From NCBI GenBank assembly GCA_023134705.1, contig JAGLUN010000061.1, positions 1-33,968 on the forward strand: a stretch of 33,968 nt of DNA. Reading direction: 5' to 3'. Shown here piece by piece: positions 1-33,968 of this stretch (the first letter of the stretch is position 1; every line of letters begins with the position of its first letter). A program made the position numbers and the translations under genes. The notes beneath the pieces are model-generated. The model had not been told where the DNA came from. It saw nothing but the letters and a program-made list of their open reading frames with translations, and ran no database searches. Origin of the DNA: Candidatus Omnitrophota bacterium. Its GTDB lineage: Bacteria; Omnitrophota; Gorgyraeia; Duberdicusellales; 4484-171.

Positions 1-184
1 ATTATGTTAACTTTTGGATATGAATGAAAACCTCTCAAAATCTAATTAAATTAAAGCTTTTTCGCGTTTTAAGCTCTGTGGTCTCCGGATCTAGGATCGA
101 GCATCTAACGTCTATCTTCTTTTGAGGTCTATTGTCTGTTGTCTGATGTCTGAAGTCTGTTTTGTCTGAACTCTGAGGTCTTTC
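1..184. repeat. Intergenic word-repeat island downstream of the radical SAM gene
   Basis: No gene is visible. The first 60 bases are plain AT-rich sequence. From about 88 a word containing CTAGGATCGAGCATCTA appears, which recurs near 11007, followed by a run of degenerate GTCTG-type words (GTCTGTTGTCTGATGTCTG and variants) that ends just before the stop codon of the gene at 185. It is the same kind of low-complexity, shuffled-word DNA found at other operon boundaries in this window. No terminator hairpin with a T-run was found. Confidence 0.6.
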
Positions 185-1117
185 TTAAAAAGGCTTGAAA
201 TATACTCCGGCAAGCTGATCAGGAGGTTCAAACTCCTGGAACCACCCTTCTAATCCTATATTTTCTATCAATTGAGCTAAGGAAGCATATTCTTCATAAT
301 TTATTCTTCTGTCAAGCGCCGGGTTATTCTTAGCCTCAAAATACGGCTTATATTGCGACATAAGACTTATATATGCTGAAGGCATAATATCTTTAATCCA
401 TCTGATTATCTGCCGGGATTCTTCAGTTAAGCCCGGCAAAATGAGATGCCGTATAATTAAACCCTTTTTGAGGGTATTTTTTTGCCATACGGGCTCTTTT
501 TTTTGATTATGCATACAAAGTATAGCCTTTCTATTATAAAGGGGGTAATCTCGCGTTTTAGAGCCTAATAAAGCCGCTTCTGGAGTATAATACTTCATAT
601 CTACCAGGTAAATATCTATTATTCCCCTTAATCTTTCTATAACCCCGGGTTTTTCATAACCGGAAGAATTGTAAACTATGGGGATATTTAAGCCTTTTTC
701 ATAGGCAATTAAAAGGGCTTCCAGTATTTGAGGTAAAAAATGCGTAGGAGTCACAAGATTAATATTCTCAGCTTTTTTATTTTGTAAATCAATCATTACC
801 TGGGCTAAATCCCCTTTTTTTACCGGTTTCCCTTCAAGCCGATGAGAGAATTTGAAATTTTGGCAATATATACATTTTAGATTACACCCGGAAAAAAAAA
901 TCGTACCACTCCCTTTTTCCCCTGTTATCGGAGGTTCTTCCCCTTTATGAATAAAAGCGGTATAAACGACTAAATCTTTGGCCGTACCGCAGAATCCGGT
1001 TTCCCCTTTTAGTCTGTTTACCCCGCACTCCCGGGGACATAATTTGCAGGATTTTAGGTGGTCCAGGAAGTACTCAAGTACATTTTTGATGTTTTTTATC
1101 TTATCTTTGTTTTTCAT
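185..1117 (-). CDS. PflX-like radical SAM protein (COG1313 type)
   Basis: This is a radical SAM iron-sulfur protein resembling pyruvate-formate-lyase activating enzymes, of the uncharacterised PflX/COG1313 kind. The radical SAM cluster motif is visible as CNLKCIYCQN, preceded by GSGTIFFSG. An N-terminal cysteine cluster (CKLCPRECGVNRLKGETGFCG) is typical of this group and may bind a second metal centre. The ORF track starts at 1180, but the first 21 residues (MSPNKLQTTNNK...) are translated from an intergenic repeat, so I place the start at the ATG at 1117 (MKNKDK). About 310 residues is normal for the family. No glycyl-radical partner is nearby, so the substrate is unknown. It is transcribed alone. 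Confidence 0.85.
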   Translation of the reverse strand: MKNKDKIKNIKNVLEYFLDHLKSCKLCPRECGVNRLKGETGFCGTAKDLVVYTAFIHKGEEPPITGEKGSGTIFFSGCNLKCIYCQNFKFSHRLEGKPVKKGDLAQVMIDLQNKKAENINLVTPTHFLPQILEALLIAYEKGLNIPIVYNSSGYEKPGVIERLRGIIDIYLVDMKYYTPEAALLGSKTRDYPLYNRKAILCMHNQKKEPVWQKNTLKKGLIIRHLILPGLTEESRQIIRWIKDIMPSAYISLMSQYKPYFEAKNNPALDRRINYEEYASLAQLIENIGLEGWFQEFEPPDQLAGVYFKPF

Positions 1118-1531
1118 TCTAAAATTCCCGTTCTTTACGAGTAGTTTGTTGTTAGTAGTTTGTAGTTTGTTTGGGGACACGAATTGTCACCCCATTAGAT
1201 AGCCCTGCCCCGTTAAATAATTTCATATTTAATGGGGTAAACATCCAACGGGGCAAGCGAATTTCACACGAATCGTTACGAATACTGTTATAAAATGTGC
1301 ATCCGGTGATCCGGTAATCTCGGACTAGGTAATCCGAATATCGGGATATCCGGGAGGTCTTCCGGAATTTTTTCTTCAGCATTTGTCCCCGGTCTCCTGA
1401 TCCCCTGATAACCGGGTATCCTCTAGCGCATAGCCCTGAGCTCAAAGCTCAAGCATTCTTTTCTTTATCCTTGTGACCTGTGACGTTGTGATTTTCTATA
1501 TTTCTATAGACCATTGACCATAGACTATTGA
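1118..1531. repeat. Intergenic mosaic repeat island with nested palindrome
   Basis: About 410 bases without a credible gene. At 1140-1172 lies a copy of the 33-bp AGTAGTTTGTTGTTAGTAG-type word, also found at 10749, 26360 and 27952. At 1189-1254 is a nested palindrome: GCCCCGTT (1207) pairs with AACGGGGC (1247), and CCCCGTTAAAT (1208) with ATTTAATGGGG (1227). Beyond it come degenerate GGTAATCCGG/GATATCCGG-type words (about 1300-1420) and a run of ATTGACCATAGACTATTGAC words ending at 1535. The 97-aa ORF at 1152-1445 is a translation of these repeats. Confidence 0.7.
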
Positions 1532-2062
1532 CTATTTTTTATCCCTGATCTGCCGGATGTAATTATCCCGTATTTCAATAAAAATATTTTTATAACCGGG
1601 TGTGCGGTAATCCGGGAAAGTCCATGGTAGATCTCTGAAATCGCGCTGGGCGTAATAAAGAGTGACTTCAGCGTAAATGCATTTACCTAAATATATCCGG
1701 TGATAAAAATCCTTTGTGCTGAGTAATATAAGTCTTGCTTCATTCAGGTATCCGGGGTCTATATTAATTCTTCGTTTATCCTGGCAGGAAAATTTCTTTT
1801 CTAATTTAATACAATCCAGTTTGACTTTTAGCAGTTTTAGAGGATTCATTAATTTTTTGAAGGAAACAAACCGTCTTGATAAACCGGCTCCCATTTCTTT
1901 TTCGTAATAATCAGTAAAATCGAATTTAATCGGTTTGCTTTCATAATCTATCGTCCCCAATCCCCCGGCCATTATATTTTTAACTTTGCGGAATATTGCC
2001 TCGTCCTTATAAATAAAAGCACAAATACATTTGACTTTTTTCGGAAGCTGTTTTTTAAACAT
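1532..2062 (-). CDS. DUF4416 family protein
   Basis: This 176-residue protein matches the DUF4416 family, which has no established function. Family-like stretches include FTDYYEKEMG near residue 50, RRINIDPGYLNEARLILLSTKD (about 97-118), HRIYLGKCIYAEVTLYYA, and the C-terminal WTFPDYRTPGY. It has no signal peptide or membrane segment, so it is probably cytosolic. It is the last gene of the PilZ / zinc-ribbon / PilZ / DUF4416 transcription unit, starting only 7 bp after the stop of the upstream PilZ gene. No convincing Shine-Dalgarno sequence precedes the ATG, so translation may be coupled. Confidence 0.8.
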   Translation of the reverse strand: MFKKQLPKKVKCICAFIYKDEAIFRKVKNIMAGGLGTIDYESKPIKFDFTDYYEKEMGAGLSRRFVSFKKLMNPLKLLKVKLDCIKLEKKFSCQDKRRINIDPGYLNEARLILLSTKDFYHRIYLGKCIYAEVTLYYAQRDFRDLPWTFPDYRTPGYKNIFIEIRDNYIRQIRDKK

Positions 2063-2069
2063 TGTTAAG

Positions 2070-2441
2070 TTAATTTTTACTATAGGAAGGTTTAGTATTG
2101 TTCATGTAAGAGAGTAAAACCTTTCTGTCGGATTCTTTTATTTCCGAAAAAAATATCCCCAGATTGTACTTACGTTTGCCGTTTGTTCTGGTATATTCGT
2201 TTCTTACTACGACTCCCTTACAAAGAACTTTCTTTAAGATTTTTTTATTGCGTGCTTTCATTAAAGGAATTAGCAGGATAATTTCGAGTTTAGTCATTGC
2301 GGGTATATCCGTATTTATTGAACAATATACGCCGTTCCCGCTTATATCTTTTGTTTCGGTTACAATATCAAACCCGGGGTTAAAAATTTTTATGGGTAGG
2401 TTAAAATGGAAACGAGGATATTTCCTTCTTTCGTTCAGCAT
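2070..2441 (-). CDS. PilZ domain protein (first)
   Basis: A single-domain PilZ protein of 123 residues, predicted to bind cyclic di-GMP. The N-terminal RRKYPRF supplies the RxxxR ligand motif and DISGNGVYCSI supplies the D/NxSxxG motif. The C-terminal part (YNLGIFFSEIKESDRKVLLSYM) fits the end of the PilZ barrel and its closing helix. No output domain is fused, so it should act by binding a partner. It lies between the zinc-ribbon microprotein (8 bp upstream) and DUF4416 (7 bp downstream), and a second PilZ gene is in the same operon. An HD-GYP phosphodiesterase in the next operon suggests active c-di-GMP signalling. Confidence 0.85.
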   Translation of the reverse strand: MLNERRKYPRFHFNLPIKIFNPGFDIVTETKDISGNGVYCSINTDIPAMTKLEIILLIPLMKARNKKILKKVLCKGVVVRNEYTRTNGKRKYNLGIFFSEIKESDRKVLLSYMNNTKPSYSKN

Positions 2442-2449
2442 TAAGAAGA

Positions 2450-2584
2450 TTACTTTTTTAAAACGTATGTTTTAAAACATTTTTTATTGCAAAAGTATCC
2501 GCCGTTTCTATAATAAAAATCTATCCTTTTTAAGGATTTATTGCAGGCAAGACAATTTTTACGTTTTTCTTCTCTTCTACTCAT
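2450..2584 (-). CDS. 44-residue putative zinc-ribbon microprotein
   Basis: This small gene is missing from the ORF track. Reading from the ATG at 2584 gives a 44-residue basic protein starting MSRREEKRKNCLACNKSLK and ending KKCFKTYVLKK. Four cysteines in a CxxC ... CxxxC arrangement (C11, C14, C32, C36) suggest a one-zinc ribbon or treble-clef fold. A good ribosome-binding site (AGGATTAGT) precedes the ATG. It sits between two PilZ genes with spacers of 10 and 8 bp, so it is probably co-translated with them. I do not recognise a named family. A nucleic-acid-binding or structural zinc role is only a guess. Confidence 0.7.
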   Translation of the reverse strand: MSRREEKRKNCLACNKSLKRIDFYYRNGGYFCNKKCFKTYVLKK

Positions 2585-2594
2585 AATACTAATC

Positions 2595-2921
2595 CTAAAT
2601 AATTTTATTTATGAAATGATATAAATGACTTTTGTCGATTGTATTTATTTCCATAATTTTCAACCCAATATAATATCTGTCAGATCTAGCCTTCTTATTG
2701 CACCAAATTACTTTTACCTTACTTTCGGCCATTTCATTAATCAAATTAATACTTAATTTTATGAATTTACCGCGAGCCATAAACTCTTCGCTTAATATCT
2801 TTAGTCCCTCTCCGCTTAAGTCTTTACTTACCGTATAAAACATTTTTTTCCGTTCGGGTAAGAGAACACATTCAACCGGAAAGGAAACATTAATTCTTTG
2901 ACTATTTCTTCTGTCATCCAT
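2595..2921 (-). CDS. PilZ domain protein (second, operon leader)
   Basis: A 108-residue single PilZ domain. RRNSQR at residues 4-9 matches the RxxxR ligand motif and KDLSGEGLKI near residue 33 matches D/NxSxxG. The rest (KVKVIWCNKKARSDRYYIGLKIMEI) fits the PilZ barrel. Its divergence from the PilZ protein encoded at 2070-2441 suggests the two are not a recent duplication. It is the first gene of its operon, with a strong promoter about 55 bp upstream. No obvious Shine-Dalgarno sequence precedes the ATG at 2921. Confidence 0.85.
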   Translation of the reverse strand: MDDRRNSQRINVSFPVECVLLPERKKMFYTVSKDLSGEGLKILSEEFMARGKFIKLSINLINEMAESKVKVIWCNKKARSDRYYIGLKIMEINTIDKSHLYHFINKII

Positions 2922-2977
2922 AACTGAAAGCGCTTACAATTAAATCCAAACAAAACCAGTGATTCTCAACTACACAA

Positions 2978-3006
2978 AATATAGCATATTTTTTGCCTTT
3001 TGTCAA
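2978..3006 (-). promoter_or_regulatory. Sigma-70 promoter for the PilZ operon
   Basis: On the minus strand, TTGACA (3001-3006) and TATATT (2978-2983) are separated by exactly 17 bp. The -35 box is perfect and the -10 box close to consensus. The predicted start is near 2971, giving a leader of about 50 nt to the ATG at 2921. The -35 box lies immediately beyond the stop codon of aroB. Confidence 0.8.
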
Positions 3007-3007
3007 C

Positions 3008-4096
3008 CTATTGGCGGATTATTTCTAAGCTTTTTTTTACTAATTTTAAAGGGATTTTTTCACAAATTCTTGTTTTACCTATATGTTCTATGAGTACCAT
3101 TCTTATGCTTCCTGAGATAAATTTTTTATCAAAAGAGAAACTTTTAATTACTTTTTCCCGGTCAAAAGACGTTTTCAGGGGAAGTTTGTATAATTTTATT
3201 AATGCCCGTATTTTTTCCACAATGGCTTTCGGACATAACTTTAAATATAAAGAAATCTGGCCCGCGCAAATCATCCCCAAAGCTACACTTTCTCCGTGAT
3301 TCAAAGACTTCTTGTATCCTGATGAGGCTTCTAAAGCGTGTCCTATCGTATGTCCAAAATTTAGAATTGTTCTTATCCCCTTCTTTTCTCTTTCATCTTT
3401 CTCCACTATTCCGGCTTTTATTTTTACACAACTTTCGATGATTTCTTCAGTAAACCCAGGTTCAAATTCTTTTATTTTTTTATAGTTATTTTTAAGCTTT
3501 TCAAACAGCCCTTTATCTTTTATTAAGGAATATTTGATTATTTCCGCGAAACCCTGTTTTATCTCTTTGGCGGCCAGAGTATTTAAAAATTGAGGGTCGA
3601 TAAAGACCGCTTTAGGCTGGTAAAACGAACCGACAATATTTTTGGCCTCTTTTAGATCTATCGCGGTTTTACCTCCGATAGCGGCGTCTACACAGGCCAA
3701 AAGTGTGGTGGGGATCTGGATACAGGGAATACCCCGTTTATAAATCGATGCCGCAAAGCCTCCCAAGTCTCCTATCGTGCCTCCGCCCAGGCAAACCACA
3801 AACGGCCTGCGGCTGATTACCTTGTCTAGGTTTAAAAGCTCTTCAAGCAGCTTAAAAAGCCATTTTTTTGATTTTGCCTTTTCCCCTTCCGCGACCTTTA
3901 TAATTTTATAAGGGGTATCTTTCACAATCTTTTTTATTCTCGCTTTGTGAAGAGAGAAAATTCTTTCATTAGTTATAATAAAACAAAAATTTCCCACATT
4001 CAATCGGTTAAAATATAAAGGCAGTTCTTTCGCGAGGTTATCCTTGATGTAAATTTTATAAGGATTTTCTTGAAGGTTTACGTTAATTATTTTCAT
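3008..4096 (-). CDS. aroB: 3-dehydroquinate synthase
   Basis: Catalyses the second shikimate step, conversion of DAHP to 3-dehydroquinate, using NAD and a divalent metal. The 362-residue length is normal. The NAD-binding stretch CLGGGTIGDLGGF is near residue 103, followed by PTTLLACVDAAIGGKTAID. The metal-ligand histidines are in NFGHTIGHALE and NHGESVALGM. It is the last gene of a nine-gene operon. Its ATG overlaps the site-2 protease stop by one base (TAATG), which implies translational coupling. The next shikimate enzyme, aroQ, is in a different operon of this window. Confidence 0.97.
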   Translation of the reverse strand: MKIINVNLQENPYKIYIKDNLAKELPLYFNRLNVGNFCFIITNERIFSLHKARIKKIVKDTPYKIIKVAEGEKAKSKKWLFKLLEELLNLDKVISRRPFVVCLGGGTIGDLGGFAASIYKRGIPCIQIPTTLLACVDAAIGGKTAIDLKEAKNIVGSFYQPKAVFIDPQFLNTLAAKEIKQGFAEIIKYSLIKDKGLFEKLKNNYKKIKEFEPGFTEEIIESCVKIKAGIVEKDEREKKGIRTILNFGHTIGHALEASSGYKKSLNHGESVALGMICAGQISLYLKLCPKAIVEKIRALIKLYKLPLKTSFDREKVIKSFSFDKKFISGSIRMVLIEHIGKTRICEKIPLKLVKKSLEIIRQ

Positions 4097-4722
4097 TATG
4101 ATAGGAGGAAAGCAGGAAATTCTATTTTTAGTAATGAAAAGATAAGTTCAATTAAAGGAAAAATGAACCAGCGTAAGAATCCCGAAGCGACAAGGATTAC
4201 TATTAAAACAAAACCAATCATTTCCAGCTTAAGATATTGATAAGCGTATTTGTGCGGAAGGAAAGAAGTTACAATCCTTGAACCGTCTAAAGGCGGAATA
4301 GGCAGAATATTGAAAATCATGAGAATTAGATTTATAAGAAGCCCCCAGATAAAAATATCATAGGGAAAAGGCCTCGGGAAGTTTAATTTAATAAGAATCG
4401 CGAAAATAGCCGCCAGGATAAGATTACTTAAGGGGCCGGCAAGTCCAACCCACATTATTTCTTTTTTTGGATTCTTAAAATTGTAAGGATTTATGGGGAC
4501 AGGTTTAGCATACCCGAAAGCGAAACTGCCTCTGCTGATAAGCAATAAAAGTATGGGAAGCATAATTGTGCCAAAAACATCGATGTGTGCTAAGGGATTT
4601 AAAGTAAGACGCCCGGAAAGTTTAGGCGTGGGATCCCCCAGTTTATAGGCTACCCATCCATGCGCGTATTCGTGGATAATTATGGAAAACAGAAGGACAA
4701 CAATTAGAAAGATTTCCATCAT
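4096..4722 (-). CDS. Site-2 protease family membrane metalloprotease (M50)
   Basis: A 208-residue integral membrane zinc protease of the minimal, PDZ-less M50 type. The zinc-binding motif HEYAHGW is near residue 18 in the first membrane helix. The second motif, NILPIPPLDGSRI, near residue 140, supplies the metal-binding aspartate. Further hydrophobic helices are visible around 55, 95-110, 125-140 and 165-195. Family members cleave membrane-embedded substrates, but this one cannot be assigned to RseP-type stress signalling because it lacks PDZ domains. It overlaps the SH3 gene by 4 bp (ATGA) and aroB by 1 bp. Confidence 0.9.
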   Translation of the reverse strand: MMEIFLIVVLLFSIIIHEYAHGWVAYKLGDPTPKLSGRLTLNPLAHIDVFGTIMLPILLLLISRGSFAFGYAKPVPINPYNFKNPKKEIMWVGLAGPLSNLILAAIFAILIKLNFPRPFPYDIFIWGLLINLILMIFNILPIPPLDGSRIVTSFLPHKYAYQYLKLEMIGFVLIVILVASGFLRWFIFPLIELIFSLLKIEFPAFLLS

Positions 4723-5573
4723 TGTTCAGCAATGGTTTCTGCATCAATATATACGCATTGTTCCCGTTTTATCTTACCCCAAATACGTACATTTTTATTT
4801 ATTAATCCCCCGGCCTCTATCTTTTTGCCTATTCGGACTAAAACAAACCCTCCTTCATTTTCTAAAAAATAATTCGCTTGACATTCGCTCCATTTGCCTT
4901 TAAGTTTCTTCAATTTGCCTTCGACTAAGGGAGCAGATAGCGGCGGTTTCTTCGTTTTTCCTTTTTTTTTCTTAACGGCTTCAGAGGATTTTTCGTTGGT
5001 GTCATCCTCTTTTTTATTATTTACCCCGTTAGAGAAAACCGTGGATTGTAATCGGCGGCTTTCTCTAACGGGGTTTACTGTCTTCGCTTTTACTATTTTT
5101 AGCGGCGCAACTTCCAGAAGCCCTTTATAAACCCACCCCCACGCGTAGGGATAACAGGAAACTTGTGTCCAATTATCTTTTTCACCGAGAACAGTTAGTA
5201 CCATGCCCTTTTTTAGTCTTCCTACTACCGGAGATTTCAAAGAAGGCCCGGTCCGCATATTTAATGAAAGTGTGTTGATTTGAACCTTTCTTTTACCGGT
5301 TTTGTTCAAGTATTGAGAAGCAACATAACACCCGGCTTGCTTTGGCAATTTAATTTTATACCACTCGTATTTTTCTCCGATGATCTCTACATATTCATCG
5401 GTATTTAATTTGAAGAGAGAGAAAGAATTAACTGTGCAATCCGATCTGACGTTTACTCTGTCATTTTTTACTCTGCCCCCAAGAGGAAAAGTCAAAGCGT
5501 AAGAAAGCATATGTGTAAAAAACATAAACGTGAATGTTAAGGCCCAAAAAGAAATTCTTAATTTCTCTTTCAT
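4719..5573 (-). CDS. Secreted double SH3b-domain protein with palindrome-derived insert
   Basis: A 284-residue exported protein. Residues 1-27 form a signal peptide (LRISFWALTFTFMFFTHMLSYA). Two bacterial SH3 domains follow: about 32-90 (RVNVRSDCTVNSFSLFKLNTDEYVEI) and 93-155 (LNMRTGPSLKSPVVGRLKKGMVLTVL). SH3b domains commonly bind cell-wall or peptide ligands, so a periplasmic envelope role is likely. A low-complexity linker follows, then a C-terminal region (about 225-284) I do not recognise. Residues about 166-187 (VNPVRESRRLQSTVFSNGVN) are encoded by a palindromic element lying in frame. The gene has 4-bp ATGA overlaps with both neighbours. Confidence 0.85.
   Translation of the reverse strand: MKEKLRISFWALTFTFMFFTHMLSYALTFPLGGRVKNDRVNVRSDCTVNSFSLFKLNTDEYVEIIGEKYEWYKIKLPKQAGCYVASQYLNKTGKRKVQINTLSLNMRTGPSLKSPVVGRLKKGMVLTVLGEKDNWTQVSCYPYAWGWVYKGLLEVAPLKIVKAKTVNPVRESRRLQSTVFSNGVNNKKEDDTNEKSSEAVKKKKGKTKKPPLSAPLVEGKLKKLKGKWSECQANYFLENEGGFVLVRIGKKIEAGGLINKNVRIWGKIKREQCVYIDAETIAEQ
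5020..5077. repeat. Palindromic element inside the SH3 coding sequence
   Basis: A perfect 15-bp inverted repeat, ACCCCGTTAGAGAAA (5023-5037) and TTTCTCTAACGGGGT (5060-5074), with a 22-bp loop lies within the SH3 gene and is read through in frame. Related CCCCGTTAGA/TCTAATGGGG palindromes occur at 1189-1254 and 30903-30950. The arrangement resembles the palindromic elements known inside Rickettsia genes, but no relationship by sequence is claimed. Confidence 0.85.
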
Positions 5574-5791
5574 TTAGCGGTTTTAGCTTCGCCTTCTTTC
5601 TTTTCTTCTTTCGGTTTTTCTTTCTTGGCGGTTTTTATTTTTGTTATTTTAATTTTCGGAAGGCCGAACACCTTGGAATCATCGTTCCATTTGTTTTTAT
5701 CTATTAACCATTTTATTTTTTCCGTTCTTTTCAGGACACAACGGAATTTGCCCGACATTCCCGCTCTTTTTAATGATGGATGCATGCTCAT
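5570..5791 (-). CDS. Small basic protein (PVC-type family)
   Basis: A 73-residue, very lysine-rich protein beginning MSMHPSLKRAG, followed by FRCVLKRTEKIKWLIDKNKW and VFGLPKIKITK. This pattern (MS-HPSL, VLKRxEKIKWL, GLPKxK) matches the small basic protein family that I associate with Verrucomicrobia, Chlamydiae and related PVC genomes. Its function is unknown, but the charge suggests nucleic-acid or ribosome contact. A strong AAGGAGG site lies 7-8 nt before the ATG at 5791. The lysine/glutamate C-terminus is low complexity. It is embedded among envelope genes, 1 bp after the SPOR gene and overlapping the SH3 gene by 4 bp. Confidence 0.8.
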   Translation of the reverse strand: MSMHPSLKRAGMSGKFRCVLKRTEKIKWLIDKNKWNDDSKVFGLPKIKITKIKTAKKEKPKEEKKEGEAKTAK

Positions 5792-5792
5792 A

Positions 5793-6335
5793 TTATAACC
5801 TCCTTATGAAACAGTCATTATATTTTTTTCTTAAATCCTTCAGGTGGCTTTCAGCTTCTTTCCTGCTGGAATATTCACCGACAAAAATTACTAAATACTT
5901 TCCTTTTTTGGAAATAATCGTTGGATATCCTTCTTTCTCCAGTATTTTCCTGGCGCGTTCAGAGGCACTTCTGGTTTTGTAAGTAGCAACCTGGATGACA
6001 TATTTTTTTAAACTCGAGACCGGAGCTTTATCACGCGTTTCGACAGAAGCTTTTTCGGGCGATGCATCTTTTAACAAAGATTTTTTCGCTTTTTCCTCTG
6101 TTATAACCTCATCTCTGGCTTTATTTACAATCAGACTTTGGGCGAATTCTCCCGTTAACCTGTCCGAATCCTGGCCAATCTTTTCCCCCTTTTTCACCCC
6201 TAAAACGTAAGAGAAAATACAGATAAAAATTATAATAATAACGAAAATAGCTGCTGTATCTAAAGAAAGATTTAGGTGAAATTTATTTTTTTTGCTTTCG
6301 TGCACATTAAAAAATCTTAGCTGTTCTCCTCTCAT
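5793..6335 (-). CDS. SPOR-domain membrane protein
   Basis: A 180-residue bitopic inner-membrane protein. One hydrophobic helix lies near residues 27-47 (TAAIFVIIIIFICIFSYVLGV). A charged periplasmic linker follows, then a C-terminal SPOR domain at about 109-178 (YVIQVATYKTRSASERARKILEKEGY ... LVIFVGEYSSRKEAESHLKDL). SPOR domains bind denuded glycan strands of septal peptidoglycan, as in FtsN or DedD, so a role in division or wall remodelling is likely. It starts 18 bp after the HD-GYP gene and is followed after 1 bp by the small basic protein. Confidence 0.88.
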   Translation of the reverse strand: MRGEQLRFFNVHESKKNKFHLNLSLDTAAIFVIIIIFICIFSYVLGVKKGEKIGQDSDRLTGEFAQSLIVNKARDEVITEEKAKKSLLKDASPEKASVETRDKAPVSSLKKYVIQVATYKTRSASERARKILEKEGYPTIISKKGKYLVIFVGEYSSRKEAESHLKDLRKKYNDCFIRRL

Positions 6336-6353
6336 TGACTTCTATTATAAAAT

Positions 6354-7382
6354 TTACTGTAACGAATTCAAGTGTTTTCTAATGCTTTTCTTCTTTAAAA
6401 GCTTTAAAAAATTTTCAACTACTTTGGGATCAAATTGTAGGTACATCTGTTTCTTTAATTCTCGTTCAACTTCTTCTAAAGTCATTTTCTTTTTGTAAGG
6501 ACGGCCGAAAAACATGGCATCAAACGCGTCCAGGACCGCGAGTATCCGCGAAGCCAGGGGTATTTCTTCTTTTTTTAGCCGGGAAGGATACCCTTTCCCG
6601 TCATATCTTTCATGATGATGAAGAATTATCGGGATAACCGGACTTAAAATTTTTAAATCCTTTATAAGTGCTACGCCTTTTTTAGGATGTTTCATGATAA
6701 TCCGAAATTCATCCTCAGTAAGAGGTTCTTCCTTTTTTAATATTTTTTGAGGTAGATTAAGCTTCCCGGCATCGTGAAGGATGGAAGCAAATTCCAGTGA
6801 TTTAATTTCCATTTCACTTAAACGCATGCTCTTTCCTAAAGCTTTTATAAGTTTAGACAAATTTTTATAGTGGATATAGGAGGTGGGTACATGTTCATTC
6901 AATAATTCCGAAAGCGTTTTGATGTAACCGATCATTGTCCTTTTCTGTTCGATGTATAAACTGACAATTCGCAAAGAAACACTTATTTGTTCGGAGAGAG
7001 CGGCAAACCAACTTTTTTCCATGTCGGAAAAAACTATTTTTTTTCGTTTTATGTAAACAGCGCCTAAACTCTCTGTGAATATAAAATGGGAGATTAATCT
7101 ATGTTCTGATTTTATTTCTCTATCTTCGTTGAGGATTTCTTTTTCACGGGCAGTCAGGATTGATACTCCTCCCTTTCTTATGAAACGTTTTTTATCTTCA
7201 ATTTTTACTTTTAGAAGCTTTGTTGAATTAAAATGCTTGCATACCAGAACTACCGTATCAGATTTAAAATAATTACTGTAGAGTTTGCTTATTCCCACCA
7301 CGAAGTCCTCTATTTTATTGAAGGAGCTAATCAAACGATATATCGCGTGAAATGAAGAAAATACTTTTTTATATTTTTTCAT
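6354..7382 (-). CDS. HD-GYP domain phosphodiesterase with N-terminal GAF-like region
   Basis: The C-terminal half is an HD-GYP domain, the family that hydrolyses cyclic di-GMP. It shows HDAGKLNLPQKIL (about residue 207), HHHERYDGKGYP (about 258) and ASRILAVLDAFDAM, so the metal ligands and GYP motif are present. The N-terminal 150 residues resemble a degenerate GAF-type sensor (LISHFIFTESLGAVYIKRKKIVFSD) that I cannot assign firmly. There is no membrane segment. The track starts at a TTG (7391) overlapping the HIT stop. The ATG three codons later (7382) is equally plausible and is used here. Together with two PilZ proteins it points to c-di-GMP control of the cell surface. Confidence 0.9.
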   Translation of the reverse strand: MKKYKKVFSSFHAIYRLISSFNKIEDFVVGISKLYSNYFKSDTVVLVCKHFNSTKLLKVKIEDKKRFIRKGGVSILTAREKEILNEDREIKSEHRLISHFIFTESLGAVYIKRKKIVFSDMEKSWFAALSEQISVSLRIVSLYIEQKRTMIGYIKTLSELLNEHVPTSYIHYKNLSKLIKALGKSMRLSEMEIKSLEFASILHDAGKLNLPQKILKKEEPLTEDEFRIIMKHPKKGVALIKDLKILSPVIPIILHHHERYDGKGYPSRLKKEEIPLASRILAVLDAFDAMFFGRPYKKKMTLEEVERELKKQMYLQFDPKVVENFLKLLKKKSIRKHLNSLQ

Positions 7383-7387
7383 AGGAC

Positions 7388-7864
7388 TCAAATATTTTTT
7401 ATGATTTTAGAATATAAGTCGTTTAAACTTTGCGAGACAATCTTAGTTTTACTGCATACCGGCATAAAATTGGTATCTCCTTTCCAGCGGGGGACTATAT
7501 GAATATGTAAATGTTTATCTATACCTGCCCCTGCGTCTTTGCCGATATTCATGCCGATATTAAACCCATCGGGCTTTAAAACCTTTTTTAACACGCTATT
7601 CATTTTTTTTACTACACTAATTAAATCAAACAATTCTTTTTGATTCAGTTTGTCTAAATCGGATACATGACGTCTGCATGCTACCATAAGATGCCCATTG
7701 TTATAAGGAAATATATTTAAAATCGCCAGGGAATCGGCTGTTCGTAATATAAGGTAATTTTTCCTGTCTTCTTTACTTTTGAAGGCTTTACAAAAGACGC
7801 ACCCTTTTTCTTTTCCGATCACCTCAATATATTTGATTCGCCAGGGAGCCCAGAGCCGCTGCAT
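7388..7864 (-). CDS. HIT family hydrolase
   Basis: A 158-residue histidine-triad protein of the Ap4A hydrolase/phosphorylase-like branch. The signature HLHIHIVPRW near residue 119 carries the catalytic histidine triad. The N-terminal start RLWAPWRIKYIE and the CVFC motif (possible zinc ligands) are typical of this branch. Likely substrates are diadenosine polyphosphates or other nucleotide phosphoesters, and the precise one cannot be read from sequence. It begins 1 bp after the phosphoesterase gene and its TGA overlaps the possible TTG start of the HD-GYP gene. Confidence 0.93.
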   Translation of the reverse strand: MQRLWAPWRIKYIEVIGKEKGCVFCKAFKSKEDRKNYLILRTADSLAILNIFPYNNGHLMVACRRHVSDLDKLNQKELFDLISVVKKMNSVLKKVLKPDGFNIGMNIGKDAGAGIDKHLHIHIVPRWKGDTNFMPVCSKTKIVSQSLNDLYSKIIKNI

Positions 7865-7865
7865 A

Positions 7866-8378
7866 TTAGGTTTCCTCCAAATGATCCCATTTTACAATTA
7901 CCGGTTTAATATCATTTCCGGTAATTTCCAGAATCCCGTAAGAATTGTAAGCCGCGAATATTTTGTCCATCGCTGAGCCGGGATTAAAATAAAGTTTGTT
8001 CTTTATCGTTTTAATCAACGGATTATGCGAATGGCCAAAAATAAAGACATCTATGTTATCTTTATCTTTCTCGAATTCTTTGTCAACAAAAGAAATTAGT
8101 TTATCGGAAACTCCTTTTCCGTGAATAATCCCGATAGAGACGTTCTCTACTTTTAAGATCGTTTTTAAAGGTAGTTTTTGCCGGATTTCCTGGCTATCCA
8201 TGTTCCCGCAAACCCCTACTGTTTTAACACAAGAAGAAATCTTTTCAAATACCGGATATTCTATAAAATCACCGGCATGGATGCAAAGGTCACAATTTTT
8301 AATTTCTTTCAGTATTCTATGCGGAATTTTTTTGCCCGTTATCGGGATATGCGTATCCGACAATACTAAAATTTTCAT
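7866..8378 (-). CDS. YfcE/MJ0936-type metallophosphoesterase
   Basis: A 170-residue calcineurin-like phosphoesterase. The metal-binding blocks appear in order: DTHIP (residue 8), HAGDF, CGNMDS, HGKG and FGHSHNPL, with NPGSA near the C-terminus. This is the compact YfcE/MJ0936 family, dimetal phosphodiesterases with loosely defined physiological substrates. The length is normal and there is no signal peptide. The gene overlaps the ATPase stop by 4 bp (ATGA) and is followed by the HIT gene after 1 bp. Confidence 0.92.
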   Translation of the reverse strand: MKILVLSDTHIPITGKKIPHRILKEIKNCDLCIHAGDFIEYPVFEKISSCVKTVGVCGNMDSQEIRQKLPLKTILKVENVSIGIIHGKGVSDKLISFVDKEFEKDKDNIDVFIFGHSHNPLIKTIKNKLYFNPGSAMDKIFAAYNSYGILEITGNDIKPVIVKWDHLEET

Positions 8379-9937
8379 AACATAATCGGCTTGTTATATA
8401 TTTTTAAAATCCGGTTTATCTCATTGGAATCCCATAAAGAAACCTTATTCTCTTTCGCGACTAACTCAGCTTGGGTTTCTAACTTACCCAGAGATATGAA
8501 TATTTTTCTTAAGTTCTTGGTTTTGATAGATTTAGTGATGTTGTCAAAATTTGAAATATCAGTTTCATCCGTGTCATTTTCTTTCACTGCCGCGAATAGC
8601 ATTTCATCACCTTCGCCTACAATAATATTTAATTTCTTTTCGGAATAAGAAACCATCTTTATTCTAGTTAAAGAGGGAAGCTTAATCCGGTTTTTCTTTA
8701 TAACTATAGTATCTCCTTTAAAAGCAGAGAACAACTCAAGTATCCTCTGCATTTTCTCTTTATAAAAGTCTTCTTTAAAGAGGGAAATCTGTTCTTCCAT
8801 GTTTTTCCGGAAAAGATTATCTCTTTTCTTCTTATCTAAAGGGCAGGATAAATAAAATTTAAAAACATGGGATAGCCAAAAAGAGAATAAGGAATCTGTT
8901 ATCCGGTATAAATTGCCTGAATTTTCAACGTATTCCGTATCTAAAAGGCGTTGTAATTTTGAATTTATTCTCTTTTTTTCTAAACCGGAAAAAGATACTA
9001 TATCCCCTTTACGGATATACCCCTCACTTATAAAAAGAAGAAGTTTTATGAGGCCGCGGGAATCCCTGGGATATTTGCCTTTTATAAGTTCAATCCTGTT
9101 GATGAATTTCTGGAAGATAACCGAAGATTTTTCGTACAGGAGACTCTCGATACTTTTAACTAAGATTTGCTTGTCACTGTCTGAGTGAAGTTCTTTGATC
9201 TTTTTAGTAATAACTTCATAATATTCTATGTTTGAGGAGAGAATATTGATGAAAAAAGCTATAAAACAGGGATCATGCCGTAAAGGTTTAAGTAAACTAG
9301 AGAAAAAGAGATAATTATCTATCGTTGATGATTCTCCCAACAAAACAGTTTCAAAATTGCCGAAAAGCAGATTTAAGCCTGAATCCAGGGCTTTCTTAGC
9401 TTCTCTGATGCTTGAGCTTTTTAAAATAATCATGCATTTCTTTTGGAGCATTATAAATTTAGAAAAGTCCTGATGGTACTTATCAAATATGTCCTGGAGC
9501 TCCGGGAACTCTTCTATCGCGAAAATACATTTTTTGTTAGTTTCAGTTATGAATTTATTGATTAATTCCAGAATATCCATAAACGATAAACGTTTTCTTT
9601 TTAGGATAATCTTAATGTAATCTGTGGTCGTGGGAAGAACCCCAGCGGCAGTATTAATTAATCCGTCGAGAGAATCCTGGGTGTTAAGATATTGATTTAA
9701 AATGGAGCGCGAAACATTTTTAAAAATATCTTTAGCGTCGATATAAGAAATATCCACATTTATGTATATCAGGCTCCGATTCTTTTCTTCGTAAATGAAG
9801 TTCTCGAATATATACTTAATTTGTTCTTTGCTTTTTCCTAAAATCGCGATATTTTGCCGGTATCCGTCTAAGAAACCTTTTATTCTTTTTTCCACGGTAG
9901 TTATAGCCTTTGATTTCAAAAGAGTCATATTATTCAC
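8375..9937 (-). CDS. Degenerate archaeal-type ATPase with DUF234-like C-terminus
   Basis: A 520-residue protein resembling the AAA-family ATPases that carry a DUF234 C-terminal domain. The N-terminal third looks like the ATPase core, but the Walker A position reads NIAILGKSKEQIK without a proper GxxxxGKT loop, and the Walker B-like strand is CIFAIEEFPEL with EE rather than DE. A winged-helix-like region follows (about 300-355), then FSFWLSHVFKFYLSCP, typical of the family. The C-terminal 120 residues resemble the nuclease-fold tail (LNIIVGEGDEMLFAAVKEND). It may lack ATPase activity. The start is GTG with AGGGGA 10 nt upstream; ATG at 9928 is possible. First gene of a nine-gene operon. Confidence 0.7.
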   Translation of the reverse strand: MNNMTLLKSKAITTVEKRIKGFLDGYRQNIAILGKSKEQIKYIFENFIYEEKNRSLIYINVDISYIDAKDIFKNVSRSILNQYLNTQDSLDGLINTAAGVLPTTTDYIKIILKRKRLSFMDILELINKFITETNKKCIFAIEEFPELQDIFDKYHQDFSKFIMLQKKCMIILKSSSIREAKKALDSGLNLLFGNFETVLLGESSTIDNYLFFSSLLKPLRHDPCFIAFFINILSSNIEYYEVITKKIKELHSDSDKQILVKSIESLLYEKSSVIFQKFINRIELIKGKYPRDSRGLIKLLLFISEGYIRKGDIVSFSGLEKKRINSKLQRLLDTEYVENSGNLYRITDSLFSFWLSHVFKFYLSCPLDKKKRDNLFRKNMEEQISLFKEDFYKEKMQRILELFSAFKGDTIVIKKNRIKLPSLTRIKMVSYSEKKLNIIVGEGDEMLFAAVKENDTDETDISNFDNITKSIKTKNLRKIFISLGKLETQAELVAKENKVSLWDSNEINRILKIYNKPIML

Positions 9938-10098
9938 CGTACAGAATCCCCTTCGTTTTACAAGAGAACCATTTTCTTTTTTTAAAAATATTTGTGTTTA
10001 AGGAAAGTTGTTTGTTTAGAAGAAAATAATTGTTTTGGAAAAAAAGACGATATCTTATAAAAATTAACTTCTTGAGAAAAACATTCCCTAAACAACTA

Positions 10099-10127
10099 AT
10101 TATAAAGGTAATCAAGAATAATTTCAA
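10099..10127 (-). promoter_or_regulatory. Sigma-70 promoter for the nine-gene operon
   Basis: On the minus strand, TTGAAA (10122-10127) and a perfect TATAAT (10099-10104) are separated by 17 bp. The predicted start is near 10092, giving a leader of about 155 nt to the GTG at 9937. The 65-aa ORF 9930-10127 in the track would start upstream of this transcription start, so it is not a likely gene from this promoter. Confidence 0.75.
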
Positions 10128-10164
10128 TGATTTTATAAGTTAAAGTTTTTCATTTTTTAGCAAA

Positions 10165-10262
10165 CATCTGCTGATCCATCTGCGACCATCTGCGTTGCAT
10201 CTGCGACTATCCGCGTTTTCTCTATCTGCGACCATTTGCGTGTAATTTGCGATTATTTGCGT
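10165..10262. repeat. Degenerate tandem ATCTGCG words
   Basis: Seven or so imperfect units of the type ATCTGCGACC, ATCTGCGTTGC, ATCCGCGTTT, ATTTGCGTGTA and ATTTGCGTC run head to tail. The spacing varies from about 10 to 17 bp, so this is neither a strict microsatellite nor a CRISPR array. It ends where the duplicated tRNA-flanking segment begins. Confidence 0.7.
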
Positions 10263-10486
10263 CCCGCAATTGCCGTGCGAAACCAGCTATCTAGCCATTG
10301 CTTTTATCAAAGAGGCAATATCTTTATTGCAAAGGTACCGAGCGGGCGAGCGGTAAGGACACTATCCCGAAGGGATAGACTCTTAAATTGTCCTTCCCGC
10401 AATTGCCGTACGAAACCAGCTATCTAGCCATTGCTTTTATCAAAGAGGCAGTATCTTTATTGCAAAGGTACCGAGCGGGCGAGCGG
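10262..10486. repeat. Direct repeat (92 bp, two copies) around a 41-bp hairpin element, ending in tRNA-Gly
   Basis: A 92-bp segment at 10262-10353 recurs at 10395-10486 with only about two differences (for example CCGTGCGAA against CCGTACGAA). The spacer is a structured element bounded by AAGGACA (10355) and TGTCCTT (10389), enclosing a hairpin CTATCCC-GAA-GGGATAG (10362-10378). The last 12 bases of each repeat are the 3' end of tRNA-Gly, complete only in the second copy. ORFs predicted here are repeat translations. Confidence 0.9.
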
Positions 10487-10544
10487 AATCGAACCGCCAT
10501 AACAAGCTTGGGAAGCTTGCATTCTACCACTGAACTACACCCGC
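10474..10544 (-). tRNA. tRNA-Gly (anticodon CCC)
   Basis: The minus strand folds as a complete cloverleaf. The acceptor strands GCGGGTG and CGCCCGC pair with one G-U. There is a short D arm (GTTC...GAAT), an anticodon stem CAAGC/GCTTG with loop TTCCCAA giving anticodon CCC (reads GGG), and a T arm with TTCGATT. The discriminator base is U, as usual for bacterial tRNA-Gly, and CCA is not encoded. The first 12 and last 12 nt are duplicated in repeats on either side. A promoter could not be fixed, although TTGTTC and TATGCG lie upstream. Confidence 0.95.
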
Positions 10545-10709
10545 AAGTTTTCAAAATAACGCATAGCAAAGATTAAATGAGAACAACCACTGTCCGCCAC
10601 AATATATAAAATATATAGGCGGATCCGCCGCAGGCGGAAACTACACCCGCAAGTTTTCAAAATAACGCATAGCAAAGATTAAATGAGAACAACCACTGTC
10701 CGCCACAAT
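10533..10709. repeat. Direct repeat (71 bp, two copies) around a GGCGGATCCGCC element, beginning in tRNA-Gly
   Basis: A 71-bp segment at 10533-10603 is repeated identically at 10639-10709. The first 12 bases of each copy are the 5' end of tRNA-Gly (minus strand). The 35-bp spacer contains an AT-rich stretch followed by the palindrome GGCGGATCCGCC (10618-10629) and GCAGGCGGA. The upstream copy carries a duplicate of the tRNA promoter-proximal region plus a tRNA 5' stub. Confidence 0.9.
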
Positions 10710-11073
10710 TGAGAATCGAAAATAGAAAATAGAATTACAAACTCCGCAAGTAGTTTGTTGTTAGTAGTTTGTAGTTTGTTTAAAAAAATATGTTATCCGA
10801 CCACTGAATCGTCACGAATCTTTGTATACACGAATAAGGATAAAGGAAAAAGTGTATTCATACTCCCACTTTAAAATGCTAATTTAACATTTATAATTTT
10901 GCATTTAAACTCTCTCTGCACTCTGCCTATTCAGCCCATAGCCCAACAAATACAATCTCTTCCCCAAACAAACCACTAATTTCTCCCTTTTACCTAATAC
11001 GAGTATCTAGGATCGAGCATCTAGCATCTATTTCTTTTTCTATCTTCTATCCTCTATTTTCGATTTTCTATTT
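10710..11073. repeat. Intergenic mosaic repeat island between tRNA-Gly and thiC
   Basis: No gene is seen. It begins with GAATCGAAAATAGAAAATAG-type words, then a 33-bp AGTAGTTTGTTGTTAGTAG word (10749-10781). A block of about 140 bp follows (TGTTATCCGACCACTGAATC ... CTAATTTAACATTTATAATT) that recurs at 27985-28190. Then come CTCTGCACTCTGCC and CAGCCCATAGCCC words, CTAGGATCGAGCATCTAGC, and a TCTATCTTCTATCC run that ends just beyond the thiC stop codon. Confidence 0.7.
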
Positions 11074-12330
11074 TCACTTAAGCAAATCACAACTATCTAT
11101 CAATTTCAAAGAGCAGAATTTTCCGCACATTGAACAAATATCATCGGAGCTGACATGTTCCGCGTTTCTGTATTTTTCTGCCTTATTTTTGTCCAGAGAG
11201 TAGTTAAAAACTTCTTTCCAATTACGTTTTGCCCTTGATAAAGACAGAGTTCTATCTTTTTCCCATTCATCTTTAAAATTTACAATATCCACAGAGTGAG
11301 CGGCAATTTTAGAAGCAATTACACCTAATTTTATATCTTCTACCGAAGGATGCCGTAAATGTTCCGCGGGAGTTACTACACACAAAAAATTTGCCCCCCA
11401 AAGAGCGGCTAATGCTCCTCCAATAGAAGAAACGATATGGTCATATCCACAGGCAATATCGGTAGTAAGAGGGCCCAGGATATAAAAAGGCGCGTCAGCA
11501 CACACTTTTTTCTGGGCGAACATGTTGAATTCTATCTGGTCTATGCGGATATGCCCGGGTCCTTCAACCATTACCTGGAGGCCTTTTTTTCTGCATTTTT
11601 TTACCAGATTCGAAAGGACAAAAAGCTCATACATCTGTAATTCATCGGTAGAATCAGCTATGGCACCGGGCCTTAAAGCGTCGCCTAAGCTTATAGTTAT
11701 ATTATATTTTTTGGCAATATCTAAGACTGTATCAAAATTTTCAAAAAGAGGGTTCTCTTTATTATTTACATACATCCATCTTGCCAGGATCGCTCCTCCT
11801 CTACTGACAATTCCCGCGGTTCTTTTCTTTTTTTTAAGAATATTTAAAAAATCTTTTTTTATGCCCGCGTGAATGGTAAAGAAATCTACTCCATCCTGAG
11901 CTTGTTCTTCTAAAACATCAAAAATGTCTTCTTTTTTCATTTTCTCAAAACTGCCTTTTTTCTTTTCTACTTCTAAGGCTGCCTGGTAGATAGGAACAGT
12001 GCCTACGGCAACCGGGGATTTCTTAATAATTTCTCTTCGGATTTTATTTAAATTACCTCCGACACTTAAATCCATGACAGTATCCGTTCCGTATTTAACC
12101 GCTTCAGCTAATTTTTGCAGTTCATCCTTAATTTCTTTTCGCTCTGTAGAGGTTCCGATGTTAGTATTTATTTTTACTTTCATCCCTTTGCCGATAGCGA
12201 CAGGATTTTCGAGATTTTTTTTCTTATTAACAGGAATAACTACTTTTCCCGCCCGGAAATTTTTTTCCAGAAATGAAAAATCGACTTTTTCTTTTTTAGC
12301 GATATCTTTTAAGAATTTTTTGCTAAACAT
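11074..12330 (-). CDS. thiC: Phosphomethylpyrimidine synthase
   Basis: A radical SAM enzyme that rearranges aminoimidazole ribotide to HMP phosphate in thiamine synthesis. The 418-residue length fits the shorter bacterial/archaeal form without the N-terminal extension. Family stretches include VKINTNIGTS, DTVMDLSVGG, SRGGAILARWM, SLGDALRPG and MVEGPGHIRIDQI. The C-terminal cluster motif CSMCGKFC (CX2CX4C) is intact. It is the last gene of the pfkA-to-thiC operon, and its ATG lies 22 bp inside thiE. No TPP riboswitch was recognised upstream of the operon. Confidence 0.97.
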   Translation of the reverse strand: MFSKKFLKDIAKKEKVDFSFLEKNFRAGKVVIPVNKKKNLENPVAIGKGMKVKINTNIGTSTERKEIKDELQKLAEAVKYGTDTVMDLSVGGNLNKIRREIIKKSPVAVGTVPIYQAALEVEKKKGSFEKMKKEDIFDVLEEQAQDGVDFFTIHAGIKKDFLNILKKKKRTAGIVSRGGAILARWMYVNNKENPLFENFDTVLDIAKKYNITISLGDALRPGAIADSTDELQMYELFVLSNLVKKCRKKGLQVMVEGPGHIRIDQIEFNMFAQKKVCADAPFYILGPLTTDIACGYDHIVSSIGGALAALWGANFLCVVTPAEHLRHPSVEDIKLGVIASKIAAHSVDIVNFKDEWEKDRTLSLSRAKRNWKEVFNYSLDKNKAEKYRNAEHVSSDDICSMCGKFCSLKLIDSCDLLK

Positions 12331-12956
12331 TGTTTAAAGCCCTCTGTGGTCTTTTTTAAATTACCGCTCAAAATTAATTCTCTGCAGACAACAACATTTC
12401 TTATATTTTCTTTTAATAATAAACCGATATTATCCAGCTTTATCCCTCCGATGGCAAACAAAAAATTTCTTTTTGAAAAAAAATTTTTCAATTCCGTCAA
12501 TTCCCAGCAAGGCAGTTCCGGCTTTAGTTTTGTTTTAAATACCGGGCCTAAACTTAAGTAATTTACCGGTTCTCCTTTAAATTTTTGAAATTCTTCCAGA
12601 GAATGTACGGTTTTACCTACTATCTTGTCCCGGCCGAGTATCTTTCTGGCCTGCTTGGGAGAAATATCGTCTTTTCCTAAATGTACCCCGTCTGCTTTTG
12701 TCAAATAAGCGATGTCAGCACGGTCATTAACGATGAATCTCTTTTTTGCTTTCCGGATCATTTTCGAAAGTTTTCCGGCGGTCGTTAAAGCTTTTTTGTC
12801 GGTTATTTTCTTGAAACGGAATTGAAAAATATCTGTTCCATAACGGGAAAGCTTCTCCGCTAAATCAAAAATATCCAGATTGTTTTCTTCTATAATTTGG
12901 TTATCCAAAATTACGTAAAGAAGACCATTTTTTAAAAGCGTTTTTTTCAATCTCAT
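12309..12956 (-). CDS. thiE: Thiamine-phosphate synthase
   Basis: Joins HMP pyrophosphate and thiazole phosphate to thiamine phosphate. The 215-residue barrel shows FQFRFKK (phosphate and pyrophosphate binding), FIVNDRADIAYLTKADGVHLGKDDI, KTVHSLEEF, YLSLGPVFKTKLKP and FAIGGIKLDNI. The only in-frame start is the ATG at 12956, placed 56 bp inside the thiD2 gene in the +1 frame. The ThiE fold proper begins at about residue 11 (GLLYVILDN). ThiD2 and ThiE are fused in many bacteria, so this overlap may be a split fusion. Confidence 0.93.
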   Translation of the reverse strand: MRLKKTLLKNGLLYVILDNQIIEENNLDIFDLAEKLSRYGTDIFQFRFKKITDKKALTTAGKLSKMIRKAKKRFIVNDRADIAYLTKADGVHLGKDDISPKQARKILGRDKIVGKTVHSLEEFQKFKGEPVNYLSLGPVFKTKLKPELPCWELTELKNFFSKRNFLFAIGGIKLDNIGLLLKENIRNVVVCRELILSGNLKKTTEGFKQCLAKNS

Positions 12957-13332
12957 AAATTTTATAACGCGTTTTTTTAATAGTTTTAACCTCGGTTTTA
13001 TCTATAATTTTGAAAAACTCTTCCAGAACCCTTAAAGATTCTTTTACTCTTTGTAAATTGCTGTAGAAAAGTTCAGAACTATTCATTCGCTTCATTTCCA
13101 ATGAATCTATCTCTTTGCCGATGTCTTTCGCGGCATTACGGGAAAGAAGCAATTTATCCCGAAAATCGCTTTTTTTTATGATCGCGTCCAAAGAATGCCT
13201 GATTTTACGAATTTTCCTTCTTGAATGATCGTCTTCTAAGATAAATCGAAAAATATCTTCGATGACTCTTAATCCTTCTTTGCAGCGGTTAAGATTAACG
13301 TCTATAATTCTAAGAACTTTTTTGGAATTCAC
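12901..13332 (-). CDS. thiD2: ThiD2-family protein (putative HMP-P kinase)
   Basis: A 143-residue helical protein matching the domain that precedes ThiE in many bifunctional thiamine proteins (ThiD2 family). The pattern is LRIIDVNLNRCKEGLRVIEDIFRFILED at the N-terminus, RKIRHSLDAI, LLSRNAAKDIGKEID, and YSNLQRVKESLRVLEEFFKI. From knowledge of the family it acts as an alternative HMP-phosphate kinase, which fits its position before thiE and thiC. The start is a GTG at 13332, 23 bp inside rfaE2, with no obvious Shine-Dalgarno site. The C-terminal codons overlap thiE by 56 bp. Confidence 0.85.
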   Translation of the reverse strand: MNSKKVLRIIDVNLNRCKEGLRVIEDIFRFILEDDHSRRKIRKIRHSLDAIIKKSDFRDKLLLSRNAAKDIGKEIDSLEMKRMNSSELFYSNLQRVKESLRVLEEFFKIIDKTEVKTIKKTRYKIYEIEKNAFKKWSSLRNFG

Positions 13333-13795
13333 CTTTGGTTTTCTTAAGTATCGTTTTGATAATTGCCGTGGTAGAATGATTTTTTAGAAGTTTCACCCTA
13401 AAAACTTTATCTACCAGGTTTTTGCCAACAATATCTTCTTTTCCCCAATCCGCTCCTTTTACTAAATAATCCGGCTTTAGTGATTTTATCAGTTTATAAG
13501 GTGTCGGTTCGTTAAAAATTGTGATATAATCCACGTCTTCCAATGCGTTTAAAACAGTAAGCCTCATCTTTTCCGTGAGAATAGGTCTGGTTTTTCCTTT
13601 TATCGTTTTTACAGAATAGTCAGAGTTTACGCCGACAATCAGGATGTCTCCTCTCTTCTTAGCTTCTTTTAATATTTTTATATGACCGGGATGAATTAAA
13701 TCAAAACATCCGTTGGTAAAAACAACCTTTTTACCTTGTTTTTTTAATTTATTGATGATCTTTTTTAAACTGGCTATTGTTTTTATTTTATCCAT
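13310..13795 (-). CDS. rfaE2: D-glycero-beta-D-manno-heptose-1-phosphate adenylyltransferase
   Basis: A cytidylyltransferase-fold nucleotidyltransferase of 161 residues. VFTNGCFDLIHPGHIKIL carries the HxGH nucleotide-binding motif. GVNSDYSVKTIKGKTRPI and YLVKGADWGKEDIVG are typical of the stand-alone RfaE domain II (HldE C-terminal domain). It makes ADP-heptose for the LPS inner core or other heptosylated glycans. It starts directly after gmhA and overlaps thiD2 by 23 bp. The kinase (RfaE domain I) and GmhB are not in this window. Confidence 0.93.
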   Translation of the reverse strand: MDKIKTIASLKKIINKLKKQGKKVVFTNGCFDLIHPGHIKILKEAKKRGDILIVGVNSDYSVKTIKGKTRPILTEKMRLTVLNALEDVDYITIFNEPTPYKLIKSLKPDYLVKGADWGKEDIVGKNLVDKVFRVKLLKNHSTTAIIKTILKKTKGEFQKSS

Positions 13796-14362
13796 TTATA
13801 TGGTAAAGGCTTCTTCGACAATTTCACAAATTATATGTCCGGCTAAAATATGTATTTCCTGAATTCTGGGAGTATCATCTATTTCTACGCATAAAGCAAT
13901 ATCTACCAGATTCTTTAACTTTCCTATTTCTCTTCCTAAAAATCCTATAGTTTTAATCTTTTTCCTTTTCGCTTCTATAACTGCCTTTAGAATATTTTCT
14001 GAATTACCGGAAGTAGAAATCCCCACAAGTACATCTTCGGAATTTGCTAAGGCTTCTATTTGCCTGGAAAATACATTTTTAAAATCATAGTCATTAGCCA
14101 CAGCAGTTAAAATCGAAGTGTTGGTCGATAAAGCTAAAGCGGCAAAAGCGGATCTGTCTTTTTTGAACCTGCCTACTAATTCAGCGGTTAAATGCTGAGC
14201 GTCCGCGCAACTGCCTCCGTTACCGCAGAATATAATTTTCCCTTTGTTTTTTAAGGAAGAAATAAAGATAGAGGCGATATTCTTTATCACATCCGCCTGA
14301 TTTTCCAAAACGCGTAAGGCTTCTTTATGCCTGCCTATAGAATTTTTAATTATTTCTTCCAT
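13796..14362 (-). CDS. gmhA: Phosphoheptose isomerase
   Basis: A SIS-domain isomerase converting sedoheptulose 7-phosphate to D-glycero-D-manno-heptose 7-phosphate, the first step to ADP-heptose. The 188-residue length is normal. Typical stretches are FCGNGGSCADAQHLTAELVGRFKKDR, LTAVANDYDFKNVFSRQIEAL, GISTSGNSENILKAV and TPRIQEIHILAGHIICEIVEE. It starts 5 bp after pfkA, which may supply sugar phosphates, and abuts rfaE2, with which it shares a pathway. Confidence 0.95.
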   Translation of the reverse strand: MEEIIKNSIGRHKEALRVLENQADVIKNIASIFISSLKNKGKIIFCGNGGSCADAQHLTAELVGRFKKDRSAFAALALSTNTSILTAVANDYDFKNVFSRQIEALANSEDVLVGISTSGNSENILKAVIEAKRKKIKTIGFLGREIGKLKNLVDIALCVEIDDTPRIQEIHILAGHIICEIVEEAFTI

Positions 14363-14367
14363 AGTCT

Positions 14368-15393
14368 CTACCCGAAGAATATTTTCGCTATATCATACAA
14401 TTCCATATCCATTGTTTTCAATTTAGCCGTTGCTTCGTTTAACGAAACCGCGGTGATTTTAGTACCTCTCAAGGCAGTCATTGTTCCAAATTTTTCTTGT
14501 TTTACCAGATCGTAAGCCTTAACTCCGTACCTTGTCCCCAAAATTCGATCAAAAGCAGTAGGGCTTCCTCCCCGTTGAATATGGCCTAGAACAGTGACTC
14601 TTGTTTCAAAGCCTGTTTTTTCCTCGATTAAGCCCCCTAAAGCCTGTCCTATCCCGCCTAATCTTACGTGGCCAAAGGAGTCCAGTTTTTTTTCTTGAGT
14701 GAAAAGGGCATTATTAGTAAGAGTCGCTCCTTCGGATACTACCACAATACTGAATTTTTTGCCTTTTCGATGACGTTCTTTTAAAGAATTACATACGTCA
14801 TCTATATCGGTAGGTATTTCAGGAATTAAGATATAATCCGCGCCTCCGGCTATGCCCGAGTAGCCGGCAATCCATCCCGCGTGTCTGCCCATTACCTCCA
14901 CTACCATAACCCGGTTATGGGACTCAGCAGTTGTGTGTAAACGGTCAATGCAGTCCATCACGGTGTTTACTGCTGTATCAAAACCAAAAGTAAAATCTGT
15001 CGCTGAAAGATCATTGTCTATGGTTTTAGGAACACCAACGATATTAAGGCCTTCTTCATATAATTTATTTGCTACGCCTAAAGTATCTTCCCCGCCTACG
15101 GCAATAAGAGCATCCAGTCCTAATTCTTTAAAATTTTCATGGAGGATTTTAGAGCCGTTGTCCTGTTTATAAGGGTTAGTACGGGAAGTACCCAGCATCG
15201 TTCCCCCTTTATGAAGTATCCCTGATACGGAAAATTGGTCGAGAGGCATAACATCTTTTTCTAATAGCCCTTTCCAGCCATACTTTATTCCAAGGACTTC
15301 ATCTCCGGAATTATCTGCTTTTCTTACTACTGCTCTTATAACCGGATTTAACCCCGGGCAGTCACCACCCCCTGTAAGAATCCCTATTTTCAT
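14368..15393 (-). CDS. pfkA: 6-phosphofructokinase, probably pyrophosphate-dependent
   Basis: A 341-residue phosphofructokinase. GGGDCPGLNPVIRAVVRK is the N-terminal phosphate-donor loop. The two residues that separate donor types read as the PPi form: GGEDT has Asp where ATP enzymes have Gly104 (E. coli numbering), and VPKTIDND has Lys where ATP enzymes have Gly124. The catalytic aspartate in TIDND and the fructose-6-phosphate segments (EVMGRHAGWIAGYSG, LGHIQRGGSPTAFDR) are intact. Such enzymes are often reversible. A strong GGAGGT site lies before the ATG. A short hairpin (CCGCCT...AGGCGG, 15429-15457) sits in the leader. First gene of its operon. Confidence 0.93.
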   Translation of the reverse strand: MKIGILTGGGDCPGLNPVIRAVVRKADNSGDEVLGIKYGWKGLLEKDVMPLDQFSVSGILHKGGTMLGTSRTNPYKQDNGSKILHENFKELGLDALIAVGGEDTLGVANKLYEEGLNIVGVPKTIDNDLSATDFTFGFDTAVNTVMDCIDRLHTTAESHNRVMVVEVMGRHAGWIAGYSGIAGGADYILIPEIPTDIDDVCNSLKERHRKGKKFSIVVVSEGATLTNNALFTQEKKLDSFGHVRLGGIGQALGGLIEEKTGFETRVTVLGHIQRGGSPTAFDRILGTRYGVKAYDLVKQEKFGTMTALRGTKITAVSLNEATAKLKTMDMELYDIAKIFFG

Positions 15394-15636
15394 CGGTTTA
15401 CCTCCTTCACTCTTTTCTCTAAACTCCTCCGCCTACGTAATAAATTTTATTTAGGCGGAAATCACTCTTTATTTTTGACAGGATTAACTGGATAAAATTT
15501 TATATTTAACCACAGAGAAAACAAATTGTCTACCATAGGCTTCTCCAAAGCGGATCCGCCTGTAGGCGGAAGATCCGCCGGAGGCGAATCAGCTTGCCCG
15601 CCTCTGGAGGGCCTTTGTTCTGCGTACAACTATCCC
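15394..15636. repeat. Intergenic region with GGCGG palindromes and a GACAGGATTAAC word
   Basis: No gene. Next to pfkA is CCGCCT...AGGCGG (15429-15457), a 6-bp stem around an AT-rich loop. At 15477-15493 is GACAGGATTAACTGGAT, a word repeated at 20992, 25029 and 25261. From 15550 to 15619 lies a compound palindromic cluster (CGGATCCGCCTGTAGGCGG, GATCCGCCGGAGGCG, GCCCGCCTCTGGAGGGC) related to those at 10618 and 28055. It separates the pfkA operon from the end of the amaP operon. Confidence 0.7.
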
Positions 15637-16215
15637 CTAATAATTCCTATAAGGCACTTCCGGCTCTACGTCGATTAAATTTTTTTTAGCCGCGAAAGCG
15701 AACTTTTTTATCTCCAGACTAACCTTAACCTCTCCTTGTTCGTTTAACATCGCTTCAATCTTCTTTTTTACTTTTGCTTGAATTGCCGTGCTAAACTCCG
15801 CCAGATTAACTTCGCAATTTAAAGCTCCTTTTATTAAGACCTCTATGCCTTTGCGGTTGACTTTTACTCGAGGCTTAATATGGACAAATTCTTTTTTCCC
15901 CTGAAGCATTTTCTTTACCATATCCTCTATAGCCGATAAACTAATTCTTACCATTCCTTCGGGAGTCTGGAAATTTATTGATTTTTCCCGGCGTACACCT
16001 TTGAATAATCTTTTTACAAATACCAGACAGGATAAAATTATTAAAAGTCCTGTCCAAGCAAAGGCGATACCCGAGTAAAGGTCTGTTAAGACATAGTTTT
16101 CCATAAATGAGGAAATGATTTGTATTGCTCTGAAGTAATCAGAATACAGCCAGATTATGAGAGCGCCCAGGGAAAACGAAACCAAGACATAAATACAAAC
16201 GGCAACTAAAAACAT
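15637..16215 (-). CDS. amaP: AmaP-like alkaline shock response membrane anchor protein
   Basis: A 192-residue membrane protein. Two hydrophobic helices lie at about residues 3-25 and 50-70 (FAWTGLLIILSCLVFVKRLF), followed by an Asp23/Gls24-like cytoplasmic region (EGMVRISLSAIEDMVKKML, GIEVLIKGALNCEVNLAEFSTAIQAKVKKKI). In Firmicutes AmaP anchors Asp23 to the membrane. Here the Asp23-family gene is 2 bp upstream, so the pair is expected to interact. An AGGGGAGG site precedes the ATG. It is the last gene of a nine-gene operon. Confidence 0.85.
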   Translation of the reverse strand: MFLVAVCIYVLVSFSLGALIIWLYSDYFRAIQIISSFMENYVLTDLYSGIAFAWTGLLIILSCLVFVKRLFKGVRREKSINFQTPEGMVRISLSAIEDMVKKMLQGKKEFVHIKPRVKVNRKGIEVLIKGALNCEVNLAEFSTAIQAKVKKKIEAMLNEQGEVKVSLEIKKFAFAAKKNLIDVEPEVPYRNY

Positions 16216-16217
16216 AT

Positions 16218-16568
16218 TTACCTCCCCTCTATTTCTTTTATCTTGACGTCCACGCTAAGAGCATCTATATTTAACGTTTCAAGTAACCGGGCAGTTACCT
16301 TTTTTTGGATTTCGTAAGCTACCTCTACGGCATTAGTATTATAATCCACTACAACCGGTAAAGATAATTTCATCTCTTTGCCTTCATTCAGGAGAATTTT
16401 TGTTCCTGCCTCCCTGAACAGGCTTGACATTTTCCCGAATAATCCGCAACACTCAGCACCGACCTTTTTCACTCCTTTCACTTCTTTTGCTGCCAGCTCC
16501 GCGGCTTGGAAAATGACCTTGCGATGGATTTGTATCTGCCCGTATTCTGAACTTAAATTTTTATTCAT
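16218..16568 (-). CDS. Asp23/Gls24 family envelope stress protein
   Basis: A 116-residue Asp23/Gls24 domain protein. YGQIQIHRKVIFQAAELAAKEVKGVKKV is the family's N-terminal signature, followed by LPVVVDYNTNAVEVAYEIQKKVTARLLE. There is no signal peptide. It is predicted to sit at the membrane through AmaP, encoded 2 bp downstream. Asp23-type genes often neighbour accBC, nusB and related housekeeping genes, as here with accC (4-bp overlap). A GGGAGG site precedes the ATG. Confidence 0.9.
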   Translation of the reverse strand: MNKNLSSEYGQIQIHRKVIFQAAELAAKEVKGVKKVGAECCGLFGKMSSLFREAGTKILLNEGKEMKLSLPVVVDYNTNAVEVAYEIQKKVTARLLETLNIDALSVDVKIKEIEGR

Positions 16569-17914
16569 TCTTCCTCCCGGCTTATGAATTTCTTAAGAAA
16601 ATCCGTATTGTAAATGCCTCGTCTGAAATCGGAATCATTTATAATCTTCCGGCAAAAAGACACCGTGGTTTTATTGGGTTCAATAAGTAATTCACCCAAA
16701 GCCCTGTCCATCTTTTGCAAGGTTTCTTTTCTTGTTTTACCTTTGGTTATAATTTTCGCGATTAAAGAATCATAGTTAGGCGGTACAGTGTATCCCGCGT
16801 AAACGTGTGTATCTACCCTTACGTCTTTACCCCCGGGGAAATAGCAAAACTCAATCCTGCCGGCAGAGGGGATAAAGTTGTTCTCGGAATCCTCAGCATT
16901 TATCCGGCATTCTATCGCGGTGCCTTCAAACGAAATTTCATTCTGTTTTATTTTTAATTTCTCTCCCGCGGCCATACTGATTTGAAGCTTCACCAGATCC
17001 ACTCCGGTTATCTCCTCGGTCACGGGATGTTCAACCTGAATCCTTGTATTCATCTCTATAAAATAAAAATGTTCATTATCAAGGAGGAATTCTACTGTCC
17101 CTACACTGGTATAGTGAATGTCTTTGATAACTTTACTCACCATTTCTCCTAAATTTGCCCTCAACTTATTGTTAAGGGCAGGAGAAGGAGCCTCTTCTAT
17201 TAATTTCTGGTGTCTTCTCTGGATACTGCAGTCTCTTTCGCCCAGATGAATGACATTCCCGTAATTATCAGCGGCAATTTGGACTTCTATGTGCCTCGGA
17301 CGTTCTAAAAATTTTTCCATGTAAATCTGAGAATCACCAAAAGCTAATTCTGCTTCGGCCTGGGCGTTCATAAAAGCACTTACTAATCTTACGTCACTAT
17401 GACATATTCTCATCCCTCTACCCCCGCCTCCTGCTTTTGCTTTAAGTATAACCGGATAACTTAACTTCTTAGCTAAGGAAACAGCTTCTTCTTTAGATGC
17501 CAGTACCTTTTTGCTGCCGGGAATCAAAGAAAGCCCGGCTTTGCTCACAGTTTCCCTGGCTTTTACTTTATCTCCCATAAGGCGCATATTTTCCGCGGAG
17601 GGGCCGATAAATTTAATCCCGCAAGATTCGCAAACTTCGGCAAAATAAGGATTTTCCGCTAAAAATCCATATCCGGGATGAATAGCCTCACTGTCAGTAA
17701 TTTCAGCAGCGCTTATTATACTGGAAATATTCAAATAACTTTCATGGGGAGGGGCTTTTCCAATACAAACAGTTTCATCGGCTAACTCCAGATGAAAAGA
17801 ATTCTTATCCGCCTCAGAATATACGGCTACCGTATTTATGCCTAACTCTTTGCAGGCTCTAATAATCCGTACAGCAATTTCTCCCCGGTTAGCAATAAGA
17901 ATTTTTGAAAACAT
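16565..17914 (-). CDS. accC: Acetyl-CoA carboxylase, biotin carboxylase subunit
   Basis: Carboxylates biotin on AccB using ATP and bicarbonate, the first step of malonyl-CoA synthesis. The 449-residue length is normal. It begins MFSKILIANRGEIAVRIIRA, carries the glycine-rich ATP loop KAGGGGRGMRI, and the ATP-grasp metal and catalytic stretch FIEMNTRIQVEHPVTE. The C-terminal biotin carboxylase domain (ECRINAEDSENNFIPSAGRI) is present. It lies 9 bp after accB and overlaps the Asp23 gene by 4 bp. accA and accD are not in this window, so a different carboxyltransferase partner cannot be excluded. Confidence 0.96.
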   Translation of the reverse strand: MFSKILIANRGEIAVRIIRACKELGINTVAVYSEADKNSFHLELADETVCIGKAPPHESYLNISSIISAAEITDSEAIHPGYGFLAENPYFAEVCESCGIKFIGPSAENMRLMGDKVKARETVSKAGLSLIPGSKKVLASKEEAVSLAKKLSYPVILKAKAGGGGRGMRICHSDVRLVSAFMNAQAEAELAFGDSQIYMEKFLERPRHIEVQIAADNYGNVIHLGERDCSIQRRHQKLIEEAPSPALNNKLRANLGEMVSKVIKDIHYTSVGTVEFLLDNEHFYFIEMNTRIQVEHPVTEEITGVDLVKLQISMAAGEKLKIKQNEISFEGTAIECRINAEDSENNFIPSAGRIEFCYFPGGKDVRVDTHVYAGYTVPPNYDSLIAKIITKGKTRKETLQKMDRALGELLIEPNKTTVSFCRKIINDSDFRRGIYNTDFLKKFISREEE

Positions 17915-17923
17915 TTTTAATTT

Positions 17924-18355
17924 TTAATTCGGTTTAATCAAGAACAGAGGCTCACCAAATTCTACCGGAGCCCCGTTTTCCACAAAAATTTTTACGATTT
18001 TACCGCTTATTTCAGCTTTAATTTCATTCATGAGTTTCATTGCTTCAAGAATGCACATTATGTCGCCGGAATTTATATTATCGCCGATATTCACAAAGGG
18101 TTTTACTCCGGGTGATGGTGAGCGATAGAATATTCCAACCATGGGAGATTTCATCTCAATCCCCTCTTCGTCTTTTGATTTTTCTTCTTTTTCTGAAATT
18201 CGCGGAGCAGCGGCATCTTTAGAAGAGATTATCACCGGCTGTTCAGGCGAAAATTTCTTTAGTTTTACTCTTTTTCCTTTCTCTTCTATTTCTAATTCAC
18301 AAAGCTCATTATCATCCATAAATTTAATGAATTGCTTTAATTTCTTTAGGTCCAT
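17924..18355 (-). CDS. accB: Acetyl-CoA carboxylase biotin carboxyl carrier protein
   Basis: A 143-residue carrier. The C-terminal biotinyl domain has EAMKLMNEI, whose lysine is biotinylated, and the protruding-thumb stretch FYRSPSPGVKPFVNIGD that marks AccB of acetyl-CoA carboxylase. The N-terminal helical part (LKKLKQFIKFMDDNELCELEIEEKGKRVKLKK) and a short charged linker match the family. It sits 32 bp after efp and 9 bp before accC, a widespread efp-accB-accC order. Confidence 0.96.
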   Translation of the reverse strand: MDLKKLKQFIKFMDDNELCELEIEEKGKRVKLKKFSPEQPVIISSKDAAAPRISEKEEKSKDEEGIEMKSPMVGIFYRSPSPGVKPFVNIGDNINSGDIMCILEAMKLMNEIKAEISGKIVKIFVENGAPVEFGEPLFLIKPN

Positions 18356-18387
18356 TTCATACCCCCTTCAGGTTCTTATTTAATCTA

Positions 18388-18948
18388 TCAGGCTCTTCCT
18401 AAATATTCTTTCGTTCGTGTATCGATTTTGATAATTTCCCCGGTATTTATAAAAAGCGGGACATTAACAATTAATCCTGTTTCCAGCGTCGCTGACTTTG
18501 TTCCCATTTTTACCGTATTTCCCCTGAATCCCGGTTGGGTTTCGGTTACTTTTAGGTTTAAAGATAAAGGTAGTTCTAAATTGATCAGTTTATTATCATA
18601 AAAAAGGCCGGTGAGTTCTAAATTATCTTTTAACCAGATAATTCTGTCTTCGATTTTCGATTCATCGATTATCAGGTCATCATAGGTTTCCAAATCAAGA
18701 AAGTGATAAATCTGCTCTTGAGTATAACTGTATTGAAGTTTTCGCTTTTCAATGAAAGCTTCTTCTATTTTGTCAGAATCTCTTAGGGTATATTCTATAA
18801 TTTGAGAAGTTTTTACGTTTTTCAATTTTGCCCGGCAGAAAGCGGAACCCCTGCCTAATTTGGCGTGCTCGCATCCTACAATCGTAAAAAGCGTCTCATT
18901 GTAAATTATGTTCATTCCCGGTTTTAAGCTACCGATAGGAATCCCCAT
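18388..18948 (-). CDS. efp: Translation elongation factor P
   Basis: Relieves ribosome stalling at consecutive prolines. The 186-residue, three-domain protein shows SLKPGMNIIYNETLFTIV at the N-terminus and the family C-terminal stretch TGLIVNVPLFINTGEIIKIDTRTKEYLGRA. The modification loop reads HAKLGRGSAFCRAKLKN, so its tip residue is Arg33 rather than the lysine modified by EpmA/B or 5-aminopentanol pathways. A KLGRGGA loop is also known in Thermus EF-P. It overlaps the M24 peptidase gene by 20 bp and precedes accB. Confidence 0.96.
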   Translation of the reverse strand: MGIPIGSLKPGMNIIYNETLFTIVGCEHAKLGRGSAFCRAKLKNVKTSQIIEYTLRDSDKIEEAFIEKRKLQYSYTQEQIYHFLDLETYDDLIIDESKIEDRIIWLKDNLELTGLFYDNKLINLELPLSLNLKVTETQPGFRGNTVKMGTKSATLETGLIVNVPLFINTGEIIKIDTRTKEYLGRA

Positions 18949-19990
18949 CTATCACCTCTGCTCCGTTCTTACGTATAATAACTATGCTTTCTAATCTTAT
19001 TCCGAATTTGCCGGGAAGATAAACAGCCGGTTCGATAGTTAATACCATATTCTCTTTTAATACTTCCCGGTTATAAGGATTCAGAAACGGTTTCTCATGT
19101 ACAGATATGCCTATTCCATGTCCCAGGCCATGGCCAAAATATCTGCCCATTTTATTTTTTTCAATAAGATCCCGCGCGGCCCGGTCTAATTCTTTTGCCT
19201 CTAAGCCCGGTTTAATTTTTTTAATCGCCAGGGATTGCGCTTTTTTTATAAGGTCGTAAATTTTTTTCATGTGAATAGGAATTTTACCCGAAAAAAATAT
19301 TCTTGTCAAGTCCGAGCAGTATCCAGAACTCATTGCCCCAGAGTCAATTAGGGACATCTTGTCCCGGCCTAATCTTTGACCGCAGGGAAGATGATGAGGA
19401 ACTGAAGAATTCCGGCCAAAAGCCACAATCGGTGGAAAAGCGACTTTATTATCCCCTTTCAACTTCAAAAATTTTTCTAATTCCAGCGAGATCTGTTTTT
19501 CGGAAAGCCCGCTATCAATCAATTCTTCCACGAATTCAAATCCTTGTAAAGTAATTTTTGTCGCTTCTTTTATGAATTTAATTTCTTTTTCATCCTTAAT
19601 AGATCTCAAATCCGCTACCAAATCGGTTGTTTTTACAAAGTTAATATTCCTGTTGGTCACACATTTTTTAAGCAACTTATATTCTAAGAAAGTCAAATGC
19701 TTTGCTTCGAACCCCAGTTTCTTAATGCCCAGATTTTTTGCCCCTTTCGCTACGGCTTCGAAAAGATTTTCCTTAACAAGTTTTGTCTTCCATAAACTAA
19801 TTTCTTCGGCTTCTTCAGCATAAATAAAATTGGTGAAATAAATGTTTTCATAAGGATTTAAAAGCAAATATCCTTCCGCTTGCCGGAAACCGGATAAATA
19901 GCGAATATTAGAAGGAGATGATAAAAGCAGAGCGTCCAGCCCTGTTTTCTCTATTAACTTTAAACATTTCTTAATTCTGTTTTTTTTCAC
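18929..19990 (-). CDS. M24 family Xaa-Pro peptidase
   Basis: A 353-residue aminopeptidase P/prolidase-type enzyme with a pita-bread fold. The N-terminal creatinase-like domain (about 1-125) is followed by the catalytic domain with metal ligands in LIDSGAMSSGYCSDLTR (two Asp), GHGLGHGIGISVHE (His), TIEPAVYLPGKFG (Glu) and IRLESIVII (Glu). It removes residues before proline or cleaves Xaa-Pro dipeptides. The start is a GTG at 19990, lying 20 bp inside aroQ. It sits next to efp, an arrangement common in bacteria. Confidence 0.92.
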   Translation of the reverse strand: MKKNRIKKCLKLIEKTGLDALLLSSPSNIRYLSGFRQAEGYLLLNPYENIYFTNFIYAEEAEEISLWKTKLVKENLFEAVAKGAKNLGIKKLGFEAKHLTFLEYKLLKKCVTNRNINFVKTTDLVADLRSIKDEKEIKFIKEATKITLQGFEFVEELIDSGLSEKQISLELEKFLKLKGDNKVAFPPIVAFGRNSSVPHHLPCGQRLGRDKMSLIDSGAMSSGYCSDLTRIFFSGKIPIHMKKIYDLIKKAQSLAIKKIKPGLEAKELDRAARDLIEKNKMGRYFGHGLGHGIGISVHEKPFLNPYNREVLKENMVLTIEPAVYLPGKFGIRLESIVIIRKNGAEVIDGDSYR

Positions 19991-20423
19991 TTAGAAAAGC
20001 TTTTGCCGCTCTTAAAGCAAGATAATAGCTATATTTTCCCAGCCCGTTTATTGTGCCTAAAACTACATCAGAAATTAACGATTTCTTCCGGAAATCTTCT
20101 CGTTTATAGATATTGGAGATATGGACTTCGATTGTTGCAACTTCCGCGGCTAAAATAGCGTCTCTTATCGCTACAGATGTATGAGTATAACCCGCGGGAT
20201 TAATTATTAAAAAATTATAATCAGCTTTGGTAATTCTATCTACTATATCGCCTTCGGAATTTGATTGAAAGTTTTCCAGGGTTAAACCTGAACTTTTTGC
20301 CTGTTTTTTAAGAGCGCTATTTAAATCGTTCAAAGTAATCTTCCCGTATATTTTTGTTTCCCTTTTCCCCAAAAGATGTAAGTTAGGGCCGTTAATCACT
20401 AAGACTTTATTCTTTTTCTTCAT
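19971..20423 (-). CDS. aroQ: Type II 3-dehydroquinate dehydratase
   Basis: Third shikimate enzyme, dehydrating 3-dehydroquinate. Motifs are [18 protein letters not shown] (catalytic Tyr), [29 protein letters not shown] and [17 protein letters not shown], all typical of the small type II dodecameric enzyme. The ORF track begins at a TTG (20441). I prefer the ATG at 20423, which has a strong GAGGAGG site 9 nt upstream and leaves a normal 150-residue protein. That ATG lies 17 bp inside the upstream Trm112-like gene. Confidence 0.94.
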
Positions 20424-20577
20424 CAATTTCCGCCTCCTCAATCAACATTACCGGTATGTCGTCTTTTATAGGATACGATTTTTTGCATTTTACGCAAACC
20501 AAACGGTTATTTTTTAAAACCAGATCACCTTTGCATGCCGGGCAAGCTAAGATTTTTAATAATTCCTCATCAATCAT
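20407..20577 (-). CDS. Trm112-like zinc-ribbon protein
   Basis: A 56-residue gene missing from the ORF track. The product starts [19 protein letters not shown] and continues [24 protein letters not shown]. The two CxxC pairs and the YPIxDDIPVML ending are characteristic of the Trm112/YcaR family of small zinc ribbons, which act as partners of methyltransferases or have unknown roles. It overlaps the DUF1844 stop by 4 bp (ATGA) and the aroQ start by 17 bp, and its own 3' end carries the aroQ ribosome-binding site. Confidence 0.88.
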
Positions 20578-20918
20578 TTCTCTTTCTCCTTTGCCTTTAC
20601 GTACATCAGACGCAGATTAAATAACGATTCTTCCAGCAGTTTTTCTTCATCGTCAACCAGATTCCCTTTTGTTTTTTCTTTGATTATTTCCAGAGTATCG
20701 ATTAAAAACCGTGCCTGCGCCGTGTTAGATTCGGTTTTTTTTGTGACTGGATTCTCTAAACTCCCTAACGCAATCATTGCCTGCATGCTTAGTGAAGAAA
20801 TAAAAATACTAAACGTAGGTTTGTGATAAGGTTCATTCGAATCCTGCGCTGTTTTTTTCTCAGTTTCCATCTGCGTTTTCCAATCTTCATCTACTTTTTT
20901 TTTAATTCCGTCATTCAT
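20574..20918 (-). CDS. DUF1844 family protein
   Basis: A 114-residue protein matching DUF1844, whose function is unknown. The core is [74 protein letters not shown]. The ORF track starts at 20960. I choose the ATG at 20918 (MNDGIKKK) because AGGAGG lies 6 nt before it. It heads a nine-gene operon running to amaP. No promoter of good quality was found; a TTGACA at about 20950 has no properly spaced -10 box. Confidence 0.85.
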
Positions 20919-21326
20919 ATTTTTCCTCCTTTTATGCGCGTTGGTATTGTCAAACTCCAAAAAACAAATCCCTCCGCCACCGTTTATTTTCGACAGGATG
21001 AACAGGATTTACAAGATTATTGTAGTTATTTAATTTAATCCGGTTAATTAAGCTTGTTTTTTCTAAATCAGCCTGCTGGTTTTTTTACCACGAAGTTCAC
21101 GAAGGCTGTTTACTATAGCCAACCACACGAAGATTTTAATAAAATAAATATTTTTATATCCTTCTTTTCTTCTTCGTGCCCTTCGTGGTAAAAGATTCTC
21201 TTTATTTTCTAAATATCTTTTTTATTATTTTTATCCCATATCTCCCTTTTTTACACTATCTATCTTTTCCATTCTCTATTTTCTATCTTCGATTTTCCAG
21301 AATCTGAAGCTTGATATCTGTCTCAC
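20919..21326. repeat. Intergenic region with a 109-bp inverted-repeat element
   Basis: No gene. The word GACAGGATGAACAGGAT lies at 20992-21008. At 21084-21192 is an element bounded by 21-bp inverted repeats (TTTACCACGAAGTTCACGAAG and CTTCGTGCCCTTCGTGGTAAA, two mismatches). A second copy of identical length is at 25117-25225. The remainder (21235-21320) consists of TTCTATCTTCGATTTTCC-type words that also occur near 11045 and 22190. Confidence 0.75.
21084..21192. repeat. ACCACGAAG inverted-repeat element, copy 1
   Basis: Terminal 21-bp inverted repeats match at 19 positions. The interior is AT-rich (AATAAAATAAATATTTTTAT) and shared with copy 2. There is no coding capacity. The size and structure resemble a miniature non-autonomous element, but no target-site duplication is evident. 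Confidence 0.75.
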
Positions 21327-22130
21327 TCACGAAATGACCGCGCCTAAATATCCTACTACCGAGCTGTAATCACCGCTGGCATCTCCGCTTGTCTGATAAA
21401 GAACAACTTCCCCTTTTTTCGCGCCCAAAAGCTTTGTAAGAATAAGCATAATCGAAACTGTGGCTGTGCCGCACATGGAAATCTTTTCTTTCTCCACTCT
21501 TCGTAAAAGGTTTTCCTCGTCCAGATTGAGAATAGTTTCAATTGCTAAGCTGTCTTTCTTTCGGGCTTGCGGCTCAGGTTCATAATGAGTCATATCTCCA
21601 CTGGCTATAATTAAAATTTCTTTCTTTTTATCTTTTATCCCTTCATAAATTTGGTTTGCGGCTTCGCGGTATATTTTTAACGGCGCGGTATTACATATTA
21701 TAGGGACAAATTTGAAATCGCCAAAAAAATATTTTAGAATAGGCAGTTCTACTTCTATGGAATGCTCGAATTTGTGAGCAGGGATATCTTCTTTTATCCA
21801 GCCGCCTTTATCTAAAATGTTTGAAGCGAGCTCCTCATCGACTTCTATCTGTCCAAAAGGAGTTATCCAGGAGCCCTGAGGATAGAGGCTGAAATACTCT
21901 CCAAATCCTGTATGATTTGGGCCTAATATAATTACCCGTTTTTTCGGAATGATTTTAGCGGCGGTAGAAACAGCGGCTCTACCGGAATAGATATATCCGG
22001 CATGAGGCATAATAGCTCCTAAAGCTTGTTTTTGGGCGGATTTTTCAGGAGTTAAATCTCTGATTAGCTTCTCTAACTCCTTAGAATTCTTAGGATAAAA
22101 TTGTCCGCTAACTGCAGGTTCCCGTATCAT
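21327..22130 (-). CDS. Memo-family protein (AmmeMemoRadiSam system protein B)
   Basis: A 267-residue Memo-like protein of the class III extradiol dioxygenase-like fold. It starts IREPAVSGQFYPKNSKELEKLI and carries MPHAGYIYSGRAAV, ILGPNHTGFGEYFSLYPQGSW, HSIEVELPILKYFF, ASGDMTHYEPE and the cysteine-containing MCGTATV. Bacterial homologues often neighbour an AMMECR1 protein and a dedicated radical SAM enzyme, but neither is adjacent here. The biochemical role is unsettled. It is transcribed alone from a near-consensus promoter at 22273-22301. Confidence 0.92.
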   Translation of the reverse strand: MIREPAVSGQFYPKNSKELEKLIRDLTPEKSAQKQALGAIMPHAGYIYSGRAAVSTAAKIIPKKRVIILGPNHTGFGEYFSLYPQGSWITPFGQIEVDEELASNILDKGGWIKEDIPAHKFEHSIEVELPILKYFFGDFKFVPIICNTAPLKIYREAANQIYEGIKDKKKEILIIASGDMTHYEPEPQARKKDSLAIETILNLDEENLLRRVEKEKISMCGTATVSIMLILTKLLGAKKGEVVLYQTSGDASGDYSSVVGYLGAVIS

Positions 22131-22272
22131 TTTATCATTGAAGATCGAAAATCGAGGATTGAACTCCGAAAATTAAATATTTATTTTCCTTCTTCTATCT
22201 TCGATTTTCGGGCGGTAAGCTCTAAAATTTATTTTAACTACCGAATAAATGCCCCAAAATCATTAGGCAATT
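22131..22272. repeat. Memo leader with inverted ATCGAAAATCG words
   Basis: The roughly 135-nt leader of the Memo gene contains GAAGATCGAAAATCGAGG (22139) and, in opposite orientation, CTTCTATCTTCGATTTTCG (22192), which could pair as an imperfect hairpin in the mRNA. The same words occur in other islands. No known riboswitch was recognised. Confidence 0.5.
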
Positions 22273-22301
22273 ACTATATCAACGATATTAATTTGTGTCA
22301 A
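22273..22301 (-). promoter_or_regulatory. Sigma-70 promoter for the Memo gene
   Basis: On the minus strand, a perfect TTGACA (22296-22301) and TATAGT (22273-22278) are 17 bp apart. The -35 box overlaps the stop codon region of the TonB-like gene. The predicted start is near 22266, about 135 nt before the ATG. Confidence 0.8.
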
Positions 22302-22909
22302 TTGTTTTTAAAATGAATAGATACGTTAAAATGGAGTTGAGAATAATGAAGTTCTTGAGGGAAAGGCGGAAAAGGAGCTGCTTTTTTTATGCTTTGAAAA
22401 GCAATAGTGATTAAATTCTGACTGGGGGTTGAATCATCCATTAAATCCAGATTATTCAAAGAGCCGTCATTAAGGATAACGAAAGAGAGGTAGACTGTTC
22501 CTCTTTTTTTGCTAGTGTAATAGCTATAAGCGTTTTTTCGGATTTTTTCCCGTATTAATTTATAGTAATTCATATAAGAGAAATTTTTTTTAACTCCCTT
22601 ATTTCTATTTATCTCATTGAGAATTATTTCTTTAGTTGGCGAATTTAACCTCGGCTTCTCCATAAAAAAATTCTTTTTCGCTTCAATAAAGCTTTTTTTC
22701 GCGATGTTTTTGATGTAAGGAGGCAGTTTATTTAAAATTGTCGTTGTCTCTTTTGGGGAACGGATTTTTTCCAAATCTTGAGGGAAAATTTTTATTTCCC
22801 GCGATTTTTGTTTTTCTATTTTGGGGCTGGAAGAATTAGGTAATCCTCCAAAAATAAAAAGATGGATAACAATAGACGCGCCTAATGATAAATTCCATAC
22901 TTTATTCAT
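22298..22909 (-). CDS. TonB-like energy transducer
   Basis: A 203-residue protein with one N-terminal membrane anchor (about 6-24, LSLGASIVIHLFIFGGL) and a TonB-type C-terminal domain (about 115-203: YYKLIREKIRKNAYSYYTSKKRGTVYLSFVILNDGSL ... IKKAAPFPPFPQEL). It should transmit energy from the inner membrane to a TonB-dependent receptor, most simply the BtuB-like protein encoded just upstream. The linker is lysine-rich, not the usual proline-rich spacer. ExbB and ExbD are absent from the window. Its promoter places the transcription start at or next to the ATG, so the mRNA is probably leaderless. Confidence 0.85.
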   Translation of the reverse strand: MNKVWNLSLGASIVIHLFIFGGLPNSSSPKIEKQKSREIKIFPQDLEKIRSPKETTTILNKLPPYIKNIAKKSFIEAKKNFFMEKPRLNSPTKEIILNEINRNKGVKKNFSYMNYYKLIREKIRKNAYSYYTSKKRGTVYLSFVILNDGSLNNLDLMDDSTPSQNLITIAFQSIKKAAPFPPFPQELHYSQLHFNVSIHFKNN

Positions 22910-22917
22910 ATAAACTT

Positions 22918-22946
22918 ATTATATAAGGACTACTTGAATTTGGCAA
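22918..22946 (-). promoter_or_regulatory. Promoter of the TonB-like gene, predicted leaderless
   Basis: On the minus strand, TTGCCA (22941-22946) and a perfect TATAAT (22918-22923) are 17 bp apart. Only 8 bp separate the -10 box from the ATG at 22909, so transcription should start within about two bases of the start codon. Confidence 0.75.
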
Positions 22947-23073
22947 GGTTATAAAAATGCATTAAAAAGTTCGATACGCGATACTAGTAAGAAAGTCGGA
23001 AGTCAATAGTCAATGGCTAATGGCCAATATCCGATAGTCAATGGGCGATAAGTTTTAGGGTTCATAAAAAACA
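22947..23073. repeat. Short word-repeat island between btuB and the TonB-like gene
   Basis: It contains ATACGCGATACTAGTAAGA (from 22974), part of a 24-bp word found inverted at 28299-28322. Degenerate AATAGTCAATGGCTAATGGC words follow, related in inverted orientation to the ATTGACCATAGACTATTGAC words at 1509 and 28431. A weak imperfect hairpin (TTTAGG/CCTAAA) overlaps the btuB stop codon. No gene is present. Confidence 0.65.
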
Positions 23074-24930
23074 TTAAAACCTAAATTTCGCCCCCAGATA
23101 CCATGAGAATTTCGGGGTTTGATAACCGTTTACAAGCTCATAGTTTTTATCAAAAAGATTTTCCAGCCTTAAAAAAGTATCAAACTTCTCATTTACTATG
23201 TATTTGAAAGCCAGATTCGCTAAGGTGTAGGACTTCAATTTAACGCTGGATGAATCCATTCTATTGCCTACGTAAGAAATATCGGTAGATATATCTAATT
23301 TTTTAAAGGCGGTTTTCAATTTACAGGTTACTTTGTTATCCGGCCTCCGGAGAAGTCTCGTTCCATCAGCCAGTTTCTTAGTATCCAGATGCGTGTGTGA
23401 AATTGCTAAAGTTATATCATCGCTAAATGAGTATTCAGCGAAACTTTCAATCCCGTAAATTCTTGATTTCCCGGCATTTCTGTACTCTCCAACCCAAAAA
23501 CCGGTTGAAACCCATTCTATGAAATTTTTGTTATGAGTATGAAAATAAGTTGAGCCAAGAACCAAAGGATTACCTATCTTTTGTTCAAACCCTACTTCAT
23601 AGCTCTCTGACTCTTCGGGATTTAAATTCTTGTTCCCAGAGCTGCCATCAAAAAGTTGATAGAGTGATGGAGCTTTAAAGCCCTCTCCGAACGAACCTTT
23701 TATTTTTGTATCTGTTCGTTCCACTAAGTAGCTTCCTGAAAAACCAAGGGTGTTGTGATGTTTAAACTGAGAATGGTCCTCTAAACGTAGAGACGCAGAA
23801 AAAAACAGATTATCAATGGGTGTGAAAATATTTTCGGTATAATATCCTTTGGTATTTGCTGTTACCTTTGGGGTATAAGTAGGGGCCCAAAAACCTTCAC
23901 CTCTCTCTCTTAAATAATCAAACCCAAAAATAATCTTGTCAAAATCACATACCTGATAATTCCCCTGCCATTTTGCCTGATAAGTTTTGCCATTATACCA
24001 GTTATCAGAAGATGAACTTTCCCATCCTTTACGGTGAGTACGTGTGTAGCCGAAAATCGCCTTGTAAGAAAAATAGTCTGACAATTGATGCTTTAAATTA
24101 ATCCCTCCTATGCCTTGATAGAAATAGGCATAGTTGTCATCATCATCCGTAGGTAGATAAGGAGGGGTCCAGCTAGTTGCGTCGTATTCGTACTTAGCGT
24201 ACGTATAATCCCCGAGTAATCCTACATCGATATTGTCTGTTAACGTATAATCAAGCCGAAGGGAAGAGCTAAAATTATGATACGGGTCTTTTTCATGATT
24301 GCCATCTTTATAATTGCCGGAATAAAAAGCGTTCACGTCGGTTCTGGATACAGACAAAGAATAATTTAGTTTATCTATCTCGCCTTGAGAAGAAAGCTTT
24401 TCGCGATAAGTTTGATAGCTTCCAAATTCTTGAGTATATGAAAGAGTCGGTTTACCTTGGCCTTTATGCGTTATAAGGCTAACGGTGCCGCCAATAGAAT
24501 CAGAACCATATAATGAACTATAAGGCCCTTTTAATACCTCTACCTTTTCTAAGTTATCTAAAGACATATAGTTGTACGCGTAAAAATAACCGGAAGTTGA
24601 TATAGGGTCATATAATTTTATTCCGTCAAGCAAAACTTGAGTATGTGAAGAATTCGCGCCTCTTATAAATACACTGGTATCACCCCCTAATCCCCCTGTA
24701 GTAGTATGGCTTAAACTGGGAATATCTTTTATCGCGTCGATTAGAGTAAAAATACCTTCTGAATTTTTTTCACTAACGTCAATTACATCTATTGAGGATG
24801 GATTCAATGAAGCGCTCACTTCTGTCCTGTAGGGAGTTACCACAATTTCCCCTAAGGGTATTGTGTTTTGAGAAAAAGATAATTCAGAAATAAAAACGAT
24901 TAATCCGAAAAGAACAGCTTTTTTAAACAT
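23074..24930 (-). CDS. btuB: TonB-dependent receptor, BtuB-like cobalamin transporter
   Basis: An outer-membrane gated beta-barrel of 618 residues. It has a signal peptide (residues 1-20, VLFGLIVFISELSFSQ), a TonB-box region (GEIVVTPYR), a plug domain (about 40-150: VFIRGANSSHTQVLLDGIKLYDPIS, VEVLKGPYSSLYGSDSIGGTVSLIT) and a barrel ending in the terminal aromatic signal (SWYLGAKFRF). A cobalamin riboswitch and terminator lie upstream on the same strand, which supports vitamin B12 or corrinoid as the substrate. A strong GGAGGT site precedes the ATG. The TonB-like gene follows 164 bp downstream. Confidence 0.93.
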   Translation of the reverse strand: MFKKAVLFGLIVFISELSFSQNTIPLGEIVVTPYRTEVSASLNPSSIDVIDVSEKNSEGIFTLIDAIKDIPSLSHTTTGGLGGDTSVFIRGANSSHTQVLLDGIKLYDPISTSGYFYAYNYMSLDNLEKVEVLKGPYSSLYGSDSIGGTVSLITHKGQGKPTLSYTQEFGSYQTYREKLSSQGEIDKLNYSLSVSRTDVNAFYSGNYKDGNHEKDPYHNFSSSLRLDYTLTDNIDVGLLGDYTYAKYEYDATSWTPPYLPTDDDDNYAYFYQGIGGINLKHQLSDYFSYKAIFGYTRTHRKGWESSSSDNWYNGKTYQAKWQGNYQVCDFDKIIFGFDYLRERGEGFWAPTYTPKVTANTKGYYTENIFTPIDNLFFSASLRLEDHSQFKHHNTLGFSGSYLVERTDTKIKGSFGEGFKAPSLYQLFDGSSGNKNLNPEESESYEVGFEQKIGNPLVLGSTYFHTHNKNFIEWVSTGFWVGEYRNAGKSRIYGIESFAEYSFSDDITLAISHTHLDTKKLADGTRLLRRPDNKVTCKLKTAFKKLDISTDISYVGNRMDSSSVKLKSYTLANLAFKYIVNEKFDTFLRLENLFDKNYELVNGYQTPKFSWYLGAKFRF

Positions 24931-25337
24931 TTTTTACCTCCTTTAATTCTGTCAAAAGTTTAAACTTAATATTTCTATGCCCTTTTTATATACAAAGAGG
25001 TTTGTTTAAAACATCTCCCTCCCCTCTTATCCTGTTAATCCTGTCTAAATCTTTTCTTATTATTTTCGGATAACATTTGAAAATCAGATGCATGGCCGTA
25101 TTGTTTGGTTTTTTATTTTACCACGAAGTTCACGAAGGCTCTCTGCTTTGCCGCCGGCTATACGAAGATTTCAATAAAATAAATATTTTTATATCCTTCT
25201 TTTTTTCTTCGTGCCTTGTGGTAAAAAAATCCTTTTATTCTCTCTCTGTCCCCATTTTTTATCCAGTTAATCCTGTCTAAATTTTCCCAAGTGAATTCTA
25301 ATCCGGTCGAAAAATTTTTCGAAAAGATAGGCTAAAA
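24931..25337. repeat. btuB leader between terminator and ATG, carrying repeat elements
   Basis: About 400 nt between the riboswitch terminator and btuB contain no gene. There are two inverted-orientation GACAGGATTAAC words (25029-25045 and 25261-25277) flanking the second 109-bp ACCACGAAG element (25117-25225). If transcription passes the terminator, these repeats form part of the btuB mRNA leader. Confidence 0.7.
25117..25225. repeat. ACCACGAAG inverted-repeat element, copy 2
   Basis: The termini are TTTACCACGAAGTTCACGAAG and CTTCGTGCCTTGTGGTAAA, with the same AT-rich core (AATAAAATAAATATTTTTAT) and the same 109-bp length as the copy at 21084-21192. It lies inside the untranslated leader of btuB. 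Confidence 0.75.
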
Positions 25338-25376
25338 ATAAAAAAACCCTTGGCAACAATATTGCCAAGGGTTGCA
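25338..25376 (-). terminator. Intrinsic terminator of the cobalamin riboswitch
   Basis: A perfect 12-bp stem, AACCCTTGGCAA (25345-25356) and TTGCCAAGGGTT (25362-25373), with a 5-nt loop is followed on the minus strand by TTTTTTTATTTTT. It sits between the riboswitch and btuB and is the only textbook intrinsic terminator seen in the window. Control by transcription attenuation is inferred. Confidence 0.9.
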
Positions 25377-25449
25377 CCCTGATTTAACTTCACCCTAAAA
25401 AAAGAAAATTTAGACTTTGTTCCACGCAAAATCTAAAATCCTAAATTAC

Positions 25450-25730
25450 CTTCTGGCAGGTCTTCTGACTTCCCTTCCCTTTTAACGCGCCTTCCCATTC
25501 TTAGTTATCGAACAGTGGCATGGAAACCTCAACGCGGTAAATGTTAAAAGAGTTCCTTCCCCGTTTTTATCCTTTAAGAAAGTATAAACCTTTTCTAAAG
25601 GACTGGAAATCGCGCGAAAATTATCGCTAAAGGCGATTTCCTTGTCAGGGAAAAGCAAAGGGTTACAGCACCGGGAGTGTTTCCGATTTTCACGGAATTC
25701 CCTATTGAGCCTTTTCCGGCACCAGAAATT
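25450..25730 (-). ncRNA. Cobalamin (AdoCbl-type) riboswitch
   Basis: On the minus strand, conserved elements occur in the canonical order: GGTGCCGGAAAAGGCTCAAT, then AGGGAATTCCGTGAAAATCGG, CTGTAACCC, GCCACTG, TGGGAAGG, and finally the B12 box AGTCAGAAGACCTGCC (25455-25470). A variable arm in the middle has a perfect 9-bp helix GGAAATCGC/GCGATTTCC. The 5' end lies about 35 bp after the DUF6580 stop codon. It should repress btuB when cobalamin is abundant. The antisense 62-aa ORF 25677-25865 is not real. Confidence 0.92.
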
Positions 25731-25763
25731 TTTTTAACCCAAAATTTAAAGAACAAGGTTAGC

Positions 25764-26267
25764 TTAGTATTCCAAGGCTTGTTTTACGACTACTTTAGTC
25801 TTTCGCAGGAAAAACTCATAAGCTCCAAAAAGTACACTTACATATATCAGATTGGCCAAAAGTGATGTTCTGAAAAAAGGAATAGCCAGTATATAACAGG
25901 TAATCAGCCCTTCCATGGTACGCGGATACCAGCCCATAATCCACACGCCAAAATTGGTAACTACAAAGAAAAGGATGGAAGAAAGAAAAGTAGAACCTAT
26001 AACTAAAACGGGCGTTTTTATCCTTTTCACAAGATATCCTAAGAAATATATAAAAATAATGCTGGACCAGGTGAAAATAATGGTATTATGTAAACCGATT
26101 ATAAGGTCTGAAATAATATAAATTGCTAAGGGGATGAGAAAAGAATATCTCCCTTTTAGATAAACTCCGGAAAATAAAGCCACAGCTATCAAAGGAGAAA
26201 AATTAGGGACATGAGGAATAAGCCGTGAAAATATACTGACAATTATTAGCAATATCGCTATCCACAT
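25764..26267 (-). CDS. DUF6580 family membrane protein (ECF S-component-like)
   Basis: A 167-residue integral membrane protein with about five hydrophobic segments. The N-terminal stretch ILLIIVSIFSRLIPHVPNFSPLIAVALFSG and later TNFGVWIMGWYPRTMEGLITCYILAIPFFRTSLLANLIY match DUF6580, a family resembling substrate-binding subunits of ECF transporters. Its place directly before a cobalamin riboswitch and btuB suggests corrinoid uptake across the inner membrane, which is an inference. No ECF ATPase or T-component gene is in the window. A near-perfect promoter predicts a leaderless mRNA beginning next to the ATG at 26267. Confidence 0.78.
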   Translation of the reverse strand: MWIAILLIIVSIFSRLIPHVPNFSPLIAVALFSGVYLKGRYSFLIPLAIYIISDLIIGLHNTIIFTWSSIIFIYFLGYLVKRIKTPVLVIGSTFLSSILFFVVTNFGVWIMGWYPRTMEGLITCYILAIPFFRTSLLANLIYVSVLFGAYEFFLRKTKVVVKQALEY

Positions 26268-26276
26268 AGTGACACC

Positions 26277-26305
26277 ATATTATCAGATTGTTTTTTTTGT
26301 GTCAA
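26277..26305 (-). promoter_or_regulatory. Promoter of the DUF6580 gene, predicted leaderless
   Basis: On the minus strand, a perfect TTGACA (26300-26305) and TAATAT (26277-26282) are 17 bp apart. Nine bases separate the -10 box from the ATG at 26267, so the leader would be about 1-3 nt, with no room for a Shine-Dalgarno sequence. Confidence 0.8.
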
Positions 26306-26491
26306 GTGTATTGTGTTAGACACGAATCATCACGAATTCCACACGAATTGGCACATATAAGTAGTTTGTTGTTAGTAGTTTGTAGTTTGTTTAAAAAAAA
26401 TGTGTTATCAGGCCGATCACTAATATATCCCTTTCCCCAAACCAACTACTAACTACAGCATTTTTCAGCCCATAGCTCAAAAAGATGAAAG
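26306..26491. repeat. Intergenic mosaic repeat island upstream of rpoN
   Basis: It holds ACACGAATCATCACGAATTC words, a 33-bp AGTAGTTTGTTGTTAGTAG word (26360-26392), TGTGTTATCAGGCCGATCAC (a diverged version of the block at 10790), an opposite-orientation CAAACCAACTACTAACTAC segment, and the CAGCCCATAGCTC word. No gene. It separates the divergently transcribed DUF6580 gene and rpoN. Confidence 0.65.
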
Positions 26492-26520
26492 TTGTTAAAT
26501 TAAGAAACTTAAGATATACT
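26492..26520 (+). promoter_or_regulatory. Promoter of rpoN, predicted leaderless
   Basis: TTGTTA (26492-26497) and TATACT (26515-26520) are 17 bp apart. Ten bases separate the -10 box from the ATG at 26531, predicting a leader of about 2-4 nt. No Shine-Dalgarno sequence is present. Confidence 0.65.
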
Positions 26521-26530
26521 ATCAGTATCT

Positions 26531-27928
26531 ATGAAGTTTAAACAAACACAAAAATTAGTCCAAATTTTAGCTTTGACTCCTCAGATGAGACAATCGCTTC
26601 GTATCCTCCAGCTTCCTTTGATAGAATTAAAAGCTTATTTAGAGACGCAGGCGCAGGAGAATCCTGTTTTGGAATATGATGATGTTTCTTCTGAGTATTC
26701 ATTAAGCGAACGATTAGAGAAAATTATTGAATTTCAACATACGCCTCAGGATTCTATATCAAATTTTCGTCTGGAGGAATTAAAGAAAAAGCGTGATTAT
26801 AAAGAAAGCCTTATCAGCCAGTCCCCTACTCTTCAGGATCATCTCCTCCGGCAATTAAGGATGCTTCCTTTGACTAAACGAAAATATAAAATCGGGGAAA
26901 GCATCATTACAAGTTTGGATGATAATGGTTACTTGAATGTTTCTACGAAAGAAATAGCCGATAGTTTTAATAAAGGCAGCAAGGATGAAAACAAAATAAA
27001 CAAGAAGGAGACTGAAGAAGTATTACTTCTAATCCAGGATTTTAACCCAATCGGTGTAGGAGCAAGAAATCTTAAGGAGTGCCTTCTTCTCCAGTTGAAA
27101 TATAGAGGCAAAGAGAAATCTTTGGAATATAAGATCGTGAAACATTATCTTGTGGAGTTAGTCAAGAAAAAGATTAAAGTTATCGCGAGAGATTTAAATG
27201 TTACTTTAAGCGAAGTACATAAAGCTATAAAAAAAATTTCTTCTTTAGAGCCGAAGCCGGGAAGCTCCTTTGTCCCGGTAAGAGATGGGGGGATTATCTC
27301 TCCCGTCGTTGATGTCATTGTAGAAAAAAACGGGAACAAATATGAAATTATCATAAATAAAAACGGGCTTCCCAAGTTGAAAATCAGCCGTTATTATTTG
27401 AACCTTATAAAATCCAAAAATATTTCCCTTCAAACAAAAAAATATATCCAGGACAAAATAACCGCTGCTTTAGGGCTTTTCAAATCTGTATCTCAAAGGG
27501 AAGAAACCGTTTTAAGAATTACAAACTATTTACTAAAAGTTCAAAAGGACTTTTTTCAATATGGCGACAGGTCTTTACTTAAACCTCTTACTCTTAAAGA
27601 TGTGGCTAAGGTAGTAAAAAGGAATGAATCTACGGTGAGCAGAGTAGCAAGTAAGAAATATATCCAGACTCCTCAAGGGATATTCAAGTTCGATTACTTT
27701 TTTAGCAAGTCCTTAAAAAACGAAGAAGGAGAGAATCTATCTTTAGAATTCATAAAGTCCGAGATATTAAACCTTATAGACGAAGAGAATCCGGATAAAC
27801 CCTTAAAAGATAGTGAGATTGCCGAGCTTTTGAATAAAGAAAAGATAAAAATTGCCCGGAGAACAGTAGCTAAATACAGGGAAGAATTAAAAATCCCTTC
27901 TTACCATAAAAGGAAAAAGAAGAAATAA
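26531..27928 (+). CDS. rpoN: RNA polymerase sigma-54 factor
   Basis: The only plus-strand protein gene. The 465-residue product has the glutamine-rich region I (KFKQTQKLVQILALTPQMRQSLRILQLPLIELKAYL), a core-binding middle domain (LQDHLLRQLRMLPL, IGESIITSLDDNGYL), the HTH region (LKDVAKVVKRNESTVSRVASKKYIQTPQGIFKFDYFF) and the C-terminal RpoN box ARRTVAKYREEL. It directs transcription from -24/-12 promoters with AAA+ activators, one of which is encoded at 29471-30853. It is monocistronic. The usual downstream neighbours (hpf, PTS genes) are absent. Confidence 0.97.
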   Translation: MKFKQTQKLVQILALTPQMRQSLRILQLPLIELKAYLETQAQENPVLEYDDVSSEYSLSERLEKIIEFQHTPQDSISNFRLEELKKKRDYKESLISQSPTLQDHLLRQLRMLPLTKRKYKIGESIITSLDDNGYLNVSTKEIADSFNKGSKDENKINKKETEEVLLLIQDFNPIGVGARNLKECLLLQLKYRGKEKSLEYKIVKHYLVELVKKKIKVIARDLNVTLSEVHKAIKKISSLEPKPGSSFVPVRDGGIISPVVDVIVEKNGNKYEIIINKNGLPKLKISRYYLNLIKSKNISLQTKKYIQDKITAALGLFKSVSQREETVLRITNYLLKVQKDFFQYGDRSLLKPLTLKDVAKVVKRNESTVSRVASKKYIQTPQGIFKFDYFFSKSLKNEEGENLSLEFIKSEILNLIDEENPDKPLKDSEIAELLNKEKIKIARRTVAKYREELKIPSYHKRKKKK

Positions 27929-28448
27929 GTCCTCCAGCAATGTTCTCTACGAGTAGTTTGTAGTTGGTAGTTTGTAGTTTGTTTAAAAAAATATGTTATC
28001 CGACCGCTGAATCGTCACGAAATTTTGTATACACGAATAAGAATAAAGGTTAAAGGATTCCGCCAGAGGCGGATCCGCTTGCCCGCCTCTGATTGCTGTG
28101 TACAGAAGCTTCGCTTCTGCCCTTCGGCGGAAAAGGAAAAAGTGTATTCATACTCCCACTTTAAAATGCTAATTTAACATTTATAATTTTACACTTGCAT
28201 CTTCTTGTATCATTTTGCATTTGCATCTTCTTGCTCTATGCTCTTTGTACTATGCCTTCTCGCCCTATGCCATTTCAGCCCAAAGACCATTGACTATAGA
28301 CTTTCTTACTAGTATCGCGTATTGCGTATCGTGCATAAGGTTACTCAAAGCAACCTTCTCTAACTTTAAGTAACCTTCCCTAACCTCAAGTAACCTTCTC
28401 TACGTAACCTTCCCCATGTAACCTTATCAGCCATTGACCATAGACTAA
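27929..28448. repeat. Large intergenic mosaic repeat island
   Basis: About 520 bp without a gene. It opens with an AGTAGTTTG-type word (27952-27984), then a block homologous to 10782-10910 interrupted by an 87-bp palindromic insertion (28050-28136). TGCATCTTCTTG and CTATGC words follow, then a 24-bp word inverted relative to 22974-22997. Next come five or six degenerate AAGTAACCTTC units (28336-28425) and a CATTGACCATAGACTA word abutting the stop codon of the PocR gene. Confidence 0.75.
28050..28136. repeat. 87-bp palindromic insertion within a repeat island
   Basis: Compared with the related island at 10840-10850, which reads TAAAGGAAAAAGTG without interruption, this copy carries 87 extra bases. 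The insert holds CCGCCAGAGGCGG, GATCCGC, CAGAAGCTTCGCTTCTG and CCTTCGGCGG hairpins. AAAGG lies at both junctions (28045-28049 and 28132-28136), consistent with a 5-bp target duplication. Confidence 0.75.
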
Positions 28449-29435
28449 TTATTCCGTTGTGACTAATTGAATTAGCATATCTATGATTTTTGCGTTTTCC
28501 AAAGTAAACTTACCCGGATCGGCATTAGACGTGCTTACGTTTAAAATCCCCAATAATTTATCCCTGGTTTTTATCGGTATTAACATAGAATAGGTCAGAT
28601 GGGGATTATTTAAGCGGGATTGTATCATTTCATCGTTACTCGTTTTGTCTATAAATAGCGGCTTCTTTTCCCGGGCAACGATCCCGGCTAATCCTTCTCC
28701 TATTTTTAAGTGTGTCTGCTCTATAATTTTTTCTTGTAAACTCTTAGCCGTTTTTATGTAAAGCTCGTTATTCTTTTCATTCAGTAACATGATTGAACCG
28801 CGTTCCGCTCCGCTAAAGGTATAAGAAAGATTCAAAAGAGTTGCCATTAATTCGTCCATATAAAAATGACGCGCGTTTTCCCGGCTATAGGAAAGAGTTG
28901 ACATTGTATTCTTTAGCCGCATGTTTTGGCTAAGTAATTCGCAGGCATATTGGCCGATATCATAAAGAAATTCAATAACCGACCTTATCCCGTAGAAGGA
29001 AAAGGTTTTAATTTCCCTAATCATATCCAGAAATTCTTCCGGGTTCATGCCTAAGTTTTTGGCTATCTCTGTATAGACCTCAATTTTCCGGTACTTTCCT
29101 AAAACAACAGGGCCCGCTATAAGATATGCCGCGGTTTCTTCCTTTATTTTCAAAGGGATAAAAAAATTATAGAGGCCGGCGAGACAGACATGGCCTTCTT
29201 TCCAGTCTTTTTCCGGTTTGTTGCAAGGAAATTCCAAACAAGCTTTACATTCAGGCGGTTCGCCGGATGTAATTTCCATTAACTTTTCACATAATCTGGG
29301 ATGAACAGCCGTTGAAGTGAGTAGAGTGTTTTCTTTGTCTATAGTACGCAAATTGAGTTTTAAAACTTCAGCGAGATGAGTTTGAATATCCTGCCACTTT
29401 TGAAGGTCTACTATATCTCTGAAATTAACAGACAT
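28449..29435 (-). CDS. PocR-domain and GAF-domain sensor protein
   Basis: A soluble two-domain sensor. Residues about 5-160 match the PocR ligand-binding domain, with a cysteine pattern (PECKACLEFPCNKPEK, HVCLAGLYNFFIPLKI) that may bind metal or redox ligands. A GAF domain follows (about 205-325: AERGSIMLLNEKNNELYIKTAKSL, LKIGEGLAGIVAREKKPLFI, SMLIPIKTRDKLLGILNVS). There is no output domain, so it probably acts through the adjacent kinase and regulator. The track starts at a TTG (29447); the ATG at 29435 (MSVNFRDIVD) is my choice, without a clear Shine-Dalgarno site. Confidence 0.85.
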   Translation of the reverse strand: MSVNFRDIVDLQKWQDIQTHLAEVLKLNLRTIDKENTLLTSTAVHPRLCEKLMEITSGEPPECKACLEFPCNKPEKDWKEGHVCLAGLYNFFIPLKIKEETAAYLIAGPVVLGKYRKIEVYTEIAKNLGMNPEEFLDMIREIKTFSFYGIRSVIEFLYDIGQYACELLSQNMRLKNTMSTLSYSRENARHFYMDELMATLLNLSYTFSGAERGSIMLLNEKNNELYIKTAKSLQEKIIEQTHLKIGEGLAGIVAREKKPLFIDKTSNDEMIQSRLNNPHLTYSMLIPIKTRDKLLGILNVSTSNADPGKFTLENAKIIDMLIQLVTTE

Positions 29436-29470
29436 CGTTAAATTCAATTTGCGTGTGAGTCCAGGGCGGA

Positions 29471-30853
29471 CTAACTATCCAAAAATCCATATTCTTTCAT
29501 TTTGTTATAAAGAGTCGTTCGATTAATGCCTAAAAACTCAGCCGCTTTTTTACGGTTACCATTACAATCCTTTAATACACGTTCGATGATCTCTTTTTCT
29601 GAGTATTTTAAGGCTTCTTTAAGAGGTAAATGTTGGTTTTCGTTGTTTTGGAATTCATTTAACTTTGTCTCCTGTAAAAATTCCGGCAAATCAGCCCGTT
29701 GGATCCATTCATCTTTAGTGAGAATAACCGCTCTTTCGATAAAATTCTCCAATTCCCTTACATTACCCGGCCAATCATAGGCAATAAATATTTTCATTAC
29801 CTCTTTGGATACGCCTTTTATTTTTTTCCTTTTTATTTTCTTTAAACATTTATCTAAAAAGTGTTCTATTAAAAAAGGGATATCATCCTTTCTTTCTCTC
29901 AATGGCGGAAGGTAGATAGGTATAACATTTAACCGGTAATATAAGTCTTCCCGGAATTCCCCGTTTTTTATCAGTTTTTTTAAATCCTGATTCGTAGCGG
30001 CGATTATTCTTACGTCAATTTTTATGGTTTTTGTATCTCCAACCCTTTCGAATTCACCTTCTTGTAAGGCTCGTAATAATTTAACTTGAAGTTTCGGGCT
30101 GAAAGCGTCTATTTCATCTAAAAAGACCGTTCCCTTGTCAGCAGCTTCAAACCTTCCTTCCCTGTCTTTTACCGCGCTGGTAAAAGAACCTTTTACGTGG
30201 CCGAAAAGCTCACTTTCCAGGAGGGTTTCCGGGAGAGCTCCGCAGCTTACTTCGATAAAAGGTTTATCCTGGCGTAAAATATCATTGTGATGAACAGCGT
30301 GGGCGATTAACCGTTTTCCTGTTCCACTATCTCCCTGGATAAGAATTGTCGCGTTAGTAGAAGCGACTGTTTCAATAAGAGTATAAATTTTTTGCATTTT
30401 TGAATTTTGCCCGATTATCTTATGAAATTTATCTCGTGTAGTATCGGCCAATTTCTCTTTTAATATCCTATTCTCTTCTAAAATCAGTTTCTGTTCAAAT
30501 ATCCTCTGGATTATGATTTTGATTTCCTTGTCGATTATAGGTTTAGTAATATAGTCAAACGCTCCTTCTTTCATCGCTCCCACGGCATTCTCGATAGATC
30601 CGTAAGCGGTCATAAAGACTACGGTTATATTTGGATTTATCCCTTTAATTTCTTTCAACAGGGTTAATCCATCTATTTTCGGCATTTTTAGATCAGTAAT
30701 AACTATATCAGGCGGGTCGTTTTTGATGAGGTTGAGGGCTTCTTCCCCGTCAGAAGCTAAAGAAACCTTATACCCTTCGAATTTTAGAATTTCATATAAA
30801 GACTTCCGGGTTAAAGGTTCATCGTCAGCTATCAGAATATGCCGGTTCTTCAT
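29471..30853 (-). CDS. Sigma-54-dependent response regulator (NtrC family)
   Basis: A 460-residue activator. The receiver domain (1-120) has phosphoacceptor Asp in DIVITDLKMP. The AAA+ domain (about 145-375) shows Walker A GDSGTGKR and Walker B GTVFLDEID, while the sigma-54-contacting GAFTGA loop reads GSFTSA. The C-terminal Fis-type HTH is NGNRKKAAEFLGINRTTLYNKMKEYG. It lies between the histidine kinase and the PocR-GAF gene, close to exosortase and rpoN, like the PrsR regulators of PEP-CTERM loci. The two substitutions in the L1 loop are unusual. The leader contains half of a palindromic element. Confidence 0.93.
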   Translation of the reverse strand: MKNRHILIADDEPLTRKSLYEILKFEGYKVSLASDGEEALNLIKNDPPDIVITDLKMPKIDGLTLLKEIKGINPNITVVFMTAYGSIENAVGAMKEGAFDYITKPIIDKEIKIIIQRIFEQKLILEENRILKEKLADTTRDKFHKIIGQNSKMQKIYTLIETVASTNATILIQGDSGTGKRLIAHAVHHNDILRQDKPFIEVSCGALPETLLESELFGHVKGSFTSAVKDREGRFEAADKGTVFLDEIDAFSPKLQVKLLRALQEGEFERVGDTKTIKIDVRIIAATNQDLKKLIKNGEFREDLYYRLNVIPIYLPPLRERKDDIPFLIEHFLDKCLKKIKRKKIKGVSKEVMKIFIAYDWPGNVRELENFIERAVILTKDEWIQRADLPEFLQETKLNEFQNNENQHLPLKEALKYSEKEIIERVLKDCNGNRKKAAEFLGINRTTLYNKMKEYGFLDS

Positions 30854-30902
30854 TATTTTTTTAAAAGAGTTTGATCTTCCCGTGACAAGAACAATTATTC
30901 TC

Positions 30903-30950
30903 TTTACCCCGTTATTCTATTAGAGAACGAAGTCCTCTAATGGGGTTTAC
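30903..30950. repeat. Palindromic element at the 3' end of the histidine kinase gene
   Basis: ACCCCGTT (30906) with an inserted ATTCTA before TTAGAG faces CTCTAATGGGGT (30934-30945). It is the same family as 5020-5077. On the minus strand its right end encodes the last residues (KPH) and the TAG stop of the kinase, and the rest lies in the spacer before the response regulator. Confidence 0.75.
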
Positions 30951-32196
30951 TGTACGGCAGGCGAATTACGAAAATTGTCCCTTTCCCCTTTTTGTCCCTC
31001 AGAAAAAGCTTTCCGTTATAACGCTGGATAACTTCCCGCGAAATTGCTAATCCTAAACCGGAGCCTTCACCAATGTTTTTAGTGGTAAAGAAAGGTTCGA
31101 ATATCTTTTCTTGAATATCCAGGGGAATGCCTTCCCCGGTATCTGAAACCTTAATTTCGACATAATTATCGATTATGGAAGTGGAAACAATAAGTTCCCC
31201 TCCGTTCTTTTTCATTGCCTCACAAGCGTTCTTTATAATATTGTTAAAAACAATTTTTAATCCCTGATCAGCGATTTTAGGCAGGTCCGGGGAAAGATCT
31301 TTATTGATTTCGATATTATACGAATTGAAATAAGAACCATATAGAAATAAAGATTCTTCTAAAATCCGGTTGATATCAACTTTCCTTTCCTGAGAAGAAA
31401 GGCTCCAGGAGTAATCCAGGAGAGACCTTACAAACTGAGCGATTCTGTTTAACCCCTGTTTTGCTTCTAAAAGGTATTCTCTAACTACACCCTCTTCCGC
31501 TACGCAGTCCAGGCTCAAATTAATGTAACGTATAATTCCGTCCAAAGGGTTATTTATTTCATGGACAAACCCCCCCACAAGTTTACCTACGGAAGAAAAC
31601 TTTTTCGATTGCTCAACAAGATTCTTTAACTCTTTTAATTGCTCGGTCAACTCTTTATTCAATCCATGCTGTTTTTTTAAAAAATCTTTCAGATTGTAAA
31701 TTGTGACTCCCAAATTTTTACAAATATTCAGCACGCTGTCTAAATCTTTGGTATCGAAAACTATGCCGCCGGATTTTTCGCTGATGTTCAATACGCCGAT
31801 TAAATTCCCGGAAGATTCTAAAGGGATAGAAAGAAAAGACCTGGATTGATAATGATGACTTTGAGCATCAAATTGAAAAGAAGAATCTCCGCGTATATCC
31901 TCTACTAATAATGGTTTTCTTTCTAAAGCCACCCGCCCTGATATCCCTTCTCCCAGACGTTTTCGTATCCCTTCTAAATGGAGATTTTTGCGGTTTTTAA
32001 CTATCTCCAGAACCAATTCTTCTTTTTCTTCATCAAGAAGGAATATAGAGCCGGAGCCGGCATTGACGGATTGCATACAGCGGTTGAGAGTCAAAAAAAG
32101 AATATCCTTTAAGGGGTTTTCTAAGGGAAGATTATACATTTTCCTACGGGATTTATGAGTAAGTGGTAATCGTACAAGTATACTATATTTTTTCAT
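30937..32196 (-). CDS. GAF-domain sensor histidine kinase
   Basis: A cytosolic kinase of about 419 residues. An N-terminal GAF domain (about 25-165: NAGSGSIFLLDEEKEELVLEIVKN, LGEGISGRVALERKPLLVEDI, SFLSIPLESSGNLIGVLNIS) is followed by a short coiled coil (about 170-200). HisKA follows with the phosphoacceptor in GGFVHEINNPLDGI, then HATPase with N box (NNIIKNACEAM), DTGEGIP and GEGSGLGLAIS. It probably phosphorylates the adjacent sigma-54 regulator, like PrsK. The track start is a TTG (32205); the ATG at 32196 is used. The last codons and stop come from a palindromic repeat. Confidence 0.92.
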   Translation of the reverse strand: MKKYSILVRLPLTHKSRRKMYNLPLENPLKDILFLTLNRCMQSVNAGSGSIFLLDEEKEELVLEIVKNRKNLHLEGIRKRLGEGISGRVALERKPLLVEDIRGDSSFQFDAQSHHYQSRSFLSIPLESSGNLIGVLNISEKSGGIVFDTKDLDSVLNICKNLGVTIYNLKDFLKKQHGLNKELTEQLKELKNLVEQSKKFSSVGKLVGGFVHEINNPLDGIIRYINLSLDCVAEEGVVREYLLEAKQGLNRIAQFVRSLLDYSWSLSSQERKVDINRILEESLFLYGSYFNSYNIEINKDLSPDLPKIADQGLKIVFNNIIKNACEAMKKNGGELIVSTSIIDNYVEIKVSDTGEGIPLDIQEKIFEPFFTTKNIGEGSGLGLAISREVIQRYNGKLFLRDKKGKGTIFVIRLPYSKPH

Positions 32197-32211
32197 GATA
32201 AACAAGGGTTT

Positions 32212-32838
32212 TCAAAAGATTTTTCTCAAATCAGGCAGAATTTCCCTTATAAATGCTTCAGTTTTGCCTTCTAAGACGGGTGAATCTCCCTGGGCAGAAA
32301 TTCTTATCAAGGCCCCTTTTAGTTCTTTGCCTTTTATGGCATCTAACAAAAAATATACCTGTTGAAGGTAATAATTGGAAATAAACCGGTCCCCGGCAAC
32401 AAACCAGTACCAGGCTTTGATTATACCTCCTTTCGCGGTTTTCATTACTAACTTATTGGTTTTAAGTGAGTTAGCGTTATCCAGGGGAATTTTTTCCTGA
32501 GTTTTTTCCAGGAGTTTTGTGCCTCCTCCTAAATAACATATTTCCGGAGGGTGAAAAGTTTCCCGCCTGTTTCCTGAATAAACAATGGCTAAGGTTAGGG
32601 AATCGCCCTCTTTATCTTTATACTGCCGGATAAGGATATCCTCTGTTTCCAGGATTTCATATACATCCTGAGAAACATCTAAATTTTTTCCCTGCCAGTT
32701 CCCGATTTCAAAAGGCAGTTTTCCGAAATCCGCCAGGGAATGGGTCGACACTTTCCTCCTTTCAATCTTTAAGACTAAAACAGAGGCTGCTGCGAGGATA
32801 ATTACGACAATTAAGTAATGTTTCCGTCCAAACGACAT
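32212..32838 (-). CDS. epsI: EpsI-family exosortase-associated protein
   Basis: A 208-residue protein of the EpsI/DUF3485 family, found as a partner of, or fused to, exosortases in exopolysaccharide loci. One N-terminal membrane helix (about 8-24) precedes a periplasmic domain with FGKLPFEIGNWQG, VYSGNRRETFHPPEICYLGGG and WYWFVAGDRFISNYYLQQ. The conserved HPPEICY motif is intact. The precise biochemical role is not established. It overlaps the exosortase gene by 28 bp, so translation is probably coupled. Confidence 0.9.
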   Translation of the reverse strand: MSFGRKHYLIVVIILAAASVLVLKIERRKVSTHSLADFGKLPFEIGNWQGKNLDVSQDVYEILETEDILIRQYKDKEGDSLTLAIVYSGNRRETFHPPEICYLGGGTKLLEKTQEKIPLDNANSLKTNKLVMKTAKGGIIKAWYWFVAGDRFISNYYLQQVYFLLDAIKGKELKGALIRISAQGDSPVLEGKTEAFIREILPDLRKIF

Positions 32839-33650
32839 TTCAATATTTTGCTTATCATTATTAACCCTAAAAATCCTATAATAAACACCATAATGCCTGA
32901 GAAATCATGTAAAAAGCCTAAGGCTATTTTTTCGCCGTAAATGTAACTTACCCAGAGCAGGAATACAAGCCTGGCCGCGTTAGAAAGGAAGGCAATCGGG
33001 ACCGCGGAAAGGAATAAAATTGTTTTTCGCCAGGGTTTAGCCCTAACAAACTGGGTGAATATCGCTCCTAAAGCTAAGAATGAAATTAAAGAACGTAATC
33101 CACTGCAGGGATCTCCCACCAGGAGAAATCCTCCCGGATAATAAATCGTGGAACCGGATCTATTAACCGGCATTCCCATAATTTTAACTGTAAAAGTTGC
33201 GATTTGGGCGGCTAAGATTTTAAGCTTAAACGATATCCCGATAATTATGACTTGGGGAAGCGGAAGCATAAAGATAAGGAAAACAATGGGAAAAATTAAC
33301 TCTTTAGCCATCTTTATCCCGCCGAAGTATAACACCATGCCTAGTAATACAATAGGAATAGCCAGGTAAGAAGCGAAGTTTATCTTTAAAAATATCCCGC
33401 CTAACAAATGTAGAATAATTCCAAATAGGAGGATTAAAATCCCGGCAAAGGCCGGCTCAGGCTTGATAGCCTTTAATTTGTCCCTTTTCCTCCATACTAA
33501 ATACAGAACAACAAAAGGGATTAAGTAGCCGTGAGAATAGTATGAATCCCGGGCGGCAAATCTACCGAAGAGATGGGGATAAGTCGGGGAAAATAAAATT
33601 AGGAATAAAGACGATATAACGAACGTTTTTAATGAAAATTTTATCCGCAA
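32811..33650 (-). CDS. Exosortase (PEP-CTERM-type transpeptidase)
   Basis: A 279-residue polytopic membrane protein with about seven to eight hydrophobic segments. The catalytic triad region shows Cys in VGDPCSGLRSLISFLALG (about 186), Arg in SNAARLVFLLW and His in FLHDFSGIMVF. Exosortases cleave C-terminal PEP-type signals and hand proteins to the surface matrix. Both the neighbouring epsI gene and the two-component system support a PEP-CTERM/EPS locus. No target gene is visible in the window. The start is a TTG at 33650 with a strong AAGGAGG 7 nt upstream. Confidence 0.92.
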   Translation of the reverse strand: MRIKFSLKTFVISSLFLILFSPTYPHLFGRFAARDSYYSHGYLIPFVVLYLVWRKRDKLKAIKPEPAFAGILILLFGIILHLLGGIFLKINFASYLAIPIVLLGMVLYFGGIKMAKELIFPIVFLIFMLPLPQVIIIGISFKLKILAAQIATFTVKIMGMPVNRSGSTIYYPGGFLLVGDPCSGLRSLISFLALGAIFTQFVRAKPWRKTILFLSAVPIAFLSNAARLVFLLWVSYIYGEKIALGFLHDFSGIMVFIIGFLGLIMISKILKCRLDGNIT

Positions 33651-33968
33651 CTTGCAGCCTCCTTAAAGTAGATAGACCATTTACGAAACACAAACTGTAA
33701 ATCGGATGATAAGAGCGAATTAAACCATCCTCCTTATTCTAACATATTTATATTCTGTCTTCCACCCCTGGGTTGAACTAAATCGGGCGGCATGATGAAT
33801 ATCTTTTGAATCTGCGGCACTACTATTTTTTTCCGCGGCGAATGCTGTTAACCCAAATAATGCAGTTAGCATTATTTGCCCGTCGGGTCGACTCCAAATT
33901 TTCCTGCCGAAGGCGTAGAAAATTTGGGAAAGTCGAGGTTACCATGGAAAAATGCAAAGGGACTTTTT
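33651..33968. other. Intergenic region with stacked hairpins at the window edge
   Basis: No confident gene. Three inverted repeats lie in a row: AAATAATGC/GCATTATTT (33855-33877), CCCGTCGGG (33879-33887), and a long hairpin TCGACTCCAAATTTTC (33888-33903) with GAAAATTTGG...AGTCGA (33918-33936) enclosing GCCGAAGGC. It could be a structured RNA, a regulatory region of the exosortase operon, or another palindromic repeat. The window ends before its full extent is visible. Confidence 0.5.

Follow-up and report, generated by a model that had tools for sequence, protein, structure and literature searches.

The only tRNA gene in the window (the whole 33,968-nucleotide stretch of DNA that was analysed) is probably host to mini-elements that contain no gene, insert into tRNA genes and restore the gene end that they interrupt; a probability of about 0.64 is given to this reading. 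Mobile DNA has long been known to settle in tRNA genes, and the known elements that do so are typically kilobases in length, bear an integrase and are matched to one tRNA. If the reading is correct, units of ~130 bp enter tRNA genes at a single nucleotide, in eight or more isotypes, with each gene end restored, which poses the question of which enzyme reads a hairpin by its shape and duplicates an isotype-specific target end. The units would also offer an explanation for the tRNA-end fragments that are found in genomes of this clade; such fragments need not mean genomic islands.

Anatomy of the tRNA-Gly(CCC) Locus

The window is one entire contig of a genome of 1.41 Mb in 94 contigs. The class of this genome probably belongs to Omnitrophota, as another member of the class, G281, has a 49-mer in common with Omnitrophica WOR_2 bacterium GWF2_43_52. 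Its tRNA-Gly(CCC) gene (10473-10544, minus strand) is flanked by two direct repeats, the lengths and identities of which are far above chance: on the 3′ side, 92 nt with 98% identity (10262-10353 and 10395-10486, with a spacer of 41 bp) and, on the 5′ side, 71 nt with 100% identity (10533-10603 and 10639-10709, with a spacer of 35 bp). Both repeats, and a palindrome on each side of the gene, had been recognised in a preliminary description of the locus and are confirmed here. That description also had both repeats stopping exactly 12 nt inside the tRNA. The 5′ repeat does so; however, the 3′ repeat runs 13-14 nt into the gene (13 or 14 according to whether the tRNA boundary is that of Rfam, 10474, or that of ARAGORN, 10473), and therefore the exact symmetry does not hold. 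Similarly, the 35-bp spacer that had been described on the 5′ side is present, but it is just part of a 46-bp double palindrome of the GGCGGA type (10593-10638), which extends into the end of the 71-nt repeat. The components of the locus are:

10262-10339, minus strand: second copy of spacer V, with no hairpin after it; a truncated tandem unit
10340-10353, minus strand: displaced tRNA-Gly 3′ end fragment (3′ strand of the T-stem and 3′ strand of the acceptor)
10355-10395, minus strand: hairpin element H of the 3′ unit, with a 7-bp stem (AAGGACA/TGTCCTT), a one-sided bulge of 10 nt (ATTTAAGAGT) and a 7-bp inner hairpin (CTATCCC-TTC-GGGATAG)
10396-10472, minus strand: proximal spacer V of the 3′ unit, from the 3′ end of the intact tRNA to the hairpin; begins GGTACC and ends GCGGG
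10473-10544, minus strand: intact tRNA-Gly(CCC), identified by ARAGORN and by RF00005 (66.4 bits)
10545-10585, minus strand: proximal leader U, from the tRNA-fragment remnant to the 5′ end of the intact tRNA
10586-10592, minus strand: CAGTGGT, nt 13-19 of a dead tRNA-Gly 5′ copy, beyond the inserted palindrome
10593-10638, no strand: 46-bp GGCGGA-type palindrome, inserted so as to separate nt 12 from nt 13 in the dead 5′ copy of the tRNA
10639-10650, minus strand: tRNA-Gly 5′ fragment, nt 1-12
10651-10709, minus strand: distal copy of U, which ends in ACCACTGTCCGCCACAAT, a remnant of another palindrome copy

The 3′ unit is 133 bp long, and the window units (133 bp and 106 bp) contain no ORF of useful size. 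When positions 9900-11100 of the window were searched against Rfam (evalue mode), nothing but tRNA reached a family's cut-off. An assembly artefact is an unlikely source of the repeats, because there are two differences between the 92-nt copies and because the layout recurs in independent assemblies, including two single-contig ones (G001 and G004). Adjoining the truncated copy of V, at positions 10165-10262, CATCTGCG-type units form a short array of imperfect tandem repeats; comparable stretches are present in relatives.

tRNA-End Fragments at Other tRNA Genes

Fragments of tRNA genes were surveyed as same-strand 12-mers of each tRNA gene within 700 bp of that gene, with other tRNAs masked. 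In the genome that carries the window, 5 of 34 tRNA genes (Arg, Gly, Tyr, Gln and Ser) have same-strand tRNA-end fragments nearby, as do 8 of 42 in genomes G004 and G036 (Met, Phe, Leu, Ala, Tyr, Ser, Gly and Asp). This gives 13 of 76 surveyed tRNA genes for the order to which the window belongs, compared with 0 of 43 in two genomes from other orders of the class (Fisher p = 0.004). Within the genomes sampled, the units with tRNA-end fragments are confined to the clade. With reversed tRNAs as a control, there were three stray matches for the first set and two for the second; an antisense control, run in the second set, gave none. The majority of the fragments take in a gene end, nearly all 3′ fragments start in the T-loop, and the ORF-free spacings cluster at 106-143 bp.

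The Hairpin at the Fragment Junctions

The 3′ units of tRNA-Gly in five genomes (the window's own, G026, G036, G006 and G020) end in a hairpin that follows the same plan but differs in sequence: a stem of 5-7 bp, a run of 6-20 unpaired nt solely on the arm away from the fragment, and an inner hairpin that is flush against the other arm of the stem. The sequence of the inner hairpin in the window's 3′ unit occurs only once in its genome, and the stems vary among copies. This shape (stem, one-sided bulge and inner hairpin) was found at 16 of 19 junctions, where 0.06 would be expected from dinucleotide shuffles; the 19 include tRNAs known solely from the fragment survey as well as the tRNA-Gly loci on which the plan was first spotted, and they are partly non-independent (tandem copies and homologous Ser loci). 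Two junctions that pass the shape test, i.e., the 5′ units of tRNA-Gly and tRNA-Arg in the window's genome, have a GGCGGA palindrome in place of the canonical hairpin, and leaving these out as secondary insertions gives 14 of 17. The shape is absent from three junctions: those of Gln and Ser in the window's genome and that of Met in G036.

On the 5′ side of tRNA genes, the hairpin is the mirror image of that on the 3′ side. As DNA, its polarity relative to the fragment is unchanged, whereas an RNA motif would differ between the two sides, which points to recognition of DNA. A structure-first scan recovers most of the known units and two further 5′ units, at tRNA-Leu(TAA) in G036 and tRNA-Gly(TCC) in G010; because it also meets chance occurrences elsewhere, shape alone is insufficient as a marker. 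When the pattern of the tRNA-Gly hairpin unit was sought in all species genomes, the matches listed from outside the clade were chance matches only, mostly in G+C-rich DNA.

The GGATGCRAT Family

Three junctions (Ser in G004, Ser in G059 and Tyr in G017) have in common the sequence GGATGCRAT...ATYGCAT. Of the 37 genomes in the window's family, 10 have structured GGATGCRAT-N-ATYGCAT copies according to a pattern search of 384 genomes of the class, which gave only unstructured matches outside that family; the viral contigs held no GGATGCAAT unit. Every structured copy sits in a unit downstream of an intact tRNA. At the 12 loci that were analysed, which represent eight isotypes (Met, Phe at two loci, Ser at three, Lys, Leu, Arg, Pro at two, and Tyr), the duplicated tRNA sequence begins at C56, immediately after GTT (GTT^C), and the unit is 124-143 bp long. 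The unit at tRNA-Glu in G032 is composite, with a second hairpin adjoining the displaced end.

The inner hairpin of this family varies on both arms while complementarity is kept (CTCCGCC/GGCGGAG, CTTCGCC/GGCGAAG, CTCTGCC/GGCAGAG, CTTTTGC/GCAAAAG and CTTCGAT/ATCGAAG). The outer stem is nearly fixed, although the fixed sequence is in part the search pattern itself. Two of the displaced fragments (Phe in G001 and Arg in G006) hold an additional inserted palindrome, as would be expected because these copies are dead. In tRNA-Gly, the 3′ breakpoint (about 60/61) is about 5 nt from T55/C56, the site used by the GGATGCRAT family, and the stem has another sequence; it is therefore by architecture, by the size of the unit and by position that the two are tied together.

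The Orthologous thiC-tRNA-Gly Locus

The thiC-tRNA-Gly locus is orthologous throughout the window's family. The duplication and the hairpin occur together in three genomes (the window's own, G026 and G006), and neither is present in five (G032, G009, G013, G031 and G027), i.e., none of the eight scored loci has one without the other. In G020, the locus is split across contigs, and the hairpin and displaced end are visible on another contig. A filled and empty pair among near-identical strains was not found, so transposition itself was not observed. With regard to direction, the displaced fragments of Ser (G004) and Asp (G036) encode CCA and the intact genes do not. Insertion that brings a new end would explain this difference, because a plain duplication starts with equal ends; later loss of CCA from the intact gene is a possible alternative source.

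The preliminary description had proposed that it is the tRNA that determines the breakpoint; the genome-wide search for comparable structures at tRNA genes bears this out. It had also regarded the palindromes as having been filled in at tandem-duplication junctions; this finds no support, as the hairpins recur with their asymmetric architecture kept and, in ten genomes and at eight isotypes, with their end sequences conserved. The alignment of relatives that it recommended, to see whether the duplication exists without the palindrome, yielded no such orthologous thiC-tRNA-Gly locus, and a reading of the tRNA-Gly locus as a one-off is likewise unsupported, given the recurrence of fragments and hairpins at other tRNAs and in other genomes. 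The duplications are real, and are neither unique nor a simple tandem-duplication scar.

The Palindrome on the 5′ Side

The GGCGGA-type palindrome (TCCGCC-nnn-GGCGGA, frequently doubled; e.g., L051-L065) has 98 matches in the genome that carries the window. At 15 of its loci elsewhere in that genome there are no flanking direct repeats of at least 25 nt, and simple target duplication by these dispersed palindromes was rejected accordingly. Beyond the 46-bp palindrome in the window, the tRNA copy resumes for 7 nt (CAGTGGT), and the 5′ fragment reaches about nt 19-20. The same arrangement is seen at tRNA-Arg(CCT) of the same genome (nt 1-12, palindrome, then CAATCGGATA), and at tRNA-Gly in G010 a palindrome is present at the same insertion point, with a canonical hairpin further on. 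Because the palindrome is dispersed, the tRNA copy resumes beyond it, and the Arg(CCT) and G010 Gly loci are parallel cases, the 5′ GGCGGATCCGCC palindrome of the window is probably a secondary insertion into a dead, older 5′ fragment of about 20-22 nt. Elsewhere, dead copies of tRNA-Tyr (L044 in G037 and L252 in G036) are interrupted by palindromes twice, at the anticodon loop and at the T-loop.

Proposed Mechanism and Alternatives

Each of the proposed mini-elements is a unit of about 106-143 bp in which a copied tRNA end is followed by a variable spacer of about 50-80 bp and then by a hairpin, which lies flush with the displaced original end of the tRNA. Insertion of such a unit would split the tRNA gene, and the duplicate of the split-off end would leave one tRNA intact. 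The breakpoint is in the T-arm for 3′ units (T55/C56 in the GGATGCRAT family and about 60/61 in tRNA-Gly) and in the D-arm for 5′ units, where the hairpin is mirror-imaged; we infer that the 5′ and 3′ units are mobile by a shared mechanism. The hairpin would probably be read as folded or cruciform DNA by a trans-acting enzyme, recognition of folded DNA being probable because 5′ and 3′ hairpins have the same shape and the same orientation with respect to the fragment, while their sequence is free. In the window, the second copies of V and U would have arisen by later tandem duplication of units, followed by decay, and the dispersed GGCGGA palindrome would have settled afterwards in the dead 5′ fragment. 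A regenerated 3′ end that matches each isotype cannot be explained by a fixed element alone. A broader and decidedly more tentative proposal is that the units might represent non-autonomous mobile DNA of a class that has not been described before, which is recognised by the shape rather than the sequence of its hairpin and inserts at a fixed point in the near-universal T-loop (or, mirrored, in the D-arm), duplicating the isotype-specific gene end, such that almost any tRNA gene could be entered harmlessly.

The main rival to mini-elements, which may alternatively be a further level of the same biology, is that a small, free-standing GIY-YIG homing endonuclease cuts tRNA genes, that microhomology repair duplicates their ends, and that the window units have lost the ORF. 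It has a precedent in SegB of T6, where a tRNA-Tyr segment was amplified through cleavage and recombination (PMC13096335), and small GIY-YIG ORFs are within 400 bp of a tRNA at 11 of 32 sampled loci, where about 1 would be expected. Such an ORF separates the intact tRNA from a tRNA fragment at tRNA-Tyr of the window's genome, at two His loci (L198 and L210) and at two Ser loci (L208 and L219); in that genome, outside the window units, there are six PF01541 matches, two of which adjoin tRNAs. Suggestively, V shares an exact 19 nt with the end of the GIY-YIG ORF at tRNA-Tyr of the same genome (seen in 0 of 500 shuffles and 1 of 109 real windows), but at the protein level neither U nor V is significantly similar to GIY-YIG C-termini, and both were rejected as remnants of such a protein. 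As the ORF is absent from all tRNA-Gly loci and GGATGCRAT units examined, and as conserved hairpin ends are left unexplained, the endonuclease is considered an unlikely source of the units. Among the loci with GIY-YIG ORFs, L074 (G000:C53:8254-8463) has one between a truncated and an intact tRNA, and L198 has two in tandem; at L077 (G000:C41), two displaced 3′ fragments lie after tRNA-Ser(TGA) and enclose a partial GIY-YIG ORF as well as a structured insert that is different and longer.

It is rather less probable still that the units are decayed tDNA islands, i.e., tyrosine-integrase islands at the T-loop that have been reduced to their attachment sites. The regenerated tRNA, the displaced fragment and the T-loop crossover are hallmarks of such islands (PMC4383910, PMC1762012), but independent decay should not leave tRNAs of eight isotypes with uniform units of 124-143 bp that share a conserved hairpin end, and no integrase-bearing intermediate was noticed among the loci examined. 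That the fragments and hairpins serve the host as RNA, i.e., as parts of the pre-tRNA transcript that act as decoys or processing signals, akin to rtT of E. coli, would account for a hairpin shape that is kept at the orthologous thiC-tRNA-Gly locus while its sequence has diverged. This appears highly improbable, given the mirrored polarity of the bulge described above, the Rfam search in which only tRNA came up to a family's cut-off, and the five of eight scored orthologous loci that do without a hairpin unit.

Relation to Known Systems

In tDNA islands, the gene is split and its end restored, and a minority leave a 5′ fragment (Islander, PMC4383910); the T-loop class of these islands includes Ms6 (PMC1762012). 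Like them, the units described here have a split target tRNA, a regenerated end, a displaced fragment at the far end and a T-loop crossover. An intact, regenerated tRNA is accompanied by a displaced fragment of the same tRNA, and the crossover is at GTT/C56 at the 12 loci, at the boundary of the T-loop and T-stem on the 3′ side of tRNA-Gly in the window, and in the D-arm in 5′ units. The units are not members of the tDNA islands, because those of the window contain no integrase gene and because of their small size. Unlike the islands, they are gene-less, 106-143 bp in length, have a hairpin at the end with the displaced fragment and occur in tandem copies, and one sequence family serves at least eight isotypes. 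The layout, for which the preliminary description knew of no mechanism, is close to that of tDNA integration with a regenerated gene end and a displaced fragment, but is in miniature and lacks an integrase; a search of the literature (mostly without subscription papers) found no element of such description. Nucleases of the T6 SegB type (PMC13096335) have in common with the units their tRNA association, partial copies and tandem units. They differ from the window units, which have conserved hairpin ends in place of a nuclease ORF.

Downstream of tyrT in E. coli, the tandem repeats of rtT each contain the 3′ terminal nucleotides of the tRNA, as in the units here; we know of no comparable hairpin there. 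The units also differ from rtT in that they involve many isotypes and both gene ends, and there is no Rfam match to rtT in positions 9900-11100 of the window. REP/RAYT elements and the palindromic elements of Rickettsia are short, non-coding hairpins that are dispersed within one genome, and the GGCGGA palindromes behave alike. The hairpins of the tRNA units, in contrast, are not conserved in sequence across genomic copies, have an asymmetric bulge and are located at tRNA-fragment junctions. Integron cassettes with attC form array-like units in which the terminal hairpin is conserved in structure but not in sequence, as is the case here; however, the units contain no gene, no GTTRRRY core is apparent by eye at the junctions, and the insertion site is a tRNA.

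At several loci, the U and V spacers frequently contain a GTTCTTTTAAATA-like motif, which by eye resembles boxA of stable-RNA leaders. Further from the tRNA, an A+T-rich dispersed repeat is present at positions 10745-10900, 26359-26409 and 27952-28190 of the window, as well as on other contigs.
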